Shown here one piece after another: positions 1 to 64,000 of a stretch of 64,000 nucleotides of DNA (position 1 is its first letter; every line of letters starts with the position of its first letter). Under the pieces are notes generated by a model that saw only the letters and a list, made by a program, of their open reading frames with translations, did no database searches and had not been told where the DNA came from. This DNA comes from Shinella zoogloeoides. GTDB lineage: Bacteria > Pseudomonadota > Alphaproteobacteria > Rhizobiales > Rhizobiaceae. Location of the stretch: assembly GCF_033705735.1 (NCBI RefSeq), contig NZ_CP131131.1:1364001-1428000 (forward strand). Direction: 5' to 3'. The position numbers were made by a program, and so were the translations under genes.

Positions 1-405
1 CTTGAGCGCGATGACGGCCTCGATCTCCACCTGCGCGTCTTTCGGCAGGCCGGAGACCTCGAAGGTGGCGCGGGCGGGATAGGGGGCGCAGAAGAACTCG
101 CCATAGGCCGCGTTGATCTCGGCAAAGCGCGAGAGGTCGCGCACGAGCACGGTGGTCTTGACGGTGCGCGCGATATCCGTGCCGGCGGCGCGGGCGATGG
201 CGGCGATGTTGCGCAGGCATTGCCGCGCCTGCTCGACCGGATCGTCGGAGGCGAAGGCGCCGGTCGCCGGATCGATCGGCAGCTGGCCGGAGACGAAGAG
301 CAGGCCGTTCACGGCGATCGCCTGCGAATAGGGGCCGATGGCCGCCGGCGCATCGGCGGCGGTCACGGCGCTGAGGCCTGCCTTGGGGTCGGAAGTGGAA
401 ACCAT
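1..405 (-). CDS. ridA: RidA/YjgF family protein (3' end off window)
   Basis: The 135 visible codons encode a RidA-type imine/enamine deaminase. RidA proteins hydrolyse reactive 2-aminoacrylate and related imines in the cytoplasm. The family signature is clear: IGPYSQA near residue 22, VSGQLP near 38, a central NIAAIARAAG helix, and the C-terminal run ARATFEVSGLPKDAQVEIE with the carboxylate-binding Arg and Glu. Family members are about 125-135 aa, so the protein is nearly complete; the stop codon lies just outside position 1. The ATG at 403-405 follows a GGAG motif inside the end of the preceding amidohydrolase gene, two bases past its stop, so the two are co-transcribed. The context suggests it clears imines formed during catabolism of a nitrogen heterocycle; the specific substrate is unknown. 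Confidence 0.9.
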   Translation of the reverse strand, partial: MVSTSDPKAGLSAVTAADAPAAIGPYSQAIAVNGLLFVSGQLPIDPATGAFASDDPVEQARQCLRNIAAIARAAGTDIARTVKTTVLVRDLSRFAEINAAYGEFFCAPYPARATFEVSGLPKDAQVEIEAVIALK

Positions 406-407
406 CG

Positions 408-1652
408 TCAGCTCCGTTCTGGATGGAGTTCGTCGGCGCGAAGCACGCTTCGCAGCAATAGGTCAGCACCCTCGGCGCATTGCTGCGGCGAGGAGAATTC
501 GCGCTCGTTGTGCGACAGGCCCTCGCGCGAGGGAATGAAGATCATCGCCGCCGGCACCCTGCCGGCGACATGGGCCGCATCGTGGCCGGCGCCCGAAACC
601 ATGTCGATGGCGGAAAGACCAAGCGCCTCCGCCTCCTGACGGATCACCCCGCGCAATGCCGCATCGAAGACGACCGGCGCCTTGCGCCAGACGACGGAGA
701 CCTCCGCCCCCGGCACGAGCCGCTCGATATCGGCGGTCAGCGCCGCCTCAATCGCCGCAAGCCCCACCGCCTCGGGGTGACGCATGTCGATTTCGAGGCG
801 AACCTCGCCCGGCACGACATTGCGTGAATTCGGCATCGCATGGATATGGCCCACAGTAGCAACGCCCGGCGGATGTTTCAGCGCGACGGCCTCGGCGACA
901 AGCACGACCTTCGCCGCCGAAACCAGCGCGTCCGCGCGCAGGTTCATCGGGAAGGCGCCCGCATGGGCCTCCGTGCCGCGGATGCGGACATCCAGCCAGC
1001 AAAGCCCCTGCACGCCGCTGACGACGCCGACAGCGCTGCCATCAGCCTCCAGCACCGGACCTTGTTCGATATGCAGTTCCAGATAGGCCGCGAGCGGCAG
1101 GTGCCCCGGCGCATGCGCGCCGCGATAACCGATCGCCGCCAGCGCCTCGCCCACCGTCACCCCGTCCTTGTCCTTGCGGACGAGGATCGTTTCGAGATCG
1201 TGCACGCCGCAGAACACGCCGGAGCCCATCATGGCGGGCGAAAAGCGGGAACCTTCCTCGTTGGTCCAGTTGATGACCGTGAACGGATGGCGCAGCCGCC
1301 GCCCGGCGGCATGGAGCACCCGCAATATCTCCACCCCGGCCAGCACGCCGAGGATGCCGTCGAAACGCCCGCCGGCCGGCTGGGTATCGAGATGGCTGCC
1401 CACGGCGATGGCCGCAAGGCCGGGCTCCGTGCCGGGCAAGGTGGCGAACATGTTGCCGACGCCATCGACCTCGACGGTGCAGCCGAGCGCCCGGCATTCC
1501 GCCGTGAACCATCCGCGCACCGCGCCGTCGCTGGCGCTCAGCGCGAGCCGGTTCATGCCGGTCTCGCCATAAGCACCGATGCGGGCGGTCGACAGGATAT
1601 CGGACCACAGTCGCCCGGCATCGATGGCGAGCGCAGACGGGACTGCCGTCAT
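408..1652 (-). CDS. M20-family N-carbamoyl-amino-acid amidohydrolase (hydantoinase/carbamoylase type)
   Basis: This 414 aa protein belongs to the Zn-dependent allantoate amidohydrolase/N-carbamoyl-L-amino-acid hydrolase family, cytosolic enzymes that split ureido groups into CO2, NH3 and an amino acid. Metal-ligand motifs are visible: GSHLDT with His87, FDGILG with Asp98, WTNEEGSRF with Glu132/Glu133, LELHIEQGP with His194, and GAGHDAAH near the C-terminus. Length is normal. Its ATG overlaps the stop of the upstream ATC-hydrolase-like gene by 4 bases (ATGA), and RidA follows 2 bases downstream. Next to an ATC hydrolase and a racemase, a role as an N-carbamoyl-L-cysteine-type amidohydrolase (AtcC-like) is attractive. 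N-carbamoyl-glutamate, beta-ureidopropionate or allantoate remain possible substrates. Confidence 0.9.
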   Translation of the reverse strand: MTAVPSALAIDAGRLWSDILSTARIGAYGETGMNRLALSASDGAVRGWFTAECRALGCTVEVDGVGNMFATLPGTEPGLAAIAVGSHLDTQPAGGRFDGILGVLAGVEILRVLHAAGRRLRHPFTVINWTNEEGSRFSPAMMGSGVFCGVHDLETILVRKDKDGVTVGEALAAIGYRGAHAPGHLPLAAYLELHIEQGPVLEADGSAVGVVSGVQGLCWLDVRIRGTEAHAGAFPMNLRADALVSAAKVVLVAEAVALKHPPGVATVGHIHAMPNSRNVVPGEVRLEIDMRHPEAVGLAAIEAALTADIERLVPGAEVSVVWRKAPVVFDAALRGVIRQEAEALGLSAIDMVSGAGHDAAHVAGRVPAAMIFIPSREGLSHNEREFSSPQQCAEGADLLLRSVLRADELHPERS

Positions 1653-2179
1653 TCACCGGTCTCCTGCGGGGTCTCGTGGAAGCGGTACTTGAAGTCGCAA
1701 TGCGAGGCGCCCTCCATCACCGTCTGCGTGCGCTCCAGCGTGATGCGCGGATCGTAGCCGGTGCAGAACACGCCGTCGCGGTTGCAGGACAGGAGGTGAC
1801 CGATATGGCCGAGGCCCATCTCGCGATAGGTCTCGGCGTAGCGACATCGCTTGACGTTGTAGTGGAATTCCTCGTCCGTCGCCCTGGTGACCTCGATGAC
1901 GAGGGCGTCGTCCTGCGTCCACAGGTCCTGCAGTTCCTGGAAGGTGCGCAACGTCGTGCCGCCGGGCGTCTTGGCCGCGAAGTCCTTGCCGGCCTTGATC
2001 GCCGCCTTGCGGATGGCGGTGTCGAGGATGGACTGCGCCGTCTCCTCGCCGACCTGCCGGCGCATCTCCTCGTAGATCGGCGCGATGATGCCTGCCTCGA
2101 TCCTGCGGCGAGCGAGAATGCCGATCTCGCCATCCATGGCCGCCCGGGAATCGGGGCATTCGTTCTGCGTATCCGTCAT
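1649..2179 (-). CDS. L-2-aminothiazoline-4-carboxylate hydrolase family protein
   Basis: The 176 aa product resembles the ATC hydrolase family, whose characterised member (AtcB of Pseudomonas) opens L-2-amino-thiazoline-4-carboxylate to N-carbamoyl-L-cysteine. The visible family-like part is the C-terminal half: RCRYAETYREMGLGHIGHLLSC, then DGVFCTGYDPRITLERTQT and a final CDFKYRFHE segment, with conserved-looking Cys, Tyr and Asp residues. No signal peptide or membrane segment is seen. The start is placed at the ATG at 2177-2179 because it follows AGGAG at good spacing; upstream in-frame codons look non-coding. It overlaps the carbamoylase start by 4 bases. Relatives are also annotated only as hypothetical L-ATC hydrolases, so the substrate is uncertain, but the neighbouring carbamoylase and racemase support this chemistry. 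Confidence 0.8.
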   Translation of the reverse strand: MTDTQNECPDSRAAMDGEIGILARRRIEAGIIAPIYEEMRRQVGEETAQSILDTAIRKAAIKAGKDFAAKTPGGTTLRTFQELQDLWTQDDALVIEVTRATDEEFHYNVKRCRYAETYREMGLGHIGHLLSCNRDGVFCTGYDPRITLERTQTVMEGASHCDFKYRFHETPQETGE

Positions 2180-2213
2180 GGTCGTTCTCCTGATCCGGGC
2201 GGCGTGGCCGCCG

Positions 2214-2987
2214 CTACTGCATCCACAGGCGCCCGGCACCGGGCACGGTCTGCTTCTCACCGGCCTTCCGCAAGGCATCCCAGGCGAGCGCCTGATTGCT
2301 CGTCACCACCGGCTTGCCGATCGCCGCCTCCACGGCATCGATGATGCCGGAACAACGCAGCGCCGTGCAGGACAGGAACACCGCCTCCACATCCAGCCTG
2401 CCGATCTCGACGGCGGACCGCAATATGTCCTCCTCGCGAATGCGGGCGATGGAGACGTCGCTGTCCTGGTGGAAGCTGGCGCGGGCCGCGATATCGAGCC
2501 CGTTGGCGGCAAAGAAGCGCTCGACGCGCTTGTTGACCTCAGTGCTGTAAGGCGTGACGAGGCCGATCCGGCTGACGCCGAGCGCCCCGAAGGCGGCAAG
2601 GCTGGCGGAAACGGGATTGCACACCTTCACGCCGGGCCGCACCGTCTCGACGATATCGGCGATCCGCTCCGGCCCGATGACCATGGAGCCGGAGGTGCAG
2701 CCGAAGGCCACGACGTCGAGGCGGTCTTCCGGCAAAAGCAGCTCGACCGCCCGCGGCAGCGCGTCTGCCATCGCCGCAAGGCTTTCCGGCGACACGTCCC
2801 GCGCCATCGGAATGCGGCTGGAATAGACCTCGACGCCGGGCAATGGCAGGAAGCGACGGACCTCGGGCTCGATGACCGTATCGTTCGCCAGCACCACGAG
2901 GCCGATCGCCGCGCGAGCCGCCGGCCCGCCATCGAGAATGCAATCGAGCGGCACCCAGCCGCGGCTATCCCTGCCCATTTCCAACAT
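2214..2987 (-). CDS. Asp/Glu/hydantoin racemase superfamily protein (maleate isomerase/arylmalonate decarboxylase-like)
   Basis: This 257 aa protein has the two-lobed Asp/Glu racemase architecture, with one cysteine in each pseudo-symmetric half: Cys97 in FGCTSGSMVIG and Cys207 in LSCTALR. This arrangement is known from maleate cis-trans isomerases and aspartate, glutamate and hydantoin racemases, where the two thiols act as acid and base. Further family features are the CNPVSASLAAFGALG segment and TPYSTEVN. The start at 2985-2987 has GGGAGGA upstream. It is the first gene of the leftward operon. With an ATC hydrolase and a carbamoylase downstream, an ATC or hydantoin racemase is the most economical guess; maleate isomerase or arylmalonate decarboxylase cannot be excluded from sequence alone. 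Confidence 0.85.
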   Translation of the reverse strand: MLEMGRDSRGWVPLDCILDGGPAARAAIGLVVLANDTVIEPEVRRFLPLPGVEVYSSRIPMARDVSPESLAAMADALPRAVELLLPEDRLDVVAFGCTSGSMVIGPERIADIVETVRPGVKVCNPVSASLAAFGALGVSRIGLVTPYSTEVNKRVERFFAANGLDIAARASFHQDSDVSIARIREEDILRSAVEIGRLDVEAVFLSCTALRCSGIIDAVEAAIGKPVVTSNQALAWDALRKAGEKQTVPGAGRLWMQ

Positions 2988-3048
2988 TCGCGTCCTCCCT
3001 CGATATGGTCCATGATCTTGACCCATCGAAGGATGGCGCGCGGCGCTA

Positions 3049-3063
3049 ATCGATAGAAGCGAT
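3049..3063. promoter_or_regulatory. Candidate LysR-type T-N11-A box
   Basis: An imperfectly spaced palindrome ATCG-N7-CGAT lies in the 122 bp between the divergent racemase-like gene and the LysR gene. It fits the T-N11-A pattern (T at 3050, A at 3062) that LysR regulators bind. Its position suits autoregulation of the LysR gene and activation of the leftward operon. This is pattern matching only; no second copy was found. Confidence 0.4.
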
Positions 3064-3109
3064 ATTTGACCATGGATTGAACGATAAACTTCATATATTC
3101 TCGCGCGCC

Positions 3110-3982
3110 ATGGATACCTCGCTGCTGAAATGCTTTCTCACCCTGGCGGATACGCAGAGCTTTTCGGAGGCCGCCGAAAGGCTGAACATCACACAATCCA
3201 CCGTCAGCCATAAGATCGCCCGGCTGGAGACCCATCTCGGCAAGCAGCTCTTCGAGCGCACGACGCGCACCTGCACGCTGACCTCCGACGGACGCGAGCT
3301 GATCGAATATGCAACGCGCGTGGTCCGCTCCGTCGAGGAGATGGAGCAGAGCTTCAAGCCCGATCTTCTGACAGGCACGCTGGTGGTCGGCGTGCCGGAC
3401 GACCATTACCTCTTCGTGCCGCTCACGGTGGCGCTCAAGAATTTCATGCTGGAGAAGCCGCGCGTCGGCGTCGAGATCCGCGGCGGGCTGTCGAGCGACC
3501 TGACGCGGGACCTGCGCCAGCGCAACATCGACCTTGCCGTCATCCGGGACGTTCCCGCCGTGCAGGACAGCGACGTGCTGTGCACCGAGAACCTCGTGTG
3601 GATCACCGCGCCGAACTGGGTGCCGCCGAGCGACGGCGTGGTGCCGCTGGCGCTGGTGCGCGGCCCCTGCGCCTATCGCGGCGCGGCGCTTGCCGCACTG
3701 GAGCAGAACGGCATGCGCTGGAAATGCATCGTGACCTGCACCAGCCTGCAAGGCGTCTTCGCCGTGGTGCGCGCCGGGCTTGCCGTGGCCGTCGTTACGG
3801 AAGGCGACATCGGCAGCGGCGTCAAGGCTTCTCCGGCCGGCAGCTTCCTGCCTCCCCTTCCCGGTTCGTCGCTCACCATCCGCTATGCCGACAAGCAACC
3901 CACCCTCGCCGCTCGCGCCCTTGCCCGCACGATGGGTGACGTCCTCACGCAGATGGCCCGTGAGGCTGCGCCACAGCCTTGA
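3110..3982 (+). CDS. LysR-family transcriptional regulator
   Basis: The 290 aa product is a LysR regulator: the N-terminal winged HTH reads MDTSLLKCFLTLADTQSFSE, then ERLNITQSTVSHKIARLE, followed by a long linker helix and a type-2 periplasmic-binding-like effector domain. The ATG at 3110 is preferred because it gives the canonical LysR N-terminus; a TTG 33 bases upstream (3077) would add eleven unrelated residues. The gene diverges from the racemase/ATC-hydrolase/carbamoylase/RidA operon, the classical layout for a LysR activator of its neighbour. It converges on the aromatic-amino-acid-lyase-like gene; the 161 bp between them shows no strong terminator hairpin. The effector is unknown, perhaps a pathway intermediate. 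Confidence 0.92.
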   Translation: MDTSLLKCFLTLADTQSFSEAAERLNITQSTVSHKIARLETHLGKQLFERTTRTCTLTSDGRELIEYATRVVRSVEEMEQSFKPDLLTGTLVVGVPDDHYLFVPLTVALKNFMLEKPRVGVEIRGGLSSDLTRDLRQRNIDLAVIRDVPAVQDSDVLCTENLVWITAPNWVPPSDGVVPLALVRGPCAYRGAALAALEQNGMRWKCIVTCTSLQGVFAVVRAGLAVAVVTEGDIGSGVKASPAGSFLPPLPGSSLTIRYADKQPTLAARALARTMGDVLTQMAREAAPQP

Positions 3983-4143
3983 AAGAGGAAGCCAGATTTG
4001 GCGGAAGAATGAACTCGCCGTCCGGCACCGGAACCGGCATGACCAACGCTCTTGAACGGATCCGAACCGAAGTATCCCTCAAGTGAAACCGGTTCGATCC
4101 TCGGCCAGAATCCTTTGGCTCCGCCGGTACGATTCTTCCCCGA

Positions 4144-5631
4144 CTAGGCTGCTGGATTTTCTCCGGCGATCAACGTCCGCAGCGCCTCGATATCGGCGCC
4201 GAGCGGCCGGTCGTCCTCGTAATGCGCGACGTTTTCACGAACCATGGAGTACACGGCCTGCGTGCCGGCGGCACGCTCGCCCATTCCCGTCAGGAAATCG
4301 TGCGCCTGTGCCGCCGCCATCAGCTCGATCGCCAGGATATGTTCCGCATTGTCGAGGATGGCCAGCAGCTTGTTGGCCGCCGCCGTCGGATGCGCGAGAA
4401 AATCTTCCTGCAGGCCTGAAGTGATGCCGCCATCCATCGCGGCGGGCGACGCCAGTCGGCGGTTTTCCGTGCTGAGCGCCGTTGCCGTATATTGCGCGAT
4501 CATGAAACCGGAATGGCTGCCGGCGTCACTGGCCAGGAAAGGCGGCAGGCCGCTGACAAGCGGGTTGACCAGACGGTCCATCCGCCGCTCGCTCATGGCC
4601 GCGATCTGGGCGATTGCGACCGCGAGGCTGTCGGCGGCCTGCCCCAGTGCCGGCGCGACGGCATGGGCCTGCGAGGACACGACCGGCTGCTCGGGCGTAC
4701 CGGAAACGGCGGGATTGTCGGTAACGGACGCCAGTTCGCGATCAACGATGGCGCCGCTCTGCTCGAAGACGTCCCAGGCCGCGCCATGCGCATGGGGAAC
4801 CGCACGCAGGCTGAGGGCATCCTGCGTGCGCCTTCCGACGGCCGCAGCGACCAGGCCGCTTCCGGCGAGGCGCGCACGCAACGTCGCCCCGACCTTGGCA
4901 ATGCCCGCGGACGGCCGCAGGGCGAGAACCGCCTCATCGAAAGCCGCCATCTGGCATCCAGCCGCCTCAAGCGTCAGCGCGGCGATCACATCGGCCCATT
5001 TGAGCAGCCGTTCGGCGCGCGACAGGGCAAGCGAGGCCAGACCGGTCGCGCAGGCCGTGCCGTTGACCAGGCTCAAGCCCTCCTTGGCCTCCAGCACCAG
5101 CGGCGAAAGGCCGATGGTCGCGAGCGCCTCGCGGCCGGTCATGCGTTCACCTCGCACGGCGGCATGCCCCTCGCCGATCAGGACGAGCGCGGTATGGGCA
5201 TTGTGGGTAAGGTAGCCCGCCGACCCCTTGGAGGGCACATCGGGAATGCAATCCTTCGAAAGAAAGGCTGCGAGATGGCTGACGACCGCCGGACGCACGC
5301 CGGAATGGCCGTGGCAGAAATTGGCGATCTGCGCGGCGATGATCGCGCGAACCTCGCGCGGCGCCAGCAGCGGGCCGACACCGCAGGCATGGCTCAGCAC
5401 GATGTTGCGCGAAAGCCGGCTCTGCGATGCGATATCGACAACCGTGTCGGAAAGCGCGCCGACGCCCGTATTGACGCCATAGGCACGGATGCCCGCAGTC
5501 ACGATGGCGTCGACGATCTCTCTTGCCCGTGCGAGACGGGCGATCGCCCGGTCGGAGAGGACCAACGTTTCCCCCTCGCCGATCCGCGCGACCTCCCGCC
5601 AGGAAAGCCCGTTGTCGAGAACGACGCTCAT
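4144..5631 (-). CDS. Histidine/aromatic ammonia-lyase homologue lacking the MIO tripeptide
   Basis: This 495 aa protein aligns end to end with histidine ammonia-lyases: YGVNTGVG (Tyr51, equivalent to HAL Tyr53), LVNGT (Asn190), [29 protein letters not shown]. However, where HAL has KGSVG-ASG-DLAPLAH, this protein has KGSAG directly followed by YLTHNAH (residues 135-146): the Ala-Ser-Gly that cyclises to the MIO cofactor is missing. HAL Tyr280 (in DxYSLR) is Leu273, and the GNFHG loop is SQAHA. It therefore cannot be a normal MIO lyase. MIO-independent homologues are known; ergothionase, which eliminates trimethylamine from ergothioneine, is one. The ATG overlaps the stop of the ABC ATPase gene by 4 bases, so it is the last gene of a transporter operon, opposite a HutC-like repressor. 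Histidase annotation would be misleading; ergothionase-like is a hypothesis. Confidence 0.85.
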
Positions 5632-6404
5632 TGACCGCTGCCGAAATGGCCGATGAACTGCCGGAAGGCCGGCGATGCGCCGCCGCCGAACATCTCGTCG
5701 GGCGTGCCGCTGCTGTCGACGAGGCCCTGGCGCATGAAGACGACGCGGTTGGACACGTTGCGCGCAAAGCTCATTTCATGCGTGACGACCAGCATCGTCA
5801 TGCCCTCCTCGGCCAGCGCGCGCATGACGCGCAGCACTTCGCCGACGAGTTCCGGATCGAGCGCCGAGGTCGGCTCGTCGAACAGCATCACCTTCGGCTT
5901 CATGGCGAGCGCGCGGGCGATGGCCGCGCGCTGCTGCTGGCCGCCCGACAGATGGGCCGGATAGGCATGGCGCTTGTCGGCGATGCCGACCTTTTCCAGC
6001 AGCGCTTCAGCCTCGGCGATGCATTCGGCCTTGGGGCGCTTCAGCACATGGACGGGTCCCTCGATGATATTCTGCAGGATCGTCATATGGGACCAGAGAT
6101 TGAAGCTCTGGAACACCATACCGAGTTCGGAGCGGATATGATCGACCTGCCTCTGGCTTGCCGGGCGGCTCTGGCCGTTCTTCTGCACCATGCGGATCTG
6201 CTCGCCGTCGACGAAGATCTCGCCGGAGGTCGCCGTTTCCAGGAGGTTGATGCAGCGCAGGAAAGTCGATTTGCCGGAGCCGGAGGCGCCGAGCAGCGAA
6301 ATCACGTCGCCGTCCTCGGCATCGAGCGAAATGCCGCGCAGCACTTCATGGTTGCCGAAGCGCTTGTGAATGTCGCGGACGGAAAGGCGGGTCACACCAG
6401 GCAT
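5628..6404 (-). CDS. Polar amino-acid ABC transporter, ATP-binding protein
   Basis: The 258 aa product is a GlnQ/HisP-type ATPase powering an amino-acid importer at the inner face of the membrane. It has Walker [10 protein letters not shown] near residue 40, a Q-loop region [13 protein letters not shown], the HisP-like insertion with QIRMVQKNG, signature LSGGQQQR, Walker [13 protein letters not shown] and the switch His in [10 protein letters not shown]. The start at 6402-6404 ([11 protein letters not shown]) follows GGGAGGCC; longer in-frame starts would read through the permease gene in another frame. It follows the permease gene by 14 bases and overlaps the lyase-like gene by 4. Confidence 0.93.
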
Positions 6405-6418
6405 CGGTCGGGCCTCCC

Positions 6419-7126
6419 TCAGGCTTTGACTGCCGACGGCGGGGCCGCGCGGCGATGTTTCGAGAGCGAACGTTCCAGCAGCGCCATGGCCTGCAGGATC
6501 AGGAAATTCAGAACGAGATAGATGAGCGCGGCGCAGAGGAAGACCTCCATCGTCCGGTAGGTCTGCGAAATCAGGCGCTGTGCGACGCCGGTGACCTCCC
6601 AGACGGTGACGAGGCTGGCGAGCGCGGTCGACTTCATCATCAGCACGATTTCCGTCGAATAGGCCGGCAGGGCATGACGGAAGGCGATCGGCGCTATGAT
6701 GCGGCGAACGAGAAGGAAGCCCGACATGCCGATCGCGCGGGCCGCCTCGATCTCCTTCGGCGAGACGGCGCGGATGCCGCTGCGGAAGATTTCCGCGGAG
6801 TACCCCGCCGTGCAGAGCGCCAGCGACAGCACGGCGCAGACCACCGGCTCGCGCAGGAACGGCCAGAGGAAGGAATAGCGGATGACGCCGAACTGGCCGA
6901 GCCCATAGAAGACGAGGAACATCTGGATCAGCAGCGGAGAGCCGCGGAAGACGAAGATGTAGCCCTTGGCGAAGCCGGAGAGGAAGCGGTTGCCGGAAAC
7001 ACGCATCGTGACGATCACCAGCGCCAGCAGGCCGCCGAAGAACACCGAGAGCGAGAACAGCAGGAGCGTCGTGGGCACGGCTGCAAGCAGCGTGGCCATC
7101 GCGGAGGAAAGAAAGGCGATATCCAT
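6419..7126 (-). CDS. Polar amino-acid ABC transporter permease (HisM-type)
   Basis: This 235 aa inner-membrane permease has about five hydrophobic segments and the EAA loop typical of the HisMQ family ([38 protein letters not shown]). It pairs with the 241 aa permease encoded just upstream; the two genes overlap by one base (TGATG), so translation is likely coupled. With the ATPase and the periplasmic binding protein it completes an opine/lysine-arginine-ornithine-type importer. Substrate cannot be read from the sequence; the co-transcribed lyase homologue suggests an imidazole-type amino acid or betaine. Confidence 0.92.
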
Positions 7127-7851
7127 CAGGCCTGCCCCATGGCTGCGGCCGGCATGCTGCGGTTTGCGCGCCGTTCGGCACGGTTGAACAGCCGGTCAGA
7201 AAGGCTCGTAAGCACCAGGTAAAGAATGCCGCCGACGATGTAGAAAAGGAAATACTGCCGGGTCGAACCCGCCGCCACCTGGCTGGTGCGCATCAGTTCG
7301 GCAAGGCCGGTGACGGAGATCAGCGCGGAATCCTTGAGGGTGAGCTGCCAGACATTGCCGAGACCGGGAATGGCGAAGCGCAGCACCTGGGGCATGACGA
7401 CACGGCGCAGGCGCAGCATGCGGTTCATGCCGATCGCCGAGGCCGCCTCGAGTTCGCCCTTGGCGATGGCGAGATAGGCGCCGCGATAGACTTCGGCCTG
7501 GTAGGAGCCGGAGATGATGCCGACGGCGAGCGCGCCGGCGGCAAAGGACGGCAATCCGAGGAACCCTTCATACCCCATCCACTGGCCGACGGCCGTGACG
7601 GCCGAAGAGCCGCCGAAATAGATGAGATAGATGATCAGCAGTTCCGGCACGCCGCGAAAAACGGTCGTATAGATATTGCCGAGGCTGACCAGCAGCAGGT
7701 TGCCCGACAGTTTGGCAATGGCCACCACGGTGCCGAGCACGGCCCCGATCAAGAGCGCCGTTGCCGTCACTGCGAGCGTCATCAGCGTGGCGACCAGAAG
7801 CAGTGCGCCCCACCCGTTCTGGCCGAAGCCAAGGAGTTCCAAGGTTGTCAT
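7126..7851 (-). CDS. Polar amino-acid ABC transporter permease (HisQ-type)
   Basis: The 241 aa protein is the first of two HisMQ-type permeases. It carries an N-terminal hydrophobic stretch ([20 protein letters not shown]), the segment [17 protein letters not shown] and the EAA loop [33 protein letters not shown] that docks the ATPase. It lies 91 bp downstream of the binding-protein gene, with a stem-loop in between, and overlaps the next permease by one base. The product works as a heterodimer with that protein in the cytoplasmic membrane. Confidence 0.92.
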
Positions 7852-7891
7852 GTCCGTGTCCCGTCGATTGCGGCATCAAGACAAATGCGCC

Positions 7892-7922
7892 CCGGGCTTC
7901 CAGCGGCCTGCCGGAAACCCGG
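7892..7922 (-). other. Intercistronic stem-loop after the binding-protein gene
   Basis: On the minus strand CCGGGTTTCC and GGAAGCCCGG can pair (10 bp including one G-U pair) around an 11-base loop. It lies directly after the stop of the solute-binding-protein gene and before the first permease. Hairpins in this position commonly raise binding-protein mRNA relative to downstream genes by partial termination or 3'-end protection. There is no strong U tract. Confidence 0.55.
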
Positions 7923-7942
7923 ATCGCGACGACGTATCCCGC

Positions 7943-8785
7943 CTATTCCTGCGGGCTGACGTCCACCTTGAACCACTTCATCGACAGCTCCTTCACGGTT
8001 CCATCGGCAAGCGCCGACTTGATGGCCTCGTTGAACTTGTCGCGCAGATCCGTATCCGCCTTGCGGATGCCGAGACCTTCGCCCTCGCCCCAGATCGGGC
8101 CGACGATTTCCGGGCCTGTGAAGGCGAGCGCGCCGTTGGCGGCGGCAAAGGCGTTGCCGAAATAGACGGCATCGTCGAAGCCGAGGTCGATGCGGCCGTT
8201 CTGGAGGTCCAGATCGCGCTCGGCGCCGGTCTTGTACTCCCGGACTTCAGACGTCGCGCCGAAATTGTCGTAGATGAACTTCGCGTAGACGGTCGCGGCC
8301 TGGATACCGATGGTCTTGCCCGCGAAAGCTTCCTTCAGAGCCTCGATCTCCTTCACGCCGGTCTGGCCGGACGTCATCTTGATGATCGCGCCCGTTCCGG
8401 TCGCGTTTGCCACGGGGCTGTCCGCCGCCGTCGCGAAAGCCGCCGGCGTTGCGGCATAGGGGATGGTGAAATCGATGACCTTCTTGCGCTCTTCGGTTAT
8501 CGACAGCGCATCCATGATCACGTCGAACTTGCCGGCATTCAGAGCCGGGATCATGCCATCCCAGTCGGATGCGACGAGCGTGCACTCGATCTTGGCGCGT
8601 TCGCAAAGCACCTTTGCAAGCTCGGGCTCGAAGCCGCCGAGCGTGCCGTCCGCATTGGTAAGGTTCCAGGGCGCATAGGCACCTTCGAGCGTGATAGTGG
8701 CTGACTTCCAGTCCTTGGCGAGGACGGGAGCAGAAAGCGCGGCAAAAGCGGCCACGCCGGCAAGAAAGACTTTCCGCAGTTCCAT
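7943..8785 (-). CDS. Periplasmic amino-acid-binding protein of the ABC importer (family 3)
   Basis: This 280 aa protein starts with a Sec signal peptide (MELRKVFLAGVAAFAALSAPVLA, cut after residue 23) and continues as a family-3 solute-binding protein: ITLEGAYAPWN, GFEPELAKVLCERA, DWDGMIPALNAGKFDVIMDALSIT and ERKKVIDFTIPYA. The start at 8783-8785 has AGGAG upstream and begins with the signal peptide; in-frame codons further upstream lie in the operator region. First gene of the operon binding protein, two permeases, ATPase, lyase homologue. A HutC-like operator lies 85 bp upstream. Closest in type to lysine/arginine/ornithine or octopine binders; the ligand is unproven. Confidence 0.93.
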   Translation of the reverse strand: MELRKVFLAGVAAFAALSAPVLAKDWKSATITLEGAYAPWNLTNADGTLGGFEPELAKVLCERAKIECTLVASDWDGMIPALNAGKFDVIMDALSITEERKKVIDFTIPYAATPAAFATAADSPVANATGTGAIIKMTSGQTGVKEIEALKEAFAGKTIGIQAATVYAKFIYDNFGATSEVREYKTGAERDLDLQNGRIDLGFDDAVYFGNAFAAANGALAFTGPEIVGPIWGEGEGLGIRKADTDLRDKFNEAIKSALADGTVKELSMKWFKVDVSPQE

Positions 8786-8869
8786 TTGAGGGCTCCTCTG
8801 AGGTTCGTTGAGCATTATTGCTTGCCGATTCTTCGCCGGCTTGCCACCATCGCATTCGCTCCGGGGAGG

Positions 8870-8888
8870 TTGTATATGGTACCATAGG
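8870..8888. promoter_or_regulatory. HutC-like operator, copy 1
   Basis: TTGTATATGGTACCATAGG contains the perfect 12 bp palindrome TATGGTACCATA (8875-8886). It sits between the divergent binding-protein and HutC-like genes. The first 15 bases (TTGTATATGGTACCA) recur with one mismatch at 9716-9730, ahead of the molybdenum hydroxylase genes. The GntR/HutC family binds short palindromes of this kind, so this is the probable operator for both divergent promoters. Confidence 0.6.
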
Positions 8889-8959
8889 AGAAAATCTGTG
8901 TTATGCAAGATGCATATTTGTTTTTTTGACAATCGAGTTCGACGCCAGGGAATTCAACG

Positions 8960-9715
8960 ATGAAACGTAGCCATGAAATGCGGGACGAGCTGGCGGCAAA
9001 TGATACGACGCCTCTCTATGTCGGCGTCAAGCAGATCATTCTCGACAGGATTCGCAGCGGGGAATGGCCGCCGAAGCATCGCGTTCCTTCGGAGAACGAG
9101 CTCGTGGCCGAACTCGGCGTCAGCAAGATGACAGCCAACCGCGCCCTGCGCGAGCTCGCAAGCGAAGGCGAACTCGTTCGAATCCAGGGCGTCGGCTCCT
9201 TCGTCGCCGAGCCCAAGGGCGTATCGACCCTGTTCGAGGTCCGCAACATCGCCGACGAGATTGCGGAACGGGGCCACACCCACGAAGCGAGAGTGGTCGC
9301 GCTGGCGGAAGCCTCCGCGCCCCCGGATGTTGCCGATGCCCTGGGCCTGGAAATCGGGGCACCCGTCTTCCATTCTCTCATCGTGCACAGCGAGGAAGGC
9401 GTGCCGGTGCAGATAGAGGACCGCTATGTGCATCCCGGCGTAGCGCCCGACTATCTCGGCCAGGACTTCTCGGCCACCACGCCGAATGCCTACCTGTCGG
9501 CCATCGCCCCCCTCAGAGGCTCCGAACATGTCGTCGAGGCGACGATTCCGCAGCCTTGGGAGTGCAAGCTGCTGATGATCCTGAAAACCGAGCCCTGCCT
9601 GATGATCCGGCGGCTGACCTGGTCGGATCGCAGCATCGTCTCCATCACGCGCATTATCTATCCAGGGCAACGATATCGCCTTGAAAGCCGCAGCGGCACC
9701 AAGCCTACCCCTTAA
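8960..9715 (+). CDS. hutC: HutC-like GntR-family repressor (UTRA effector domain)
   Basis: The 251 aa protein has a GntR winged HTH at residues 17-85 (LYVGVKQIILDRIRSGEWPP, VPSENELVAELGVSKMTANRALREL) followed by a UTRA ligand domain with FEVRNIADEIAERGH, HSLIVHSEEGVPVQIEDRYV and TTPNAYLSAIAPLRGSEHVVEA. These match histidine-utilisation repressor HutC, which is released from DNA by urocanate. Here the repressor stands opposite an amino-acid ABC operon ending in a MIO-less lyase homologue, with no canonical hutU/I/G nearby. It may therefore sense a urocanate analogue, for example thiourocanate. The last residues (SRSGTKPTP) look divergent. Confidence 0.88.
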   Translation: MKRSHEMRDELAANDTTPLYVGVKQIILDRIRSGEWPPKHRVPSENELVAELGVSKMTANRALRELASEGELVRIQGVGSFVAEPKGVSTLFEVRNIADEIAERGHTHEARVVALAEASAPPDVADALGLEIGAPVFHSLIVHSEEGVPVQIEDRYVHPGVAPDYLGQDFSATTPNAYLSAIAPLRGSEHVVEATIPQPWECKLLMILKTEPCLMIRRLTWSDRSIVSITRIIYPGQRYRLESRSGTKPTP

Positions 9716-9730
9716 TTGTATATGGAACCA
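9716..9730. promoter_or_regulatory. HutC-like operator, copy 2
   Basis: TTGTATATGGAACCA begins at the first base after the HutC-like stop codon and matches 14 of 15 bases of copy 1 at 8870-8884. The right half is less palindromic (GGAACCA instead of GGTACCA). It lies about 300 bp before the molybdenum-hydroxylase operon, so it may bring that operon under the same repressor. Confidence 0.5.
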
Positions 9731-10023
9731 CTTCCAGTCGCGCATCCAGAGATATCCCGGCCGCGCCCGCGCATAGCCATGGCCGAAGAGGGACCGCATG
9801 TAGGCCGTATCGAAATCGTCGGCACCCTGGAACCGCGATAACCATCACCGTATTTTGACCGGACTTGCGCCAGCCGCTTCCCTGAATGTCGGACCCGACT
9901 TGTATCGAACCAGCGCATCCCATAGCGTTGTCGAGCGACGGCAAGAGCCGTATCGTCGCAGCGGCGTTTGCAACGGATTGCAAGCTCCCATCCCGACCCG
10001 ACTTCATCACGAGGAGAAGCCCT
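9731..10023. other. Non-coding leader of the molybdenum-hydroxylase operon
   Basis: About 290 bases with no convincing gene; short open frames here lack a ribosome-binding site and family resemblance. Apart from the operator-like copy at its left edge and an AGGAG ribosome-binding site near 10011, nothing specific is seen. A long 5' leader or a second promoter is possible. Confidence 0.5.
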
Positions 10024-10884
10024 TTGCGCTATGTTCGCCCAGATTCGTTGGAGGATGCCATTGACCTGCTGGCTGAAGCGTCAGGCAAAGCCGCGATATT
10101 GGCCGGCGGGAGCGATTTGCTGGTGAGAATGAAAGGAGGGTTCATCGAGCCTGACCTAATCATCGATATCAAAGGCGTGGATGCCCTGAGACGCGTGAGC
10201 GAAAACGACGAAGGTTTCGTCATAGGCGCCGCAGTGCCTTGCGCCGTTCTGGGCGAGAATGCAGCGCTCAGGCGCGCATGGCCGGGTGTTGTCGAGGGAG
10301 CGACCCTGATCGGTTCCAAACAGGTACAGGGACGCTGTACGATCGTCGGGAACCTCTGCAATGCGTCCCCCGCGGCTGACAGCGTGCCCGCCCTCGTGGC
10401 CGCTGGCGCCAAGGCCCTGATCAGAGGGCCAGCCGGTTCCCGTACGATCGCTGTCGAAATGATACCGGTCGGGCCCGGCAGGACATCACTCGCACCCGGC
10501 GAGATCATCGAAGCCATTCTGCTCGACAAGCGCCGGCCGCATTCGGGCGACGCCTATCAACGGTTCACACCGCGAACGGAGATGGACATCGCCGTCGTCA
10601 GCGCCGCGGTAAATCTCACCCTCGATGATCAGGGCGTCGTCGAGGCAGCGCGCGTCGCGCTGGGCGCCGCGGCGCCGACGGTGCTCCTGGTCAAAGAGGC
10701 GGCCGATATCCTGATCGGCTCCCGTGTCGACATCAGCACGCTGGACCGCCTCGCCGAGGCCTGTTCCAGCGCCTGTCGCCCGATAGACGACAAGCGAGGC
10801 ACTGTGGAATTCCGAAAGAAGGTCGCGGGCGTGCTGGCCAAGCGGGTCGCGCTGACCGCCTATCAACGTGCAGGACAAAAGTGA
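10024..10884 (+). CDS. Molybdenum hydroxylase, FAD-binding medium subunit (CoxM/XdhB type)
   Basis: The 286 aa product is the FAD-binding subunit of a xanthine-dehydrogenase-family hydroxylase. Family features are the N-terminal LRYVRPDSLEDAIDLLAE, the FAD pyrophosphate motif AGGSDLLVRMK, the second flavin motif TIVGNLCNASPAADSVPALVAAGA and the CO-dehydrogenase C-terminal domain. A TTG start at 10024 is chosen because it follows AGGAG at 7-8 bases and gives the normal N-terminus; an in-frame ATG at 9886 would add 46 unrelated residues. Its stop overlaps the next start (TGATG). It passes electrons from the Fe-S subunit to FAD; the acceptor is unknown. Confidence 0.92.
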   Translation: MRYVRPDSLEDAIDLLAEASGKAAILAGGSDLLVRMKGGFIEPDLIIDIKGVDALRRVSENDEGFVIGAAVPCAVLGENAALRRAWPGVVEGATLIGSKQVQGRCTIVGNLCNASPAADSVPALVAAGAKALIRGPAGSRTIAVEMIPVGPGRTSLAPGEIIEAILLDKRRPHSGDAYQRFTPRTEMDIAVVSAAVNLTLDDQGVVEAARVALGAAAPTVLLVKEAADILIGSRVDISTLDRLAEACSSACRPIDDKRGTVEFRKKVAGVLAKRVALTAYQRAGQK

Positions 10885-11360
10885 TGGCAGGCATAGCAGT
10901 TTCGACGACAATCAATGGCGATCATGCCGAGTTCCTCTGTCATCCCGACGAGACGCTGCTTGAAGTGCTGCGCGAACGCCTGGGGCTGATGGGCGTAAAG
11001 GAAGGTTGCGGCACGGGCGACTGCGGCGCCTGCAGCATCGTCCTCGACGACCGGCTGGTTTGCTCCTGTCTGGTGCTCGGGGCCGAGGCGGAAGGCCGCC
11101 GGATCGCCACAGTAGAGGGCATGGCACAGGGCGACAGGCTTCACCCGCTGCAACAGAAGTTCCTCGAGCATGCCGCTTTGCAGTGCGGCATCTGCACACC
11201 CGGCTTTCTCATCGCCGCCCAGGATCTGCTGGCCAAGAATCCGGATCCCACCGAAGAGGAAATACGCTTCGGTCTTGCCGGAAATCTCTGTCGTTGCACC
11301 GGCTATGACAAAATAGTGCGTGCGGTTCAGGACGCGGCCAGCGTTATGAGAGGAGCATGA
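10884..11360 (+). CDS. Molybdenum hydroxylase, [2Fe-2S] small subunit
   Basis: This 158 aa protein carries both Fe-S clusters of the enzyme. The N-terminal plant-ferredoxin-type cluster uses Cys42, Cys47, Cys50 (CGTGDCGAC) and Cys62; the C-terminal four-helix domain cluster uses Cys101, Cys104, Cys136 and Cys138 (QCGICTPGF and LCRCTGY). The ATG at 10884 overlaps the preceding stop. Order medium-small-large matches many CoxMSL-type or xanthine-dehydrogenase-like operons. All ligands are present, so the protein should be functional. Confidence 0.95.
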
Positions 11361-13615
11361 CCATGAATTTCGATCCCCGCCACACGACACGCAGCTTCTC
11401 CTCCGTCGGCACGCGGCCCATCCGGCCCGACGGCATCGACAAGGTGACGGGCCGCGCGCGCTATGGTGCCGATTTCAATATGCCCGGCCAGCTGGTCGGA
11501 CGGATCTTGCGCAGCCCGCACGCCCACGCCGTCATTCGCAGGATCGACACGTCGAAGGCCGAGCAACTTCCCGGCGTCAAGGCCGTGGTGACGGCGGCGG
11601 ACCTGCCCGACCTCACGAGCGGCGATGCCGCCATGTATGACATTCTCGATAACTGCATGGCGCGCAGGAAGGCGCTCTACGACGGGCACGCCGTGGCCGC
11701 CGTGGCGGCGATCGATGCACGCACCGCCAGACAGGCGCTCAAGCTCATCGAAGTCGAGTATGAACTCCTGCCGCACGTCACCGACGTCGACCAGGCATTT
11801 GCCGCGGATGCTCCGCTTATCAACGACACGATCATCACGACGGGCGTCGATCCGAAGCCGGATCGCGCTTCGAATGTTTCGATGCGCAGCCAGTTCGGAC
11901 ATGGTGACGTCGATGCCGGCATGGCAAAGGCGGATTTCGTGGTCGAGCGGACGTTCAAGACCGAACAGACCCATCAGGGCTATATCGAGCCTCATGCCTG
12001 CGTGGCCAATGTCAGCCCGGACGGTACGGCGGATCTGTGGGTTTGCACGCAGGGCCACTTCGTCTATCGCCAGCATTGCGCACAACTGCTCGGCATGGAT
12101 GCCTCCAAGCTGCGCGTAACGTCGTCGGAAATCGGCGGCGGCTTCGGCGGCAAGACGCATGTCTGGGCTGAACCCGTCGCGCTCGCGCTGTCGCGCAAGG
12201 CCGGCAGGCCGGTCAAGCTGGTCATGACGCGCGACGAGGTATTTCGCGCGACCGGCCCGACCAGCGCCACGTCGATCGACGTGAAAATCGGCGCGATGAA
12301 GGACGGAACGATCGTCGCAGCCGATGCTACCCTTCGCTATTCGTGCGGTCCCTATGCGGGATCCTGGGCCGAGGTCGGCGCCATGACCGCATTTGCCTGC
12401 TACAAGCTCGAGAATGTCAGGACCGTCGGCTACGAGGTGCTGGTAAACCGGCCGAAGACGGCGGCGTATCGTGCACCCTCCGCGCCAATGGCGGCGTTTG
12501 CGGTGGAAAGCGCCATAGACGAGCTTGCCGGGAAGGTCGGCATGGATGCCGTGGACTTTCGCATCAAGAACGCGGCACAGGAAGGGACCAAGGCATCCTA
12601 TGGTCCGGTCTACGGCCCGATTGGCATCGGCCCGACACTGGAAGCTGTAAAGAACCATCCGCACATGAAGGCGCCCCTCGGCGAGAACCAGGGACGCGGC
12701 ATGGCGTGCGGCTTCTGGTTCAACTTCGGCGGCCAGACATGTACCGACCTGAATATCGGAATGGACGGCACCGTCTCGCTTGCGGTCGGCACGGTGGATG
12801 TCGGTGGTTCGCGCGCATCGCTCTCGCTGGTGGCGGCAGAGGAACTCGGGATCGACTACGCGCAAGTCAGAGCGGTGATCGCCGATACGTCGAGCCTCGG
12901 CTACAACGACATGACGGACGGCAGCCGCGGCACCTTCTCGTCCTCGATGGCCACCATCTCTGCCGCTCGCAACGCGATCAAGGTCCTTCGCGCGCGTGCG
13001 GCGCAGATGTGGGACATCCCGGTCGAGGACGTGACGTGGGAAAAGGGCCATGCCGTCGCCAAGGGCGAAACGCATGGAAACCTTCCGAATCTGTCCTTGA
13101 AGGAGATTGCGGCTGCGTCGGGCACCACTGGCGGCCCGATTGCCGGTCATAGCGAAATCGTGGCGGATGGCGCCGGCGTGTCCTTCGCGACCCATATCTG
13201 CGATATCGAGGTCGATCCCGAAACGGGGGCCACCAGGGTCCTGCGCTACACCGTGGTGCAAGACGCTGGCAAAGCCGTGCATCCAACCTATGTCGAGGGA
13301 CAATACCAAGGCGGCGCCGCGCAAGGCATCGGCTGGGCGCTCAACGAAGAATATATCTACGGCAAGGACGGCCGGCTGCAGAATGCGGGCTTTCTCGACT
13401 ACCGCATACCCGTATGTTCGGATCTGCCCATGATAGACACGCAGATCCTCGAGATCCCCAACCCCAATCACCCCTATGGGGTTCGCGGCGTCGGGGAAAC
13501 CTCCATCGTCCCCCCGCTTGCGGCGGTGGCCAATGCGGTGTCCAATGCGGTAGGTGTGCGGATGCAGCATATTCCCATGTCGCCGCCGCGGATTCTGGCG
13601 GCGCTTGAGACGTAA
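11357..13615 (+). CDS. Molybdenum hydroxylase, molybdopterin-binding large subunit
   Basis: The 752 aa catalytic subunit binds the molybdopterin-cytosine-dinucleotide cofactor. Visible motifs are GGGFGGK near residue 258, AYRAPSAPMAAFAVESAID (the loop that in true CO dehydrogenase reads AYxCSFR, here absent), GQYQGGAAQGIGWALNEE and the C-terminal GVGETSIVPPL with the catalytic Glu. It is therefore not a CO dehydrogenase but a hydroxylase of N-heterocycles, aldehydes or similar. It overlaps the small-subunit gene by 4 bases. In this setting it could hydroxylate a heteroaromatic ring or intermediate; the substrate cannot be predicted. Confidence 0.93.
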   Translation: MTMNFDPRHTTRSFSSVGTRPIRPDGIDKVTGRARYGADFNMPGQLVGRILRSPHAHAVIRRIDTSKAEQLPGVKAVVTAADLPDLTSGDAAMYDILDNCMARRKALYDGHAVAAVAAIDARTARQALKLIEVEYELLPHVTDVDQAFAADAPLINDTIITTGVDPKPDRASNVSMRSQFGHGDVDAGMAKADFVVERTFKTEQTHQGYIEPHACVANVSPDGTADLWVCTQGHFVYRQHCAQLLGMDASKLRVTSSEIGGGFGGKTHVWAEPVALALSRKAGRPVKLVMTRDEVFRATGPTSATSIDVKIGAMKDGTIVAADATLRYSCGPYAGSWAEVGAMTAFACYKLENVRTVGYEVLVNRPKTAAYRAPSAPMAAFAVESAIDELAGKVGMDAVDFRIKNAAQEGTKASYGPVYGPIGIGPTLEAVKNHPHMKAPLGENQGRGMACGFWFNFGGQTCTDLNIGMDGTVSLAVGTVDVGGSRASLSLVAAEELGIDYAQVRAVIADTSSLGYNDMTDGSRGTFSSSMATISAARNAIKVLRARAAQMWDIPVEDVTWEKGHAVAKGETHGNLPNLSLKEIAAASGTTGGPIAGHSEIVADGAGVSFATHICDIEVDPETGATRVLRYTVVQDAGKAVHPTYVEGQYQGGAAQGIGWALNEEYIYGKDGRLQNAGFLDYRIPVCSDLPMIDTQILEIPNPNHPYGVRGVGETSIVPPLAAVANAVSNAVGVRMQHIPMSPPRILAALET

Positions 13616-13624
13616 GGAGGCCCG

Positions 13625-13870
13625 ATGGTCGAGGTGACGCTCTGGGGTGCGCTCGCCGCAGCGGCCGGGGGCACCAGCAAGGTCGAGATCGAGGCGCGAA
13701 ACATCAGGGAACTGTTCAAGAGGTTAAGCGAACGGTTCCCTGGGCTCGCGCCGCTGATGGATCGCGGGATCGCAGTCGCGATAGACGGGACGATCTATCG
13801 CGACACATGGTCGAAGGAACTGCCAGCGGGAGCGGAAATCTATCTTCTGCCGAGGCTGGCTGGCGGGTAA
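13625..13870 (+). CDS. MoaD/ThiS-family small sulfur-carrier-like protein
   Basis: This 81 aa protein has the ubiquitin-like beta-grasp pattern of MoaD/ThiS and ends in Gly-Gly (LPRLAGG), the C-terminus that becomes thiocarboxylated. It follows the large subunit by 9 bases, with AGGAGG before the ATG. A dedicated carrier within a molybdenum-hydroxylase operon may supply sulfur for the cofactor or to a specialised pathway. No MoaE or ThiF/MoeB homologue is nearby, so it must use partners encoded elsewhere. The 200 bp after it contain no recognised gene. Confidence 0.8.
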   Translation: MVEVTLWGALAAAAGGTSKVEIEARNIRELFKRLSERFPGLAPLMDRGIAVAIDGTIYRDTWSKELPAGAEIYLLPRLAGG

Positions 13871-14070
13871 TGCAGGCAACCGGTCGCGTCGAAGGGGCAT
13901 TTGAACGCATGGGACCCAGCGTGACTTCCCGGATATACGCACCGCGTGCGCGGTCATCATTGCCTTTCTGCCAACTCGTCAGATTCTAACGGAGACACCG
14001 GGGTCGCATGCCGTCAGTTTCCCTATTGGCTTAAGCAAGGAGAGGGAAAGGGGCAGGAATCCCGGACGCC

Positions 14071-15294
14071 CTACATGACGTTCCGGTAGATATCTCCATC
14101 TTTCATGATCATCGACAGCTTGGAGGGGTCCTGGAGAAGGCCCAAATCCTCCAAAGGATTGCCGTCGACAACAAGAAGATCGGCGCGCAAACCAGCGCGA
14201 ACCCTGCCGATCTGATCTTCCATCTTGAAGAGCTCCGCTGCATAGCTGGTCGCCGACCGGATGACCTCGATCGCCGGAAGCACTTCACCGCGGATCTTGA
14301 ACTCCATGGATTGGTGACGGTGGATCGGCCCGATAAGGTCAGTGCCATAAACCATCTTCACGCCGTGGCGCCGGGCGACCTCCAACTGGTTCGACCCGAT
14401 ATCCAGAACATACTTGATCTTCGCGTGCAGTTCGGGCGGCATCCCGATCTCCAGGCCCTCCTCCCACATCGTCGTATATGCGACGAGCGTCGGCACCAGG
14501 ATGGCGTTCCGCTCCTTCATCAACATGGCCGTCTCATCGTCGAGGAAGTTGCCGTGCTCGATCGAGCGGACGCCGTTCCTGACGGCGTGCTGGATGCAGC
14601 GCGCGGTATAGGCGTGAGCCATGACGTATTTGCCCGCATTTTCCGCCTCCTCCACCGCGGCGCGGATCTCTTCGCCCGAAAACTGAACGAAGTGAATCGG
14701 GTCGGTATAGGAAGCGATTCCACCGCCCACCATCAGCTTCACCTGACTGGCGCCCCGGCGAATTTCGTCGCGAGCGGCAAGGCGCACCGCATCCACGCCG
14801 TCGGCAACCCGACCGAGGCTCGGGACATAATAATGGCTGTCGAATTCCGTTTCGCCGACGCCGCGCATGTCGCCGTGACCGCCGGTCTGCGAGATCGCCT
14901 TGCCGCTGTAGAGAATGCGCGGACTCGGAATGAGTTTTTCCTCGACCGCGCGGGCAAGGCCGAAATCCGCGCCGCCTGCGTCGCGGACGGTGGTGAAGCC
15001 GCGCATCAACATGCCCTCCAGAATGGGCATGGCTCTGAGCGCGGTGTAGAATGGCGACCACTTGGTGAGTTGCAGGAAGCTGTTGATCGGCACGATCACA
15101 TGGACGTGGGCGTCGCAAAGGCCCGGCATCAGGACCTTTCCTTTTACGTCGATCACGTTAGCATCCGAGACGGTCAGTCTGGGTTCGCCGATTTCGGAAA
15201 TTCTCCCTTCATCGACAAGGACGTCGCGCTCTTCCAGCAACGTTCCTGCGTCCACATCAAGGATCGACGCGTTCTTGAAAAGGGTCCGGCTCAT
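14071..15294 (-). CDS. Metal-dependent amidohydrolase (imidazolonepropionase/prolidase-like)
   Basis: The 407 aa product is an amidohydrolase-superfamily TIM barrel: a small N-terminal beta domain (LFKNASILDVDAGTLLEERDVLV), the metal motif PGLCDAHVHV (His63, His65), TTVRDAGG, the KLMVGGGI strand, metal His in VMAHAYT and SIEHGNFLDDE, and the Asp of VYGTDLIGP. Members hydrolyse cyclic amides, lactams or dipeptides. The start at 15292-15294 is the first ATG giving the standard N-terminus. It lies 8 bases downstream of a second, unrelated amidohydrolase and is probably co-transcribed from the LysR-flanked promoter. No signal peptide is seen. Confidence 0.88.
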   Translation of the reverse strand: MSRTLFKNASILDVDAGTLLEERDVLVDEGRISEIGEPRLTVSDANVIDVKGKVLMPGLCDAHVHVIVPINSFLQLTKWSPFYTALRAMPILEGMLMRGFTTVRDAGGADFGLARAVEEKLIPSPRILYSGKAISQTGGHGDMRGVGETEFDSHYYVPSLGRVADGVDAVRLAARDEIRRGASQVKLMVGGGIASYTDPIHFVQFSGEEIRAAVEEAENAGKYVMAHAYTARCIQHAVRNGVRSIEHGNFLDDETAMLMKERNAILVPTLVAYTTMWEEGLEIGMPPELHAKIKYVLDIGSNQLEVARRHGVKMVYGTDLIGPIHRHQSMEFKIRGEVLPAIEVIRSATSYAAELFKMEDQIGRVRAGLRADLLVVDGNPLEDLGLLQDPSKLSMIMKDGDIYRNVM

Positions 15295-15302
15295 TGTCGC
15301 AT

Positions 15303-16289
15303 TCACTTTCTGATGACATCTGGGAAAACTGGTCGATAGGATTCGATGGCCGTGCCGCTGAACATTGCCTCTCGCTCCGGCTCGGAAAGCGAATGCACGC
15401 ATTCCGCGTAGTCGTGGTAAATATCCCTGAAAGAACGGAAGAGCTTGTCGACGGGAAAATTGCTCGCGAACATCAGGCGGGACGGACCGAAAAGATCGAC
15501 GAGCTCGGTGATCAAAGGCCGGACATCCTTCACTGTCCATTTCGGCTTCAACATGCCGAAGCCGGAAATCTTGACGGAAACGTTGTGACAGGCCGAGAGA
15601 GTTCGCATTCCCGCCTTCCAGGCTGAAAAGTCGCCGGTGATCAACCCATCCGGCATACCCGCCTGGTTGACGATGATCCGGGTCCCGGCGTGGACCTTGG
15701 CGATCGACGCAAGGTCCTCCATCTGATGCGGATAGACCTGGGTGTCGAAGGACAGGCCGTAGTCGGAGAGCTTGCTGAAGTTGCGCAGCCATCTCTCGTC
15801 CCGGAGGTAGTCACTTCTATCGACATAGGTGAGCCGGCGATCGGGGTGCCACGCCACGATGTGGCGGATGCCTCTGAGCAACGGCGACGCGGCCATGTGG
15901 GCGTCGATCAGTTCCACGGCCGCCGGATTGTCGAGCGCCACCTGGCCGACGATGGCGTTGGGGAAGCCGCTCTTCTCGTGAATTTGCTGGACGAACCGCG
16001 TCTCGCCGACCGGATTCCACGGATCAAATCCACCGTCGAGATGCACCGTGCCGATCAAGTCGAATTCCCAGGTGTCGGCGAGATAGTCCTTCGCCAGATA
16101 GTTTTTCCGGATCGGCGCCGGATCGCCGACGATCGATGGAGTGCCCGGATCCATCCACGGATATCGATACTGCTTCAGGTCCCAGAGATGATGATGCGGA
16201 TCGAAAATCTTGAGGCGATATGACTTGGCCTCATCCGCGTTTTCCGCGGGAAGGCCGTGCACCCTCGCTTTTTCGTTTCTCATATCCAT
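15303..16289 (-). CDS. Amidohydrolase-2 family TIM-barrel hydrolase (sugar-lactonase-like)
   Basis: This 328 aa protein resembles the PF04909/COG3618 hydrolases, which include L-fuconolactone and L-rhamnonolactone hydrolases. Signatures are the opening KIFDPHHHLWDL followed by YPWMD, GTVHLDGG, IRHIVAWHPDRR, and the C-terminal SRLMFASNFPVD. Start is ambiguous: ATG at 16287-16289 or 16281-16283, both with weak ribosome sites. It is the first gene of the leftward pair and diverges from a LysR regulator with a palindromic site between them. A role opening a lactone made by the GMC oxidoreductase of the same proposed regulon is possible. Confidence 0.85.
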   Translation of the reverse strand: MDMRNEKARVHGLPAENADEAKSYRLKIFDPHHHLWDLKQYRYPWMDPGTPSIVGDPAPIRKNYLAKDYLADTWEFDLIGTVHLDGGFDPWNPVGETRFVQQIHEKSGFPNAIVGQVALDNPAAVELIDAHMAASPLLRGIRHIVAWHPDRRLTYVDRSDYLRDERWLRNFSKLSDYGLSFDTQVYPHQMEDLASIAKVHAGTRIIVNQAGMPDGLITGDFSAWKAGMRTLSACHNVSVKISGFGMLKPKWTVKDVRPLITELVDLFGPSRLMFASNFPVDKLFRSFRDIYHDYAECVHSLSEPEREAMFSGTAIESYRPVFPDVIRK

Positions 16290-16375
16290 CGCACTCGTCC
16301 AACCGCGAAACTGCCTGTTCGCGAGCCATTTTGCTTTGGCGGACTTGATTGACAATACGAACGAAGTCGTGTCTC

Positions 16376-16392
16376 CATGACGAAAAGTCATG
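16376..16392. promoter_or_regulatory. LysR-type palindromic operator, copy 1
   Basis: CATGAC-GAAAA-GTCATG is a perfect 6 bp inverted repeat with 5 bp spacing and fits the T-N11-A LysR pattern. It lies between the divergent amidohydrolase and LysR genes, ending 13 bases before the LysR start codon. Near copies occur at 20829-20843 and 22683-22697. Confidence 0.65.
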
Positions 16393-16405
16393 AGGCGGAA
16401 AGACG

Positions 16406-17371
16406 ATGAAGCGTGCAGGAACGGACAGTTCCACACCGATCGATGCCATCGAGCGCGAGGGCAACCTGCCGTCGCTGACGGGGCTCAGGGCGTTCATCCT
16501 GGCGGCGCAATACAAAAGCTTTTCCCGGGCGGCGGAAGAGCTCAACATCACGCAAAGCGGTGTCAGCCGCGCCGTGCGCTCCATCGAGGAGATCACCGGT
16601 ACACCGCTGTTCGAGCGGACCGGCCACGGGCTGGTGCTTACCGAATCCGGCGCGGCGTATTTCGAGGAAGTTTCCACTCTCCTCAGCGAACTCGGCGCCG
16701 CGACTCTAAGGCTTGCGACCTACAAGAGCGCTCACGAATCCCTGAATATCGCGACGCTGCCCAGCCTCGGGAGCCGCTGGCTGGCCCCTCGCCTGATACG
16801 GTTCCTCAAACAGAACCCGACCATCGACATCTCGGTGACGGGCAGGATCGGTCATTTCGAGTTCGAGGGAAGCAACATCGACGCGGCAATCCATTACGGC
16901 AGCGAGGCGTGGCCGGGCAGCCTGTCGGAACTGATCATGGACGAGGTCCTTGTGCCGATGTGCGCGCCCTCTCTGATCAGAAAGGGCGTGGTGCCAAATG
17001 CCCGGCTCCTGTTCGAACTCACGTTGATCCAGCACACGCACAGGCCGACCGCCTGGCGCGAATGGTTCAAGGATGTCGGTATCGACCATCCCCAGCCGAA
17101 CCAGGGGCCGCGCTTCGAACAATACCAGATGGGTATCGAGGCGGCGATCTCGGGCCTCGGCGCGATCCTGATGCCGCCTTTCATGGTCATCGACGAGCTC
17201 ACATCCGGGCGCCTTGTCCTGCTTCACAGCGTCCCGGTACCCACGCCCTGGCGCTACTACCTCGTCTATCCAAAGGGAAAGCGCAGTAAGCCCGGTGTGC
17301 AGAAATTCCGCACCTTCCTCAGAGCCGAAGCCAAGCGAACAGCCGAGCAAACCCTACAATTGATGCGTTAG
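16406..17371 (+). CDS. LysR-family regulator (GcvA-like)
   Basis: The 321 aa protein has the HTH LPSLTGLRAFILAAQYKSFS, RAAEELNITQSGVSRAVRSIEE, followed by a GcvA-type effector domain with SLGSRWLAPRLIRFL, DAAIHYGSEAWPG and YQMGIEAAISGLGAILMP. A good GGCGGAAAG ribosome site precedes the ATG. It is divergent from the two amidohydrolase genes. Because the palindrome in its promoter recurs before the sugar ABC operon and the GMC gene, it is the likely regulator of the 14-22.6 kb locus. Confidence 0.92.
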   Translation: MKRAGTDSSTPIDAIEREGNLPSLTGLRAFILAAQYKSFSRAAEELNITQSGVSRAVRSIEEITGTPLFERTGHGLVLTESGAAYFEEVSTLLSELGAATLRLATYKSAHESLNIATLPSLGSRWLAPRLIRFLKQNPTIDISVTGRIGHFEFEGSNIDAAIHYGSEAWPGSLSELIMDEVLVPMCAPSLIRKGVVPNARLLFELTLIQHTHRPTAWREWFKDVGIDHPQPNQGPRFEQYQMGIEAAISGLGAILMPPFMVIDELTSGRLVLLHSVPVPTPWRYYLVYPKGKRSKPGVQKFRTFLRAEAKRTAEQTLQLMR

Positions 17372-17373
17372 GA

Positions 17374-17395
17374 GGAAGCGCCGGACACCGCTTCC
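17374..17395 (+). terminator. Hairpin directly after the LysR gene
   Basis: GGAAGCG and CGCTTCC form a perfect 7 bp stem with an 8-base loop, starting 3 bases after the LysR stop codon. It lacks a clean T run, but the next hairpin follows at once. Confidence 0.45.
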
Positions 17396-17401
17396 CTGAC
17401 A

Positions 17402-17429
17402 AAAAGGGGCCGCCTTTTGCACCCCTTTT
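17402..17429. terminator. Bidirectional terminator between LysR and sugar ABC permease
   Basis: AAAAGGGG and CCCCTTTT pair perfectly (8 bp) around a 12-base loop. The A and T tracts let it act as a Rho-independent-like terminator in both directions between the two convergent genes. Confidence 0.65.
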
Positions 17430-17490
17430 CAGGCGTGTGGCGACCCCAGCGTCAAGATGCGGCTTGGGGAGCGCGCCGCATCCATGAAAA

Positions 17491-18714
17491 TCAGCGCCCG
17501 CTGTTGGCTTTCCGGGACAGGTAGGCGTCCAGGATGACGGCCAGGGTCAGGATCGCACCCTGCACCTCAAGGCGTGTCTGGGTCGAAGCGTTGATGAGGA
17601 GCATGCCGTTCGAGACGCTGCCGATCACCAGCGCGCCCGTCAGGGCGGCCCAGACCGATCCCCTGCCCCCGAAGAGGCTGACGCCACCGATGACCGCCGC
17701 AGCGATCGCCTCGAGAAGGAGCGTCGTGTCGGCGGAATCGGGCGATACGCCGAGAACCCGCCCCGCCGCGATCATGCCGCCGAGCGCCGCAAAAACCCCG
17801 GTCAGCGTAAACGCCGTCACCCGCAGGAACTTGACCGAGATACCCGCGCGGCGGGCGGCTTCCGCGTTCGCCCCGATGGCGTACAGGTAGACGCCGAAGC
17901 GGGTCTGGGTCGTCACATAGGCGAAGAAACCAAGCAATCCGAGCAGGAACGCGACGAGAAGCGGAACACCTCTGTACGAACTGAAGACGGCAATGACGAC
18001 GGTGCCGACGATTGCGAGCGCGACGGCCGGAGCGACGACGGACCACAGGAACGATGCAGGAAGCGCGTTGCGCTTCTTGGCGGCGTAAGATTGCAGGCTG
18101 AAGATGAGCCCAAGCGCTATGACGACGGCGAGCAGAGCCACGCTGACGGGAACGGGAAGATAAACCGTCGCGACCTTCCCGAGCGGCTGGCCGACCAGTG
18201 AAATCAGGTTCGAGCTGGCGGGCAGGAGATCGAGGAGAAGCCCCTGGAGGATGAGCGACGTACCGAGCGTCACGATGAAGGCAGGCGCTCGAAAATAGGT
18301 GATCACCAGCCCTTGCACACAGCCGATCGCCGCACCGATCAAGAGACCGACAGCGACGGCCGTCACGGTATCGAACCCTTGGTTGACGGCCATTCCAGCC
18401 GTAATCGCGGCCGATACCGCGCCGGTCGCGACGACGGACAGGTCGATCTCGCCGATGACCAGCACGAACATGAGGCCGAGCGCCACGATGCCGGTCGTCA
18501 CGATCTGCAGCGAAAGGTTCGACAAGTTCCTCGGGCTGAGGAATAGCGGGTTCGCCCACGCGAAGTAGGCCCAGATGAGAACGAGCGCAAGAAGAACGGG
18601 CAGCATGCGATACCGCGTCGCCAGTGCTCCCAAGACAGCGTCAAGCTTCATTTTCGGTGTTTCCTGAGGAGCGGAATTGGCGAAAGTGGTCAAGGCGGAT
18701 AACTGCTTAGACAT
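17491..18714 (-). CDS. Sugar ABC transporter permease (XylH/RbsC type)
   Basis: The 407 aa protein is a multi-spanning permease of the BPD_transp_2 family, with about ten hydrophobic segments (for example VLLALVLIWAYFAW and VTTGIVALGLMFVLVIGEIDLSV) and the conserved GEIDLSVV and ALGGMIAAGR motifs of monosaccharide importers. Length matches XylH better than RbsC. Its ATG overlaps the 3' end of the ATPase gene by 8 bases and has AGGAGG inside that gene. Third gene of binding protein, ATPase, permease. Confidence 0.93.
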   Translation of the reverse strand: MSKQLSALTTFANSAPQETPKMKLDAVLGALATRYRMLPVLLALVLIWAYFAWANPLFLSPRNLSNLSLQIVTTGIVALGLMFVLVIGEIDLSVVATGAVSAAITAGMAVNQGFDTVTAVAVGLLIGAAIGCVQGLVITYFRAPAFIVTLGTSLILQGLLLDLLPASSNLISLVGQPLGKVATVYLPVPVSVALLAVVIALGLIFSLQSYAAKKRNALPASFLWSVVAPAVALAIVGTVVIAVFSSYRGVPLLVAFLLGLLGFFAYVTTQTRFGVYLYAIGANAEAARRAGISVKFLRVTAFTLTGVFAALGGMIAAGRVLGVSPDSADTTLLLEAIAAAVIGGVSLFGGRGSVWAALTGALVIGSVSNGMLLINASTQTRLEVQGAILTLAVILDAYLSRKANSGR

Positions 18715-19507
18715 GGTGCACCTCCTCCCGACGCGAAAGCGCAGCCATTTCCTCGTTGCTGATCATCCCGGTGATGGCGCCGACCAACTCTTCGCGGGTG
18801 TAGCTCCCACGGCTGACTTCCGCCACCTTGCTGCCAAGTCGCAGAACCACGACGCGATCGGCGACCTGCTGGACATCGCCCAGGTCATGGCTGATCACGA
18901 TGACCGCCCGCCCCTGCGCGCGGAGGCGCTCGATCAGGTTCAGAACCTGCTTGCGCTGTGCGACGCCGAGCGCGGCCGTGGGCTCGTCGAGGAGCACGAC
19001 ACGGGGGTCGGTCAGGATCGAACGGCAGATCGCCACCGATTGGCGCTGCCCTCCCGACAGGGCGTTCGCAGGCACGTTGATGTCGCGGATCTTCACGTCA
19101 AGGTTTGCCAGCACCTCTTTCGCGCGCGCCTCCATGCGTGCACGGTCAAGCCGCCGCCCCTTGTACCAGGGGTGATAGTATTCACGCCCAAGGAAGAGGT
19201 TCTGCACCGTATCGAGATTGTCGCAGATGGCGAGATCCTGGTAGACCGTCTGGATACCCGCCGCGTTCGCGTCATGCGGGCTTTTCAGCGAAAGCGGTAT
19301 TCCGGAGACGAGGATTTCGCCTTCGTCGGGAGACTGGATGCCGGAGATCGTCTTGACCAGCGTACTCTTTCCCGCGCCGTTGTCGCCGACCAGAGCGACG
19401 ACTTCACCCGGCCATATGCTGAGTGATACCCTGGTGAGGGCAGCGACTCCTCCGAAACGTCTCGAGACGTTTCGGACCTCCAGGATCGGAGGTTCGTTCT
19501 TATTCAT
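18707..19507 (-). CDS. Sugar ABC transporter ATP-binding protein (single domain)
   Basis: This 266 aa ATPase has Walker A GDNGAGKST, signature LSGGQRQ, Walker B VVLLDEPTAALG and switch His in VVISHDLGDV. Xylose/ribose importers normally use a double-domain ATPase of about 500 aa; a half-length protein is the known pattern of FrcA-like rhizobial fructose importers. It is not a truncation, since all motifs and a normal stop are present. It should homodimerise under the permease. Confidence 0.92.
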   Translation of the reverse strand: MNKNEPPILEVRNVSRRFGGVAALTRVSLSIWPGEVVALVGDNGAGKSTLVKTISGIQSPDEGEILVSGIPLSLKSPHDANAAGIQTVYQDLAICDNLDTVQNLFLGREYYHPWYKGRRLDRARMEARAKEVLANLDVKIRDINVPANALSGGQRQSVAICRSILTDPRVVLLDEPTAALGVAQRKQVLNLIERLRAQGRAVIVISHDLGDVQQVADRVVVLRLGSKVAEVSRGSYTREELVGAITGMISNEEMAALSRREEVHHV

Positions 19508-19534
19508 GACTAGGACCCCATTATGCGTTTTTGA

Positions 19535-19557
19535 GGAGCCGCCTTATCGACGGCCCC
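19535..19557 (-). other. Intercistronic stem-loop between binding protein and ATPase genes
   Basis: On the minus strand GGGGCCG pairs with CGGCTCC (7 bp with one G-U) around a 9-base loop, followed by TCAAAAAC. It sits right after the binding-protein gene, as in the other ABC operons of the window, and probably tunes transcript ratios. Confidence 0.45.
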
Positions 19558-19570
19558 TTTTCCGTCCGGT

Positions 19571-20644
19571 TCAGTTCTTGCAGAAGTCCGCATCCTTCCC
19601 GATGCCGCCGCACAGCTCTTCCTTCGTGAAAAGCCCGGCGTCGATCACAGTTTCCTGCACGTTGTCCGGGGTGATGAACACATTCGGCTCAAGCCGCGCC
19701 GGGACACCGCCCTCGGTGAAATTGTTGGGCCAGGTCCCGTTGACGATGCCAGCCGGAGCCTCCTCGCCCTTGACCTTCGAAACGATCAGCTGGACGGCTG
19801 CATCAGCCATTTGCCTGTAGGGCGGCGCCATGTCGGCGGCCTGCCAGCCAAGGAGCACGCGCTGGATCCCCTCGAGGGTCGCATCATAGCCGCCATAGAC
19901 CTTCACCTTGCCGACGAGATCCTGCGCGCTCAGCGCGGCGATGGCCCCGCCGCCCGTGTCGTCGTTCATGACGACGACACCGTCGACCTCGTTGTTGGTC
20001 TTCGTGAGGCACTGTTCCATGTTCTTCTGTGCGTTCGCGGCCAGATACAGGAGGGCATCGGCCTGGCAGGCGATTTCGACGGTGCCATTCTCGATGAGCG
20101 GCTTGAGGTATTTGTCGAAACCCTTCATCTGCTCGGGATAGAAAGCGAACTTGGGATCGCCCAGCATATAGGCAAGCCGGACAGGACGATGTTCAGGGAG
20201 ATGTTCGGAGAGATACTTCCCCTGCGCCTCGCCGATGTCGCTGAATGGGACGGAAACATGGTAGGCGACCGGGCCCGGACCCGGATCATGCGCATAGGTC
20301 ACCACGGGAACGCCGTCGGCGTCGGCTTTCGCGAGGATACTCGCGGACCGGGGCGGATCGACGGAGGCGAGGATGATGCCGAGCGCCCCGCTGGCGAGGG
20401 CGGACTCCGCCTGCGAGACCTGCTGCTGCATATCGTCGTTGGCGTTGAGGACCTTGATCTCGACGCCGGGAGCGTATTTCTTCATTGCCGCCGTGATGTT
20501 CGGAATGTCGAACTTTGCCCAGCGGTTCGTCGTCACGTTCGGCACGAGAAGATAGACGGTTCCTGATGGCTCAGCGGCTCGCACCGTCGCAGCGCTGAAA
20601 AGTGCGGTTGCAGAGAGTAGCGCTGCAAGGATTATAGATTTCAT
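19571..20644 (-). CDS. Periplasmic sugar-binding protein (xylose/ribose type)
   Basis: The 357 aa protein begins with a signal peptide (MKSIILAALLSATALFSAATVRA) and continues as a periplasmic-binding-protein-I domain: YLLVPNVTTNRWAKFDIPNI, NANDDMQQQVSQAESALASGALGIILASVD, VVVMNDDTGGGAIAAL and VYGGYDATLEGIQRV. The ATG at 20642-20644 has GGGGA upstream; a TTG seven codons earlier is less likely. Four cysteines in the C-terminal half may form disulfides. It is the first gene of the importer operon and has an imperfect LysR-type palindrome about 185 bp upstream. Confidence 0.9.
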   Translation of the reverse strand: MKSIILAALLSATALFSAATVRAAEPSGTVYLLVPNVTTNRWAKFDIPNITAAMKKYAPGVEIKVLNANDDMQQQVSQAESALASGALGIILASVDPPRSASILAKADADGVPVVTYAHDPGPGPVAYHVSVPFSDIGEAQGKYLSEHLPEHRPVRLAYMLGDPKFAFYPEQMKGFDKYLKPLIENGTVEIACQADALLYLAANAQKNMEQCLTKTNNEVDGVVVMNDDTGGGAIAALSAQDLVGKVKVYGGYDATLEGIQRVLLGWQAADMAPPYRQMADAAVQLIVSKVKGEEAPAGIVNGTWPNNFTEGGVPARLEPNVFITPDNVQETVIDAGLFTKEELCGGIGKDADFCKN

Positions 20645-20992
20645 CGGTTCATTCCCCTTCTTCAATCACGGCAAGTCTCTCGCCGGTTGTCGATACAAGT
20701 GCGCTGATTGTTCTTATTGCCTGCCGGTGACATGGTCCCGAATAACGCCGCATCTCTTCCGGTCGTTCAGGTGATTGCAGGCTAGTGCGGCCCGTATAGC
20801 CGCTCAAGATAACCCGCGTCATTTCATCATGACTTTTTCTCATGCCGTTCATTGGCGAAAAGAAAACGCCGCAGCGGATCGGCCGCGACCTTCGTGGGAG
20901 TCCGGGCGACGACGGATCGCGGCGTCGATAAAACATTACGAGCGCCACCGGGGCCTCCCTTCAGCGCCCGAAAGATGAAGTTCGCGATTTGG
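20645..20992. other. Intergenic region between GMC gene and sugar ABC operon
   Basis: About 350 bases without a credible gene; short open frames here show no family signal. It should hold the promoter of the leftward ABC operon and the end of the GMC transcript. The only recognisable element is the LysR-type palindrome at 20829-20843; no strong terminator is seen. Confidence 0.5.
20829..20843. promoter_or_regulatory. LysR-type palindromic operator, copy 2 (imperfect)
   Basis: ATGAC-TTTTT-CTCAT differs from a perfect ATGAC-N5-GTCAT palindrome at one base. Read on the other strand (ATGAGAAAAAGTCAT) it matches copy 1 at 13 of 15 positions. It lies upstream of the sugar-binding-protein gene. Confidence 0.5.
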
Positions 20993-22600
20993 CTAATATG
21001 CCAACATCATGTCGGCCGCTTTCTCTGCGATCATTATCGTCGCGGCGTTGGTGTTGCCGCTAACCATCGTCGGCATGATCGATGCATCGGCGACGCGCAG
21101 CTTCGCGATGCCATGAACCCTCAGCTTCTCATCCACGACGGCCATCGCATCCTGGCCCATCTTGGCCGTGCCGCATGTATGGTGACCGATCCCCGAGGTG
21201 CTTCGGATATAGGCGTCAAGCTCCGCATCCGACCTGATATCGGCACCCGGGGTAAGCTCCGGTCCGCGGTAAGGCTCGAAGGCTTCCTGTGCGAAGATTT
21301 TGCGGGTTACACGGATAGCCTCACGAGTGACCGCCATGTCGTATTCAGATGAGAGGAAGTTCGGATCGAAGACTGGAGCCCCCTTGGGATCGGCGGACTT
21401 CAGCCACATTTTCCCGCGGCTTTCGGGCCGGTTCGGCCAAACATGCACAACGTAGGAATGCCCTTCGAGTTCGTCCGCCCAAGGCATCCAGATTTTGAGG
21501 CCCTGCCCTGGATAATACGGGATGAACACCGCCTGGCATTCGGGAGCCTCGACACCGGGCTGCGTATTGAAGAAGCCACCGGCTTCAAGCGGGCTCTGCG
21601 ATACCTGACCTTTCTTGAAAAGCAGGCTATTCATCATCGCGAAGGTCAGCGAGTGGATGCGCAGGGAAGATGCCATGGAAACAGGCTTCTTCGAACTGTG
21701 CGCCACCGAAACGTTCACATGGTCCTGCAGGTTGGCGCCGACGCCCGGAAGATGTCTCACCGGAGAGATGCCGAGCTTGCCGAGCGCCTCCTGATCACCG
21801 ATCCCCGAAAGCATGAGAATTTTGGGGGAATTGAATGACCCGGCAGCCAGGACGATCTCGCGATTTGCCCGCACGCGATGGACCGTTCCGCCCTTCTCAT
21901 ATTCGATGGCTACGGCCTCGCCGTTTTCGACAATCACCTTGTGGACGTTCGCATTCACCTCCACCTTGAGGTTCGGGCGGCTCATCGCCGGGCGAAGAAA
22001 TGTCTTCGCCGTCGTCTGGCGACGTCCTTCGGCAATGTTGAAGTCGTAGACTCCGAACCCCTCCTGGGAAGCGCCGTTGAAATCGTTGTTCAACGGGTAA
22101 CCGGCCTGCTGGCAAGCCTCCAGATAGGCCGTGGTCAATTCACTGACCATCGGCGGCTTGGTGACGGGCATCGGACCACGCGTGCTGTGGAACGCGTTGT
22201 CGCCTCCGAAATACTTCTCCGATTTCCGGAAATACGGGAGGACATCTTCGAAAGACCAGCCCGGATTTCCAAGCTGCCGCCAGGTGTCGAAGTCGGCAGG
22301 ATTACCCCGAATGTACTGCGCCCCGTTGAAAATGAAGGAACCGCCGAGCATCTTCCCTCGAGGAAAGTACTGGGTTCGTCCATTCATGTTCTTCTGGGGT
22401 ACGCAATTGTACGACCAATTATTACGCTTGAACGAGAACAGCTTCGCAGCGAGAAACGGCAGATCATACGAGATTTCGCGGCCCGCCCCCCCTGCCTCGA
22501 GAAGCAGGACACGATCGCCTCGTGCGCTGAGCCGGCTGGCCAGTACACTCCCGGCCGACCCGCCGCCGACGACTACAAAATCGAAACTATCACTGTTCAA
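20993..22600 (-). CDS. GMC-family FAD-dependent oxidoreductase (choline-dehydrogenase-like)
   Basis: This 535 aa flavoenzyme has the Rossmann motif VVVGGGSAGSVLASRLS near residue 10, the GMC signature GKMLGGSFIFNGAQYIRGN, a second signature GSFNSPKILMLSGIG, and the catalytic His pair region GIGHHTCGTAKMG with SGNTNAATIMIAEKAA at the end. GMC enzymes oxidise alcohols or sugars. The apparent start is TTG at 22598-22600 with GGAG ten bases upstream; no downstream ATG keeps the FAD motif. A LysR-type palindrome lies 83 bp upstream. Its natural substrate is unknown. Confidence 0.9.
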   Translation of the reverse strand: MNSDSFDFVVVGGGSAGSVLASRLSARGDRVLLLEAGGAGREISYDLPFLAAKLFSFKRNNWSYNCVPQKNMNGRTQYFPRGKMLGGSFIFNGAQYIRGNPADFDTWRQLGNPGWSFEDVLPYFRKSEKYFGGDNAFHSTRGPMPVTKPPMVSELTTAYLEACQQAGYPLNNDFNGASQEGFGVYDFNIAEGRRQTTAKTFLRPAMSRPNLKVEVNANVHKVIVENGEAVAIEYEKGGTVHRVRANREIVLAAGSFNSPKILMLSGIGDQEALGKLGISPVRHLPGVGANLQDHVNVSVAHSSKKPVSMASSLRIHSLTFAMMNSLLFKKGQVSQSPLEAGGFFNTQPGVEAPECQAVFIPYYPGQGLKIWMPWADELEGHSYVVHVWPNRPESRGKMWLKSADPKGAPVFDPNFLSSEYDMAVTREAIRVTRKIFAQEAFEPYRGPELTPGADIRSDAELDAYIRSTSGIGHHTCGTAKMGQDAMAVVDEKLRVHGIAKLRVADASIMPTMVSGNTNAATIMIAEKAADMMLAY

Positions 22601-22682
22601 GACGATTAACTCCGCGTTCCCGGTTTTGCGCCTACCTTGCCGAAACCGGTTCTCGCATCAAGCCATGCACACTCGTTTCTCC

Positions 22683-22697
22683 ATGACTTTGAGTCAT
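22683..22697. promoter_or_regulatory. LysR-type palindromic operator, copy 3
   Basis: ATGAC-TTTGA-GTCAT is a perfect 5 bp inverted repeat fitting T-N11-A. It shares the preceding TCTCC with copy 1 at 16376-16392. It lies between the MFS gene end and the GMC start, in position to control the GMC gene. Confidence 0.6.
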
Positions 22698-22749
22698 ATG
22701 GCGCTCGTAGCGCTGCATATCGAAAGGAGGCTTGCCGCGGGCATTCACC

Positions 22750-23931
22750 CTAGAGAGCCGTTTCGTGACTGACCGCGCTGATCGCCGGCTTAGCCGCCCG
22801 CCGGACGTTCAGCGCACCGCTGGCGAAAATGGCCACGAGAATGAGGGGCAGGCATATGGCGTATAACATTCTCATACCCCAAGCCTCGGCGACGAACCCG
22901 AGCAGAGGCGGCGCAAGGAAAAACACGACGAAAGCCATCTGCCCGACCGCGGCCACGTTAACTGCCGACGCCCTGTCAGTCCTTTGCGCCGCCGCAGAGA
23001 GCGCCATCGGATAGACTGCGCTGCATCCGCCGCCCATCATCGCGAAGCCAGCCAAGGCGGCGTATTCATGCGGGGAGAGCCAAACGATTGCCAGGCCGAT
23101 CGCTGCGACCGTGAGGAGGGTTTGTGCGACGACGCGTGCTCCAAATCGATCCACCACGGGATCGATCGTAACGCGGGCCAGCGCCATGAAAAATGCGAAC
23201 AGCGTCAAGCCAGATCCGCCAATAAACGGTTCAGATTTGAAAACGTCCCGCATATAGATCGCCGACCAGTCCAGACCCGCGCCCTCCACGAGACATGCCG
23301 AGATGCCGATGATGCACAATGGCATAAGCGAAAGCGTGGGAAAGGCGATCAAGGGCGCTTTCTGCTCCTCGACAACCTTTGGGATGGTTGCGTTTTCCAT
23401 CCCTTTGACAACGACGAGGGACAACAAAACGACGATCGTCGCCATGACGATCATGTGCGTTGTCATCGGTATTTCAGCCTGCCGGATGAAGGAGGCCGTG
23501 ACAGCGGTGACGAAGAAACCGACACTCCAGAAGCCGTGCGACCGGTTCATGATGCTGACACCCTTCTGAGCCTCGATCCGCCCAATCTCGATGTTCAGCG
23601 CAAGCTCAAGCGTTCCCGTAAAGAGACCGGTCAGGAAGAGACAGCCAAACACGGCACCTGCGCCTGGCAGCACCGGCGTCAATGCGAGCAGGAGGCCGAT
23701 CGCGGGGATCGCGATTGAAAATGTCCGCTTGCTGCCGAGGCGGGCAATGATGGGAGCAGAGGCCGAAAGAGAAATCAGCGAGCCTATGGCAAGCCCGATC
23801 AAGGTCATGCCCAGTTCGGCCTTGTTGACCGCGAGCCTTGTCTGCAGGTCTGGAATTCGCGCCATGAACGCGCCGGTCGCAATAGCAAGCAGGAAAAACG
23901 CCAGATATGGCCTTTGGTGAGCTGCGATCAT
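22750..23931 (-). CDS. MFS transporter
   Basis: The 393 aa inner-membrane protein has about twelve hydrophobic segments in two six-helix halves (PYLAFFLLAIATGAFMARIPDLQ at the start; ALAGFAMMGGGCSAVYPMALSAA late), typical of a YbjJ/FucP-like major facilitator. It is the last gene of the leftward LacI-flanked run, 27 bases after the HAD phosphatase gene. It may import or export a pathway compound; the direction cannot be told. Confidence 0.88.
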   Translation of the reverse strand: MIAAHQRPYLAFFLLAIATGAFMARIPDLQTRLAVNKAELGMTLIGLAIGSLISLSASAPIIARLGSKRTFSIAIPAIGLLLALTPVLPGAGAVFGCLFLTGLFTGTLELALNIEIGRIEAQKGVSIMNRSHGFWSVGFFVTAVTASFIRQAEIPMTTHMIVMATIVVLLSLVVVKGMENATIPKVVEEQKAPLIAFPTLSLMPLCIIGISACLVEGAGLDWSAIYMRDVFKSEPFIGGSGLTLFAFFMALARVTIDPVVDRFGARVVAQTLLTVAAIGLAIVWLSPHEYAALAGFAMMGGGCSAVYPMALSAAAQRTDRASAVNVAAVGQMAFVVFFLAPPLLGFVAEAWGMRMLYAICLPLILVAIFASGALNVRRAAKPAISAVSHETAL

Positions 23932-23958
23932 GGAGATGGACTTCTTTGCTGAAGCTCG

Positions 23959-24618
23959 TCACCGCGCCAGTCGAGCGGCGCGTTCGAACCCGATGAGATC
24001 GGGGGCCTTCTGCACATCGGCGGGGAAAAGGTCAACCACATCGGGTGCGACGATCGCCAGAAACGGGATGCCGATCTTACGGGCCGCGTGAAACTCGGTG
24101 GGTGAATCCCCGACCGCCAGACACTCCACGGCTTCGGCGCTCTCCAGCCGCATCACGTTCCGAAACTCGGCATATTTCGACTTGGGCGAACCCGATACGG
24201 TCCGGAAATACCGCGACAACCCGCGCCGTTCGATTACCAGCCTGAGATCATCCTCCGGCATTCCTGAAACGACGTGCATCGGAATTTCGTTTTCAAGACG
24301 GGCAAGAAGAGCCTCGGCGCCGGGGATAAACGCGCAATTGAGCATGCCCTCATCGATGATTTCCGCGAAACGGTCACAGAGATTTTCAACTGTCGCCTCA
24401 TCGCCGGGTCGGCCGAACACCTCGCGCTCGAAATACTCGAACTTTTGACGTCGGCCAATTCCGCCATTCTGTTCCTGGTACTCGACGACTTCAGCGACCT
24501 TTTCCGGGTCTTCGCAGCTGTATACCTGCGCAAAGGCCGCGGTCTTCAAGCGTGCGGAATCAAGAATGACACCGTCGAAGTCGAAGATGATGGTCTTGAA
24601 GCGGTCGAGATAAGGCAT
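23959..24618 (-). CDS. HAD-superfamily phosphatase (PGMB/Gph-like)
   Basis: The 219 aa protein has HAD motif I FDFDGVILDS near residue 12, a helical cap, motif II VVSGMPEDD, motif III Lys in GSPKSKYAEF and motif IV VGDSPTEFHAA. These support hydrolysis of a small phosphorylated metabolite. The start at 24616-24618 lies 2 bases after the aspartase stop, so the genes are coupled. Substrate unknown. Confidence 0.88.
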   Translation of the reverse strand: MPYLDRFKTIIFDFDGVILDSARLKTAAFAQVYSCEDPEKVAEVVEYQEQNGGIGRRQKFEYFEREVFGRPGDEATVENLCDRFAEIIDEGMLNCAFIPGAEALLARLENEIPMHVVSGMPEDDLRLVIERRGLSRYFRTVSGSPKSKYAEFRNVMRLESAEAVECLAVGDSPTEFHAARKIGIPFLAIVAPDVVDLFPADVQKAPDLIGFERAARLAR

Positions 24619-24620
24619 GC

Positions 24621-26066
24621 CTATTTTCCATTTGCCGGCTGATTGCGAAAACGCGAGGGGCGCGTCAAAGCCTTCGTGTCGAGAACCTGTTCCAGGAGAT
24701 CGGCTGACAAGGTGTTGCTCTCGTCCAGCAACGCCCTCATGGTGCGGCCGCTCCGGAGAATTTCCTTCGCCATCTCGGCAGCCTTCTCGTATCCGATGAG
24801 CGACGTCAACGCAGTCGCGAGCGCCGTGCCCGCTTCGAGATGCTCCTTGCAGCGCTCCTCGTTCGCCGTGATCCCGGCAATACACTTTTCCCTGAGGGTT
24901 CTCACTGCATTGGTCAGCAACGTGATGGACTGCAACAGATTGAAGACGATGACGGGCTCGAAAGCGTTGAGCTGGAGTTGACCTGCTTCCGCCGCCAGGG
25001 TCACGACGAGATCGGCTCCGATGACCTGGAAAGCAACCTGATTGACCACTTCGGGAATGACCGGGTTGACCTTGCCGGGCATGATCGACGAGCCGGGCTG
25101 CATCGGCGGCAGGTTGATTTCGCCAAAGCCCCCACGCGGTCCGCTCGAAAGCAGCCTGAGATCGTTCGAAATCTTGGAAAGCTTCACCGCCGTCCGCTTG
25201 ATGGTGCCGGAGAAGAGGACAAACGCTCCCGTATCCCAGCAAGCCTCGACAAAGTCCGATGCGGGAACGAGGTCGACCGACGACACTTCCGCGAGCTTCT
25301 TGATGGCAAGAGCCGCGTAGCGAGGATCGGCGGTAATGCCGGTTCCGATCGCCGTACCGCCCAGGTTGATTTCCTTGAGAAGCCTTGCCGCCTCCTCGAG
25401 CCGAAGGATATCCTCCCTCAACGTCACCGCGAAGGCCATAAATTCCTGCCCCAACGTCATGGGAACGGCATCCTGCAGTTGCGTGCGCCCGAGCTTGAGG
25501 ATGTCCGCGAACTCCGCTGCTTTCGCTTCGAAAGCGTCCGCGATATCCGCCAGCTCGTTCGACAGGCTGTCGTAGCTGAGAAGGAGCGCCAGACGGATCG
25601 CCGTGGGATAGACGTCGTTTGTGGACTGCGAGAGATTGACGTCGTTGTTCGGGTGGATGACATCGAAGCTTCCCTTGGGAAGTCCAAGATGTTCCAAAGC
25701 GAGGTTCGCCACCACCTCATTCACATTCATGTTCGTCGATGTCCCGGCTCCCCCCTGGAAAACGTCGAGGACGAATTGGTCCGCGAGCTTGCCGCCGGCG
25801 ATGTCGTCACAGGCGGCGACGATCGCGTCCGCCTTCTTCCTGTCGAGGTCGCCGAGTTCCAGATTCGCCAGCGCCGCCGCTTTCTTCACGAAGGCCAACG
25901 CCCGGATGAAGACCGCATAATGCCCGATCGGGATGCCCGAAATCTGGAAGTTGGCGAAAGCCCTTGCCGTTTGAGCGGCGTAATAGGCGTCGGCATCGAC
26001 GTCGATTTCGCCAAGGGAATCGTGCTCACGCCGCTTGGCGACGGTAAGGGGCAGCATGTCAGTCAT
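24621..26066 (-). CDS. aspA: Aspartate ammonia-lyase (aspartase/fumarase superfamily)
   Basis: This 481 aa protein matches aspartase over its whole length: RREHDSLGEIDVDADAYYAAQT, the N-terminal GGAGTSTNMNVNEV, NDVNLSQSTNDVYPTA, the TQLQDAVPMTLGQEF region and the mobile catalytic signature GSSIMPGKVNPVIPE with the active Ser. The reaction is L-aspartate to fumarate and ammonia. Fumarase activity or action on an N-substituted aspartate cannot be excluded. The start at 26064-26066 is supported by an AAGG-type site. It lies downstream of an aldehyde dehydrogenase gene with a hairpin between. Confidence 0.87.
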   Translation of the reverse strand: MTDMLPLTVAKRREHDSLGEIDVDADAYYAAQTARAFANFQISGIPIGHYAVFIRALAFVKKAAALANLELGDLDRKKADAIVAACDDIAGGKLADQFVLDVFQGGAGTSTNMNVNEVVANLALEHLGLPKGSFDVIHPNNDVNLSQSTNDVYPTAIRLALLLSYDSLSNELADIADAFEAKAAEFADILKLGRTQLQDAVPMTLGQEFMAFAVTLREDILRLEEAARLLKEINLGGTAIGTGITADPRYAALAIKKLAEVSSVDLVPASDFVEACWDTGAFVLFSGTIKRTAVKLSKISNDLRLLSSGPRGGFGEINLPPMQPGSSIMPGKVNPVIPEVVNQVAFQVIGADLVVTLAAEAGQLQLNAFEPVIVFNLLQSITLLTNAVRTLREKCIAGITANEERCKEHLEAGTALATALTSLIGYEKAAEMAKEILRSGRTMRALLDESNTLSADLLEQVLDTKALTRPSRFRNQPANGK

Positions 26067-26102
26067 TTCTAGGAACCTTCTACGAACCTGCCGGAAGAAA
26101 AA

Positions 26103-26136
26103 TGGGCCGGTGGCGGATCGGAGCCACCACCAGCCC
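26103..26136 (-). other. Intercistronic stem-loop between aldehyde dehydrogenase and aspartase genes
   Basis: GGTGGC and GCCACC pair around an 8-base loop, extended by an outer TGGGC/GCCCA pairing with a small bulge. It may act as a partial terminator or RNA-stability element; no T run is present. Confidence 0.45.
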
Positions 26137-26188
26137 ACGGCTGCCTTGGGAAGAGCAACGCTTTAGACAGCCATTCACCGCATGGTTA

Positions 26189-27670
26189 TTAGACCGTGTG
26201 AGGCAATGCGTAGCCGCGCTTGCCCAGCTTGATGAACGTCGACTTCACCTCGGTGAACTCAAGAAGGCCATCCATGCCGTTCTCGCGGCCGAGACCGCTT
26301 TCCTTGAAGCCGCCGAACGGCATCTGAACCGAGGTTTCGAGGAAGGTGTTGACGTAGACCGTCCCGCTCTTGAGTTCACGGGAGACCTGGATCGCCTTGT
26401 CGATGTCCTTCGTCCAGACGCCGTTGCCGAGTCCGTAATTGGTGTCGTTCGCAAACCTGATTGCTTCCTCCGCGGTCTTGAAAGTGGTGACGGCAAGAAC
26501 CGGTCCGAAAATCTCTTCGCGGAAGATCGTCATTTCCGGCGTAACGCCGGAGAAGATGGTCGGAGCAACGAAATAGCCCTTGCCGAGACCATTATCGGTC
26601 AGGCGTTCGCCGCCGATCTCCAGTTTTGCACCTTGCTCGACACCCGTCCTGATGTAGCCGAGTACCTTTTCCATGTGCTGCTCGTGGATGAGCGCACCGA
26701 CGTCAGCTTGTTCGTCGTCCGGCAGGCCGATACGGATTTTCCGCGAGCGCTCGACAAGCTGCCTGATGAAATCGTCGGCAATGGACTCCTCTATCAGCAG
26801 GCGGGTCCCTTGAACGCATTCCTCACCCTGGTTGAGAATATAGCCGAATGCGATGCCGTCGATGGCCGAGTCGATGTCGGCATCGGCGAAGACGATGTTC
26901 GCCGCCTTGCCACCGAGCTCCAGGCCGACGCGCTTCATCTGCTCTGCACAACGCTGCGCGATCCGCTTGCCGACCACGGTCGAACCCGTGAAGGAAATCA
27001 TGTCGACACCGGGGTGACCCGTGAGCGCCTCGCCAACGGTACGGCCGGAGCCTGTCACGACGTTGATCACGCCGTCCGGAATGCCGGCTTCCCTGGCGAG
27101 CGCAGCGACTTCCAGCGTCGTGCCCGCGGTCAGCTCCGACGGCTTGATGACGACCGTGCAGCCAGCTGCCAGCGCGAAGGGAAGCTTCTGGAAGAGCGTG
27201 ACGAGCGGGAAATTCCAGGGCGTGATCATGCCGATGACGCCGCGGGGCTCGCGGCTCACCAGGCCGAGGTTCGCATCCCCGATATTGTTCACGAGGTCGC
27301 CCGGAATCTGGTAGGCGAGAGCGGCAGCGTAACGCCCGAGCTCGATGGCCCATTCCGTCTCGCCCTTCGCGAAGCGAATGGGCTTGCCGACTTCCTCGGC
27401 CTCGATCGTCGCGAGCCTGTCGGTGTCGCGCACGATCAGTTCAAGCCAGCGGGTGATAGCTTTGGCGCGCTCCGAACCGGGAATGCCGGACCAGATCGAC
27501 CGGTTGTCGAAGGCTGCCCGAGCTGCCGCGACGGCCGCACCGACCTCCCCTTCGCCACCTTCCGCGAAACGGGCGAGCGGCGCACCGTGAGCGGGCGAAG
27601 TCCGTTCAATCGTCCTGGCTGTCTTGAGCCACCCGCCGTTGATCCACAATCCATATTCTCTAACGGTCAT
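26189..27670 (-). CDS. NAD(P)-dependent aldehyde dehydrogenase (betaine-aldehyde/gamma-aminobutyraldehyde type)
   Basis: The 493 aa enzyme has all ALDH landmarks: the oxyanion Asn153 in PWNFPL, Lys176 in KPSE, FTGST at 227, the general base Glu251 in LELGGK and the nucleophile Cys285 in GEECVQGT, plus a C-terminal EVKSTFIKLG. It oxidises an aldehyde to the acid in the cytoplasm. An AAAGGAAA site precedes the ATG. It sits 34 bases after the ABC ATPase gene in the LacI-flanked leftward operon, so the aldehyde probably derives from the imported substrate. Confidence 0.92.
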   Translation of the reverse strand: MTVREYGLWINGGWLKTARTIERTSPAHGAPLARFAEGGEGEVGAAVAAARAAFDNRSIWSGIPGSERAKAITRWLELIVRDTDRLATIEAEEVGKPIRFAKGETEWAIELGRYAAALAYQIPGDLVNNIGDANLGLVSREPRGVIGMITPWNFPLVTLFQKLPFALAAGCTVVIKPSELTAGTTLEVAALAREAGIPDGVINVVTGSGRTVGEALTGHPGVDMISFTGSTVVGKRIAQRCAEQMKRVGLELGGKAANIVFADADIDSAIDGIAFGYILNQGEECVQGTRLLIEESIADDFIRQLVERSRKIRIGLPDDEQADVGALIHEQHMEKVLGYIRTGVEQGAKLEIGGERLTDNGLGKGYFVAPTIFSGVTPEMTIFREEIFGPVLAVTTFKTAEEAIRFANDTNYGLGNGVWTKDIDKAIQVSRELKSGTVYVNTFLETSVQMPFGGFKESGLGRENGMDGLLEFTEVKSTFIKLGKRGYALPHTV

Positions 27671-27704
27671 CGGTATTTCCTTTCAGTTTCTGCGGCGACG
27701 GTGG

Positions 27705-28790
27705 TCAGTGGCGCACCACGGCGTCATCGTTGGCCACGACACGCAGCAATTCGGACGGAGCGACAACTCCGATCGTGTCTCCCGCCTTCACCGTGGTCCT
27801 GTCGGTGACGATGACGAAGCGGACGTCACCCACGCTGACATAGATGTTCGTGGTCTGCCCGAGCGGCTCGACCAGCTCGACAAGCGCGTCCGTCGCGCCC
27901 TGTGCGCCGGCTTTCGCAACGATCAGGTGCTCCGGCCGGATGCCCAGGAGCAGGCCGCCGTTGCCGTCAACGATCTGTGCTGCAAACGCGCGCTCGTCTT
28001 CGCAAAGCGAATGGGCAAAGTTCGGAAGGATGCAGGTAACGGTGCCACCGGCCTTGAGCTGCGCGGGGAACAGGTTCATCGGCGGCGACCCGATGAACTC
28101 CGCGACGAAGCGCGTCTTGGGCCGGTCATAGATTTCGAGCGGCGAGGCCACCTGGACCATGTTGCCCCTGCTCATGACCGCGATACGGTCCGCCATCGCC
28201 ATCGCTTCGATCTGGTCGTGCGTGACGTAGATCGTGGTGATGCCGAGGTTCGTGACGAGCTTCTTGATCTCCGTGCGCATGACGGCGCGCAGCTTTGCGT
28301 CAAGATTGGACAACGGCTCGTCCATGAGGAATACCTTGGGGTTGCGAACGAGCGCCCGCGCGAGCGAAACGCGCTGACGCTGGCCTCCCGAAAGCTGCGA
28401 TGGCTTGCGCTGGAGCAGTTCGCCAAGCCCGAGCTTTTCAGCGGTGTCCTCCACCTTGCGTGCACGCTCGCGGACGTCGAGCTTGCGGATCTTCAGGGGA
28501 AACTCGATGTTCTTGAAGACCGTCATGTTCGGGTAGAGACCGTAGTCCTGGAACGCCATGGCGATATCGCGGTGGCGAGGCTCGGCGTAGGTCATGTCGG
28601 CGCCGTCGATGCTGATGCGGCCGGCTGTAGGCAGCTCCAGGCCGGCGACCATGCGCAGGGTCGTGGTCTTTCCGCAGCCCGAAGGACCGAGCATCACGAA
28701 GAACTCGCCGTCCTTGATATCGACGGAAACGCCGTTGACGACCTTCAGTGCGCCGAACTGCTTGTAGACGGTATCGATATTGATTGCCAT
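27705..28790 (-). CDS. CUT1-type ABC transporter ATP-binding protein (MalK/UgpC family)
   Basis: The 361 aa ATPase has Walker A GPSGCGKTT near residue 37, the Q-loop, signature LSGGQRQR, Walker B VFLMDEPLSNLDAKLR, switch His in YVTHDQIEAM, and the C-terminal TOBE domain (GIRPEHLIV). MalK-type ATPases couple to separate permease pairs as encoded upstream. The gap to the permease gene is 12 bases. Substrate could be a sugar, polyol or oligosaccharide. Confidence 0.93.
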   Translation of the reverse strand: MAINIDTVYKQFGALKVVNGVSVDIKDGEFFVMLGPSGCGKTTTLRMVAGLELPTAGRISIDGADMTYAEPRHRDIAMAFQDYGLYPNMTVFKNIEFPLKIRKLDVRERARKVEDTAEKLGLGELLQRKPSQLSGGQRQRVSLARALVRNPKVFLMDEPLSNLDAKLRAVMRTEIKKLVTNLGITTIYVTHDQIEAMAMADRIAVMSRGNMVQVASPLEIYDRPKTRFVAEFIGSPPMNLFPAQLKAGGTVTCILPNFAHSLCEDERAFAAQIVDGNGGLLLGIRPEHLIVAKAGAQGATDALVELVEPLGQTTNIYVSVGDVRFVIVTDRTTVKAGDTIGVVAPSELLRVVANDDAVVRH

Positions 28791-28802
28791 TTCGAGAATT
28801 CC

Positions 28803-29642
28803 TTACCCTTTGACCGCGCCGAGCGTGAGGCCGCGGACGAGGTAGCGTTGCATCAGAAGAACGAGGACGACGACGGGAAGCGACATCATCACGCCGGCTG
28901 CGGAGGCGAGCCCCCAGGCGATGGCCTTTGGCTTGATCGCGTTGGCGGCGATGACGGGAAGCGTCTTGGCCTCCTGCGAGGTCAGCATGCTGGCGAGCAG
29001 GAACTCGTTCCAGGCGAACATGAAGACGATGACCATCGTCGCGGCGAGGCCCGGCAACAGAAGCGGAAGCGTGACGCGCCAGAAGGTTTCGAAGCGGCTG
29101 CAGCCGTCGATCATGGCCGCCTCCTCGATGGACTGCGGAATATCCTGGATGAAGACGCGCATGACCCAGACGACGAAGGGCAGGCCGGAGAGGGCGTAAG
29201 CCGCGATCAGCAGCCAGGGCGTATCGAAAATCCCCAGCTGGCGGGCGATGATGAACATCGGAATGACGCTCACGATCGGCGGCAGCATGCGGAGCGAAAG
29301 GATCTCGAAGGCGAGGAATTCCTTGCCCTTGACGTCGAAGCGGGCGAGCGCGTAGGCCGCCATCGTTCCCGCCGCCATCGCGATGCAGGTGGCGAGGCCG
29401 ACGATCAGCGCGCTGTTCAGCAGGGCCTGCCATGCGTTCAGCTCGGTGAAGAGCTGTGTATAGTTCGCCAGGGTCGGCGAGAAGCTCCAGACCGGGGGAT
29501 AGGCCGAAATGTCGACTTCGCTCTTGAAGGAGGAAGTCACCATCCAGAAAATCGGGAACGCGAAGAAGAGCGCGGCGGCGATCGCCAAGCCATATGCAGC
29601 CAGCGCGCCGGCGCCGCTCTTGAGAATTCGGCTGTTCGACAT
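28803..29642 (-). CDS. CUT1-type ABC permease (MalG-like)
   Basis: The 279 aa protein has six hydrophobic segments and the EAA loop QSIEEAAMIDGCSRFETFWRV typical of MalG-type permeases. The start at 29640-29642 is set by AGGAG; earlier in-frame codons lie within the MalF-like gene. It forms a heterodimer with the 315 aa permease encoded 11 bases upstream. Confidence 0.92.
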   Translation of the reverse strand: MSNSRILKSGAGALAAYGLAIAAALFFAFPIFWMVTSSFKSEVDISAYPPVWSFSPTLANYTQLFTELNAWQALLNSALIVGLATCIAMAAGTMAAYALARFDVKGKEFLAFEILSLRMLPPIVSVIPMFIIARQLGIFDTPWLLIAAYALSGLPFVVWVMRVFIQDIPQSIEEAAMIDGCSRFETFWRVTLPLLLPGLAATMVIVFMFAWNEFLLASMLTSQEAKTLPVIAANAIKPKAIAWGLASAAGVMMSLPVVVLVLLMQRYLVRGLTLGAVKG

Positions 29643-29653
29643 GAGCGATCTCC

Positions 29654-30601
29654 TCAGCGGTTTTCTTTGTCGGCGACCAGCTTCAGGAAGCCGGTGAGAT
29701 TCACGAAGACGAGGACGACGACGAGCACGATGACAAGGGCGATCCACGAGAGCGCCGAGCCGTAGCCCAGATCGAAGATGCGGAAGTTCACCCGCTGGAG
29801 ATAGACGCTGAGGAGGTCCGTCGCGAAGTCCGGGCCGCCGCGCGTGATGATGTAGACGGTGTCATAGGTGCGGAAGGCGTCGACGATGCGAAGAAGGGTC
29901 GCAATGACGATCACCGGCTTCAGCATCGGCAGGGTCACGTTCATGAACGTGGCAAGGTGCCCTGCCCCATCGATCGCGGCGGCTTCGAACGGGCTCTTGG
30001 GGAGAGAGCGGAGCCCTGCGAAGATGATGATGAACATGAACGGCGTCCACTGCCAGACGTCGACGAGGATCACCGAGGCGAGCGCGCTCGAGGGTGAACT
30101 GGCCCAGGACAGATGGCTCACACCGATCAGCGAGAGCAAATAGTTCAGGACGCCGAGATCAGGCATCATCATCGTGCGCCATGTGATGCCGACGGCGATC
30201 GGCGTGATCAGCATCGGAATGAGCAGGAAGGTGCGCAGGACCACGAAGCCGAAACGGTACTGATTGAACAGCAGCGCCAGAAGCACGGCCAACGTCAGGG
30301 AAAGCGCGACGCTGATTGCCGTGAAGGCGAGGGTCAGGCCGACGGAGTACCAGAACTGGCCATCGCCGAAGGCGCGGGCGTAGTTCGCGAACCCGATAAA
30401 CGAGTAGGACGTGCCGAATGTCGGGTTGTAATTGGTCAGCGATATGTAGAGCGAATGCAGCAGCGGATAGAGGCCGACGATCGTCATGATGATCATCGTC
30501 GGCGCAAGCAGGAGCGTAGGAACGCTCTTCTCGCCCGCGCGGACCGCCTTCGTCGCACCCAGCTGCAAAGCCGGCGCGTTGATGGTGCCACTTTTGGCCA
30601 T
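29654..30601 (-). CDS. CUT1-type ABC permease (MalF-like)
   Basis: This 315 aa inner-membrane permease has six predicted helices and an EAA loop (LPKSPFEAAAIDGAGHLATFMNV). Its ATG at 30599-30601 follows GGGGAA; a TTG five codons upstream is inside that site. It is the second gene of the operon, after the binding protein and a strong stem-loop. Confidence 0.92.
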   Translation of the reverse strand: MAKSGTINAPALQLGATKAVRAGEKSVPTLLLAPTMIIMTIVGLYPLLHSLYISLTNYNPTFGTSYSFIGFANYARAFGDGQFWYSVGLTLAFTAISVALSLTLAVLLALLFNQYRFGFVVLRTFLLIPMLITPIAVGITWRTMMMPDLGVLNYLLSLIGVSHLSWASSPSSALASVILVDVWQWTPFMFIIIFAGLRSLPKSPFEAAAIDGAGHLATFMNVTLPMLKPVIVIATLLRIVDAFRTYDTVYIITRGGPDFATDLLSVYLQRVNFRIFDLGYGSALSWIALVIVLVVVLVFVNLTGFLKLVADKENR

Positions 30602-30622
30602 TTTCAAGTTCCCCAATAGAAA

Positions 30623-30647
30623 CGGGCATGGCCAGCAGCCATGCCCG
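30623..30647 (-). other. Perfect intercistronic stem-loop after the binding-protein gene
   Basis: CGGGCATGGC and GCCATGCCCG form a perfect 10 bp stem with the 5-base loop CAGCA (given on the plus strand). It lies 14 bases after the stop of the solute-binding-protein gene. The position suggests transcript-ratio control; no U tract follows. Confidence 0.6.
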
Positions 30648-30661
30648 CGACACGCTTTCGG

Positions 30662-31963
30662 TCAGGTGCGGATGACGGAAGCCAGCGCGGCCTCGGCGTC
30701 TTCCATCGCCTGTTGAGGTGTCTTGCGACCGTTCACGCCCGCAAGGATGTTTTCGTAGAGCACCCGCTGCACTTCGACCGCATTGGTCAGGCGATACGGC
30801 GGGATCGAAACCGGGGTCGTACCGCGTGCCGGGAAGTCCCGGAAAGCCTGCAGCATCGGCACCTTGGCGACGATTTCAGGATTGTCGATGTCCGCCTGGA
30901 GGCAAAGCGACGACTCACCGTTCTCGCGGAACAGCTCATAGGCCTGTCCTTCACTCATCCACTTGAGGAACTTGTAGGCCTCCGCCTTGTTTTCCGACGC
31001 GGCATTGATGAGGATCGACCAGCCGCCGACCATCTGCTGTTCGAACTTCTCCGTCGGCGAGACGGTGTAACCGAACTTGCCCTTGAACGGACCGTCCTCG
31101 ATGCCGACGATGACGTCCGACCAGGTGATCATCATTGCAGCCTTGCCCTGCTGCATGATGGAGGAGCCTTCCGCATAGTCGAAGCCTTCGACGCCCTTCG
31201 GCGTGAAGGGCAGCACCTCGCGCAGGCGCTCGATCGCGCGGGCGCCCTGGCCCTCGGAATTGAACACCACCTTGTTGTTCTCGTCGAGCACGCCGTCGTC
31301 GTTCGGGGCGATCTTGGTCATGCCTATCAGGCGGCTGCCCCAGTCGCCGCTCATATGCGCGTCCTGACCGCCGAGCAGCAGGACGTTGCCCGCGACGTCA
31401 TCCGAATGCAGCTTCTCGGCCGCGTCGCGATATTCGTCCCAGTTCGTCGGCACCTTCGTGATGCCGGCCTTTTCGAACAGATCCTTGCGATAGACGAAGA
31501 CCGGGGTCGTCATGACGAGCGGCAGGCCCCAGCGCTTGCCGTCGTACTCCGTATAGGTCGTCGAGGCAGGCGCAAGTTTGCTCACGCTGATTTCCGGCAG
31601 CGAGGCGTCTTCCGCGCGGATATCCTCGAACGCGCTTGCCCAGCCGTTGCGCAGCGGCTGCCGGATCCAGAGATTGTCGGTGGTGAAGATATCGAAGGTG
31701 CTGGAACCCTGGCTGAGTTCGATCAGCAGCTTCTCGTAATGGGCTTCATAAGGATTGCCTTCGCCCGTGATCTGCGCGCCGGTATATGCCTTCGCGACGC
31801 CGCCGGTAAGAGCGCCGGCCCAGGCGGTGTTGCTGTTCAGGATGTTCAACGTGCTCGCGGCCCATGCGCGGGTCGCTGGAGATAGCGTTGTCGCCGCCGC
31901 CCCGATGGCCAGCATCTTGAGCAGAGTTCGGCGCTTGAGTTCAGGTGTGAAATGTCCATGCAT
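30662..31963 (-). CDS. Extracellular solute-binding protein of CUT1 importer, Tat-type signal
   Basis: The 433 aa protein begins with a twin-arginine-like leader ([26 protein letters not shown], cleavage about residue 35) and is otherwise a family-1 solute-binding protein: INILNSN-like start, [27 protein letters not shown] and [23 protein letters not shown]. Tat export implies folding in the cytoplasm. It is the first gene leftward from the LacI operator at 32019. Confidence 0.88.
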
Positions 31964-32018
31964 CGTTTGGGCTCCCCAATTTATTGATTGCGCGACGCAG
32001 CCGCCTATGTGCGAGCTA

Positions 32019-32030
32019 GTAAACGTTTAC
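32019..32030. promoter_or_regulatory. LacI-family operator, copy 1
   Basis: GTAAACGTTTAC is a perfect 12 bp palindrome with the central CG typical of LacI/GalR operators. It lies between the leftward ABC operon (56 bp before the binding-protein start) and the lacI-type gene. Two related sites precede the rightward catabolic operon. Confidence 0.75.
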
Positions 32031-32157
32031 CAGAATGCACCAGGAATATCCGTTGTCAATCCGGATTCTGGCGGGGTGATTGAAATCTGAAGAAATACAT
32101 CCATTATGCATGAGCGGCAGGCAAGGACTTAGGCCCCGCAGGAGCAGTAGAAAATCC

Positions 32158-33204
32158 ATGAAAAACAAACGTCAGACCGGGCGCGGGGTAACGGTTCACG
32201 ATGTGGCGAAGTTGGCAAACGTATCCATCGCCACGGTCTCTCGCGTGCTCAACAAGCCGGAGAATGTGAACAAGGAAATGTCTGAGCGGGTGCTTAAGGC
32301 CGCGGCACAGCTTGGATACACGACAAATTCCGCCGGCAAGGCCCTGCGCCTGGCGCGCACCCGCACGATCGGTACGCTCCTGCCACGTCTCGACGACCCG
32401 ATCTTTTCCGAACTGGCGCACGGCATCCAGGAAACGCTCTTCGCGCAAGACTATGCGGGCTTTCTTCAGACATCGGGCTACGACAATACAACGATTTTCG
32501 ACGCCGCATTCAGGCTGTTCAACCGCGGAGCTGAAGGATTACTTGTATTTGGACGGGTAGACGACAAACGCTTGCTGGAGTTCATCGAGAAAAACCCGAT
32601 TCCGGTGCTACAGGTATATTCTTACCTAGAGGGTCACCCTCTGCCCTCCGTCGGAATCGATAATGCAAAATGCACGCAGAAAATCGCGGAGCTCATGCTC
32701 CAGTTCGGGCACAAGGACATCGCGCTGATCTCCGGCCCAACGCAAGGCAACGACAGGCAGCAATCCCGACTGAATGCATATGAGCAGATGATGCGGGACC
32801 ACGACCTGAATACGGTCATGCAGGTCGTTCAGCCCGGATATACCATCAATGACGGCGGGCTGGCGTTTCGCAGGATTATCGAGCAAAATCCAAAGGTTAC
32901 GGCCGTAATGTGCAACACCGGCCTTTTGGCCTGCGGGGTTCTCTCGGAGTGCCGGAAACTCGGGATCGACGTTCCCCGCCAGATGTCCGTGAGCGGCTTT
33001 GAAGACATGAGCTTCGCACCCCTTCTTTACCAACCGCTGACGACCCTGTCGGTCCCCGTCGGAGACATGGGGCGCTACGCTGCACGCGCAATGATCGCAA
33101 GCCTTGAGCAAGGCGAAAGCCTGACCTCCATGCAGTTCGAGACCAGCCTGATCTTGCGCAATTCCATTACCGTACCCCCGAAGGCGTCCGACCGCGCGGC
33201 ATAA
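32158..33204 (+). CDS. LacI/GalR-family regulator
   Basis: The 348 aa repressor has the LacI HTH VTVHDVAKLANVSIATVSRVLNKPE at residues 11-35, the hinge helix SAGKALRLARTRTIG, and a periplasmic-binding-like core domain (SELAHGIQETLFAQ, LPSVGIDNA, ISGPTQGNDRQQSRL, VSGFEDMSFAPLLYQPLTTL). ATG at 32158 is chosen over an upstream in-frame ATG at 32110 because the HTH then starts at its usual depth. It lies between two divergent operons, both flanked by AAACGTTT operators, and probably represses both and itself. The ligand is unknown; the core resembles the gluconate/galactose-repressor type. Confidence 0.92.
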   Translation: MKNKRQTGRGVTVHDVAKLANVSIATVSRVLNKPENVNKEMSERVLKAAAQLGYTTNSAGKALRLARTRTIGTLLPRLDDPIFSELAHGIQETLFAQDYAGFLQTSGYDNTTIFDAAFRLFNRGAEGLLVFGRVDDKRLLEFIEKNPIPVLQVYSYLEGHPLPSVGIDNAKCTQKIAELMLQFGHKDIALISGPTQGNDRQQSRLNAYEQMMRDHDLNTVMQVVQPGYTINDGGLAFRRIIEQNPKVTAVMCNTGLLACGVLSECRKLGIDVPRQMSVSGFEDMSFAPLLYQPLTTLSVPVGDMGRYAARAMIASLEQGESLTSMQFETSLILRNSITVPPKASDRAA

Positions 33205-33213
33205 CGCAACGAG

Positions 33214-33225
33214 AAAACGTTTATT
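33214..33225. promoter_or_regulatory. LacI-family operator, copy 2
   Basis: AAAACGTTTATT contains the palindromic core AAACGTTT (33215-33222). It lies just after the lacI-type gene stop and about 90 bp before the proline-racemase-family gene. Confidence 0.6.
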
Positions 33226-33237
33226 GACCGCCCTCCA

Positions 33238-33249
33238 GAAAACGTTTAC
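33238..33249. promoter_or_regulatory. LacI-family operator, copy 3
   Basis: GAAAACGTTTAC repeats the core AAACGTTT with its centre 25 bp from copy 2. Two sites in tandem before the rightward operon suggest cooperative repression. Confidence 0.65.
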
Positions 33250-33315
33250 AAGTCAGCCTCATGAACATCGAACTGGCCTGCCTCAGTTCGACATGCATCA
33301 TGGGGATGGCGAGGA

Positions 33316-34350
33316 ATGCGCTTCAGCAAAATGGTCAATGTCGTCGGCGCCCACGCGGCAGGCGAGCTGAATGAAGTCATAACGGGCGGCGTTCTTCCCG
33401 TCCCCGGCAAGACTATTTTCGAGAAGATGCAGTATCTGGAGAGGAACGGTGACGAGCTTCGTCAGTTTCTCCTCCATGAGCCGCGTGGCAAGGTCTCGCA
33501 GTGCGTGAACCTTGTGCTGCCGGCCACCCATCCGGATGCCGACGCGGGCTTCATCATCATGGAGTCGGAATATTACGTCCCCATGTCCGGCACGAACACC
33601 ATCTGCACGGCTACCGTTCTTCTCGAAACGGGCATGGTGCCGATGATCGAGCCCGTGACGACGCTCACGCTCGAGGCGCCGGCAGGTCTGGTGCGCGTAA
33701 CGGCGCAATGCCGTGACGGCAAATGTGAAAGCATTACGTTCGACAACGTGCCCGCCTTCACCATGGCGCTGGACAGGACGATCGAGGTTCCCGGCCTGGG
33801 CTCGATGGTCGTCGATGTCGCCTATGGCGGCATGATCTACGTCCTCGTCGATGCCCAGAAGTTGGGCTACGGCATCACCCAGGACGAGGCCGCCGAACTG
33901 GTCGATGTCGGCGAGAAGATCAAGCTGGCGGCGGCCGAGCAGATACCTGCCGTCCACCCGGAAAACCCGGAAATCCACACCATCAACCAGACACTGTTCG
34001 CCGGCCCGCTCCGTACCGAGAACGGCGTCAAGCGGGCGAAGAATACAGTGATCGTTTCCCCCGGCAGGCATGACCGGTCGCCCTGCGGAACGGGCACGAG
34101 CGCGCGGCTTGCCGTGATGCACGCGAAGGGGCAGATCGGCGTCGGCGAAAAGTTCGTGCACGAATCCATCATCGGCACCGAGTTCATCGGCGAAATTCTC
34201 GGAACGACGACCGTGGCGGGGCAGACCGCCGTGCGGCCGGCGATCACGGGCTCGGCCTGGATCACCGCTTTCCACCAGTACGTCCTGGATCCGCGCGACC
34301 CGTTCCCGACCGGTTACAAGCTGGGCGACACCTGGAAGACACCAACCTGA
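33316..34350 (+). CDS. Proline racemase superfamily protein (hydroxyproline epimerase/dehydratase-like, Ser/Cys pair)
   Basis: This 344 aa protein has the proline-racemase fold signatures YYVPMSGTNTICTATVLLETG and SPGRHDRSPCGTGTSARLA. Proline racemases and 4-hydroxyproline epimerases use two catalytic cysteines; here the first position is Ser91 (MSG instead of MCG) while the second is Cys257. Loss of one cysteine is known among trans-3-hydroxyproline dehydratases of this superfamily, so dehydratase rather than racemase chemistry is plausible. It is the first gene of the rightward LacI-flanked operon, with a GGGGA site and a 9-base gap to the next gene. It could act on a hydroxylated amino acid other than proline. 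Confidence 0.85.
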   Translation: MRFSKMVNVVGAHAAGELNEVITGGVLPVPGKTIFEKMQYLERNGDELRQFLLHEPRGKVSQCVNLVLPATHPDADAGFIIMESEYYVPMSGTNTICTATVLLETGMVPMIEPVTTLTLEAPAGLVRVTAQCRDGKCESITFDNVPAFTMALDRTIEVPGLGSMVVDVAYGGMIYVLVDAQKLGYGITQDEAAELVDVGEKIKLAAAEQIPAVHPENPEIHTINQTLFAGPLRTENGVKRAKNTVIVSPGRHDRSPCGTGTSARLAVMHAKGQIGVGEKFVHESIIGTEFIGEILGTTTVAGQTAVRPAITGSAWITAFHQYVLDPRDPFPTGYKLGDTWKTPT

Positions 34351-34359
34351 GGATAGCGA

Positions 34360-36105
34360 ATGCCATTCTCACAGGAACTCACGCGGGCGACCGTCGAACT
34401 ACGACAGATACGCTCAGGCAACCACAAGACCACGACGGCATCCGGCATGAGCAAGATTTCAAAAACGCCCTCCAGAGGCACCTACGACTACATCATCATC
34501 GGCTCCGGCTCCGCCGGCAGCGTTCTGGCAGGCCGGCTGTCCGAAGACGGCAAGCAACGGGTGCTCCTACTCGAAGCAGGCCCCTCGGACCAGCACATTC
34601 ACATCCGCATGCCCGCTGCGCTGCCGCTGCCGCTGGCCAATGACCGCTTCAACTGGTTCTACACCTCCGAGCCTGAACCGTATCTCGACAACAGGACCGT
34701 CCTTGAAGCGCGAGGCCGCGTTCTCGGCGGCTCGTCCTCGATCAACGGCATGAACTGGGTTCGCGGCAATCCCTGGGATTACGACAACTGGGAAGCGCTC
34801 GGCCTCACGGGCTGGAGCTACAAGGATGTCCTTCCCTACTTCCGTAAAGCGGAAACGTCAGACAAGGGCTCGAATAAGTATCGCGGCGGCAAAGGCCCGA
34901 TGATCATCGAGACCTGCAAGGCCGACAGCCCCTTGTACAGGGCGTTCTTGAAAGCAGGCGAACAGGCGGGACATCCCTATATCGAGGACCACAACGCGCT
35001 TCGTCAGGAAGGTGTCCATATCACCCAGCGCAATGTCGGCCACGGTATCCGCTGGAGCACGTCGCAGGCCTACATTCACGCACAGCCGAAGCGGGACAAT
35101 CTCGACGTCGTCGTCAGCGCGAAAGTCACCAAGATCGAGTTCAACGGCAACCGTGCCGTCGCCGTCAAGGCGACCATCTCCGGCAAGGCATATTCGATCA
35201 ATGTGGACAGGGAAGTTCTTCTCGCCGCCGGCGCGCTCAACTCTCCACAGCTCCTGATGCTGAGCGGTATCGGCGACGCCGGGGAACTGCGCAAGCTGTC
35301 CATTCCGGTCGTCAAGGATCTGCCGGGCGTCGGGCGTGGCCTGAAGGATCACGTCGCCGCCCCCGTCCAGTATCGCGCGACCAAGCCGGTCTCGGTCGTC
35401 GGCCAGCTTACCACCTTCGGCAAGCTCAAGCTCGGCTTGCAGTGGCTTCTGGCCAAGACGGGCCTGGGCGCCACAAACTTCTTCGAGGTCGGCGGCTTCT
35501 TCCGCACCGATCCGAAATTCACGGTTCCGAACGTGCAGCTGGAATTCGTTCCGCTCATCGGCGAGATGCAGCACGGTTCGGTCAATCTGGAGAATGGCTT
35601 CCAGTATTTCATGAGCCTGATGCGACCCAAGAGCGAAGGCCGCGTCTGGCTTGCGAGCGCCGATCCGAACGTCGCACCGAAATTCGTCTTCAACTTCCTT
35701 CAGGACGAGGAAGACCAGAAGCAGGCGATCGCGGCCATCAGGGAAATCCGCCGCATCGTCGCCCAGCCCGCCTGGGACGACATTCGCGGCGAAGAAGTCA
35801 CGCCGGGCAAGCAGGTCCAGTCGGATGAAGAACTGCTTGCATTCCTCAGGAAGGAAGCCGGCACCAACTACCATCCCTGCTGCAGCTGCCGCATGGGTAC
35901 CGACGACATGTCCGTGGTGGACACCCATGCGAAGGTCCACGGCTTCGAGAATCTCCGCGTCATCGACGCGTCGATCATGCCCGCCATCGTCAGCGGCAAT
36001 CTGAACGCCCCCGTCATCATGATGGCTGAAAAACTCGCGGACGACATTCTCGGCAAAAAGCTGCCGCAGGAGGTCGCCGACTACTATCAGCCGGAAGTCG
36101 CGTAA
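34360..36105 (+). CDS. GMC-family FAD-dependent oxidoreductase
   Basis: The 581 aa enzyme has an N-terminal extension of about 38 residues, then the FAD motif YIIIGSGSAGSVLAGRLS, GRVLGGSSSINGMNWVRGNPWDYD, ALNSPQLLMLSGIG and the C-terminal TNYHPCCSCRMG with the catalytic His and SGNLNAPVIMMAEKLA. The start at 34360 has GAGG upstream; an internal ATG at 34447 would remove the extension. It likely oxidises an alcohol of the pathway substrate. It shares the layout but not close sequence with the three other GMC genes in the window. Confidence 0.9.
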   Translation: MPFSQELTRATVELRQIRSGNHKTTTASGMSKISKTPSRGTYDYIIIGSGSAGSVLAGRLSEDGKQRVLLLEAGPSDQHIHIRMPAALPLPLANDRFNWFYTSEPEPYLDNRTVLEARGRVLGGSSSINGMNWVRGNPWDYDNWEALGLTGWSYKDVLPYFRKAETSDKGSNKYRGGKGPMIIETCKADSPLYRAFLKAGEQAGHPYIEDHNALRQEGVHITQRNVGHGIRWSTSQAYIHAQPKRDNLDVVVSAKVTKIEFNGNRAVAVKATISGKAYSINVDREVLLAAGALNSPQLLMLSGIGDAGELRKLSIPVVKDLPGVGRGLKDHVAAPVQYRATKPVSVVGQLTTFGKLKLGLQWLLAKTGLGATNFFEVGGFFRTDPKFTVPNVQLEFVPLIGEMQHGSVNLENGFQYFMSLMRPKSEGRVWLASADPNVAPKFVFNFLQDEEDQKQAIAAIREIRRIVAQPAWDDIRGEEVTPGKQVQSDEELLAFLRKEAGTNYHPCCSCRMGTDDMSVVDTHAKVHGFENLRVIDASIMPAIVSGNLNAPVIMMAEKLADDILGKKLPQEVADYYQPEVA

Positions 36106-36116
36106 GGAGACATTCC

Positions 36117-36632
36117 ATGGAAAACAAAGCAGAAGAGACCCCGGCCAAGGGCGACTTGCTGATCCTCAAGCCCGAAGAGGGCAAGAACTTCTGGCAGCCG
36201 GTTCCCGCCAACGGCCACATCTCCGTCAGGATTTCTCCCGACTTCCTCGGCGTAGAGACGCCGTTCAGCCTCGGGACGCAAACCTTGCCGCCGCAGGGCT
36301 ACGTGCGTGAGCACGCGCATCCGGTACACGATGAAGTTCTGCATTTCATCTCCGGCCGTGGCAAGGCTGTCGTCGAGGGCGTCGAATATCCCGCGGAACC
36401 CGGCGTGACGATCTTCGTCGGCCGCAACCGGAAACACATGTTCATCAACACGTCCGAGGACCAGGAACTGCATTGGCTCTGGTTCATCCAGCCGAACGGC
36501 CTCGAACATTTCTTCGAGGAGATCGGCCGCCCGATGCAGCCGGGCGAGGCGGCGCCGGAGCCGTTCGCACGGCCTGAAAACGTACTGGAGATCGAGCAGC
36601 GCACGGCATTCGTCGCAGCCGACAAACTCTAA
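36117..36632 (+). CDS. Cupin-domain protein
   Basis: This 171 aa protein has a single cupin fold with both metal motifs: REHAHPVHDEVLHFISGRG (two His and a Glu) and HMFINTSEDQELHWLWF (late His). It resembles small cupin isomerases, dioxygenases or quality-of-substrate proteins found in catabolic operons. AAGGAG precedes the ATG; gap to the previous gene is 11 bases. Function is not predictable. Confidence 0.85.
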   Translation: MENKAEETPAKGDLLILKPEEGKNFWQPVPANGHISVRISPDFLGVETPFSLGTQTLPPQGYVREHAHPVHDEVLHFISGRGKAVVEGVEYPAEPGVTIFVGRNRKHMFINTSEDQELHWLWFIQPNGLEHFFEEIGRPMQPGEAAPEPFARPENVLEIEQRTAFVAADKL

Positions 36633-36647
36633 ACCCAGAGAACGAAA

Positions 36648-37448
36648 ATGCCCACATTATTGGCGTCCGATGGATGCCGGGTGACGTATGACGTCTCCGG
36701 CAAAGGCGAAGCTTTGCTGCTCATTCCCGGTCTCGGCGGAGCGGCAAGCTTCTGGAACGACATCGTTCCGCTTCTTGTCGATCGCTACAAGGTCATCTCG
36801 TTCGATCATCGGGGAACCGGGCGAAGCGACAGACCTCTTGGCAAATATTCGGTATCGAGGATTGCTGAGGACGCCGTGGAAATTCTCCGCGCGGAAAACG
36901 TGGACGCAGCCCATATCGTCGGCCACTCGACGGGCGGCCTGGTGGCGCAGTTCATCGCTCTCGACGCACCGGCGCTCGTCAGATCGCTGGTCATCAGTGG
37001 CAGTTGGGAGAAGACGGACGCTCGCTTCGTCGCCATGTTCGAAGCACGCCTGGCCGTATTGAGGACCGCGGGGCCGATCGCGTACCAGAAACTAACCCAT
37101 GCGATCGGCTTTCCTTCAGGCTTCCTCGAAGCGAACACTGAAAGTCTCGACCGGGCTATCGATAACGCTACGGACGCGCTCTCGCCTCCGGAAGTCGCCG
37201 CCGCACGGATCGAGATGCTTCTTGCAGACGAACGTAGCGGCGACCTTCAGCGGATCACCGCTCGCACTCTCGTCATCGGCGCCACCGACGACGCCCTCAT
37301 TCCCTTTGCCCACAGCCGAACGCTCGCCGCCATGATACCTGGCGCACGGCTCGCCGTGATCGATGGGGCGCACTTCTTTCCTCGGGTTCATCCCGAGCGA
37401 TACGCCAAAACCCTTCGAAAATTTCTGGAGGAAACAGATGAACAATGA
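36648..37448 (+). CDS. Alpha/beta-fold hydrolase
   Basis: The 266 aa protein has the alpha/beta-hydrolase pattern: oxyanion region IPGLGGAASFW, FDHRGTGRSD, the nucleophile elbow GHSTGGLVAQ (Ser near residue 95), an acidic residue in GATDDALIP and a C-terminal His in DGAHFFP. It resembles the RutD/3-oxoadipate-enol-lactonase group that hydrolyses enol lactones, carbamates or esters. It overlaps the following aspartate-dehydrogenase gene by 11 bases. Confidence 0.87.
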   Translation: MPTLLASDGCRVTYDVSGKGEALLLIPGLGGAASFWNDIVPLLVDRYKVISFDHRGTGRSDRPLGKYSVSRIAEDAVEILRAENVDAAHIVGHSTGGLVAQFIALDAPALVRSLVISGSWEKTDARFVAMFEARLAVLRTAGPIAYQKLTHAIGFPSGFLEANTESLDRAIDNATDALSPPEVAAARIEMLLADERSGDLQRITARTLVIGATDDALIPFAHSRTLAAMIPGARLAVIDGAHFFPRVHPERYAKTLRKFLEETDEQ

Positions 37449-38238
37449 CGTCAAGAAAGTCGCTGTCATCGGCTTTGGCGCGATGGCGCAAAGTCTCGAC
37501 CATTCCTTGCGCGCCTCCGGAAGCGGCATCGAAGTTTCCGCCACGCTCGTTCCCCACGACCTGACCGTCGATCACGACGGCGTGGAAGTCTTCCACGATG
37601 TCGCCGCCCTCATTGAATGGGGGCCGTCGGTGGTCGTGGAATGTGCCAGTCACCAGGCGGTCAAGAATTCCGTCCCACCCCTCCTTCGCGCGGGCATCGA
37701 CGTTATCGTCGTCTCGATCGGCAGCCTGAGCGATACCGCGTTGCTTCATGCGCTGGAAAAAGCTGCCGAGGAAGGAGGAAGCCGGCTGACCGTCGCCTCC
37801 GGCGCGATCGGCGGCCTCGATGTGCTGCGCTCGGCGAAGATCGCGGGTCTGGAAAGCGTCATCTATACGGGCACCAAACCGCCGTCCGCCTGGAAGGGAA
37901 CGCCGGCGGAGCAGAGCGTCGACCTCGCCAGCCTCCGCCAGAGGACCGTCATTTTCGAGGGCAATGCGGCGGAAGCCTCGCTGCAGTATCCAAAAAACGC
38001 GAATGTCACGGCTGCGGTCGCCCTTGCCGGGATCGGCTTTGCCGACACCAGGGTAACGCTGGTCGCCGATCCGCATGCAAGTGGCAACACCCATAAGGTC
38101 AATGCCGCCGGCGCCTTCGGCAGATTCGAGATTTCGCTCGAAAACAAGCCGCTTCCCGACAATCCCAAAACGTCCTGGCTCGCGGCTCTGAGCGTCGAGC
38201 AGGCACTGCATCGTCATTTTCAAAGAATAGAACTGTGA
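37438..38238 (+). CDS. L-aspartate dehydrogenase family protein (NadX-like, DUF108)
   Basis: The 266 aa protein has a Rossmann motif VAVIGFGAMAQSL at residues 8-20, the central SGAIGGLDVLRSAK, and the family signature YPKNANVTAAVALAGIGF and HKVNAAGAFGRFEI with the catalytic His. The reaction is NAD(P)-dependent oxidation of L-aspartate to iminoaspartate or oxaloacetate. In catabolic operons such proteins work beside aldehyde dehydrogenase and hydrolase genes, as here, rather than in NAD biosynthesis. It starts at an ATG inside the hydrolase gene, with GGAGG upstream. Confidence 0.88.
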   Translation: MNNDVKKVAVIGFGAMAQSLDHSLRASGSGIEVSATLVPHDLTVDHDGVEVFHDVAALIEWGPSVVVECASHQAVKNSVPPLLRAGIDVIVVSIGSLSDTALLHALEKAAEEGGSRLTVASGAIGGLDVLRSAKIAGLESVIYTGTKPPSAWKGTPAEQSVDLASLRQRTVIFEGNAAEASLQYPKNANVTAAVALAGIGFADTRVTLVADPHASGNTHKVNAAGAFGRFEISLENKPLPDNPKTSWLAALSVEQALHRHFQRIEL

Positions 38239-38247
38239 GGTCACACC

Positions 38248-39000
38248 ATGCGTCTTGAAAACAAAATCGCAATCGTCACCGGCGCAGGCGCTGGTATCGG
38301 CGCGGCCACCGCAGAAGCCTTCGCCCGCGAAGGCGCGAAGGTCGTCGTCGCCGATTTCAACGGCGATGCCGCCAGGTCCGTCGCCGGCAAGATCGGCGAG
38401 AGCGCAGTCAGCATCAAGGTCGACGTCCGTGACAGCGGCGAAGTGAAGGCGATGGTGGAGCTCGCCGTCTCGACGTTCGGCGGCCTCGACATCATCGTCA
38501 ACAATGCCGGGCGCGGCATGATCGGCACCGTCGAGACGACGGCTGAAGACGACTGGGACGACATCGTTGCCGTCAATCTCAAGGGCGTCTATCTCTGCTC
38601 GAAATACGCGGTTCCGGCCCTCCGGGCCCGCGGGGGCGGCAGCATCGTCAATACCGCCTCCAACATCGTCACCTTCGGCATCAAGGATCGCGCCGCCTAT
38701 GTCGCGGCGAAAGGTGGCGTCGCTGCCCTCACCCGTGCGATGGCGCTCGACCATGCCGTGGACAAAATCCGCGTCAACTCCGTCGCCCCCGGCGTCATCT
38801 GGTCGAACTATTACGACAAGATGCTGAAGGAAGTCCCCGATCCGGACGCCTTCGTGGCCGGCCTCAAGGCGCGTTCTCCGATGGCCGAACTCGGTCAGCC
38901 GGACGACATCGCCTTGGCCATCCTCTATCTGGCAAGCGATGAATCCAAATTCGCGACCGGCTCGATGATGACTGTCGACGGCGGCGCCTCGGCCTGGTGA
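38248..39000 (+). CDS. Short-chain dehydrogenase/reductase
   Basis: The 250 aa enzyme is a classical SDR: TGAGAGIGAATAEAF at residues 11-25, NNAGRGM near 86, the catalytic Ser in VNTASNIVTF, YVAAKGG with Tyr and Lys about 152-156, and a PGVIWSNYYDKM loop. It oxidises or reduces a hydroxyl or keto group with NAD(P)(H). GAGG precedes the ATG. Substrate unknown. Confidence 0.92.
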   Translation: MRLENKIAIVTGAGAGIGAATAEAFAREGAKVVVADFNGDAARSVAGKIGESAVSIKVDVRDSGEVKAMVELAVSTFGGLDIIVNNAGRGMIGTVETTAEDDWDDIVAVNLKGVYLCSKYAVPALRARGGGSIVNTASNIVTFGIKDRAAYVAAKGGVAALTRAMALDHAVDKIRVNSVAPGVIWSNYYDKMLKEVPDPDAFVAGLKARSPMAELGQPDDIALAILYLASDESKFATGSMMTVDGGASAW

Positions 39001-39036
39001 GCCGACGGCGATACCAACGCACTCACGGAACAGACC

Positions 39037-39351
39037 ATGCTTCTCGAAGAACGGGATTACCGGATTCGCGCGGGCTTCCTCGGCGAATTCATGGAAAACT
39101 ATATGAAACTCGGCTTGCCGATTCAGCGCGCGCATCTTGGTGAGCCGATTGGTTTCTTCACGTCCGAAATCGGAGAATTGAATCACTTCATCTCCATGTG
39201 GCGCTGGACAGACCTCGCGGAACGGACGATGAAGAGGGCGCACATGCTGGCCGATCCCGGCTGGGGTCCCTATCTCGCCAGCATCAAGGGCCTGATCGAC
39301 ACCCAGGCGATCCGGATCCTGACCCCGACGTCCTTCTCTCCCCTGTCCTGA
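39037..39351 (+). CDS. NIPSNAP-family small protein
   Basis: This 104 aa protein matches the NIPSNAP ferredoxin-like fold: EERDYRIRAGFLGEFMENY, GFFTSEIGELNHFISMWRW, ERTMKRAHMLADPGWGPYL. NIPSNAP proteins often accompany catabolic operons, but their role is unclear. It lies 36 bases after the SDR gene and 23 before the GlcG-like gene. Confidence 0.85.
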   Translation: MLLEERDYRIRAGFLGEFMENYMKLGLPIQRAHLGEPIGFFTSEIGELNHFISMWRWTDLAERTMKRAHMLADPGWGPYLASIKGLIDTQAIRILTPTSFSPLS

Positions 39352-39374
39352 ACGACCGAAGAAAAGCGAAAACC

Positions 39375-39794
39375 ATGAAGTACACGAAAGAAACCCTGGT
39401 CCTCACCCATTCCGGCGCGATCGAGGCCCTGTCAGCCGCCGTTAAGGCGGCGGAGGAATTGTCCGTTCCCCAATGCATCTTTATCGTTGATTGCAGCGGC
39501 GAAACCATCGCAAGCATCCGGATGGACGGAGCGAAGTATCTGAGCATGCACACGGCGCGCGCCAAGGCACGCACCGCCGCATCGATCAACGCGCCGACGG
39601 GCTCCATGGCATTCGAATTCGGCACATCTGCCGGGGTCGCATCGCAAGGCGGCGTAACGCCATTGCCCGGTGGCCTGCCTATCCGCTTCGGCGGGAAACT
39701 TGCCGGCGCGATCGGCGTGGGCTCCGGGACAGGGGAGCAGGACTTCGCGGTCGGCCGCGCAGCTTTGGTCGCCATCGGTGCGGACGCTGTCTGA
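39375..39794 (+). CDS. GlcG/HbpS-family heme-binding-type protein
   Basis: The 139 aa protein resembles the GlcG/HbpS (PF03928) fold: VDCSGETIASIRMDGA, KARTAASINAPTG, GGLPIRFGGKLAGAIGVGSGTGEQD. Such proteins occur at the end of glycolate, propanediol or aromatic catabolic operons; some bind heme or cobalamin. The start at 39375 is the ATG after AAAGCGAAAACC. It ends the rightward operon and converges on the GH3 gene. Confidence 0.87.
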   Translation: MKYTKETLVLTHSGAIEALSAAVKAAEELSVPQCIFIVDCSGETIASIRMDGAKYLSMHTARAKARTAASINAPTGSMAFEFGTSAGVASQGGVTPLPGGLPIRFGGKLAGAIGVGSGTGEQDFAVGRAALVAIGADAV

Positions 39795-39807
39795 TCAAAA
39801 AATCAGA
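39790..39807. terminator. Small hairpin at the convergent gene ends
   Basis: TCTGAT and ATCAGA pair over 6 bp around CAAAAA, overlapping the GlcG-like stop codon. Weak and A/T-rich; a modest terminator at best between the two convergent genes. Confidence 0.3.
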
Positions 39808-39813
39808 TGAGAG

Positions 39814-40818
39814 CTAGCCACCTCCGGCAATTTGTCTGACACGAGCGGCAGCGTCGGCAAGTCGCTGCTGCTTGATGTCGCCGCACTGTGCGGCTGCCGC
39901 TATTCCTTCGGATAGCGCGCTTAGATGAGGCCCACCCGCGACGAGTAGCAGATCAGCGCCCGCATTCAGCGAAGCTATCGCCGTTTCAAGGAGTGATTGG
40001 CCGCGCAGGGTGGCTGGTGCGTCCAGATCGTCGCTGACGACGAGACCTTTGAATCCCAATTGAGACCGCAGCATAGCCATAACGGCCGGCGAGGTGCTCG
40101 CTGAATTGTTTCCGTCTATGGCGGCGACAGGTGCCGGCCCTGTCATGATCGCCTTTGTCCCAGCCTCGATAGCGGCCTTGAACGGCAGCATGTTGTGGAG
40201 AATGCGGTCGAGCGGCGTCGCCAGGCAAACATCTGCCAATGCGGGGTCTTCTGCCAGATCGTTGAAACCTGGAAAATGTTTCGTCACCGCGGTGATGCCG
40301 GCGGCCTGGACACCCGTTACAAAGGCTGAAACCAGCCGGGCCACAGCTTGCGGATAAGAGCCCATCGTGCGTGCTCGCAGCCAAACGTTTTGGCCGTCGA
40401 TGATGTCGGCGATGGGCGCAAGGAACATCGACACACCGAGTGCGCGAGCGCCCTGGGCGGTGATCCGGCAGCGTTCTGCAAGTGCATCCGGAGAGAGTGT
40501 ATGTGCCTCGTCGAGCGTCGGAAGCGGTGGAACCAAGCCAGCGAGCCGCTGGATACCGCCGAGCTCCTGATCGACCGCGACGATCAGGTGAGGCGTTACG
40601 GCCTGAAGCGCCGCGATCGATGCGCGAAATCCGTCCGGCGTTTCGCAGGCCAGTCTTTCTGTCGACATCGCCCGGGCAACATATTCCGCACGAGTCTCGC
40701 CGATCAGGACGGAGCATCCTCCCTCCTTCAGAAAGGGCACCATAATATCCAAGACATCGAGCGTATCGAAAGCCGGCAGAAGAACCGCCCTTGCATCCCG
40801 ATCGATTGAGGCACTCAT
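39814..40818 (-). CDS. Glycoside hydrolase family 3 protein (NagZ-like, divergent)
   Basis: This 334 aa protein keeps the GH3 TIM barrel: IVAVDQELGGIQRL, LGVSMFLAPIAD, ITAVTKHFPGFNDLAED and the nucleophile Asp in FKGLVVSDDLDAPATL. NagZ enzymes have KHFPGHGD followed by an Asp-His dyad (TxxDSH) for acid/base catalysis; here the loop reads FNDLAEDPALADV and has no His. It may be a hydrolase with other chemistry, such as a phosphorylase-like member, or a sensor. No signal peptide, so it acts in the cytoplasm. It ends the eleven-gene leftward run, 16 bases after a DeoR gene. Confidence 0.82.
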   Translation of the reverse strand: MSASIDRDARAVLLPAFDTLDVLDIMVPFLKEGGCSVLIGETRAEYVARAMSTERLACETPDGFRASIAALQAVTPHLIVAVDQELGGIQRLAGLVPPLPTLDEAHTLSPDALAERCRITAQGARALGVSMFLAPIADIIDGQNVWLRARTMGSYPQAVARLVSAFVTGVQAAGITAVTKHFPGFNDLAEDPALADVCLATPLDRILHNMLPFKAAIEAGTKAIMTGPAPVAAIDGNNSASTSPAVMAMLRSQLGFKGLVVSDDLDAPATLRGQSLLETAIASLNAGADLLLVAGGPHLSALSEGIAAAAQCGDIKQQRLADAAARVRQIAGGG

Positions 40819-40834
40819 CGTCGTCTCCGCGGTT

Positions 40835-41617
40835 TCAGACTATTTCGACATCGACGCCGGCCTCGCGAACGGCATCGAGAATGGCGGTATCCTTGGTGCC
40901 GGTGAAAAGCGTCGACACAGCGGATACCGGCGCGACTTCATAGGTCGCGGCCTGTCCGAGTTTGTCGGCAGTCGCCAGAAGCAAGGTCTTGTTGGCGGCA
41001 CGGATCATCGCCGCCTTCAGAAGTGCGTCCTCGTAGTCGTCGGCACGCAGCGTCAGGTCCTGGGCGACGCCGCAGGTGCCAAGGACGCAGTAATCGACAC
41101 GCAGTGCACGGACGGCGTCGATGGCAGCGATGCCGGTCGCGCTACGCGTCAGCCTGCCAAGGCGGCCACCGAGCATGATCACTTCAGCGTTCGGATGGTC
41201 GAGCGCGGCCGCCGCGACATCGACAGCCGCCGTGATGATGCGCACGGACAGCGCCGCCGGAAGGGCGCGCACGAAACGGACGACCGTCGTGCTCGTATCG
41301 ACCAGCAGCGTAGCGCCGTCCGGAATGACAGCCGCCGCAGCCCGGCCAATCGAATGTTTCTCTTCCATGTGAAGCGTTTCGCGGCGCTGGAAATCCAGCA
41401 CCGGCGTCACCAGCCGCGCCGCGCCGCCGTGAAACCGCTGCACCAGGCCCGCATCCGAGAGATCGCGCAGGTCGCGGCGGATCGAATCCTCGGAAACGCC
41501 GAATTCCTGGGCAAGTTCGGCGGCAAGCACACGTCCGCTGGCATTGGTCTTTTCAAGGATGACCGCCTGGCGCTCTTCCGGGGACAGGGCCGCGAGTTCC
41601 CTCCTGCCTCCGGTCAT
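40835..41617 (-). CDS. DeoR-family transcriptional regulator
   Basis: The 260 aa protein has the DeoR HTH (ELAQEFGVSEDSIRRDLRDLSDAGLVQRFHGGA, residues 33-66) and the sugar-phosphate-binding DeoRC domain with DTSTTVVRFVRAL and DYCVLGTCGV. DeoR regulators bind phosphorylated sugars. It overlaps the HAD gene by 4 bases and precedes the GH3 gene, so it is embedded in the operon it probably controls. Confidence 0.92.
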   Translation of the reverse strand: MTGGRRELAALSPEERQAVILEKTNASGRVLAAELAQEFGVSEDSIRRDLRDLSDAGLVQRFHGGAARLVTPVLDFQRRETLHMEEKHSIGRAAAAVIPDGATLLVDTSTTVVRFVRALPAALSVRIITAAVDVAAAALDHPNAEVIMLGGRLGRLTRSATGIAAIDAVRALRVDYCVLGTCGVAQDLTLRADDYEDALLKAAMIRAANKTLLLATADKLGQAATYEVAPVSAVSTLFTGTKDTAILDAVREAGVDVEIV

Positions 41618-42237
41618 TCCACGGCCTCGGCGGCAAGGAGCCCGAGCGCGATCAAGCGGGCTTCCAGCGCTTCGGAATTGCGGAAATGCTCGGTGTGAAA
41701 GCCAAGCGCCGCAGCCGCCGCAACGTTCGCGGCATTATCGTCGATGAAGAGGCATTCCTCGGCGCGGACGCCTGCGCGCTCAAGGAAGCGCTCGAAGATC
41801 GGCGCATGCGGCTTGATGAGTTTTTCGCGGCCGGAGACGATGAGGACGTCGAACGACCCGAGGAAGGGGAAAATCTCCTGCGCTCTCGGATAAGTCTCCG
41901 CCGACCAGTTGGAGATCGCATGGACGGGAACGCCGCCGGCCTTCAACCGGCCGAGAAGGCCTGCGGTCCCCGTGACCTCACCACCCAGCATTTCATGCCA
42001 GCGCAGCCAATAGGCTTCGATCAGGTCAGCCTTTTCGGGGTGTTTCGCCACGAGTTCCGCCACGCCCTCGGCAAAGGGGTGGCCAGCATCGAACTGTTCG
42101 TTCCATGCCGGGGTGCAGACCTCCGCCAGGAAGGCCGAAACCGCCGCCTCGTCCGCCATGAGCTGGCGGTAAAGATAGGCGGGATTCCAGTCGATCAGCA
42201 CACCGCCGATATCGAAGACCACGATAGTTGGATTCAT
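41614..42237 (-). CDS. HAD-IA family hydrolase (haloacid-dehalogenase-like)
   Basis: The 207 aa protein has motif I VFDIGGVLIDWNP, cap segment WNEQFDAG, motif II Ser in AISNWSAETYP, Lys in SGREKLIKPHAPIF and motif IV FIDDNAANV. The DIGGVL(I/V)D form matches the YihX alpha-glucose-1-phosphatase-like group, which dephosphorylates sugar phosphates. Start at 42235-42237. It is translationally coupled to the DeoR gene. Confidence 0.88.
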   Translation of the reverse strand: MNPTIVVFDIGGVLIDWNPAYLYRQLMADEAAVSAFLAEVCTPAWNEQFDAGHPFAEGVAELVAKHPEKADLIEAYWLRWHEMLGGEVTGTAGLLGRLKAGGVPVHAISNWSAETYPRAQEIFPFLGSFDVLIVSGREKLIKPHAPIFERFLERAGVRAEECLFIDDNAANVAAAAALGFHTEHFRNSEALEARLIALGLLAAEAVE

Positions 42238-42250
42238 CTTTCTGCCCTTC

Positions 42251-42280
42251 ATGCACGAACCTGCAGAAGCAATGCATGAA
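42251..42280. repeat. Direct repeat ATGCAYGAA, 21 bp apart
   Basis: ATGCACGAA at 42251-42259 and ATGCATGAA at 42272-42280 lie two helical turns apart, upstream of the HAD-DeoR-GH3 genes. This suits a DeoR operator, but it is short and unproven. Confidence 0.25.
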
Positions 42281-42318
42281 TACGCGCAAAAACGCAATAA
42301 TGCGCAAGCTAAAAAGCA

Positions 42319-43965
42319 TCAACCGCGCAGGAAATCGGCAGCGCGTTCCCCGATCATGATGCAGACGGAATTCGGGTTGCCCGAAATCAGCGTCGGCATG
42401 ACCGAGGCGTCTGCAACGCGAAGTCCCTCGATGCCATGCACGCGCAGCTCCGGGTCCACCACGGCCATGTCGTCGCGGCCCATCCGGCACGTTCCGGCGG
42501 GATGGAGGGCGGCATGGGCATCCTTGACGCAGAAGGCGCGGATTTCTTCGCGCGTGCGAAGCGACGGCCCCGGCGTGTGGCGCGCCTCCACGAATTTCGC
42601 GATGGCGGGCTGCGCCATGATGTCGAGCGCCGCCATCGCGCCGTCCGTTATCGCGTCGAGATCGTAAGGGTCGGAAAAATAGCGGGGCGCCACGCGCGGG
42701 TTCGCGGTGGGGTCCGCGCTGAGAAGCGTGACCTCGCCTCTCGAACGCGGCCGGATCTGCCCGAGATTGACCGTGCAGCCATTGCCGCCGGGCACCGCAT
42801 CGACGCCCTCCTCGATGCCGGCGCCAACGACCATGAAATACTGGATATCGGGCGTCGCCTCGTTCCTGTCGCCCCACCAGAAGGCGCCGCCCTCGATGAG
42901 ATTGGACGAGGCGGGGCCATTGCGAAAGAGCGCGTAGTTGAGACCCGCGGCAGCCTTCCAGTGCAGCTTCTTGTACTTGTCGTAGCTGTGCGGGCCGTTG
43001 AGCTGGTAGACCAGCGAAATCTCGATATGGTCCTGCAGATTCTGTCCGACACCCGGCAGGTCGGCATGGACCTCGATCCCGTGCCGCCGCATGGCTTCCG
43101 CCGGACCGATGCCCGAGAGCATGAGGAGCTTTGGCGTAGCAATCGCACCGGTGGAGACGATCACCTCCCGGTCGGCGCGGTAGACGACCTTGCGCTTGCC
43201 TTTGACACACTCGACGCCGACAGCCCGCCCCTTTTCGATCAGCACGCGGGTGACCGCGGTGCCCGTCTCGACACGCAGGTTGGGCCGCCCTCGCGCCGGG
43301 TTGAGATAGGCGACGGCGGCGGAGCTGCGGCGACCGTTGCGCGCCGTGATCTGATAAAGGCCGCACCCGGCGGGATCACCCGAGTTGAAGTCCGGATTGT
43401 AGGGCAGGCCCGCCTGCTGGCAGGCCTGCAGCCAGGCGCGGGTCAACGGGTGGATATAGTCGATATCCGAAACCCCGAGCGGCCCACCGACGCCATGGGC
43501 TTCGTTGCAGAAGCGGTTGTTGTCCTCCGCACGCTTGAAGAAGGGCAGCACGTCGCCGTAACCCCAGCCTTCCGCGCCGAGGTCGACCCATCGCTCGTAG
43601 TCGGCGGGCACGCCGCGGATATAGATCATCGCGTTGACGGAGCTGCCGCCGCCGAGCACCCGTGCCTGCACCATGGTCGGCGTCTCTTCACGCTCCTGCT
43701 CGGGCATCGGCTCCCAGGGAATGCGCTTCAGGAGATCGCCCTGCGCGGTCTTGTAGTAGGCACCGGGAATGTGAATGTAGGGGCTGAGGTCGCGCGGCCC
43801 CTCCTCGATCAGGAGAACGCGGACGGCGGGGTCCTCCGAAAGGCGCGAGGCGACGACGCAGCCGGTCGAGCCGCCGCCGACGACGATATAGTCGAACATA
43901 TCGATCCCGGCCGAGGCGCGCGGGAAAATGCCGTGGCGCGCCGATCCCATGTCCCGAACGTCCAT
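42319..43965 (-). CDS. GMC-family FAD-dependent oxidoreductase (choline-dehydrogenase-like)
   Basis: This 548 aa enzyme has FAD motif YIVVGGGSTGCVVASRLS at about residue 26, GARVLGGGSSVNAMIYIRG, TGAIATPKLLMLSGIG and the catalytic DAHAALHPAGTCRMG with SGNPNSVCIMIGERAA. The start at 43963-43965 directly abuts the upstream stop (TGA then ATG) and has GGGGG at good spacing, so it is preferred over an internal ATG at 43899 without a ribosome site. It likely oxidises a sugar or alcohol taken up by the ABC importer in the same run. Confidence 0.9.
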   Translation of the reverse strand: MDVRDMGSARHGIFPRASAGIDMFDYIVVGGGSTGCVVASRLSEDPAVRVLLIEEGPRDLSPYIHIPGAYYKTAQGDLLKRIPWEPMPEQEREETPTMVQARVLGGGSSVNAMIYIRGVPADYERWVDLGAEGWGYGDVLPFFKRAEDNNRFCNEAHGVGGPLGVSDIDYIHPLTRAWLQACQQAGLPYNPDFNSGDPAGCGLYQITARNGRRSSAAVAYLNPARGRPNLRVETGTAVTRVLIEKGRAVGVECVKGKRKVVYRADREVIVSTGAIATPKLLMLSGIGPAEAMRRHGIEVHADLPGVGQNLQDHIEISLVYQLNGPHSYDKYKKLHWKAAAGLNYALFRNGPASSNLIEGGAFWWGDRNEATPDIQYFMVVGAGIEEGVDAVPGGNGCTVNLGQIRPRSRGEVTLLSADPTANPRVAPRYFSDPYDLDAITDGAMAALDIMAQPAIAKFVEARHTPGPSLRTREEIRAFCVKDAHAALHPAGTCRMGRDDMAVVDPELRVHGIEGLRVADASVMPTLISGNPNSVCIMIGERAADFLRG

Positions 43966-45468
43966 TCAATGCCCCCTTGTTATGGCGGCGCCTGCCTTGA
44001 TGGCGAGCGCGGCGATGGTCAGCGCCGGGTTGACCGCGGCCGATGTCGGCAGCACGGATGCGTCCGTGACGTAGAGGTTCTCGACATCGTGGCTGCGGCA
44101 ATTGAGATCGACGACCGAGGTCTGCGGATCGGCGCCGAGGCGCGCGGTGCCGCACTGGTGCGACGTCGTCTTGCGGCCGAAGGTATGCGTCAGCACGATC
44201 GGGAAGCCGGCCTTGCGCATGACGGCCCGGGTTTTCCCGATCAGCGCCTCGTGCGCGCGCATGTTAGAGCGTATCCAGTGCATGACGATGCGGCCGTCGC
44301 GCACCATCACCCGGCTTTCCGGATTGGGGAGGTCCTCGCTCGTCAGGAACCAGCCGTAAGCGTAGCGCGCCATGAGCTTGGCGAACCACGCCGGCGCGGG
44401 CATCGGCAGATTGGCCTTCAGGATGTTGCCGGTGATGTGCCCGAGGAGCTGGACGTTACCGAGCGGGAAGCCGTATTCGTTGTCGGCGTTGTAGAAATCG
44501 TTGAATGCGATGGTCTTCTGGTAGACGCAGCTATTGGCGGCGAAGGGATCGATCGCCAGCATCGCCGTCGTGTTGTGGTTCATGAAGTTGCGGCCGAGCT
44601 GATCCGAACTGTTGCCGAGACCGGCCGGATGCGCCTTGTTCGCCGATCGCAGGAGCAGGGCGGCGGACTGAACCGCGCCCGCAGCAACGGCGAAGCGATC
44701 CGCCGAGATGCGATGCTCGGTCGCATCCTTCCGGTAGACGGCGGCGATGACACGCCGCCCCGCCGCGTCGGTCTCAAGACGGACGACGTCGGCCCCGGTC
44801 ACCAGGCTGACATTCGGATGGGCAAGGGCGCTGGCAAGCGGCCCCACTTCCGCGTCGATCTTGCCCTTCCCCGTGTTCGGGAAAGCATCCCATCCCGTCG
44901 CAGCCCGCTTCAGCCAGGCCTCGATATCGATCGACAGCGGCAGGGAGGCGGGATGGACGCCCGCCTTTTCCAATCGGCGGCGGACGGCGGCCATCGCCGG
45001 TTCGTCCGGGACCGGCGGATAGCCATAGGGCTTCTCGTGCGGCGGTTCCGTCGGATCGCCCGCGACGGAACCACGCACCCGGAAAATCTCCTCGGCCGCA
45101 TCGTACCAGGGCGAAAGCTCCTCATATGACAGAGGCCAGCCGGGCGACGCACCGTCCATGTGGCAGCGCGCGGCGAAATCCTCACGGCGATAGCGGTACA
45201 TGACCGCGCCGAAGAACTTCGAATTGCCGCCGACATAGTAGTAGTTGCCCGGCAGGAAACTTTTCCCGTCGGTGCCCAGCCATTCCTCGGAAGAGCGATA
45301 GACCCCCTTCTGGAAGATGGCGACATCGTCGCGCGCGTTGGGCGTGTCCGTCAGATGCGTTCCCCGTTCGAGAATGACGATCTTGAGGCCCGAAGGCGCG
45401 AGGCTGTGCGCCAGGGAAGCTCCGCCGATGCCGGAGCCGATGATGACGATGTCTGCCGTCCCGGTCAT
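43966..45468 (-). CDS. GMC-family oxidoreductase (gluconate/cholesterol-oxidase-like branch)
   Basis: The 500 aa flavoenzyme begins with DIVIIGSGIGGASLAHSLA (FAD motif) and has GNYYYVGGNSKFFGAVMYRYR, AGAVQSAALLLRSAN, SHQCGTARLGADPQTS with the catalytic His and AAVNPALTIAALAIKAG. It belongs to a different GMC branch from its neighbour, so the pair is not a recent tandem duplication. It lies 9 bases after the ABC ATPase gene and is fused end-to-start with the next GMC gene. Confidence 0.88.
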   Translation of the reverse strand: MTGTADIVIIGSGIGGASLAHSLAPSGLKIVILERGTHLTDTPNARDDVAIFQKGVYRSSEEWLGTDGKSFLPGNYYYVGGNSKFFGAVMYRYRREDFAARCHMDGASPGWPLSYEELSPWYDAAEEIFRVRGSVAGDPTEPPHEKPYGYPPVPDEPAMAAVRRRLEKAGVHPASLPLSIDIEAWLKRAATGWDAFPNTGKGKIDAEVGPLASALAHPNVSLVTGADVVRLETDAAGRRVIAAVYRKDATEHRISADRFAVAAGAVQSAALLLRSANKAHPAGLGNSSDQLGRNFMNHNTTAMLAIDPFAANSCVYQKTIAFNDFYNADNEYGFPLGNVQLLGHITGNILKANLPMPAPAWFAKLMARYAYGWFLTSEDLPNPESRVMVRDGRIVMHWIRSNMRAHEALIGKTRAVMRKAGFPIVLTHTFGRKTTSHQCGTARLGADPQTSVVDLNCRSHDVENLYVTDASVLPTSAAVNPALTIAALAIKAGAAITRGH

Positions 45469-45477
45469 GGAAGTTTC

Positions 45478-46575
<1,098 letters not shown>

Positions 46576-46579
46576 GGGC

Positions 46580-47455
46580 TCAGCCTTTCACGGCGCCGGC
46601 CGTCAGCCCGCGGACGAAATAGCGGCCCGCGACGATATAGACGACCAGGGTTGGGATGGCGGCGATCATGGCAGCGGCCATGTCGACGTTGTATTGCTTG
46701 CGACCGGTGGTGACGTTGACGATGTTGTTGAGCGCCACCGTGATGGGGCTGCTGGAGCCCGAGGTGAACGAGACACCGAAGAGGAAATCGTTCCAGATCT
46801 GCGTGAACTGCCAGATGCAGGACACGACGATGATCGGGATCGAGGTCGGCAGGATGACGCTCCAGAAGATGCGGAAGAAGCCCGCACCGTCGACCATCGC
46901 CGCCTTGGTCAGCTCGTCCGGCAGCGACACGAAGTAATTGCGGAAGAACAGCGTCGTGAAGCAGATGCCGTAGGAGGCATGCACGGCGACAAGGCCGGGA
47001 ATGGAGCCGGCGAGCCCCAGAAGGCCGAGCGTGCGGGCCATGGGAATGAGGATCGCCTGGTAGGGCAGGAAGCAGCCGAACAGCAGCAGGCCGAAGACGA
47101 AGTTCGCGCCGGGGAACTTCCATTTCGTGAGGATGTATCCGTTGATCGCCCCGACGCCGGTCGACAGCGCCACCGCCGGGATCACCATCAGCAGCGAGTT
47201 GACGAAATAGGGTTTCAGACCCGTGCACTCGGTGCCGATGCAGGCTTCGGACCATGCCGCCCGCCAGGCATCGAGCGTGATGGCCTTCGGCAGGCCGATG
47301 AAGGAGCCGCCATAGATCTCGTCGAGCGGCTTCAGCGACGTCACGACCATGACCCAGAGCGGCATCAGGTAGACGAGCGCGACGACGAACAGGCAGCCGT
47401 AGACGACGAGGCGGCCGAGCCGGACCTTGCCGGAGCGGGAGAGGACGTCAGTCAT
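46580..47455 (-). CDS. CUT1-type ABC permease (MalG-like)
   Basis: The 291 aa permease has six hydrophobic segments and the EAA loop LPDELTKAAMVDGAGFFRIFWSV. A cysteine-bearing periplasmic loop (ACIGTECTG) before the second helix is characteristic of a glucose/mannose-type GtsC-like subgroup. It overlaps the partner permease gene by 8 bases and the ATPase follows 4 bases later. Confidence 0.92.
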   Translation of the reverse strand: MTDVLSRSGKVRLGRLVVYGCLFVVALVYLMPLWVMVVTSLKPLDEIYGGSFIGLPKAITLDAWRAAWSEACIGTECTGLKPYFVNSLLMVIPAVALSTGVGAINGYILTKWKFPGANFVFGLLLFGCFLPYQAILIPMARTLGLLGLAGSIPGLVAVHASYGICFTTLFFRNYFVSLPDELTKAAMVDGAGFFRIFWSVILPTSIPIIVVSCIWQFTQIWNDFLFGVSFTSGSSSPITVALNNIVNVTTGRKQYNVDMAAAMIAAIPTLVVYIVAGRYFVRGLTAGAVKG

Positions 47456-48341
47456 TGTTCTCGCTCCTCAGTTCGGAATAGAGATAGGGAACGATGATGG
47501 CCGCGACGGTCATGAGCATCATGACGGCGCTCGCCGCGCCGACGCCCATCTGGTTGCGTCGGAAGGTGGCGGAGAACATGAAGGTAGAGGGCAGTTCGGT
47601 CGCCGTGCCCGGCCCGCCATTGGTCAGGGCCAGCACCAGGTCGAAGCTCTTGATGGCGATGTAGCTGAGGAGGACGACGACGCTCAGCATGGCGGGGCGC
47701 AGCATGGGGATGATGATCTGCCGGTAGATCAGCGGCAGCGAGGCGCCCTCGATCTGCGCCGCCTTGATGACGGAATTGTCGATACCGCGCAGGCCCGCAA
47801 GGAAGATCGCCATGGCGAAGCCCGAGGACTGCCAGACGCCGGCCACCACGACGGTATAGATCGCCATGTCGGGATTGGTGATCCAGTCGAAGCGGAAATC
47901 CGTCCAGCCGAGATCGTTGACGACCTTCTGGATGCCGAGGCCGGGATTCATGATCCATTTCCACGCCGTTCCCGTCACGATGAAGGAGAGCGCCATCGGA
48001 TAGAGATAGATCGCGCGCAGCGCGCCCTCGGCCCGGATATTCTGGTCGAGAAGGATCGCCATCAGCAATCCGAGGCCGGTGGAGAGCGCCAGGAAGAGCG
48101 CCGAGAAGATGAAGAGGTTGGCGACGGCGGTGTGCCAGCGGGGCGTCGCCCAGAGGCGGACATATTGCTCGAGGCCCACGAAATCATAGGTCGGCACGAA
48201 TTTCGACGAGGTCACGGAAATCACGCCCGTCCACAGGATGAACAGGTAGACCGTGACGATGACGACGAGCAGGCTGGGAGCGACGACAAGGCGCGGTAGC
48301 CAGCCTGCCAATCGCGAGGACATGCGCGTAGAGGCGCTCAT
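47448..48341 (-). CDS. CUT1-type ABC permease (MalF-like)
   Basis: The 297 aa permease has six hydrophobic segments and an EAA loop (NSVIKAAQIEGASLPLIYRQI). It pairs with the 291 aa permease in the inner membrane. It follows the binding-protein gene after 66 bases that contain a stem-loop. Confidence 0.92.
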   Translation of the reverse strand: MSASTRMSSRLAGWLPRLVVAPSLLVVIVTVYLFILWTGVISVTSSKFVPTYDFVGLEQYVRLWATPRWHTAVANLFIFSALFLALSTGLGLLMAILLDQNIRAEGALRAIYLYPMALSFIVTGTAWKWIMNPGLGIQKVVNDLGWTDFRFDWITNPDMAIYTVVVAGVWQSSGFAMAIFLAGLRGIDNSVIKAAQIEGASLPLIYRQIIIPMLRPAMLSVVVLLSYIAIKSFDLVLALTNGGPGTATELPSTFMFSATFRRNQMGVGAASAVMMLMTVAAIIVPYLYSELRSENND

Positions 48342-48367
48342 GGGTCAGCTCCGATGGCGGGTATTGC

Positions 48368-48393
48368 GGAGGAGCCGGCGGGCCGACTCCTCC
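48368..48393 (-). other. Intercistronic stem-loop after the binding-protein gene
   Basis: GGAGGAG pairs with CTCCTCC (7 bp), with further inner pairing CGGC/GCCG after a mismatch. It sits 15 bases after the binding-protein stop, the same place as in the other ABC operons of the window. Confidence 0.5.
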
Positions 48394-48407
48394 TGACGGC
48401 GGTGGGA

Positions 48408-49655
48408 TCAGCGGGCGTTGTCGATGCCGGAGACCAGCATCTTCACCGCGTCCTCCGAGCTCATCTTGCCGACGAAGAACTGGGCGGCGACATCGCTGAA
48501 GACGGAAGCGAATTCCGGCTTGGCGGCAAAGCCATGCGTCATCGCGCCCTGCATACTGCCCTTCTCGACGGCTTCCGCGCGCTCCTTGAAGCCGAGCTTG
48601 GCGCAATCGTCGAAATCGTCGACCGAAACGTCGCTGCGCGCCGGGATCGAGCCCTTGATGAGATTGAAGTCCTTCTGGACCTTGGGGTCCATGATGGTCT
48701 CGGCAAGCGCGGCCTGCGCCTGCTGTACGGCCTCGTCCTTCACGATGAACATGCCGAAGCTGTCGATGAGATACTGGAAGGAAGTCACCTTGCCGGGCGT
48801 CGCGAAGCAGTAGAAGTCCTGATTGGGCTTCAGGCCCTTGGCGAGGAATTCGCCCTTGGCCCAGTCACCCATGAACTGCATGGCCGCCTCGCCGTTGATG
48901 ACCATGCCGGTGGCCACGGCCCAGTCGCGGCCGACGAAATTGTCGTCCACGAGGCCGCGGACCTCGCGCAGCGCGTCGAACACCTTGACCATCTCCGGGC
49001 TTCCGAGCGCTTCGGGATCGAGGTCGATCGCCGTCTTCTGGTAGAATTCCGGCCCGTTGATGTCGGACAGCAGCGCGTCGAAGATGATGCCGATCTGCCA
49101 CGGCTCATCACCCATCGCGATCGGGACGATGCCCTTCTCTTTCAGCTTCTTGCCGGTCTCGATCAGCTCGCTCCAGCTCTTCGGTACCGCAACGCCCGCA
49201 TCGTCGAAGAGCTTCTTGTTGGCCCAGACCCAGTTCTGGCGATGCATGTTGATGGGCGCGGCGATGAAAGCATCGCCCGAGGTCACGAAAGGCAGGAGCT
49301 GCGGGGCGAGCGCCGCGCGCCAGCCGCCTGCGGTGGCGAGGTCGTTGAGGTCGCGCACCACGCCCTGCTCGGCCCATTGCACGCCCTCCCAGCCGAGGAA
49401 CTGCATGGCGCCCGGCGGGTCGCCCGCCGTCAGGCGCGCACGCAGCGCCTGCTGCGCATTGGCGCCGCTCATGCCGCCGACCGCCGAATCCTTCCACTGG
49501 AAGCCCTTGGCCTCGAGATCCTTGCGGATGACGTTGAGCGCATCCACCTCGCTCTGCGAAACCCAGTGGTGCAGAACTTCGATCTGGCCTTCCGCCTTTG
49601 CGGCGATGGGCATGAGCATGGTCGCCGCAAGCGCTGTGGCGATAAACTTGGACAT
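48408..49655 (-). CDS. Extracellular sugar-binding protein of CUT1 importer
   Basis: The 415 aa protein has a signal peptide (MSKFIATALAATMLMPIAAKA) and a family-1 solute-binding fold: IEVLHHWVSQSEVDALNVI, NAQQALRARLTAGDPPGAMQF, NGEAAMQFMGDWAKGEF, FYCFATPGK. This resembles glucose/mannose-type binding proteins. The start at 49653-49655 follows GAGAGGATG. It is the third gene of the run, 59 bases after the HisD-family gene. Confidence 0.92.
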   Translation of the reverse strand: MSKFIATALAATMLMPIAAKAEGQIEVLHHWVSQSEVDALNVIRKDLEAKGFQWKDSAVGGMSGANAQQALRARLTAGDPPGAMQFLGWEGVQWAEQGVVRDLNDLATAGGWRAALAPQLLPFVTSGDAFIAAPINMHRQNWVWANKKLFDDAGVAVPKSWSELIETGKKLKEKGIVPIAMGDEPWQIGIIFDALLSDINGPEFYQKTAIDLDPEALGSPEMVKVFDALREVRGLVDDNFVGRDWAVATGMVINGEAAMQFMGDWAKGEFLAKGLKPNQDFYCFATPGKVTSFQYLIDSFGMFIVKDEAVQQAQAALAETIMDPKVQKDFNLIKGSIPARSDVSVDDFDDCAKLGFKERAEAVEKGSMQGAMTHGFAAKPEFASVFSDVAAQFFVGKMSSEDAVKMLVSGIDNAR

Positions 49656-49714
49656 GGTTTCATCCTCTCTGGTTGGTTTGATCGCGGCCCCTGGCGGGCT
49701 CTTGTGCGTGTCGG

Positions 49715-51028
49715 TTAATTGGGCTCGACCGGCATGGCGTATCCGACGTTCTTCCCGCCGTAGCGGCGTACGCGGATGTTGGCCTGCTCGGCATGGCCGG
49801 AAAAACCTTCCATCAGGCAGAGCCGCGAGCTGTAGGCGCCGATCATGGCGGAGGCTTCGTCGGTCAGGATCTTCTGGTAGGTGCAGGTCTTGAGGAACTT
49901 GCCGACCCACAGGCCCCCGGTGTAGCGGGCCGCCTTGTTGGTCGGCAGGGTGTGATTGGTGCCGATCACCTTGTCGCCGAAGGCGACATTGGTGCGTGCA
50001 CCGAGGAACAGCGCGCCGTAGTTCCTCATGTTGTCGAGGAAGTAGTCCGGATCGCGCGTCATGACCTGGACGTGCTCGGAGGCGACGCGGTCGGCCTCGG
50101 CCAGCATCTCCTCGATCGTGTCGCACAGGATAATCTCGCCGCAATCTTCCCAGGCCCTGCCGGCGACGGCCGCCGTCGGCAGTATCTTCAGGAGGCGCTC
50201 GATCTCGGCGAGCGTATCGCGCGCCAGCTTTTCCGAATTGGTGATGAGGACGGCCGGCGAGTTGACGCCGTGCTCGGCCTGGCCGAGGAGGTCCGTCGCG
50301 ACAAGCTCGCCGTCGACGCTGTCGTCCGCGATGACCAGCGTTTCCGTCGGGCCGGCGAAGAGGTCGATACCGACGCGGCCGAAAAGAAGGCGCTTGGCTT
50401 CCGCCACATAGGCGTTGCCGGGCCCGGCAAGCATGTCGACCGGCGCGATCGTCTCGGTGCCGTAGGCCATGGCGGCGATCGCCTGCACGCCGCCGAGGCA
50501 ATAGATCTCGTCCGCACCGGCAAGGGCCTGAGCCGCGACGATCTTCTCGGCGATCTTCCCCTGGAAGGGCGGGGCGCAGGTGATGACGCGCTCGCAGCCG
50601 GCGACGCGCGCCGTCAGCACGGTCATATGAGCGGAGGCGAGCAGCGGATATTTGCCGCCGGGCACGTAGCAGCCGACATTCTGGACCGGAACATTCCGGT
50701 GGCCGAGGATCACGCCCGGCAGGGTCTCGACCTCGATGTCCTTCAGCGCCGCCCTCTGGGCTTCGGCGAAGCGGCGGATCTGATCCTGCGCGAAGTCGAG
50801 GTCGGCGCGTTCCTGCACCGTCAAGGCATCGATGCAGGCGGCGATCTCCTCTCTGGTCAGGCGATAGGAGTCGCGGTCGAACCCGTCGAAGCGGACGGAG
50901 AGTTCGCGAACCGCCTTGTCCCCGCCGTCCCTGACTTTGGCGAGAAGCGCCTCGACCGCCGTGGTGACCGCACTGTCGGCGCCGCCGTCCTGGGTGATGG
51001 CCTTGGCTGTTTTGATGTGCCGGATCAT
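49715..51028 (-). CDS. Histidinol-dehydrogenase-family protein (catabolic paralogue)
   Basis: This 437 aa protein has every residue of the HisD zinc and catalytic set at the expected spacing: Gln250 and His253 (LLGQAEHG), Glu318-His319 (ASEHV), Asp352 (FGDK), His359 (TNHTLPT) and His412 (FSGHAEQ). HisD makes histidine; but no other his gene is here, and the gene lies in a sugar-transport operon. Paralogues of this kind oxidise other diols, for example 2,3-dihydroxypropane-1-sulfonate (HpsN). A role as an NAD-dependent polyol or sulfo-polyol dehydrogenase is more likely than histidine synthesis. Whether it can replace HisD is unknown. Confidence 0.87.
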
Positions 51029-51123
51029 GACAAAGTCTCTTCGTTCACGGTCGCCGGTGGCGCCGCGTCATCCATGGTCTTGGGAGGGAAACGAGGGAGG
51101 CAGCGCCTCCCCCGAGGTTTCGA

Positions 51124-52926
51124 TCAGAGGTGCTGTTCGCGGGCGCGCATCTCGGCGTAGGCCGCCTGCTCCTTCTCGTAGTAAGCCGGCGACGGGAAGT
51201 CCCACCAGCCGGTGGCGAACGGACCGGCGGCGTCACGCGAGACAATGACCTCGACGAGGGCCGGGCCGCCGCATTCGAGCGCCGCCTTCAGGGTGCTCTC
51301 GAGATCCTCGTCCTTCTCGACCTTCCAGGCCTGAAGCCCGAAGGCCTTGGCGGAAGCGGCGATATCGGCCGAATAGGGCGCACCGTTGCCGGCGTGATGG
51401 TTGAACTCGGAGGCGATATGGCGGCCCATGAACTTGCGCATGCCGCCACGGATCGACATGTAGCCCTGGTTGTTCAGCACCAGGAAGACGACATTGATGC
51501 CATTCATGACCGCCGTACCCATCTCGGGCAGCGACATCATGAAGTCGCCGTCGCCGACGATGGCCACGACCTGCCGGTCCGGGCAGGCGAGCTTGGCGCC
51601 CATAGCCGCCGGCACCGCCCAGCCCATCGGCGAATAGGAACCGGAGGTCAGGTGCGTGCGCGGCTCGTAGACCGGGAAGCTCTGCTTGACCGAGCCCTGC
51701 GTGTTGCCGGAACCGACGACGACGATGCCGTCGCGATCGAGCACCTTGCGCAGCGCCACCAGCGGACGCTGCGAGGTGAAGGGCGTCTCGCGGCTGTTCT
51801 CGCGCGGCTCGACCTGGGCGCGCCAATCGGCCTTGGCCTTCTGCACATCGGCGAGGAACGGCTCGCGGCGGGCGAGCATCTTCTGCGAGTCCGCGTCCGA
51901 AATCAGCGAGAGCAGCGCCTCCAGCGTCACCTTGGCGTCGGCGACGATGCCCACCTCGGTCTCGTAGTTCTTGCCGATCTCGCGCGGATCGAGGTCGATA
52001 TGGATCAGCTTGGCCGAGGGGATCGAGAAGGAGACGCCCTTGGCATAGGACGAGGCCGACCAGTCGGTGAAGCGGCAGCCGACCGAGACGACGACATCGG
52101 CCGAGGCGGTGATCTTGTTGCCGCAGGTCGTGCCGGTCTGGCCGACAGCGCCGATGAACAGCGCATGATCTTCCGAAATGGCGCCCTTGCCGTTCCAGGT
52201 GATCGAGACGGCGGCGCCAAGCTTTTCGGCAAGGCGCGTCAGTTCAGCCGAGGCGTTCGCCGTGATCGCGCCGCCGCCGGCGACAATGACCGGGCGCTCG
52301 GCGGCAAGAAGAACCTTCAGCGCCGCTTCGACGGCCTTCGGATCCGGATAGGCGACGCCGACCGGCAGGCGCTTGCCGAGCGGATGGATCGTGACATCCG
52401 CCGCCTCGACCTGGACGTCCATCGGGACTTCGACATGAACCGGACCGGGGCGGCCCGTCAGCAATTCGCTGAAGGCGCGATGCATGATGCTTGGGAGGAC
52501 CTGCACCGAATTGGCCTGCCAGGCGCGCTTGGTCACCTGCTCGGTGATGCGCGGGAAGGCGTTGTCCTGCTGGCGCTCCAGCTCCTGCATCGTGCCGTGG
52601 CCGTGCATGTAGGTCTGGGGCGAGCCGGAGACGTAGAAAAGCGAGGTGGAGTCGCAATAGGCCGTCGCAAGGCCGATGATGGTGTTGGCAGCGCCCGGAC
52701 CGACCGAGGTCGAGCAGGCCATGGGCTTGCCGGAGGCGCGGTAATAACCGTCGGCCATATGAACCGCGCTCTGTTCGTGCATCACCTGGATGAACGGGAT
52801 TTCCGAGCCTTCCTGCAGGAAGGCGTCGAACAGCGACCAGATGCCATGGCCCGGCACGCCCGCCACATATTCGACGCCGTATTCCTTCAACGCTTTCGCG
52901 ACGACTTGGCCACCTGTCAGTTTCAT
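51124..52926 (-). CDS. Thiamine-diphosphate-dependent enzyme (acetolactate-synthase-like)
   Basis: The 600 aa protein has the three-domain ThDP-enzyme layout: N-terminal PYR domain with Glu51 (MHEQSAVHMADGY), a central domain (RPVIVAGGGAI, IHIDLDPREIGKNY), and the C-terminal ThDP motif GDGDFMMSLPEMGTAVMNGINVVFLVLNN. It decarboxylates or ligates 2-keto acids. It does not show the sulfoacetaldehyde acetyltransferase N-terminus. First gene of the leftward run, start at 52924-52926. Its 2-keto-acid substrate may come from the HisD-family dehydrogenase product. Confidence 0.88.
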   Translation of the reverse strand: MKLTGGQVVAKALKEYGVEYVAGVPGHGIWSLFDAFLQEGSEIPFIQVMHEQSAVHMADGYYRASGKPMACSTSVGPGAANTIIGLATAYCDSTSLFYVSGSPQTYMHGHGTMQELERQQDNAFPRITEQVTKRAWQANSVQVLPSIMHRAFSELLTGRPGPVHVEVPMDVQVEAADVTIHPLGKRLPVGVAYPDPKAVEAALKVLLAAERPVIVAGGGAITANASAELTRLAEKLGAAVSITWNGKGAISEDHALFIGAVGQTGTTCGNKITASADVVVSVGCRFTDWSASSYAKGVSFSIPSAKLIHIDLDPREIGKNYETEVGIVADAKVTLEALLSLISDADSQKMLARREPFLADVQKAKADWRAQVEPRENSRETPFTSQRPLVALRKVLDRDGIVVVGSGNTQGSVKQSFPVYEPRTHLTSGSYSPMGWAVPAAMGAKLACPDRQVVAIVGDGDFMMSLPEMGTAVMNGINVVFLVLNNQGYMSIRGGMRKFMGRHIASEFNHHAGNGAPYSADIAASAKAFGLQAWKVEKDEDLESTLKAALECGGPALVEVIVSRDAAGPFATGWWDFPSPAYYEKEQAAYAEMRAREQHL

Positions 52927-53312
52927 GTGATCGACCCTCTGAAATCTTGTTCTGTGGTAAGCAGAAGACCGTCTCCAGGTACGGTTTCCAGCGATGGGCC
53001 TATTCTTCGGCGGAGCGAGGTGCGCCCGCAAGTTCGCAGCCATCGAAACACTGACGCGAGATGACGCACTTCCAAAGCAGCTCTGCTTCACGGATCGTGT
53101 TTGTGCCGGCGGCATCGCGGTAGCGGCGGCCGATTTTCGGCACCCCGCGCCACGGCGGAACGGCGAACGGAAAACGGCCGTGAAAGAAGCATCATTCGCA
53201 AAGTGAAGCTGGTATCGCGTCATCACGCGAATAAATTAATTGCGGCGCGCACTTTTTCCGAAGCGCGCGCTATGGCTTGCTCGGAGCACTTTCATACAAC
53301 AGGGACGCCGCC
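52927..53312. other. Divergent promoter region between ThDP enzyme and unknown-protein genes
   Basis: About 385 bases without a credible gene. It must hold promoters for both divergent genes. Short inverted repeats are seen: CGCGT-CATC-ACGCG at 53216-53229, and GCGCGC with GCGCGC at 53245-53268, near an A/T-rich ATAAATTAATT stretch. A 70-codon open frame at 52994-53206 has no ribosome site or family resemblance. Confidence 0.45.
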
Positions 53313-54002
53313 GTGCAGAACCTAAGCAGAGATTTGGCTTTCGCGGACGATTTCATTTCCGCAACGCTGGTTGAGAACGTGGCCGACTACGATGTGGCGG
53401 ACGCCGTCGTGGTCAATATCAGCCCCTCCCCGATGGTGACGGGCGACGAGCATCCCGCCATCGTGCCGGCCTGGAAATCCACATGGCTGAAGGGCGGCCG
53501 CATCCGCTCGGCAGAGCGGGCGGCGATCATCAAGGTCGTCAACCCCACCAATCTCGGCGGCTGCATGTTCCGCGGCTGGGACTGGCTCGGCAACCGCATC
53601 CGCAGCTTTCCGCGCGATACGCCCCTCTACATCTCGGCGCAGGACGAGATCGGCACGGTGACCCTCGACCCGCGCGTCTTTACCAACGAGCGCGCAAGAG
53701 CGGAAACGCCGCAGGTTTTCACGCTGAAGCTCAATCTCTGGTGGTCGCCGGGCGATACGGACTGCTTCATCCACAACGAGCACCCGTTCCTGGAAACGCA
53801 CACCCAGATCCACGGGCTTGGGCGCATGCAGAAGTTCAAGACGCGCGACGCCGCGACGCTTTATGAAGACGTCGTGATGCCGATCGGCTATTCGCACGAT
53901 CCCTTCTGCCGGGTGGCGGGCGAGAACCAGTGGACCTATCCCTGGCACCGCTACTATGCGGATACCGACAGCGTATGGCTCGCCGTCGAACTGCATCCCT
54001 GA
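53313..54002 (+). CDS. Uncharacterised His-rich protein, possible metal-binding beta-barrel
   Basis: This 229 aa protein is not recognised. It is rich in His and Trp in its second half: CFIHNEHPFLETHTQIHGLG, then SHDPFCRV and WTYPWHRYYADTDSVW. The pattern of beta-strand-like segments with HxE and HxxxH residues would fit a cupin-type metal site. The start is GTG at 53313 with AGGGA 7 bases upstream; no in-frame ATG gives a better start. It converges on an HTH regulator gene 13 bases away. No signal peptide or membrane segment is seen. Confidence 0.75.
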   Translation: MQNLSRDLAFADDFISATLVENVADYDVADAVVVNISPSPMVTGDEHPAIVPAWKSTWLKGGRIRSAERAAIIKVVNPTNLGGCMFRGWDWLGNRIRSFPRDTPLYISAQDEIGTVTLDPRVFTNERARAETPQVFTLKLNLWWSPGDTDCFIHNEHPFLETHTQIHGLGRMQKFKTRDAATLYEDVVMPIGYSHDPFCRVAGENQWTYPWHRYYADTDSVWLAVELHP

Positions 54003-54015
54003 CGCGGAGGGGCCG

Positions 54016-54843
54016 TCAGCTCATCTGGATCATGTCCGAGCCGTCTCCGAGATACTGCAGCGCCTCGCGCGGGATTGCGGGGTCGTTGCGGTCGAGAACC
54101 GTGAGGTCTTTCAGGTGATCGCGGCGCAGGAGCCCGGGGCCGCGATAGTGCAGCGCCACCTTCGTCGAATAAGGCTGACGAAAGACCGTCGCGGCAATAC
54201 CGCTGGAAATGCCGAACATGAACTTCTTGGCATTGCGCTTGACCTGCGCATAGACGCCGAAAGTCAGCTCGTTCGACTGGATGCCCTCGAAATCCGCCGT
54301 GAAGAGACGATCTGCAACAGGGAAGCAGAAGCCATAGTATTTGAAGACATATTCCGTCTTCTTCGGATTGTCGAAGCTCGGGAAGCGCTCGACGTAATAG
54401 TGCTGGAGGAATTCCTTGTTGCGGTAGATGCAGAAAGCGGAACGCAGCACGAAGCCCTTGTAGATCGAGGAGAACTGGTAGCGATCATAGACACCGACGA
54501 TGTCATCGTGATCGACGCTGTTGTTCTCGACGATCATGTCCGAGACGAAGCGGGAGAATTCCGGCAACTGGCGGGCCGTCGCCATCGCGTGGAAGAAGTT
54601 GCCTTCGACGAGCGTGCGGAACTCCTCCGGATCGGTGAAAAGCATCGGCACGCTGAGGCCGAAGTAATTCGCGATGATCCGAAGATTCGCGGTCGACGGT
54701 ACATGGGCGCCGGACAGGTACTTGTTGAACTGCTGCCGGTTGACGTTGATCTTGCGGCACACCGCCGCGACCGATCCATGCTGCTCGCAGAGCGTTCTGA
54801 GGTTGGCCGCCAAGGCGGCACCGTCCCGACCAAGATGTTCCAT
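54016..54843 (-). CDS. HTH (Xre-like) transcriptional regulator
   Basis: The 275 aa protein has an N-terminal HTH of Xre/Cro type (GSVAAVCRKINVNRQQFNKYLSG, residues 23-45) and a C-terminal domain of about 200 residues rich in aromatic residues (QFSSIYKGFVLRSAF, YVFKYYGFCFPV). The C-terminal domain is probably a ligand or protein sensor; it is not recognised. It is convergent with the His-rich protein gene and divergent from the Gfo/Idh/MocA gene, either of which it may control. Confidence 0.82.
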   Translation of the reverse strand: MEHLGRDGAALAANLRTLCEQHGSVAAVCRKINVNRQQFNKYLSGAHVPSTANLRIIANYFGLSVPMLFTDPEEFRTLVEGNFFHAMATARQLPEFSRFVSDMIVENNSVDHDDIVGVYDRYQFSSIYKGFVLRSAFCIYRNKEFLQHYYVERFPSFDNPKKTEYVFKYYGFCFPVADRLFTADFEGIQSNELTFGVYAQVKRNAKKFMFGISSGIAATVFRQPYSTKVALHYRGPGLLRRDHLKDLTVLDRNDPAIPREALQYLGDGSDMIQMS

Positions 54844-54973
54844 TAAAGCCCCGATACCTGACGCATTATGACGCTATCCTTACTTCACATCGCTAATGAC
54901 TTCAATCATCTGCGAAGTTGTGGCGCGCGGCCTGCGCGATCAATCTTCAGATGAAGGACGAGGAGGAGCCGGG

Positions 54974-55954
54974 GTGCATTCCAGGCAGGAATTTGGGTGG
55001 TCGGTCATGGGCACCGGCACGATCGCAACCGAGCACATGGTTGCGGCGATCCGCGCCGCCGGCCATCAGCCGCTGTGGGTCGTCAGCCGCAACCGGCAAT
55101 ATGCCGCGCACTTTTCGAACGATATGGAAATCCCCGACATCGCCGTCGATGCACGGCGAGCGCTGGAGGATCCGTGCGTCGGCTTTGCCTATGTCAGCGC
55201 CGCCCGGGAACGCCGAAAGCATTACATCCTCGCCGCGGCGAACGCAGGCCGGCATGTGCTTTGCGACGGGCCGATCGCCAGAAACTGCCGCATCGCCGAT
55301 CAACTCGCCGAGGCGTGCCGGAAGGCGGGCATCATACTCGCGCTCAATCAGCCGCTGCGCGCCCTCTCACCCCACCAGACAATGCGCCGGTTGGCACAGG
55401 AAGGCGAAATCGGCGTGCTGCAATCCGTCCTCATCGTCCGCGGCGCACCTTTCCAGCCACCGCCCAACCGCCATGCCGAGGAGACGGTGGACCGGAAGGA
55501 AGCGCTTTTCGACCACACCATAGACAGCATCGATCTCGCGCGCTTCCTCACCGGCCAGGAGCCCGCCACTGTCTCGGCACTCGCCGCCTGCGACCAGCGG
55601 GCCTATGCGATGCGCCTCTCCGGCGGTGCGATCTTCCAGTCCTACGAGAGTTTCACCACGGCCGAATTCGAGAGCGTCGTGATGCTTGCCGGCGATCGCG
55701 GCACGCTCATCGCCAACGGAACGCTCAGCGGACGAGGATCCGGCACGCTCGTGCGGCGGCTGAACGGCCGGAGCGAACTCATCCCGGTGCGCGACCGCGA
55801 CCAGCACCTCACCACGGTTGAGGCTTTTCTCGCCCTTCCCCAGAAACCGGCGACATGGATGGCGCTCGGAGAAGACAACGTGATTGCCCTTCGCGCCGCC
55901 GAAGCCGTGCGCACCGCCCAAAACAGACACCCGGCTCTCATAGCCGGCACATGA
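54974..55954 (+). CDS. Gfo/Idh/MocA-family oxidoreductase
   Basis: The 326 aa protein has an N-terminal Rossmann motif (WSVMGTGTIATEHMVAAIRAAG), the HVLCDGPIARN segment standing for the usual EKP (Lys is replaced: CDGPIA), and DHTIDSIDLARFLTG, the DxGxHxxD equivalent. The start is GTG at 54974 with AGGAGG 7 bases upstream; it is preferred over an ATG at 55007 inside the nucleotide motif. Lack of the usual catalytic Lys (EKP) and the altered HDSID region raise doubt about normal dehydrogenase activity. It is co-transcribed with a TIM-barrel isomerase 23 bases downstream. Confidence 0.85.
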   Translation: MHSRQEFGWSVMGTGTIATEHMVAAIRAAGHQPLWVVSRNRQYAAHFSNDMEIPDIAVDARRALEDPCVGFAYVSAARERRKHYILAAANAGRHVLCDGPIARNCRIADQLAEACRKAGIILALNQPLRALSPHQTMRRLAQEGEIGVLQSVLIVRGAPFQPPPNRHAEETVDRKEALFDHTIDSIDLARFLTGQEPATVSALAACDQRAYAMRLSGGAIFQSYESFTTAEFESVVMLAGDRGTLIANGTLSGRGSGTLVRRLNGRSELIPVRDRDQHLTTVEAFLALPQKPATWMALGEDNVIALRAAEAVRTAQNRHPALIAGT

Positions 55955-55977
55955 CATCAGTCCGAGGAGGTCAAATC

Positions 55978-56862
55978 ATGCCCCGCACCCAAAACCAGCT
56001 CATCTACCATTCGATGGCCTCCAAGCCGAACACGCTCGCCATCGATATCGAAATCGCCAAGAGCCTGGGTTTCGACGGTCTCGAAACCTCTGGCGCGAAG
56101 ATCGCAGCATTCCTCGACGCCGGCTTCAGCAAAGAGGAACTGAAGGAGCGGCTTGGCGGCCTCGCCCTCCCCGGCATCGGTTTTCTGATCGACCTCGAGC
56201 GACAGGGCGAAGGTCGAACGCAGATGCTGAACGAGGCGGAAGCACTCTGCGCCCTCGCCTGCGCCGCCGGCGCGAAGGGCATTGAAGCCATCACCGGCCC
56301 ACTCGACATCAGGGTTTTCGAGGCGGGAGCTGCGGAGCGCTATCCGGGCCTCTATCGCGGCCTCATCGACCTGCCGACGGCGGAACAGACCGAATTGACG
56401 GCCGCCAATCTCCGGGCGGTCGCGGATATCGCTGCCGCCCATGGGCTGCTCGTCTACCTCGAAGCACTCTCCTGGACGCCCCTTAACAACCTTGAAGCGC
56501 AGCTCCGGATTCTAGATCGCTGCAAGCGGGACAATGTGCGGCTCGTCATCGACTTCTGGCATTCCTACACGTCCGGCGACACACCGGAGCATATTTCGCG
56601 GCTGGACAAGGAACTGATCTATGGCGTGCATCTTTGCGACTCCCTGCCTTTCACCGGCGGCATTCCTGATGAGCCGATGCTTCGCGATGTGCCCACCGGC
56701 CAAGGCGTTCTCAACCTGCAGGAGTGGGTCGATGCGGTGAAATCGACGGGCTATACGGGCTGGTGGAGCTGCGAACTCTTCTGCAAACGCCAACATCAAG
56801 ACAACAGCTTCGCTGTAGCAGCGGACCTCAAGAGTCTCATGGAGAGCCTTATCGCCGAGTGA
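55978..56862 (+). CDS. Sugar phosphate isomerase/epimerase (xylose-isomerase-like TIM barrel)
   Basis: The 294 aa protein is an AP-endonuclease-2-type TIM barrel: DIEIAKSLGFDGLE, GLLVYLEALSWTPLNNLE, LVIDFWHSYTSG, YGVHLCDSL and the C-terminal GYTGWWSCELF. Metal ligands are probably Glu, Asp, His and Glu at these strands. It would isomerise a sugar, inositol or keto-acid derivative, in keeping with the neighbouring Gfo/Idh/MocA gene. GAGGAGG precedes the ATG. Confidence 0.88.
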   Translation: MPRTQNQLIYHSMASKPNTLAIDIEIAKSLGFDGLETSGAKIAAFLDAGFSKEELKERLGGLALPGIGFLIDLERQGEGRTQMLNEAEALCALACAAGAKGIEAITGPLDIRVFEAGAAERYPGLYRGLIDLPTAEQTELTAANLRAVADIAAAHGLLVYLEALSWTPLNNLEAQLRILDRCKRDNVRLVIDFWHSYTSGDTPEHISRLDKELIYGVHLCDSLPFTGGIPDEPMLRDVPTGQGVLNLQEWVDAVKSTGYTGWWSCELFCKRQHQDNSFAVAADLKSLMESLIAE

Positions 56863-56867
56863 TAAGG
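56847..56867 (+). terminator. Stem-loop across the isomerase stop codon
   Basis: CCTTATC and GATAAGG pair over 7 bp with a 7-base loop; the stop codon lies in the stem. It separates convergent genes, but no T run follows, so termination is only possible. Confidence 0.3.
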
Positions 56868-56920
56868 CGATCGCCGCGCGAAATGCCGGCGGCTTGCGCG
56901 GAGACTTCAGGCGGCCGGGC

Positions 56921-57622
56921 TCATGCCTGATCGAGCTTCTGCAGGTGCTCCACGAGGATCGCACCTTCGAGCTCGTTGTGACGGGCAGCAAATGCGACGG
57001 CGGCATCCTCTTCGCCTTGCAGAAGCGCCCGGACGATGGGATCGTGCTGGCCGACGATCTCGTCCGGGTCGAGCACCAGAGCGTCGCTGGACTGGATATA
57101 GATACGCACCTGATGCTCGATCAGCGAATATTGCTCGATCAGGCGCCGGTGGTTGGACAGGGTCACGATGGCCTTGTGCAGGTTCATGTCTTCCTGCGCG
57201 ATGACCCTCTTGTTCCCCTTCGAACAGGCTGCCTTCAAACGCGCGAACGCGGAGGTGATCGCGGTGGAAGGCCCATCCGCCGTGGGCTCATTCCTCACCC
57301 GCTGCGCCACCAGACGGCTCGCCAGCGCCTCGAGGCTTGCCCGAAGCGTATAAAGCTCCCAAGCGTCATGGGCGCTCAATGTCATGACCGTCCATCCGGT
57401 ATAGGGCACCTGGACAAGCAGGCCCTCCTGAACGAGCTGATGGAAGGCGGTCCTGATCGTTCCGCGCGAAACGCCCACCTGCTCGGCCATCTGAATCTCG
57501 GTAAGCCGGGCGCCCAGCGGGATGTCTCCAGACAGGATCGCATCGCGCAGCCGGTCAGCCGCCTGGGCCTCGGTGGTGCGCTTCTGCACCTTCTTGACGG
57601 TGAAAATCGAGCTCGTATCCAT
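56921..57622 (-). CDS. GntR-family regulator with FCD effector domain
   Basis: The 233 aa protein has the GntR HTH (AADRLRDAILSGDIPLGARL, QMAEQVGVSRGTIRTAFHQLVQEGLL) followed by the all-helical FCD domain with metal-ligand-like His residues (DMNLHKAIVTLSNHRRL and AARHNELEGAI). FCD regulators usually respond to carboxylates. It is downstream of the orphan binding-protein gene behind a terminator hairpin and has its own operator-like site 29 bp upstream. Confidence 0.92.
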   Translation of the reverse strand: MDTSSIFTVKKVQKRTTEAQAADRLRDAILSGDIPLGARLTEIQMAEQVGVSRGTIRTAFHQLVQEGLLVQVPYTGWTVMTLSAHDAWELYTLRASLEALASRLVAQRVRNEPTADGPSTAITSAFARLKAACSKGNKRVIAQEDMNLHKAIVTLSNHRRLIEQYSLIEHQVRIYIQSSDALVLDPDEIVGQHDPIVRALLQGEEDAAVAFAARHNELEGAILVEHLQKLDQA

Positions 57623-57650
57623 GACCGATGCAATACCAAATCGGGACCAG

Positions 57651-57663
57651 ATTGTCGAACAAG
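57651..57663. promoter_or_regulatory. GntR-type operator-like site, ATTGT-N3-ACAA
   Basis: ATTGTCGAACAAG matches the core ATTGT-N3-ACAA found within the perfect inverted repeat at 59058-59082. It lies just upstream of the GntR start and fits autoregulation. Confidence 0.5.
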
Positions 57664-57700
57664 AAACAATTTTGGATTCAAGGCCCTGACGGGAAAGGAA

Positions 57701-57720
57701 CGGCTCCCCGAAGGGAGCCG
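57701..57720 (-). terminator. Terminator hairpin after the orphan binding-protein gene
   Basis: CGGCTCCC and GGGAGCCG form a perfect 8 bp stem with the tetraloop CGAA, 8 bases after the binding-protein stop. On the transcribed strand it is followed by TTCCTTTCCC, a moderately U-rich tail. Confidence 0.7.
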
Positions 57721-57728
57721 CCGGAAGA

Positions 57729-58850
57729 TCAGCCGCCGATTTCGACCGGGGCGTAGTTGCCGTCGTCGCCCTTCTTCCACTCGTAGATGACGAATTCCGG
57801 CCGGGTGAGATCGCCCTTGGCGTCGAAGCCGAGATCGCCGATGACGGTGGAGAACGGCCCGTTCGCCTTGATGAATTCGGCGAGCGTGGCCGAGTCCTTC
57901 GACTTGCTCTTCCCGATGGCCTGCGCGATGACCTGCAGGGAGGCGTAGGAATAGAGGGTATAGCCTTCCGGCTCGAAGCCCGCCGCGCGGAACTTGTCGA
58001 CGATCTCCTTGCCGGCGGGATTCTTGCGCGGATCGGACGCGAAGGTCATGAGGATGCCGTCGACGGCGTCGCCGGCGATAGAGGCCAGTTCGTTCGAATT
58101 GACGCCGTCGCCCGCCATCATCTTCGCGTCGAGGCCGAGATCCTTCATCTGCCTTTTGATCAGGCCGGCTTCGGTATGATAGCCGCCGTAGTAGATGAAC
58201 GTGGTTCCGGCCGCCTTCATCTTCGAGATGAGCGCCGAATAATCCTTCTCGCCGGGCGTGATGCCCTCGAGGAGCACTTCCGTGATGCCGGCCGCGTTCA
58301 GCGCCTTCTTGGTTTCCTCGGCAAGGCCCTGGCCATAGGGCTGCTTGTCATGGACGATTGCGATCTTGCCGTCCTTGAAGTTCTCCAGGATGTACTTCGC
58401 CGCGATCTCGCCCTGCTGGTCGTCGCGACCGTTGGCGCGGAAGGTGTTCCACAGGCCGCGCTCGGTATAGACCGGATTGGTGGAGGCCGGCGTGATGTTC
58501 AGCATGCCGTTTTCCGCATAGACCTCCGATGCGGGGATCGAGACGCCGGAATTGTAGTGCCCGATGACGTATTGCACGCCGTCGGCGACGAACTTGTTGG
58601 CGACGGAAACGCCCTGCTTGGCATCCGAGGCATCATCGCCGAGCACGATCTTGATCTGCTCGCCATCGATGCCGCCCGCCGCGTTGATGTCCGCGGCAGC
58701 CTGCTCGGCGCCCTTCTGCAATTGAAGGCCGAACACGGCGTTCGGGCCGGTGATGGGTCCTGCCACGCCGACCAGGATATCCGCGCGCGCTGCATGCGCG
58801 AGCCCGCACGAAAGCAGGACGCCAGCAGCCAGTCGAATATATGCTTTCAT
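57729..58850 (-). CDS. Branched-chain-amino-acid-type ABC solute-binding protein (orphan)
   Basis: The 373 aa protein has a signal peptide (MKAYIRLAAGVLLSCGLAHAARA) and a LivJ-type binding fold: ILVGVAGPITGPNAVFG, DINAAGGIDGEQIKIVLGDDASD, ITPASTNPVYTERGLWNTFR, IAIVHDKQPYGQGLAE. LivJ-type proteins bind branched-chain amino acids, amides or other ligands in the periplasm. No liv permease or ATPase gene is next to it. It is transcribed divergently from the glycerate-kinase operon; GGAGGG precedes the ATG. Confidence 0.93.
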   Translation of the reverse strand: MKAYIRLAAGVLLSCGLAHAARADILVGVAGPITGPNAVFGLQLQKGAEQAAADINAAGGIDGEQIKIVLGDDASDAKQGVSVANKFVADGVQYVIGHYNSGVSIPASEVYAENGMLNITPASTNPVYTERGLWNTFRANGRDDQQGEIAAKYILENFKDGKIAIVHDKQPYGQGLAEETKKALNAAGITEVLLEGITPGEKDYSALISKMKAAGTTFIYYGGYHTEAGLIKRQMKDLGLDAKMMAGDGVNSNELASIAGDAVDGILMTFASDPRKNPAGKEIVDKFRAAGFEPEGYTLYSYASLQVIAQAIGKSKSKDSATLAEFIKANGPFSTVIGDLGFDAKGDLTRPEFVIYEWKKGDDGNYAPVEIGG

Positions 58851-58999
58851 TTCACCCTCCTGAGGATACGGGCAATTGATCTGTTTGCCGCGCACGGCGC
58901 CCGCATGCGCACGCGGCGTTCATAGCGATCGGGCCGCAACTGCCGGCCGGAAACCCTCTTCGTTCGTTCCCTTCGGCCCCTGGCACACGGCCCTTCCAT

Positions 59000-59022
59000 C
59001 GAATGGAGAAGCGCTCCATTCG
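59000..59022. repeat. Perfect inverted repeat 1 in the divergent promoter
   Basis: CGAATGGAG and CTCCATTCG (9 bp arms, 5-base spacer AAGCG). It could form a hairpin or be an operator. Confidence 0.55.
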
Positions 59023-59029
59023 CACGGCA

Positions 59030-59042
59030 ATCGATTATCGAT
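59030..59042. repeat. Perfect inverted repeat 2 in the divergent promoter
   Basis: ATCGAT-T-ATCGAT, 6 bp arms around one base. It is a candidate regulator site lying between the other two repeats. Confidence 0.45.
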
Positions 59043-59057
59043 GGTTAAACCTGCTGT

Positions 59058-59082
59058 CAATTGATTGTTTGACAATCAATTG
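59058..59082. promoter_or_regulatory. Perfect inverted repeat 3, probable GntR operator
   Basis: CAATTGATTGT and ACAATCAATTG are 11 bp arms with spacer TTG. The core ATTGT-N3-ACAAT recurs before the GntR gene at 57651-57663. It ends 82 bases before the glycerate-kinase start. Confidence 0.65.
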
Positions 59083-59164
59083 TTTTTCGGCCATTGGCTA
59101 TGCGCAGGCAGATGAGCGACCGCCATCCCGCCCCTCCCGGAAAACGCATCGCCGAGTGTAAAAG

Positions 59165-60574
59165 ATGAACAAAATCAGTAACTCAGAAGCATTGCTCGCA
59201 CAGGGTGACGTCCAGTCACGGCGGATCGTGCTCGAAATCGCGGATCGCACGCTGGAGCGGCTCGACAGCTACCACCGCATCCGCTCCATCATGCGGATGG
59301 ACGGCGATATACTCACCATCGGCACGCGGTCCTGGGACCTGTCGAAGAAGCGGAACGTCTACCTGTTCGGCGCCGGCAAGGCCTGCAACCACATGGCGAT
59401 GGCGGTGGATCACGTTCTCGGCGACCGCCTGACACGCGGCATCGCCATCGTGAAGATCCACGAGGAGACCGACCGCTTCAACAAGACGGAAGTCCATGTC
59501 GGCGGCCATCCGCTGCCGAACGAAGAGGGTTTCCGGGCTTCGAGGAAGATGATCGAGATCGTCGATCAGGCGGGGCCGGACGATCTTTTCATCGCCGTCA
59601 TCAGCGGCGGCAGCTCGGCACTAATGTCCTGCCCCATCGATGGCATTTCCCTCCAGGACGAGATCGACACGACCGACGTGCTGCTGAAGTCCGGCGCCGG
59701 CATCGTCGAGATCAACGCCGTGCGCCGGCACATTTCGGCGCTGAACGGCGGCATGCTCGCCAAACGCATTCAGGATGTTGGCGCGGAGCTGATCGGCTTC
59801 GGCATTTCCGATGCGGTCGGCTCGCCGGCGACGGGCGATATCGCCGTCCCTTATGCCGCCTACAAGAGCACGCCCATCGGCCCCGACGCCACGACGCTGG
59901 ACGACGCGCGGGCGACCATCGTCAATTACGACGTCGCCGATCGCCTGCCGAAAAGCGTGGTCGACTACCTGATGAATGCGGGGCCGGACAAGGAAACGCC
60001 GAAGGCCTTTCCGGACAACACCTATTTCCTGCTCAACACGCTGCCGGATTCCTGCGTCTACGCCAAGGAAGCCTGCGCGGAGATGGGCATTCCCGCCGTC
60101 ATCCTCACCTCCTTTCTCGAAGGTGAAAGCCGCGATGCGGGCACCTTCCTCGCCTCGATGGCGCGCGAGATCCAGACCTACGGCAATCCGGTCAGGGCGC
60201 CCTGCGTGCTGCTCAGCTCCGGCGAGGTCACGACGCAGATTCTCGACAATTCCACCATCAAGGGCCATGGCGGCCCCGGCCAAGAGATGACGGTGAGCTT
60301 CGCCATCACAGCCGCCAAGACGAAAGGTGCGTGCCTGCTCTCCATCGACAGCGAAGGCACCGACGGCACGGCGAAGGTCGCCGGCGGCATCACCGATTCC
60401 ACCAGCCTCAAGGCGGCGACCGGCAAGGGCATCAGCCTCTACCAGGCGCTGCGCGAGCACAGCTGCTTCGAGGCGCTCGACGCCATCGGCTCCGCGGTCT
60501 TCACCGGCAATACCGGCACCAACCTCTGCGACCTCAACATCCTCTACGTCCCGGCGCTCGAGAAGGACAAATGA
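59165..60574 (+). CDS. Glycerate 2-kinase (DUF4147/MOFRL type)
   Basis: This 469 aa protein belongs to the GckA/TtuD family that phosphorylates D-glycerate to 2-phosphoglycerate. Visible motifs are VYLFGAGKACNHMAMAVDHVLG, GGHPLPNEEG, ISGGSSALMSCPIDGISL, INAVRRHISALNGGMLA, ISDAVGSP and the C-terminal MOFRL region with LLSSGEVTT, GGPGQEM and TDGTAKVAGG. The length is slightly longer than the usual 420-450 aa. A start is placed at the ATG at 59165 with only a weak site. It overlaps the enolase-like gene by 4 bases, so product would be passed to enolase. Confidence 0.9.
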   Translation: MNKISNSEALLAQGDVQSRRIVLEIADRTLERLDSYHRIRSIMRMDGDILTIGTRSWDLSKKRNVYLFGAGKACNHMAMAVDHVLGDRLTRGIAIVKIHEETDRFNKTEVHVGGHPLPNEEGFRASRKMIEIVDQAGPDDLFIAVISGGSSALMSCPIDGISLQDEIDTTDVLLKSGAGIVEINAVRRHISALNGGMLAKRIQDVGAELIGFGISDAVGSPATGDIAVPYAAYKSTPIGPDATTLDDARATIVNYDVADRLPKSVVDYLMNAGPDKETPKAFPDNTYFLLNTLPDSCVYAKEACAEMGIPAVILTSFLEGESRDAGTFLASMAREIQTYGNPVRAPCVLLSSGEVTTQILDNSTIKGHGGPGQEMTVSFAITAAKTKGACLLSIDSEGTDGTAKVAGGITDSTSLKAATGKGISLYQALREHSCFEALDAIGSAVFTGNTGTNLCDLNILYVPALEKDK

Positions 60575-61851
60575 CCATGGAAGACAAGATCACATCCGTC
60601 CGTGCCCAGCAGATCATCGACTGCAAGTGCCGCCCGGCCGTCGAGGTCGAGATCCGTACAGAGAGCGGCGCCGCCGGGCGCGGGGCTGCCCCCACCGGCA
60701 CCTCGGTCGGCATGCACGAGGCCTTCATCCTGCGCGACGGCGACCGGTCCAGCTACAACGGCCTCAGCGTCCACAAGGCGGTCGAATATGCCATCGATAT
60801 CATCGGCCCGGCCCTCGTCGGCATGAATGTCTTCGACCAGCGCGCCATCGATATGAGGATGATCACGCTCGACGGCACGCCGGACAAGCACAATCTCGGC
60901 GGCAATACCATCTATTCCGCCTCCATCGCCGCCTTCCGCGCAGCGGCCGACTCGCGCCGCATGCCGCTCTACAGGCACATTGCCGGCCGGGACATCCGCA
61001 CCGTTCCGGTGCCCTGCTTCAACATCGTCAACGGCGGGCGCTACGAGACGCTGACGCAGGCCTTCAACGAATTCCTGATCGTCCCCTACGGCACCGACAG
61101 CATCGACTTCGCCGTCGAGATGGCCGTGACGGTGTTCCAGAAACTCGCCGAAGTCCTGACGAAACATCTCGGCCACAAGCCGCAGGTCGCGAGCTCCTAC
61201 GGCTATGCCGCGCCCTCAGACGACCCGGAGGTCATTCTTGCCCTGATGCAGGAGGCCATCGACGCCTGCGGCTATACCGGCCGCATCGCCTTCGCGCTCG
61301 ATTGCGCCTCGAGCGAGATGTACGACAAGGAGGCCCGCACCTATCTGCTGAAGGGCAAGCAGGTCACCAGCGACGAGCTGATCGCCTATGCCAAGAGCCT
61401 GACGGAAAAGTTCAATATGGTCTTCATCGAGGATCTCCTCGATGAGAACGACTGGGACGGCTATAGCAAGGCGGTTCGGGAGCTGACCCGCACCATCGTT
61501 CTCGGCGACGACCTCACCGTCACCAGCCCTGCTCTCCTGAAACGCGCCCATGAGACGCGGGCCGTCGATGGCTTCATCCTCAAGCCCAACCAGGTCGGCA
61601 CGATCACCGAGGCGATGGACGCCCATCGTTTCGCCAGCGAGAACGGCATGTTCTCCGTCCCCTCCGGCCGCTCCGGCGGCATGGTCGACGATGTGGTGAT
61701 GGATTTTTCCGTCGGCCTCGAAGTGCCCTTCCAAAAGAACGGCGCACCACGCTCGGGCGAGCGCATAGAGAAGCTGAACTTCCTGATGCGCGCCAATGCC
61801 GCAAGCCCCGGCTGCCGCCTCTACGACATCAAGCCCCTCCTCCGGTTCTAA
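60571..61851 (+). CDS. Enolase-superfamily protein, divergent (catalytic His replaced)
   Basis: The 426 aa protein aligns with enolase along its length: PTGTSVGMHEAFILRDGD (for PSGASTG), magnesium ligands Asp244 (LDCASSE), Glu287 (IEDLLDENDW) and Asp314 (GDDLTV), catalytic Lys338 (LKPNQVG) and the C-terminal GAPRSGERIEKLN. The enolase SHRSGETED loop here reads SGRSGGMVDD: the His that binds the phosphate/hydroxyl region is Gly366. N-terminal DSRGNPT is DCKCRPA. It may be a less active or specialised enolase that converts 2-phosphoglycerate from the kinase to phosphoenolpyruvate, or act on a related 2-phospho acid. GTG/ATG ambiguity is absent; ATG at 60571. Confidence 0.87.
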   Translation: MTMEDKITSVRAQQIIDCKCRPAVEVEIRTESGAAGRGAAPTGTSVGMHEAFILRDGDRSSYNGLSVHKAVEYAIDIIGPALVGMNVFDQRAIDMRMITLDGTPDKHNLGGNTIYSASIAAFRAAADSRRMPLYRHIAGRDIRTVPVPCFNIVNGGRYETLTQAFNEFLIVPYGTDSIDFAVEMAVTVFQKLAEVLTKHLGHKPQVASSYGYAAPSDDPEVILALMQEAIDACGYTGRIAFALDCASSEMYDKEARTYLLKGKQVTSDELIAYAKSLTEKFNMVFIEDLLDENDWDGYSKAVRELTRTIVLGDDLTVTSPALLKRAHETRAVDGFILKPNQVGTITEAMDAHRFASENGMFSVPSGRSGGMVDDVVMDFSVGLEVPFQKNGAPRSGERIEKLNFLMRANAASPGCRLYDIKPLLRF

Positions 61852-61873
61852 ATCTCAAGAAAAGGTTGTTTCC

Positions 61874-62995
61874 ATGTATCCCAGGATCGATTTCACCTAT
61901 CTCTCGGAACCCGACATGATCGCCGCCGGCGTGCTGGACGCCGGGCGTTGCGTCGAGGTGTGCGAGGAGACCTTCAGCCTGCTCGGCAAGGGCGACTACC
62001 TGATGGGCGGCGCCAACCACAACAGCCACGGCCTCAACATCGTCTTTCCGAAGGAGACGACGTTCCCGAACATGCCGGTCGCCGGTCCCGACCGGCGCTT
62101 TGCCGCCATGCCCGGCTATCTCGGCGGTCGCTTCGACGTCTGCGGCAACAAGTGGTACGGCTCGAACCACGCCAACATGGAAAAGGGCCTGCCGCGCTCG
62201 ATCCTGACCATGATGCTCAACGACAAGGACACCGGCGCGCCGCTGGCCCTGATGTCGGCCAACCTCTTGAGCGCAGCGCGCACCGGCGGCGTGCCGGGCG
62301 TCGCCGCAAAGCATCTCGCCAACAAGGACGCCGAGGTCGTCTCGGTCGTCGGCTGCGGCCCCATCAACAAGGCCTGCTTCACCGCGATCATGACCCAGCT
62401 CGGCGCGGTCAGGAAGGTCGTCTGTTTCGACCTCTTCCTCGACAAGGCAAAGGAGTTCGCGAACTGGGCGGCGGCGGAATACGGCGTCGAAGCCGTCGGC
62501 GTCGACGATACCGAGGCCGGCTTCCGCGGCGCGGACGTGATCACCGTCGCAGCCTCCCGCCTGAAACCCCTGTTCTTCAAGGACGAGTGGATCAAGGAAG
62601 GCGCGACGATCCTCGTCTCCGGCCCGTTCAACACGGACGAATCCTTCCTGACCAGCGCCAGGATCGTCTACGACCATACATCCCTGCAGGAAGCCTATGT
62701 CGAGGACGCCATCGCCTCCGGCAACAAGGATGCCTATTACGGTAGCGTCATCGGCGGCCCGTTCTTCCGCCTCATCGATGCCGGCAAGCTGCCGGCGCTG
62801 AAGGATTCGACGGGCCTCGGCGATGTCGTCAACGGCGAGAAGCCCGGCCGGGAGAACAGCAGGGAACGCGTGATCTTCATCGCCTGCGGCATGGCCGTCT
62901 TCGATATCAGCTGGGGCTTCGATCTGCTCCAGAACGCCAAGGCCAAGGGAATCGGCCAGAGCCTCAACCTCTGGGAAAGACCCAGTCAGGGATGA
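61874..62995 (+). CDS. Ornithine cyclodeaminase/mu-crystallin-family protein
   Basis: The 373 aa protein has the OCD/mu-crystallin fold with substrate-binding GGANHNSHGLNIVFP and GNKWYGSNHANMEKGLPRS, ANLLSAARTGGVPGVAAKHLA, and the nucleotide motif VVSVVGCGPINKACFTAI. Members are ornithine cyclodeaminases, ketimine reductases or alanine dehydrogenases. The start at 61874 has AAAGG upstream. It ends the glycerate-kinase operon and is followed by a strong bidirectional hairpin. Substrate unknown; an amino or imino acid with NAD(P)H is expected. Confidence 0.88.
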   Translation: MYPRIDFTYLSEPDMIAAGVLDAGRCVEVCEETFSLLGKGDYLMGGANHNSHGLNIVFPKETTFPNMPVAGPDRRFAAMPGYLGGRFDVCGNKWYGSNHANMEKGLPRSILTMMLNDKDTGAPLALMSANLLSAARTGGVPGVAAKHLANKDAEVVSVVGCGPINKACFTAIMTQLGAVRKVVCFDLFLDKAKEFANWAAAEYGVEAVGVDDTEAGFRGADVITVAASRLKPLFFKDEWIKEGATILVSGPFNTDESFLTSARIVYDHTSLQEAYVEDAIASGNKDAYYGSVIGGPFFRLIDAGKLPALKDSTGLGDVVNGEKPGRENSRERVIFIACGMAVFDISWGFDLLQNAKAKGIGQSLNLWERPSQG

Positions 62996-63008
62996 TCCTC
63001 GAAGGTCA

Positions 63009-63031
63009 TGCGCCCCACGCCGTGGGGCGCA
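63009..63031. terminator. Bidirectional terminator hairpin
   Basis: TGCGCCCCAC and GTGGGGCGCA form a perfect 10 bp stem with a 3-base loop between the convergent OCD-family and MFS genes. GGTCTTTTC follows on the plus strand. Confidence 0.75.
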
Positions 63032-63055
63032 GGTCTTTTCACGGCGGCCCGCCCG

Positions 63056-64000
63056 TCAGGCGCGTGCCCGATTGGCGAGCCAGAAAGAGATCTGCGCGAC
63101 GACGCCCGCGCCGAACAGGACCGAGCCGGCAGCAAGCATCGGATTGCCGCCGAGGCCGCCAAGCGCCGTGCAGGCGGCACCGATCGCCATCTGCGCGGAG
63201 CCGTAAAGTCCCGAAGCGGATCCGGCGGCCTGCGGGTTGACGCCGAGCGCCTCCGTCAACGCCGCCGGGGACGCGAGCCCCGCGCCGAAGCTGAAGACCA
63301 GCATGGGCATTACCGCGAGCGCTACATTCAGCCAGCCCGAAAGGGCGGCGGCGAGAAACAGGGTCGCGGCGATGCAGCTTATCAGATTGCCGAGGATCAT
63401 CAGGCGCGCGGTCGGCATGCGTGAGACGGCGCGGCTTGCAGCAAGGCTTCCGAACCATATGCCGGCGACATTGATCGCCAGATAGACGCCGACCTCGTAG
63501 GTCGGCCGGTGAAGCTGGTTGACGAAGATGAAGGGCGCCGCGCCGATATAGGCATAAAGCGCGGTAGTGGCGCAGCCTCCGCCGATCGTATAGCCGAGAA
63601 AGGCCCGCGAACGCAGCAGCGCCAGATAATTGCGCATGACCTGCCGCACGTCCTTTCCGCCGGCCGTCGGGCGATCGCGAAGCAGCGCGTGGATGAGCGC
63701 GAGATTGGCAAGGCCCAGCAAGGTGAGCGCGACGAAGATCGATCGCCAGCCCGTCGTCTCGGCAAGCGCGCTTCCGATCAGCGGCGAAAGCCCGGGGCCG
63801 GCCATCGTCATCAGGTTCATCAGCGAGAGTTTGCGGGCGGCCTCGGCACCGGACGCACCGTCACGCACGAGCGCCCGGCCGAGCACGAGGCCCGAACAGC
63901 CGCCGAGCGCCTGGAACAGGCGCGCGACGATCAGCACCTCGACGGTCGGCGCAAAGAAGGCCGCAAGGCTCGCCGCCGTATAGATCAGCATGCCGGCGAT
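63056..64000 (-). CDS. Bcr/CflA-type MFS drug-resistance transporter (5' end off window)
   Basis: The visible 314 codons cover the C-terminal three quarters of a major-facilitator pump: FQALGGCSGLVLGRALVRD, NLMTMAGPGLSPLIGSALAETTGWRSIF (the antiporter-type motif), then LGYTIGGGCATTALYAYIGAAPFIFV and further helices, ending VAQISFWLANRARA. The Bcr/CflA family exports drugs and small molecules using the proton gradient. The frame stays open to the window edge, so the start lies beyond 64000. It is convergent with the OCD-family gene. Confidence 0.88.
   Translation of the reverse strand: MAGMLIYTAASLAAFFAPTVEVLIVARLFQALGGCSGLVLGRALVRDGASGAEAARKLSLMNLMTMAGPGLSPLIGSALAETTGWRSIFVALTLLGLANLALIHALLRDRPTAGGKDVRQVMRNYLALLRSRAFLGYTIGGGCATTALYAYIGAAPFIFVNQLHRPTYEVGVYLAINVAGIWFGSLAASRAVSRMPTARLMILGNLISCIAATLFLAAALSGWLNVALAVMPMLVFSFGAGLASPAALTEALGVNPQAAGSASGLYGSAQMAIGAACTALGGLGGNPMLAAGSVLFGAGVVAQISFWLANRARA

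Follow-up and report, generated by a model that had tools for sequence, protein, structure and literature searches.

A histidase-family lyase lacking the MIO sequence in a Shinella zoogloeoides transporter operon, with hercynine as its proposed substrate

The stretch of DNA analysed here, the window, comprises 64,000 nucleotides of Shinella zoogloeoides (contig NZ_CP131131.1, positions 1,364,001 to 1,428,000). On its minus strand, at 4144..5631, lies a gene for a MIO-less histidase-family lyase of 495 residues, characterised by translation, alignment, AlphaFold2 modelling and residue comparison and proposed here as a hercynine trimethylamine-lyase. Its start codon overlaps the stop codon of an upstream ABC transporter ATPase frame (5628-5631), in agreement with the operon placement given in a preliminary description of this DNA. 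The same strand carries the ATPase itself (5628..6401, start codon estimated), two permeases identified from open frames and conservation in related loci (6419..7126 and 7126..7851), and a periplasmic binding protein, SBP_bac_3, assigned by family and structure searches (7943..8782, start estimated in a frame open to 8932). The ATPase adjoins the lyase in 57 of 80 related loci, these being the best 80 of at least 583 matches. Adjoining this operon on the plus strand is a HutC-family regulator (8960..9715; TIGR02018, 289 bits against a cut-off of 220). The best solved relatives of the binding protein are octopine-binding (201 bits) and nopaline-binding (183 bits) proteins, a histidine-binding protein reaching 110 bits; it is of the amino-acid type, kin of binders of N-alpha-substituted amino acids, which would suit hercynine and also opines.

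Two boxes flank the regulator gene: TTGTATATGGTACCA (8870..8884, plus strand), a putative operator ahead of the transporter-lyase operon, and TTGTATATGGAACCA (9716..9730, plus strand), located by box search at the end of hutC. The consensus TTGTATAxGGTACCA was drawn from these two sites, which are the two exact copies in the genome. Allowing up to two substitutions, it is found in the 500 bases that precede the binding-protein gene in 55 of the 57 loci that have the transporter, all within the best 80 of at least 583 matches, and a similar box stands at the hutC end in many related loci. With two mismatches the box is not enriched in the window genome (three occurrences, below four for the reversed control), and for that reason its weight comes from the 55 of 57 loci. 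We predict that the divergent HutC paralogue binds this box.

Other genes of the window were considered as a guide to substrate. Directly downstream of the hutC paralogue, beginning past the second TTGTATATGG box, a three-subunit xanthine-dehydrogenase-like enzyme is encoded at 9886-13615 (plus strand). At 408-3026 (minus strand) EutA-like, ATC-hydrolase family and carbamoylase genes stand consecutively, the carbamoylase scoring 354 against 520 bits with the ErtE model, with a divergent LysR gene; this row has the look of a pathway of its own, for N-carbamoyl compounds or hydantoins. These neighbours were dropped because none, the xanthine-dehydrogenase-like trio included, was found beside the lyase in related loci (best 80 of at least 583 matches, at the thresholds used, 9 of the 80 loci being incomplete). 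At 59165-62995 (plus strand) we saw, by eye from open frames, MOFRL-type glycerate kinase-like, enolase-like paralogue and ornithine-cyclodeaminase-like genes in a row.

Alignment with Pseudomonas putida histidine ammonia-lyase (HAL) shows that a three-residue deletion removes the ASG of KGSVGASGDLAPLAH, leaving a shortened MIO loop (residues 135-146, codons at 5192..5227, minus strand); no ASG in that context occurs anywhere in the 495 residues. Leu273 stands at HAL Tyr280 and S320-Q-A-H-A324 at the GNFHG loop, while Tyr51, Asn190 and TDNP (304-307) are retained, all as first described. The preliminary description also had the catalytic Tyr lost, which is right for Tyr280 but not for Tyr53: this residue, the catalytic base of HAL, is retained as Tyr51, and therefore Tyr280 alone is lost. 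The AlphaFold2 model (mean pLDDT 89.9, pTM 0.91, residues 400-408 below 50) has the HAL fold, intact as had been claimed, and its closest folds are histidases and the ergothionase 6s7j. From such a loop no MIO group can form, and a histidase with MIO is excluded by the missing ASG and the three-residue deletion. The protein does not reach the NCBIfam hutH cut-offs (459.2 against 539.15 bits, and 459.1 against 524 bits).

The loop belongs to a clade rather than to one aberrant gene. It is shortened in 80 of 80 related loci (the best 80 of at least 583 confirmed matches in the genome collection). Among 398 genomes sampled from the phylum, counts for which come from related genomes, 23 hold homologues of at least 393 bits (46-100% identity), the next match scoring 299 bits, and in all 23 homologues GY(L/I)xH replaces the ASG loop. 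Weaker matches yielded no further MIO-less proteins in the 16 genomes re-examined, every readable loop being ASG. A pooled non-redundant set contained 105 GYLTH-type, 96 ASG-type and five other sequences, one of which (L143) carries ASG, leaving four MIO-less others; the GYLTH type forms one clade (SH-aLRT 100 and 99) in two trees built with loop columns removed. Purifying selection is indicated by dN/dS of 0.12-0.18 between the window lyase and four relatives. With a clade-wide loop, a single clade and these ratios we dropped a pseudogene reading, which the preliminary description had also rejected. Where the closest 120 proteins are named in databases, they are called “histidine ammonia-lyase” or “HAL/PAL/TAL family ammonia-lyase”; the label histidine ammonia-lyase is very probably wrong for proteins of the MIO-less clade.

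We compared active-site residues, by HAL numbering, between 105 GYLTH and 83 canonical HutH sequences. Tyr53, His83, Asn195, Gln277, Arg283, Met382 and Glu414 are identical in 105/105 and 83/83. New and invariant in the GYLTH clade are Tyr140, His143, Leu273 (HAL Tyr280) and Tyr381 (HAL Val386), and HAL Phe329 has become Ala (86/105) or Pro (19/105). The ergothionase residues Ser195, Gly382 and Lys386 and the GxxD loop, a signature taken from three sequences (Treponema denticola and two ergothioneine-cluster homologues), are absent from the window protein by alignment. Because the HAL residues are kept and those of ergothionase are absent, the imidazole pocket of the clade, as judged from these positions, is that of a histidase and not that of a thio-imidazole enzyme.

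Genomic context ties the clade to histidine utilisation. On Rhizobium etli p42e a complete hut operon (hutD, U, G, H, I, F, C), whose HutH carries a normal ASG, adjoins the hutC-SBP-permease-permease-ATPase-lyase module. In the 15-20 kb round the lyase of 22 of the 23 genomes, the lyase stands among hut genes in 18/22: HutI is present in 18/22, HutU in 16/22, HutG in 17/22, HutF in 16/22, and an ASG-type HutH homologue in the same stretch in 15/22; urocanase occurs in all 23 lyase genomes. Among the best 80 of at least 583 matches, the stretch includes HutI in 30 loci and a homologue of HutC2 in 65. The window genome also has a full hut operon and an ASG-type HutH; the operon is carried by contig C1 but the lyase by C2, so that hut enzyme genes are not beside the lyase.

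The carriers beside the lyase vary: the 22 loci have ProX-type ABC systems (10), BCCT carriers (2), amino-acid-type ABC systems (8) or neither (2), and one of the two BCCT loci also has an OsmF-type protein close to a second MIO-less gene. ProX or BCCT occurs in 12 of the 22 lyase loci and in none of 40 hut loci from lyase-less genomes (Fisher p 3e-7), these controls having been chosen by hand and all having an ASG-type HutH and no GY loop. Two of the 40 have weak OsmF-like matches (26-27% identity), and p becomes 2e-5 if OsmF is counted too. By genus the link is weaker, with quaternary-amine carriers, OsmF type included, in 6/13 against 2/29 (p 0.006). Within genus g114, ProX stands beside the lyase in 5/5 genomes and is absent from 4/4 fetched lyase-less genomes. 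Pfam confirmed the OpuAC and BCCT domains; NCBIfam matches to ProX, OsmF and betaine BCCT stay under cut-offs, and the ATPase of locus L114 exceeds the cut-off of its betaine/proline/choline family model (367 against 327 bits). In Agrobacterium locus L051 the lyase and HutC are accompanied by an OsmF-like system. Counting against hercynine, histidine too can be taken up by ProX-type hut carriers, as it is by HutXWV of Sinorhizobium meliloti.

Other MIO-less HAL homologues were seen in the course of this survey. A further subfamily, in L199 (8977-10368), L122 (5010-6545, minus strand) and L205, reads GAAD in the loop and has Arg at the position of HAL 83 and either Val or Ala at that of 195; OsmF-type carriers adjoin the gene in L199 and L122, and its members may cleave the betaine of some other amino acid. 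The homologue in L200 (5893-7533, S. meliloti pSymA) has GQAD as its loop and begins with what looks like a signal peptide; among solved structures it is closest to ergothionase (296 bits).

We propose, at a probability of roughly 0.6, that the window protein is a hercynine (N-alpha-trimethyl-L-histidine) trimethylamine-lyase making urocanate, the substrate being deduced from the clade-wide loss of MIO, the invariant pocket, the hut linkage and the quaternary-amine carriers in several lineages. Permethylation would make the alpha-amine a good leaving group, and the MIO electrophile would then be unnecessary. Hercynine would bind as histidine does in HAL, with Arg276 and Glu409 holding the carboxylate and imidazole, and Tyr51 would remove the beta proton; the space vacated by the MIO loop would take the trimethylammonium, with Tyr140, His143, Leu273 and Tyr381 as nearby candidates, and trimethylamine would depart without covalent activation. 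Urocanate would pass to HutU, HutI, HutF and HutG, and the divergent HutC paralogue would probably control the transporter-lyase operon via the TTGTATAxGGTACCA box. The carrier of the window speaks against hercynine, as it is of the amino-acid/opine type, like those of 8/22 lyase loci, and 2/22 have neither type. Other N-alpha-substituted histidines are also candidates because of this carrier and because the genome carries its hut operon on a different replicon.

A lyase that makes urocanate from such a compound, histopine or N-alpha-dimethylhistidine among them, would explain the hut linkage equally well and accord with a binding protein closest to the octopine- and nopaline-binding proteins; a HutH-like reaction with any such N-alpha-substituted histidine would look no different in these data. 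It would, however, leave the ProX and BCCT carriers unexplained, and the amines of opines are poor leaving groups without MIO, so we consider it unlikely. Quaternary-amine carriers would be equally unexplained if the protein cleaved no amine and were a urocanate isomerase, a non-catalytic HutH partner or a sensor. The conserved urocanate/histidine pocket, the hut loci and the ASG-type HutH in the same stretch in 15/22 would fit such roles, but the base Tyr53, Arg283 and Glu414 are invariant in 105/105 and pairing with HutH is not fixed, and we give these roles little credence. It is highly improbable that the protein is a histidine ammonia-lyase working without MIO: the HutH-identical pocket and database naming would suit this, yet ASG is missing, the scores fall under both hutH cut-offs (459 against 539 and 524 bits), and the same genome already has a HutH of the ASG type and a full hut operon.

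The preliminary description had favoured a betaine or thio-imidazole lyase; the former, as a trimethylamine lyase, is probably correct, but the latter fares poorly. An ergothionase, which converts ergothioneine to thiourocanate and trimethylamine, or an enzyme acting on ergothioneine sulfonate, has in its favour that MIO-less relatives with such activity exist (6s7j), that both have Leu at HAL 280, and that the GYLTH clade groups with ergothionase at support 87. The tree neither establishes nor rejects this grouping (other groupings have AU p 0.62 and 0.58, and the ergothionase rows are long branches) and does not separate one MIO loss shared with ergothionases from two losses. PMC13405746 cites a pathway for ergothioneine sulfonate found in Agrobacterium radiobacter. 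We nevertheless regard such an activity as improbable, as the loop deletion is another one, Ser195, Gly382 and Lys386 are not present, the window protein is closer to HAL (292 bits, against 200 for T. denticola ergothionase; profile scores 474 against 309), and the linkage is to hut and not to ergothioneine genes. Thiohydantoin desulfurase exceeds its cut-off in only 3/23 lyase genomes, leaving 20/23 without it (the best relative in the window genome scores 109.5 against 440 bits), and each of the three has its own ergothioneine-type locus; ergothioneine breakdown therefore has another protein at hand there. Most bearers of the lyase are without a known path for thiourocanate. Genomes G253, G107 and G043 hold the GYLTH lyase and a second HutU-like protein (51-52% identity), with another HAL homologue 4-5 kb away from the latter. 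This extra homologue has a GCAD loop in G107 and G253, the two of the three genomes that were read, and in G107 it matches ergothionase best among solved structures (158 bits, against 132 for HAL). The G107 cluster exceeds the cut-offs for thiourocanate hydratase (1061/930 bits), thiohydantoin desulfurase (602/440), ErtD (788/600) and ErtE (620/520, although a Zn-hydrolase model scores higher, 788). In L204 (9205-16607) and L203 (3077-10733) the cluster for ergothioneine degradation is complete and includes an ergothionase-like gene with the GCAD loop, a type without its own NCBIfam model.

On slightly better than even odds, we suggest that an unnamed hercynine trimethylamine-lyase opens another way into the hut pathway for many Pseudomonadota (the clade occurs in 23/398 sampled genomes), that the histidase fold has given up MIO in at least two different forms, an electrophile being unnecessary for a permethylated amine, and that the several MIO-less subfamilies beside quaternary-amine carriers make up a wider group of amino-acid-betaine lyases. 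If true, this would explain why many hut clusters hold a second “histidase”, give a fate to hercynine, from which ergothioneine is made, and add a further bacterial source of trimethylamine. It would also be a natural experiment on the purpose of MIO, in which the same pocket meets a leaving group activated by methylation and not by the enzyme. Within the open-licence PMC literature, no work on hercynine breakdown or the GYLTH clade was found by title or abstract opening. PA5093 of Pseudomonas aeruginosa is given as hutG in PMC12772324. We take PA5093 to be a HAL-family gene and hutG to be PA5091; if so, a HutC-regulated member of the GYLTH clade may be mislabelled in that paper.

The proposed lyase resembles HutH (PDB 1b8f, 7tqr) in its fold, in the conserved residues Tyr53, His83, Asn195, Gln277, Arg283, Met382 and Glu414, and in its hut context and HutC control. 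In contrast to HutH, the window clade has no ASG and no MIO, has Leu for Tyr280, Ala or Pro for Phe329 and Tyr for Val386, and the window protein scores below the hutH family cut-off. HutH1 of Pseudomonas hut operons, to which no function is known to have been assigned, is probably a member of the GYLTH clade, a match that we infer; in genomes of genus g114 a GYLTH gene lies directly ahead of the ASG-type HutH. Ergothionase (T. denticola 6s7j and the ergothioneine-cluster homologues of the Rhizobium family) is likewise a histidase fold without MIO, shares Leu at HAL 280, Tyr53, Arg283 and Glu414 with the GYLTH clade, and presumably eliminates trimethylamine as the proposed lyase would. It differs in its one-residue deletion (GxxD loop) and in Ser195, Gly382 and Lys386, and the ergothionase-like gene of L204 is linked to thiourocanate hydratase, desulfurase, ErtD and ErtE.
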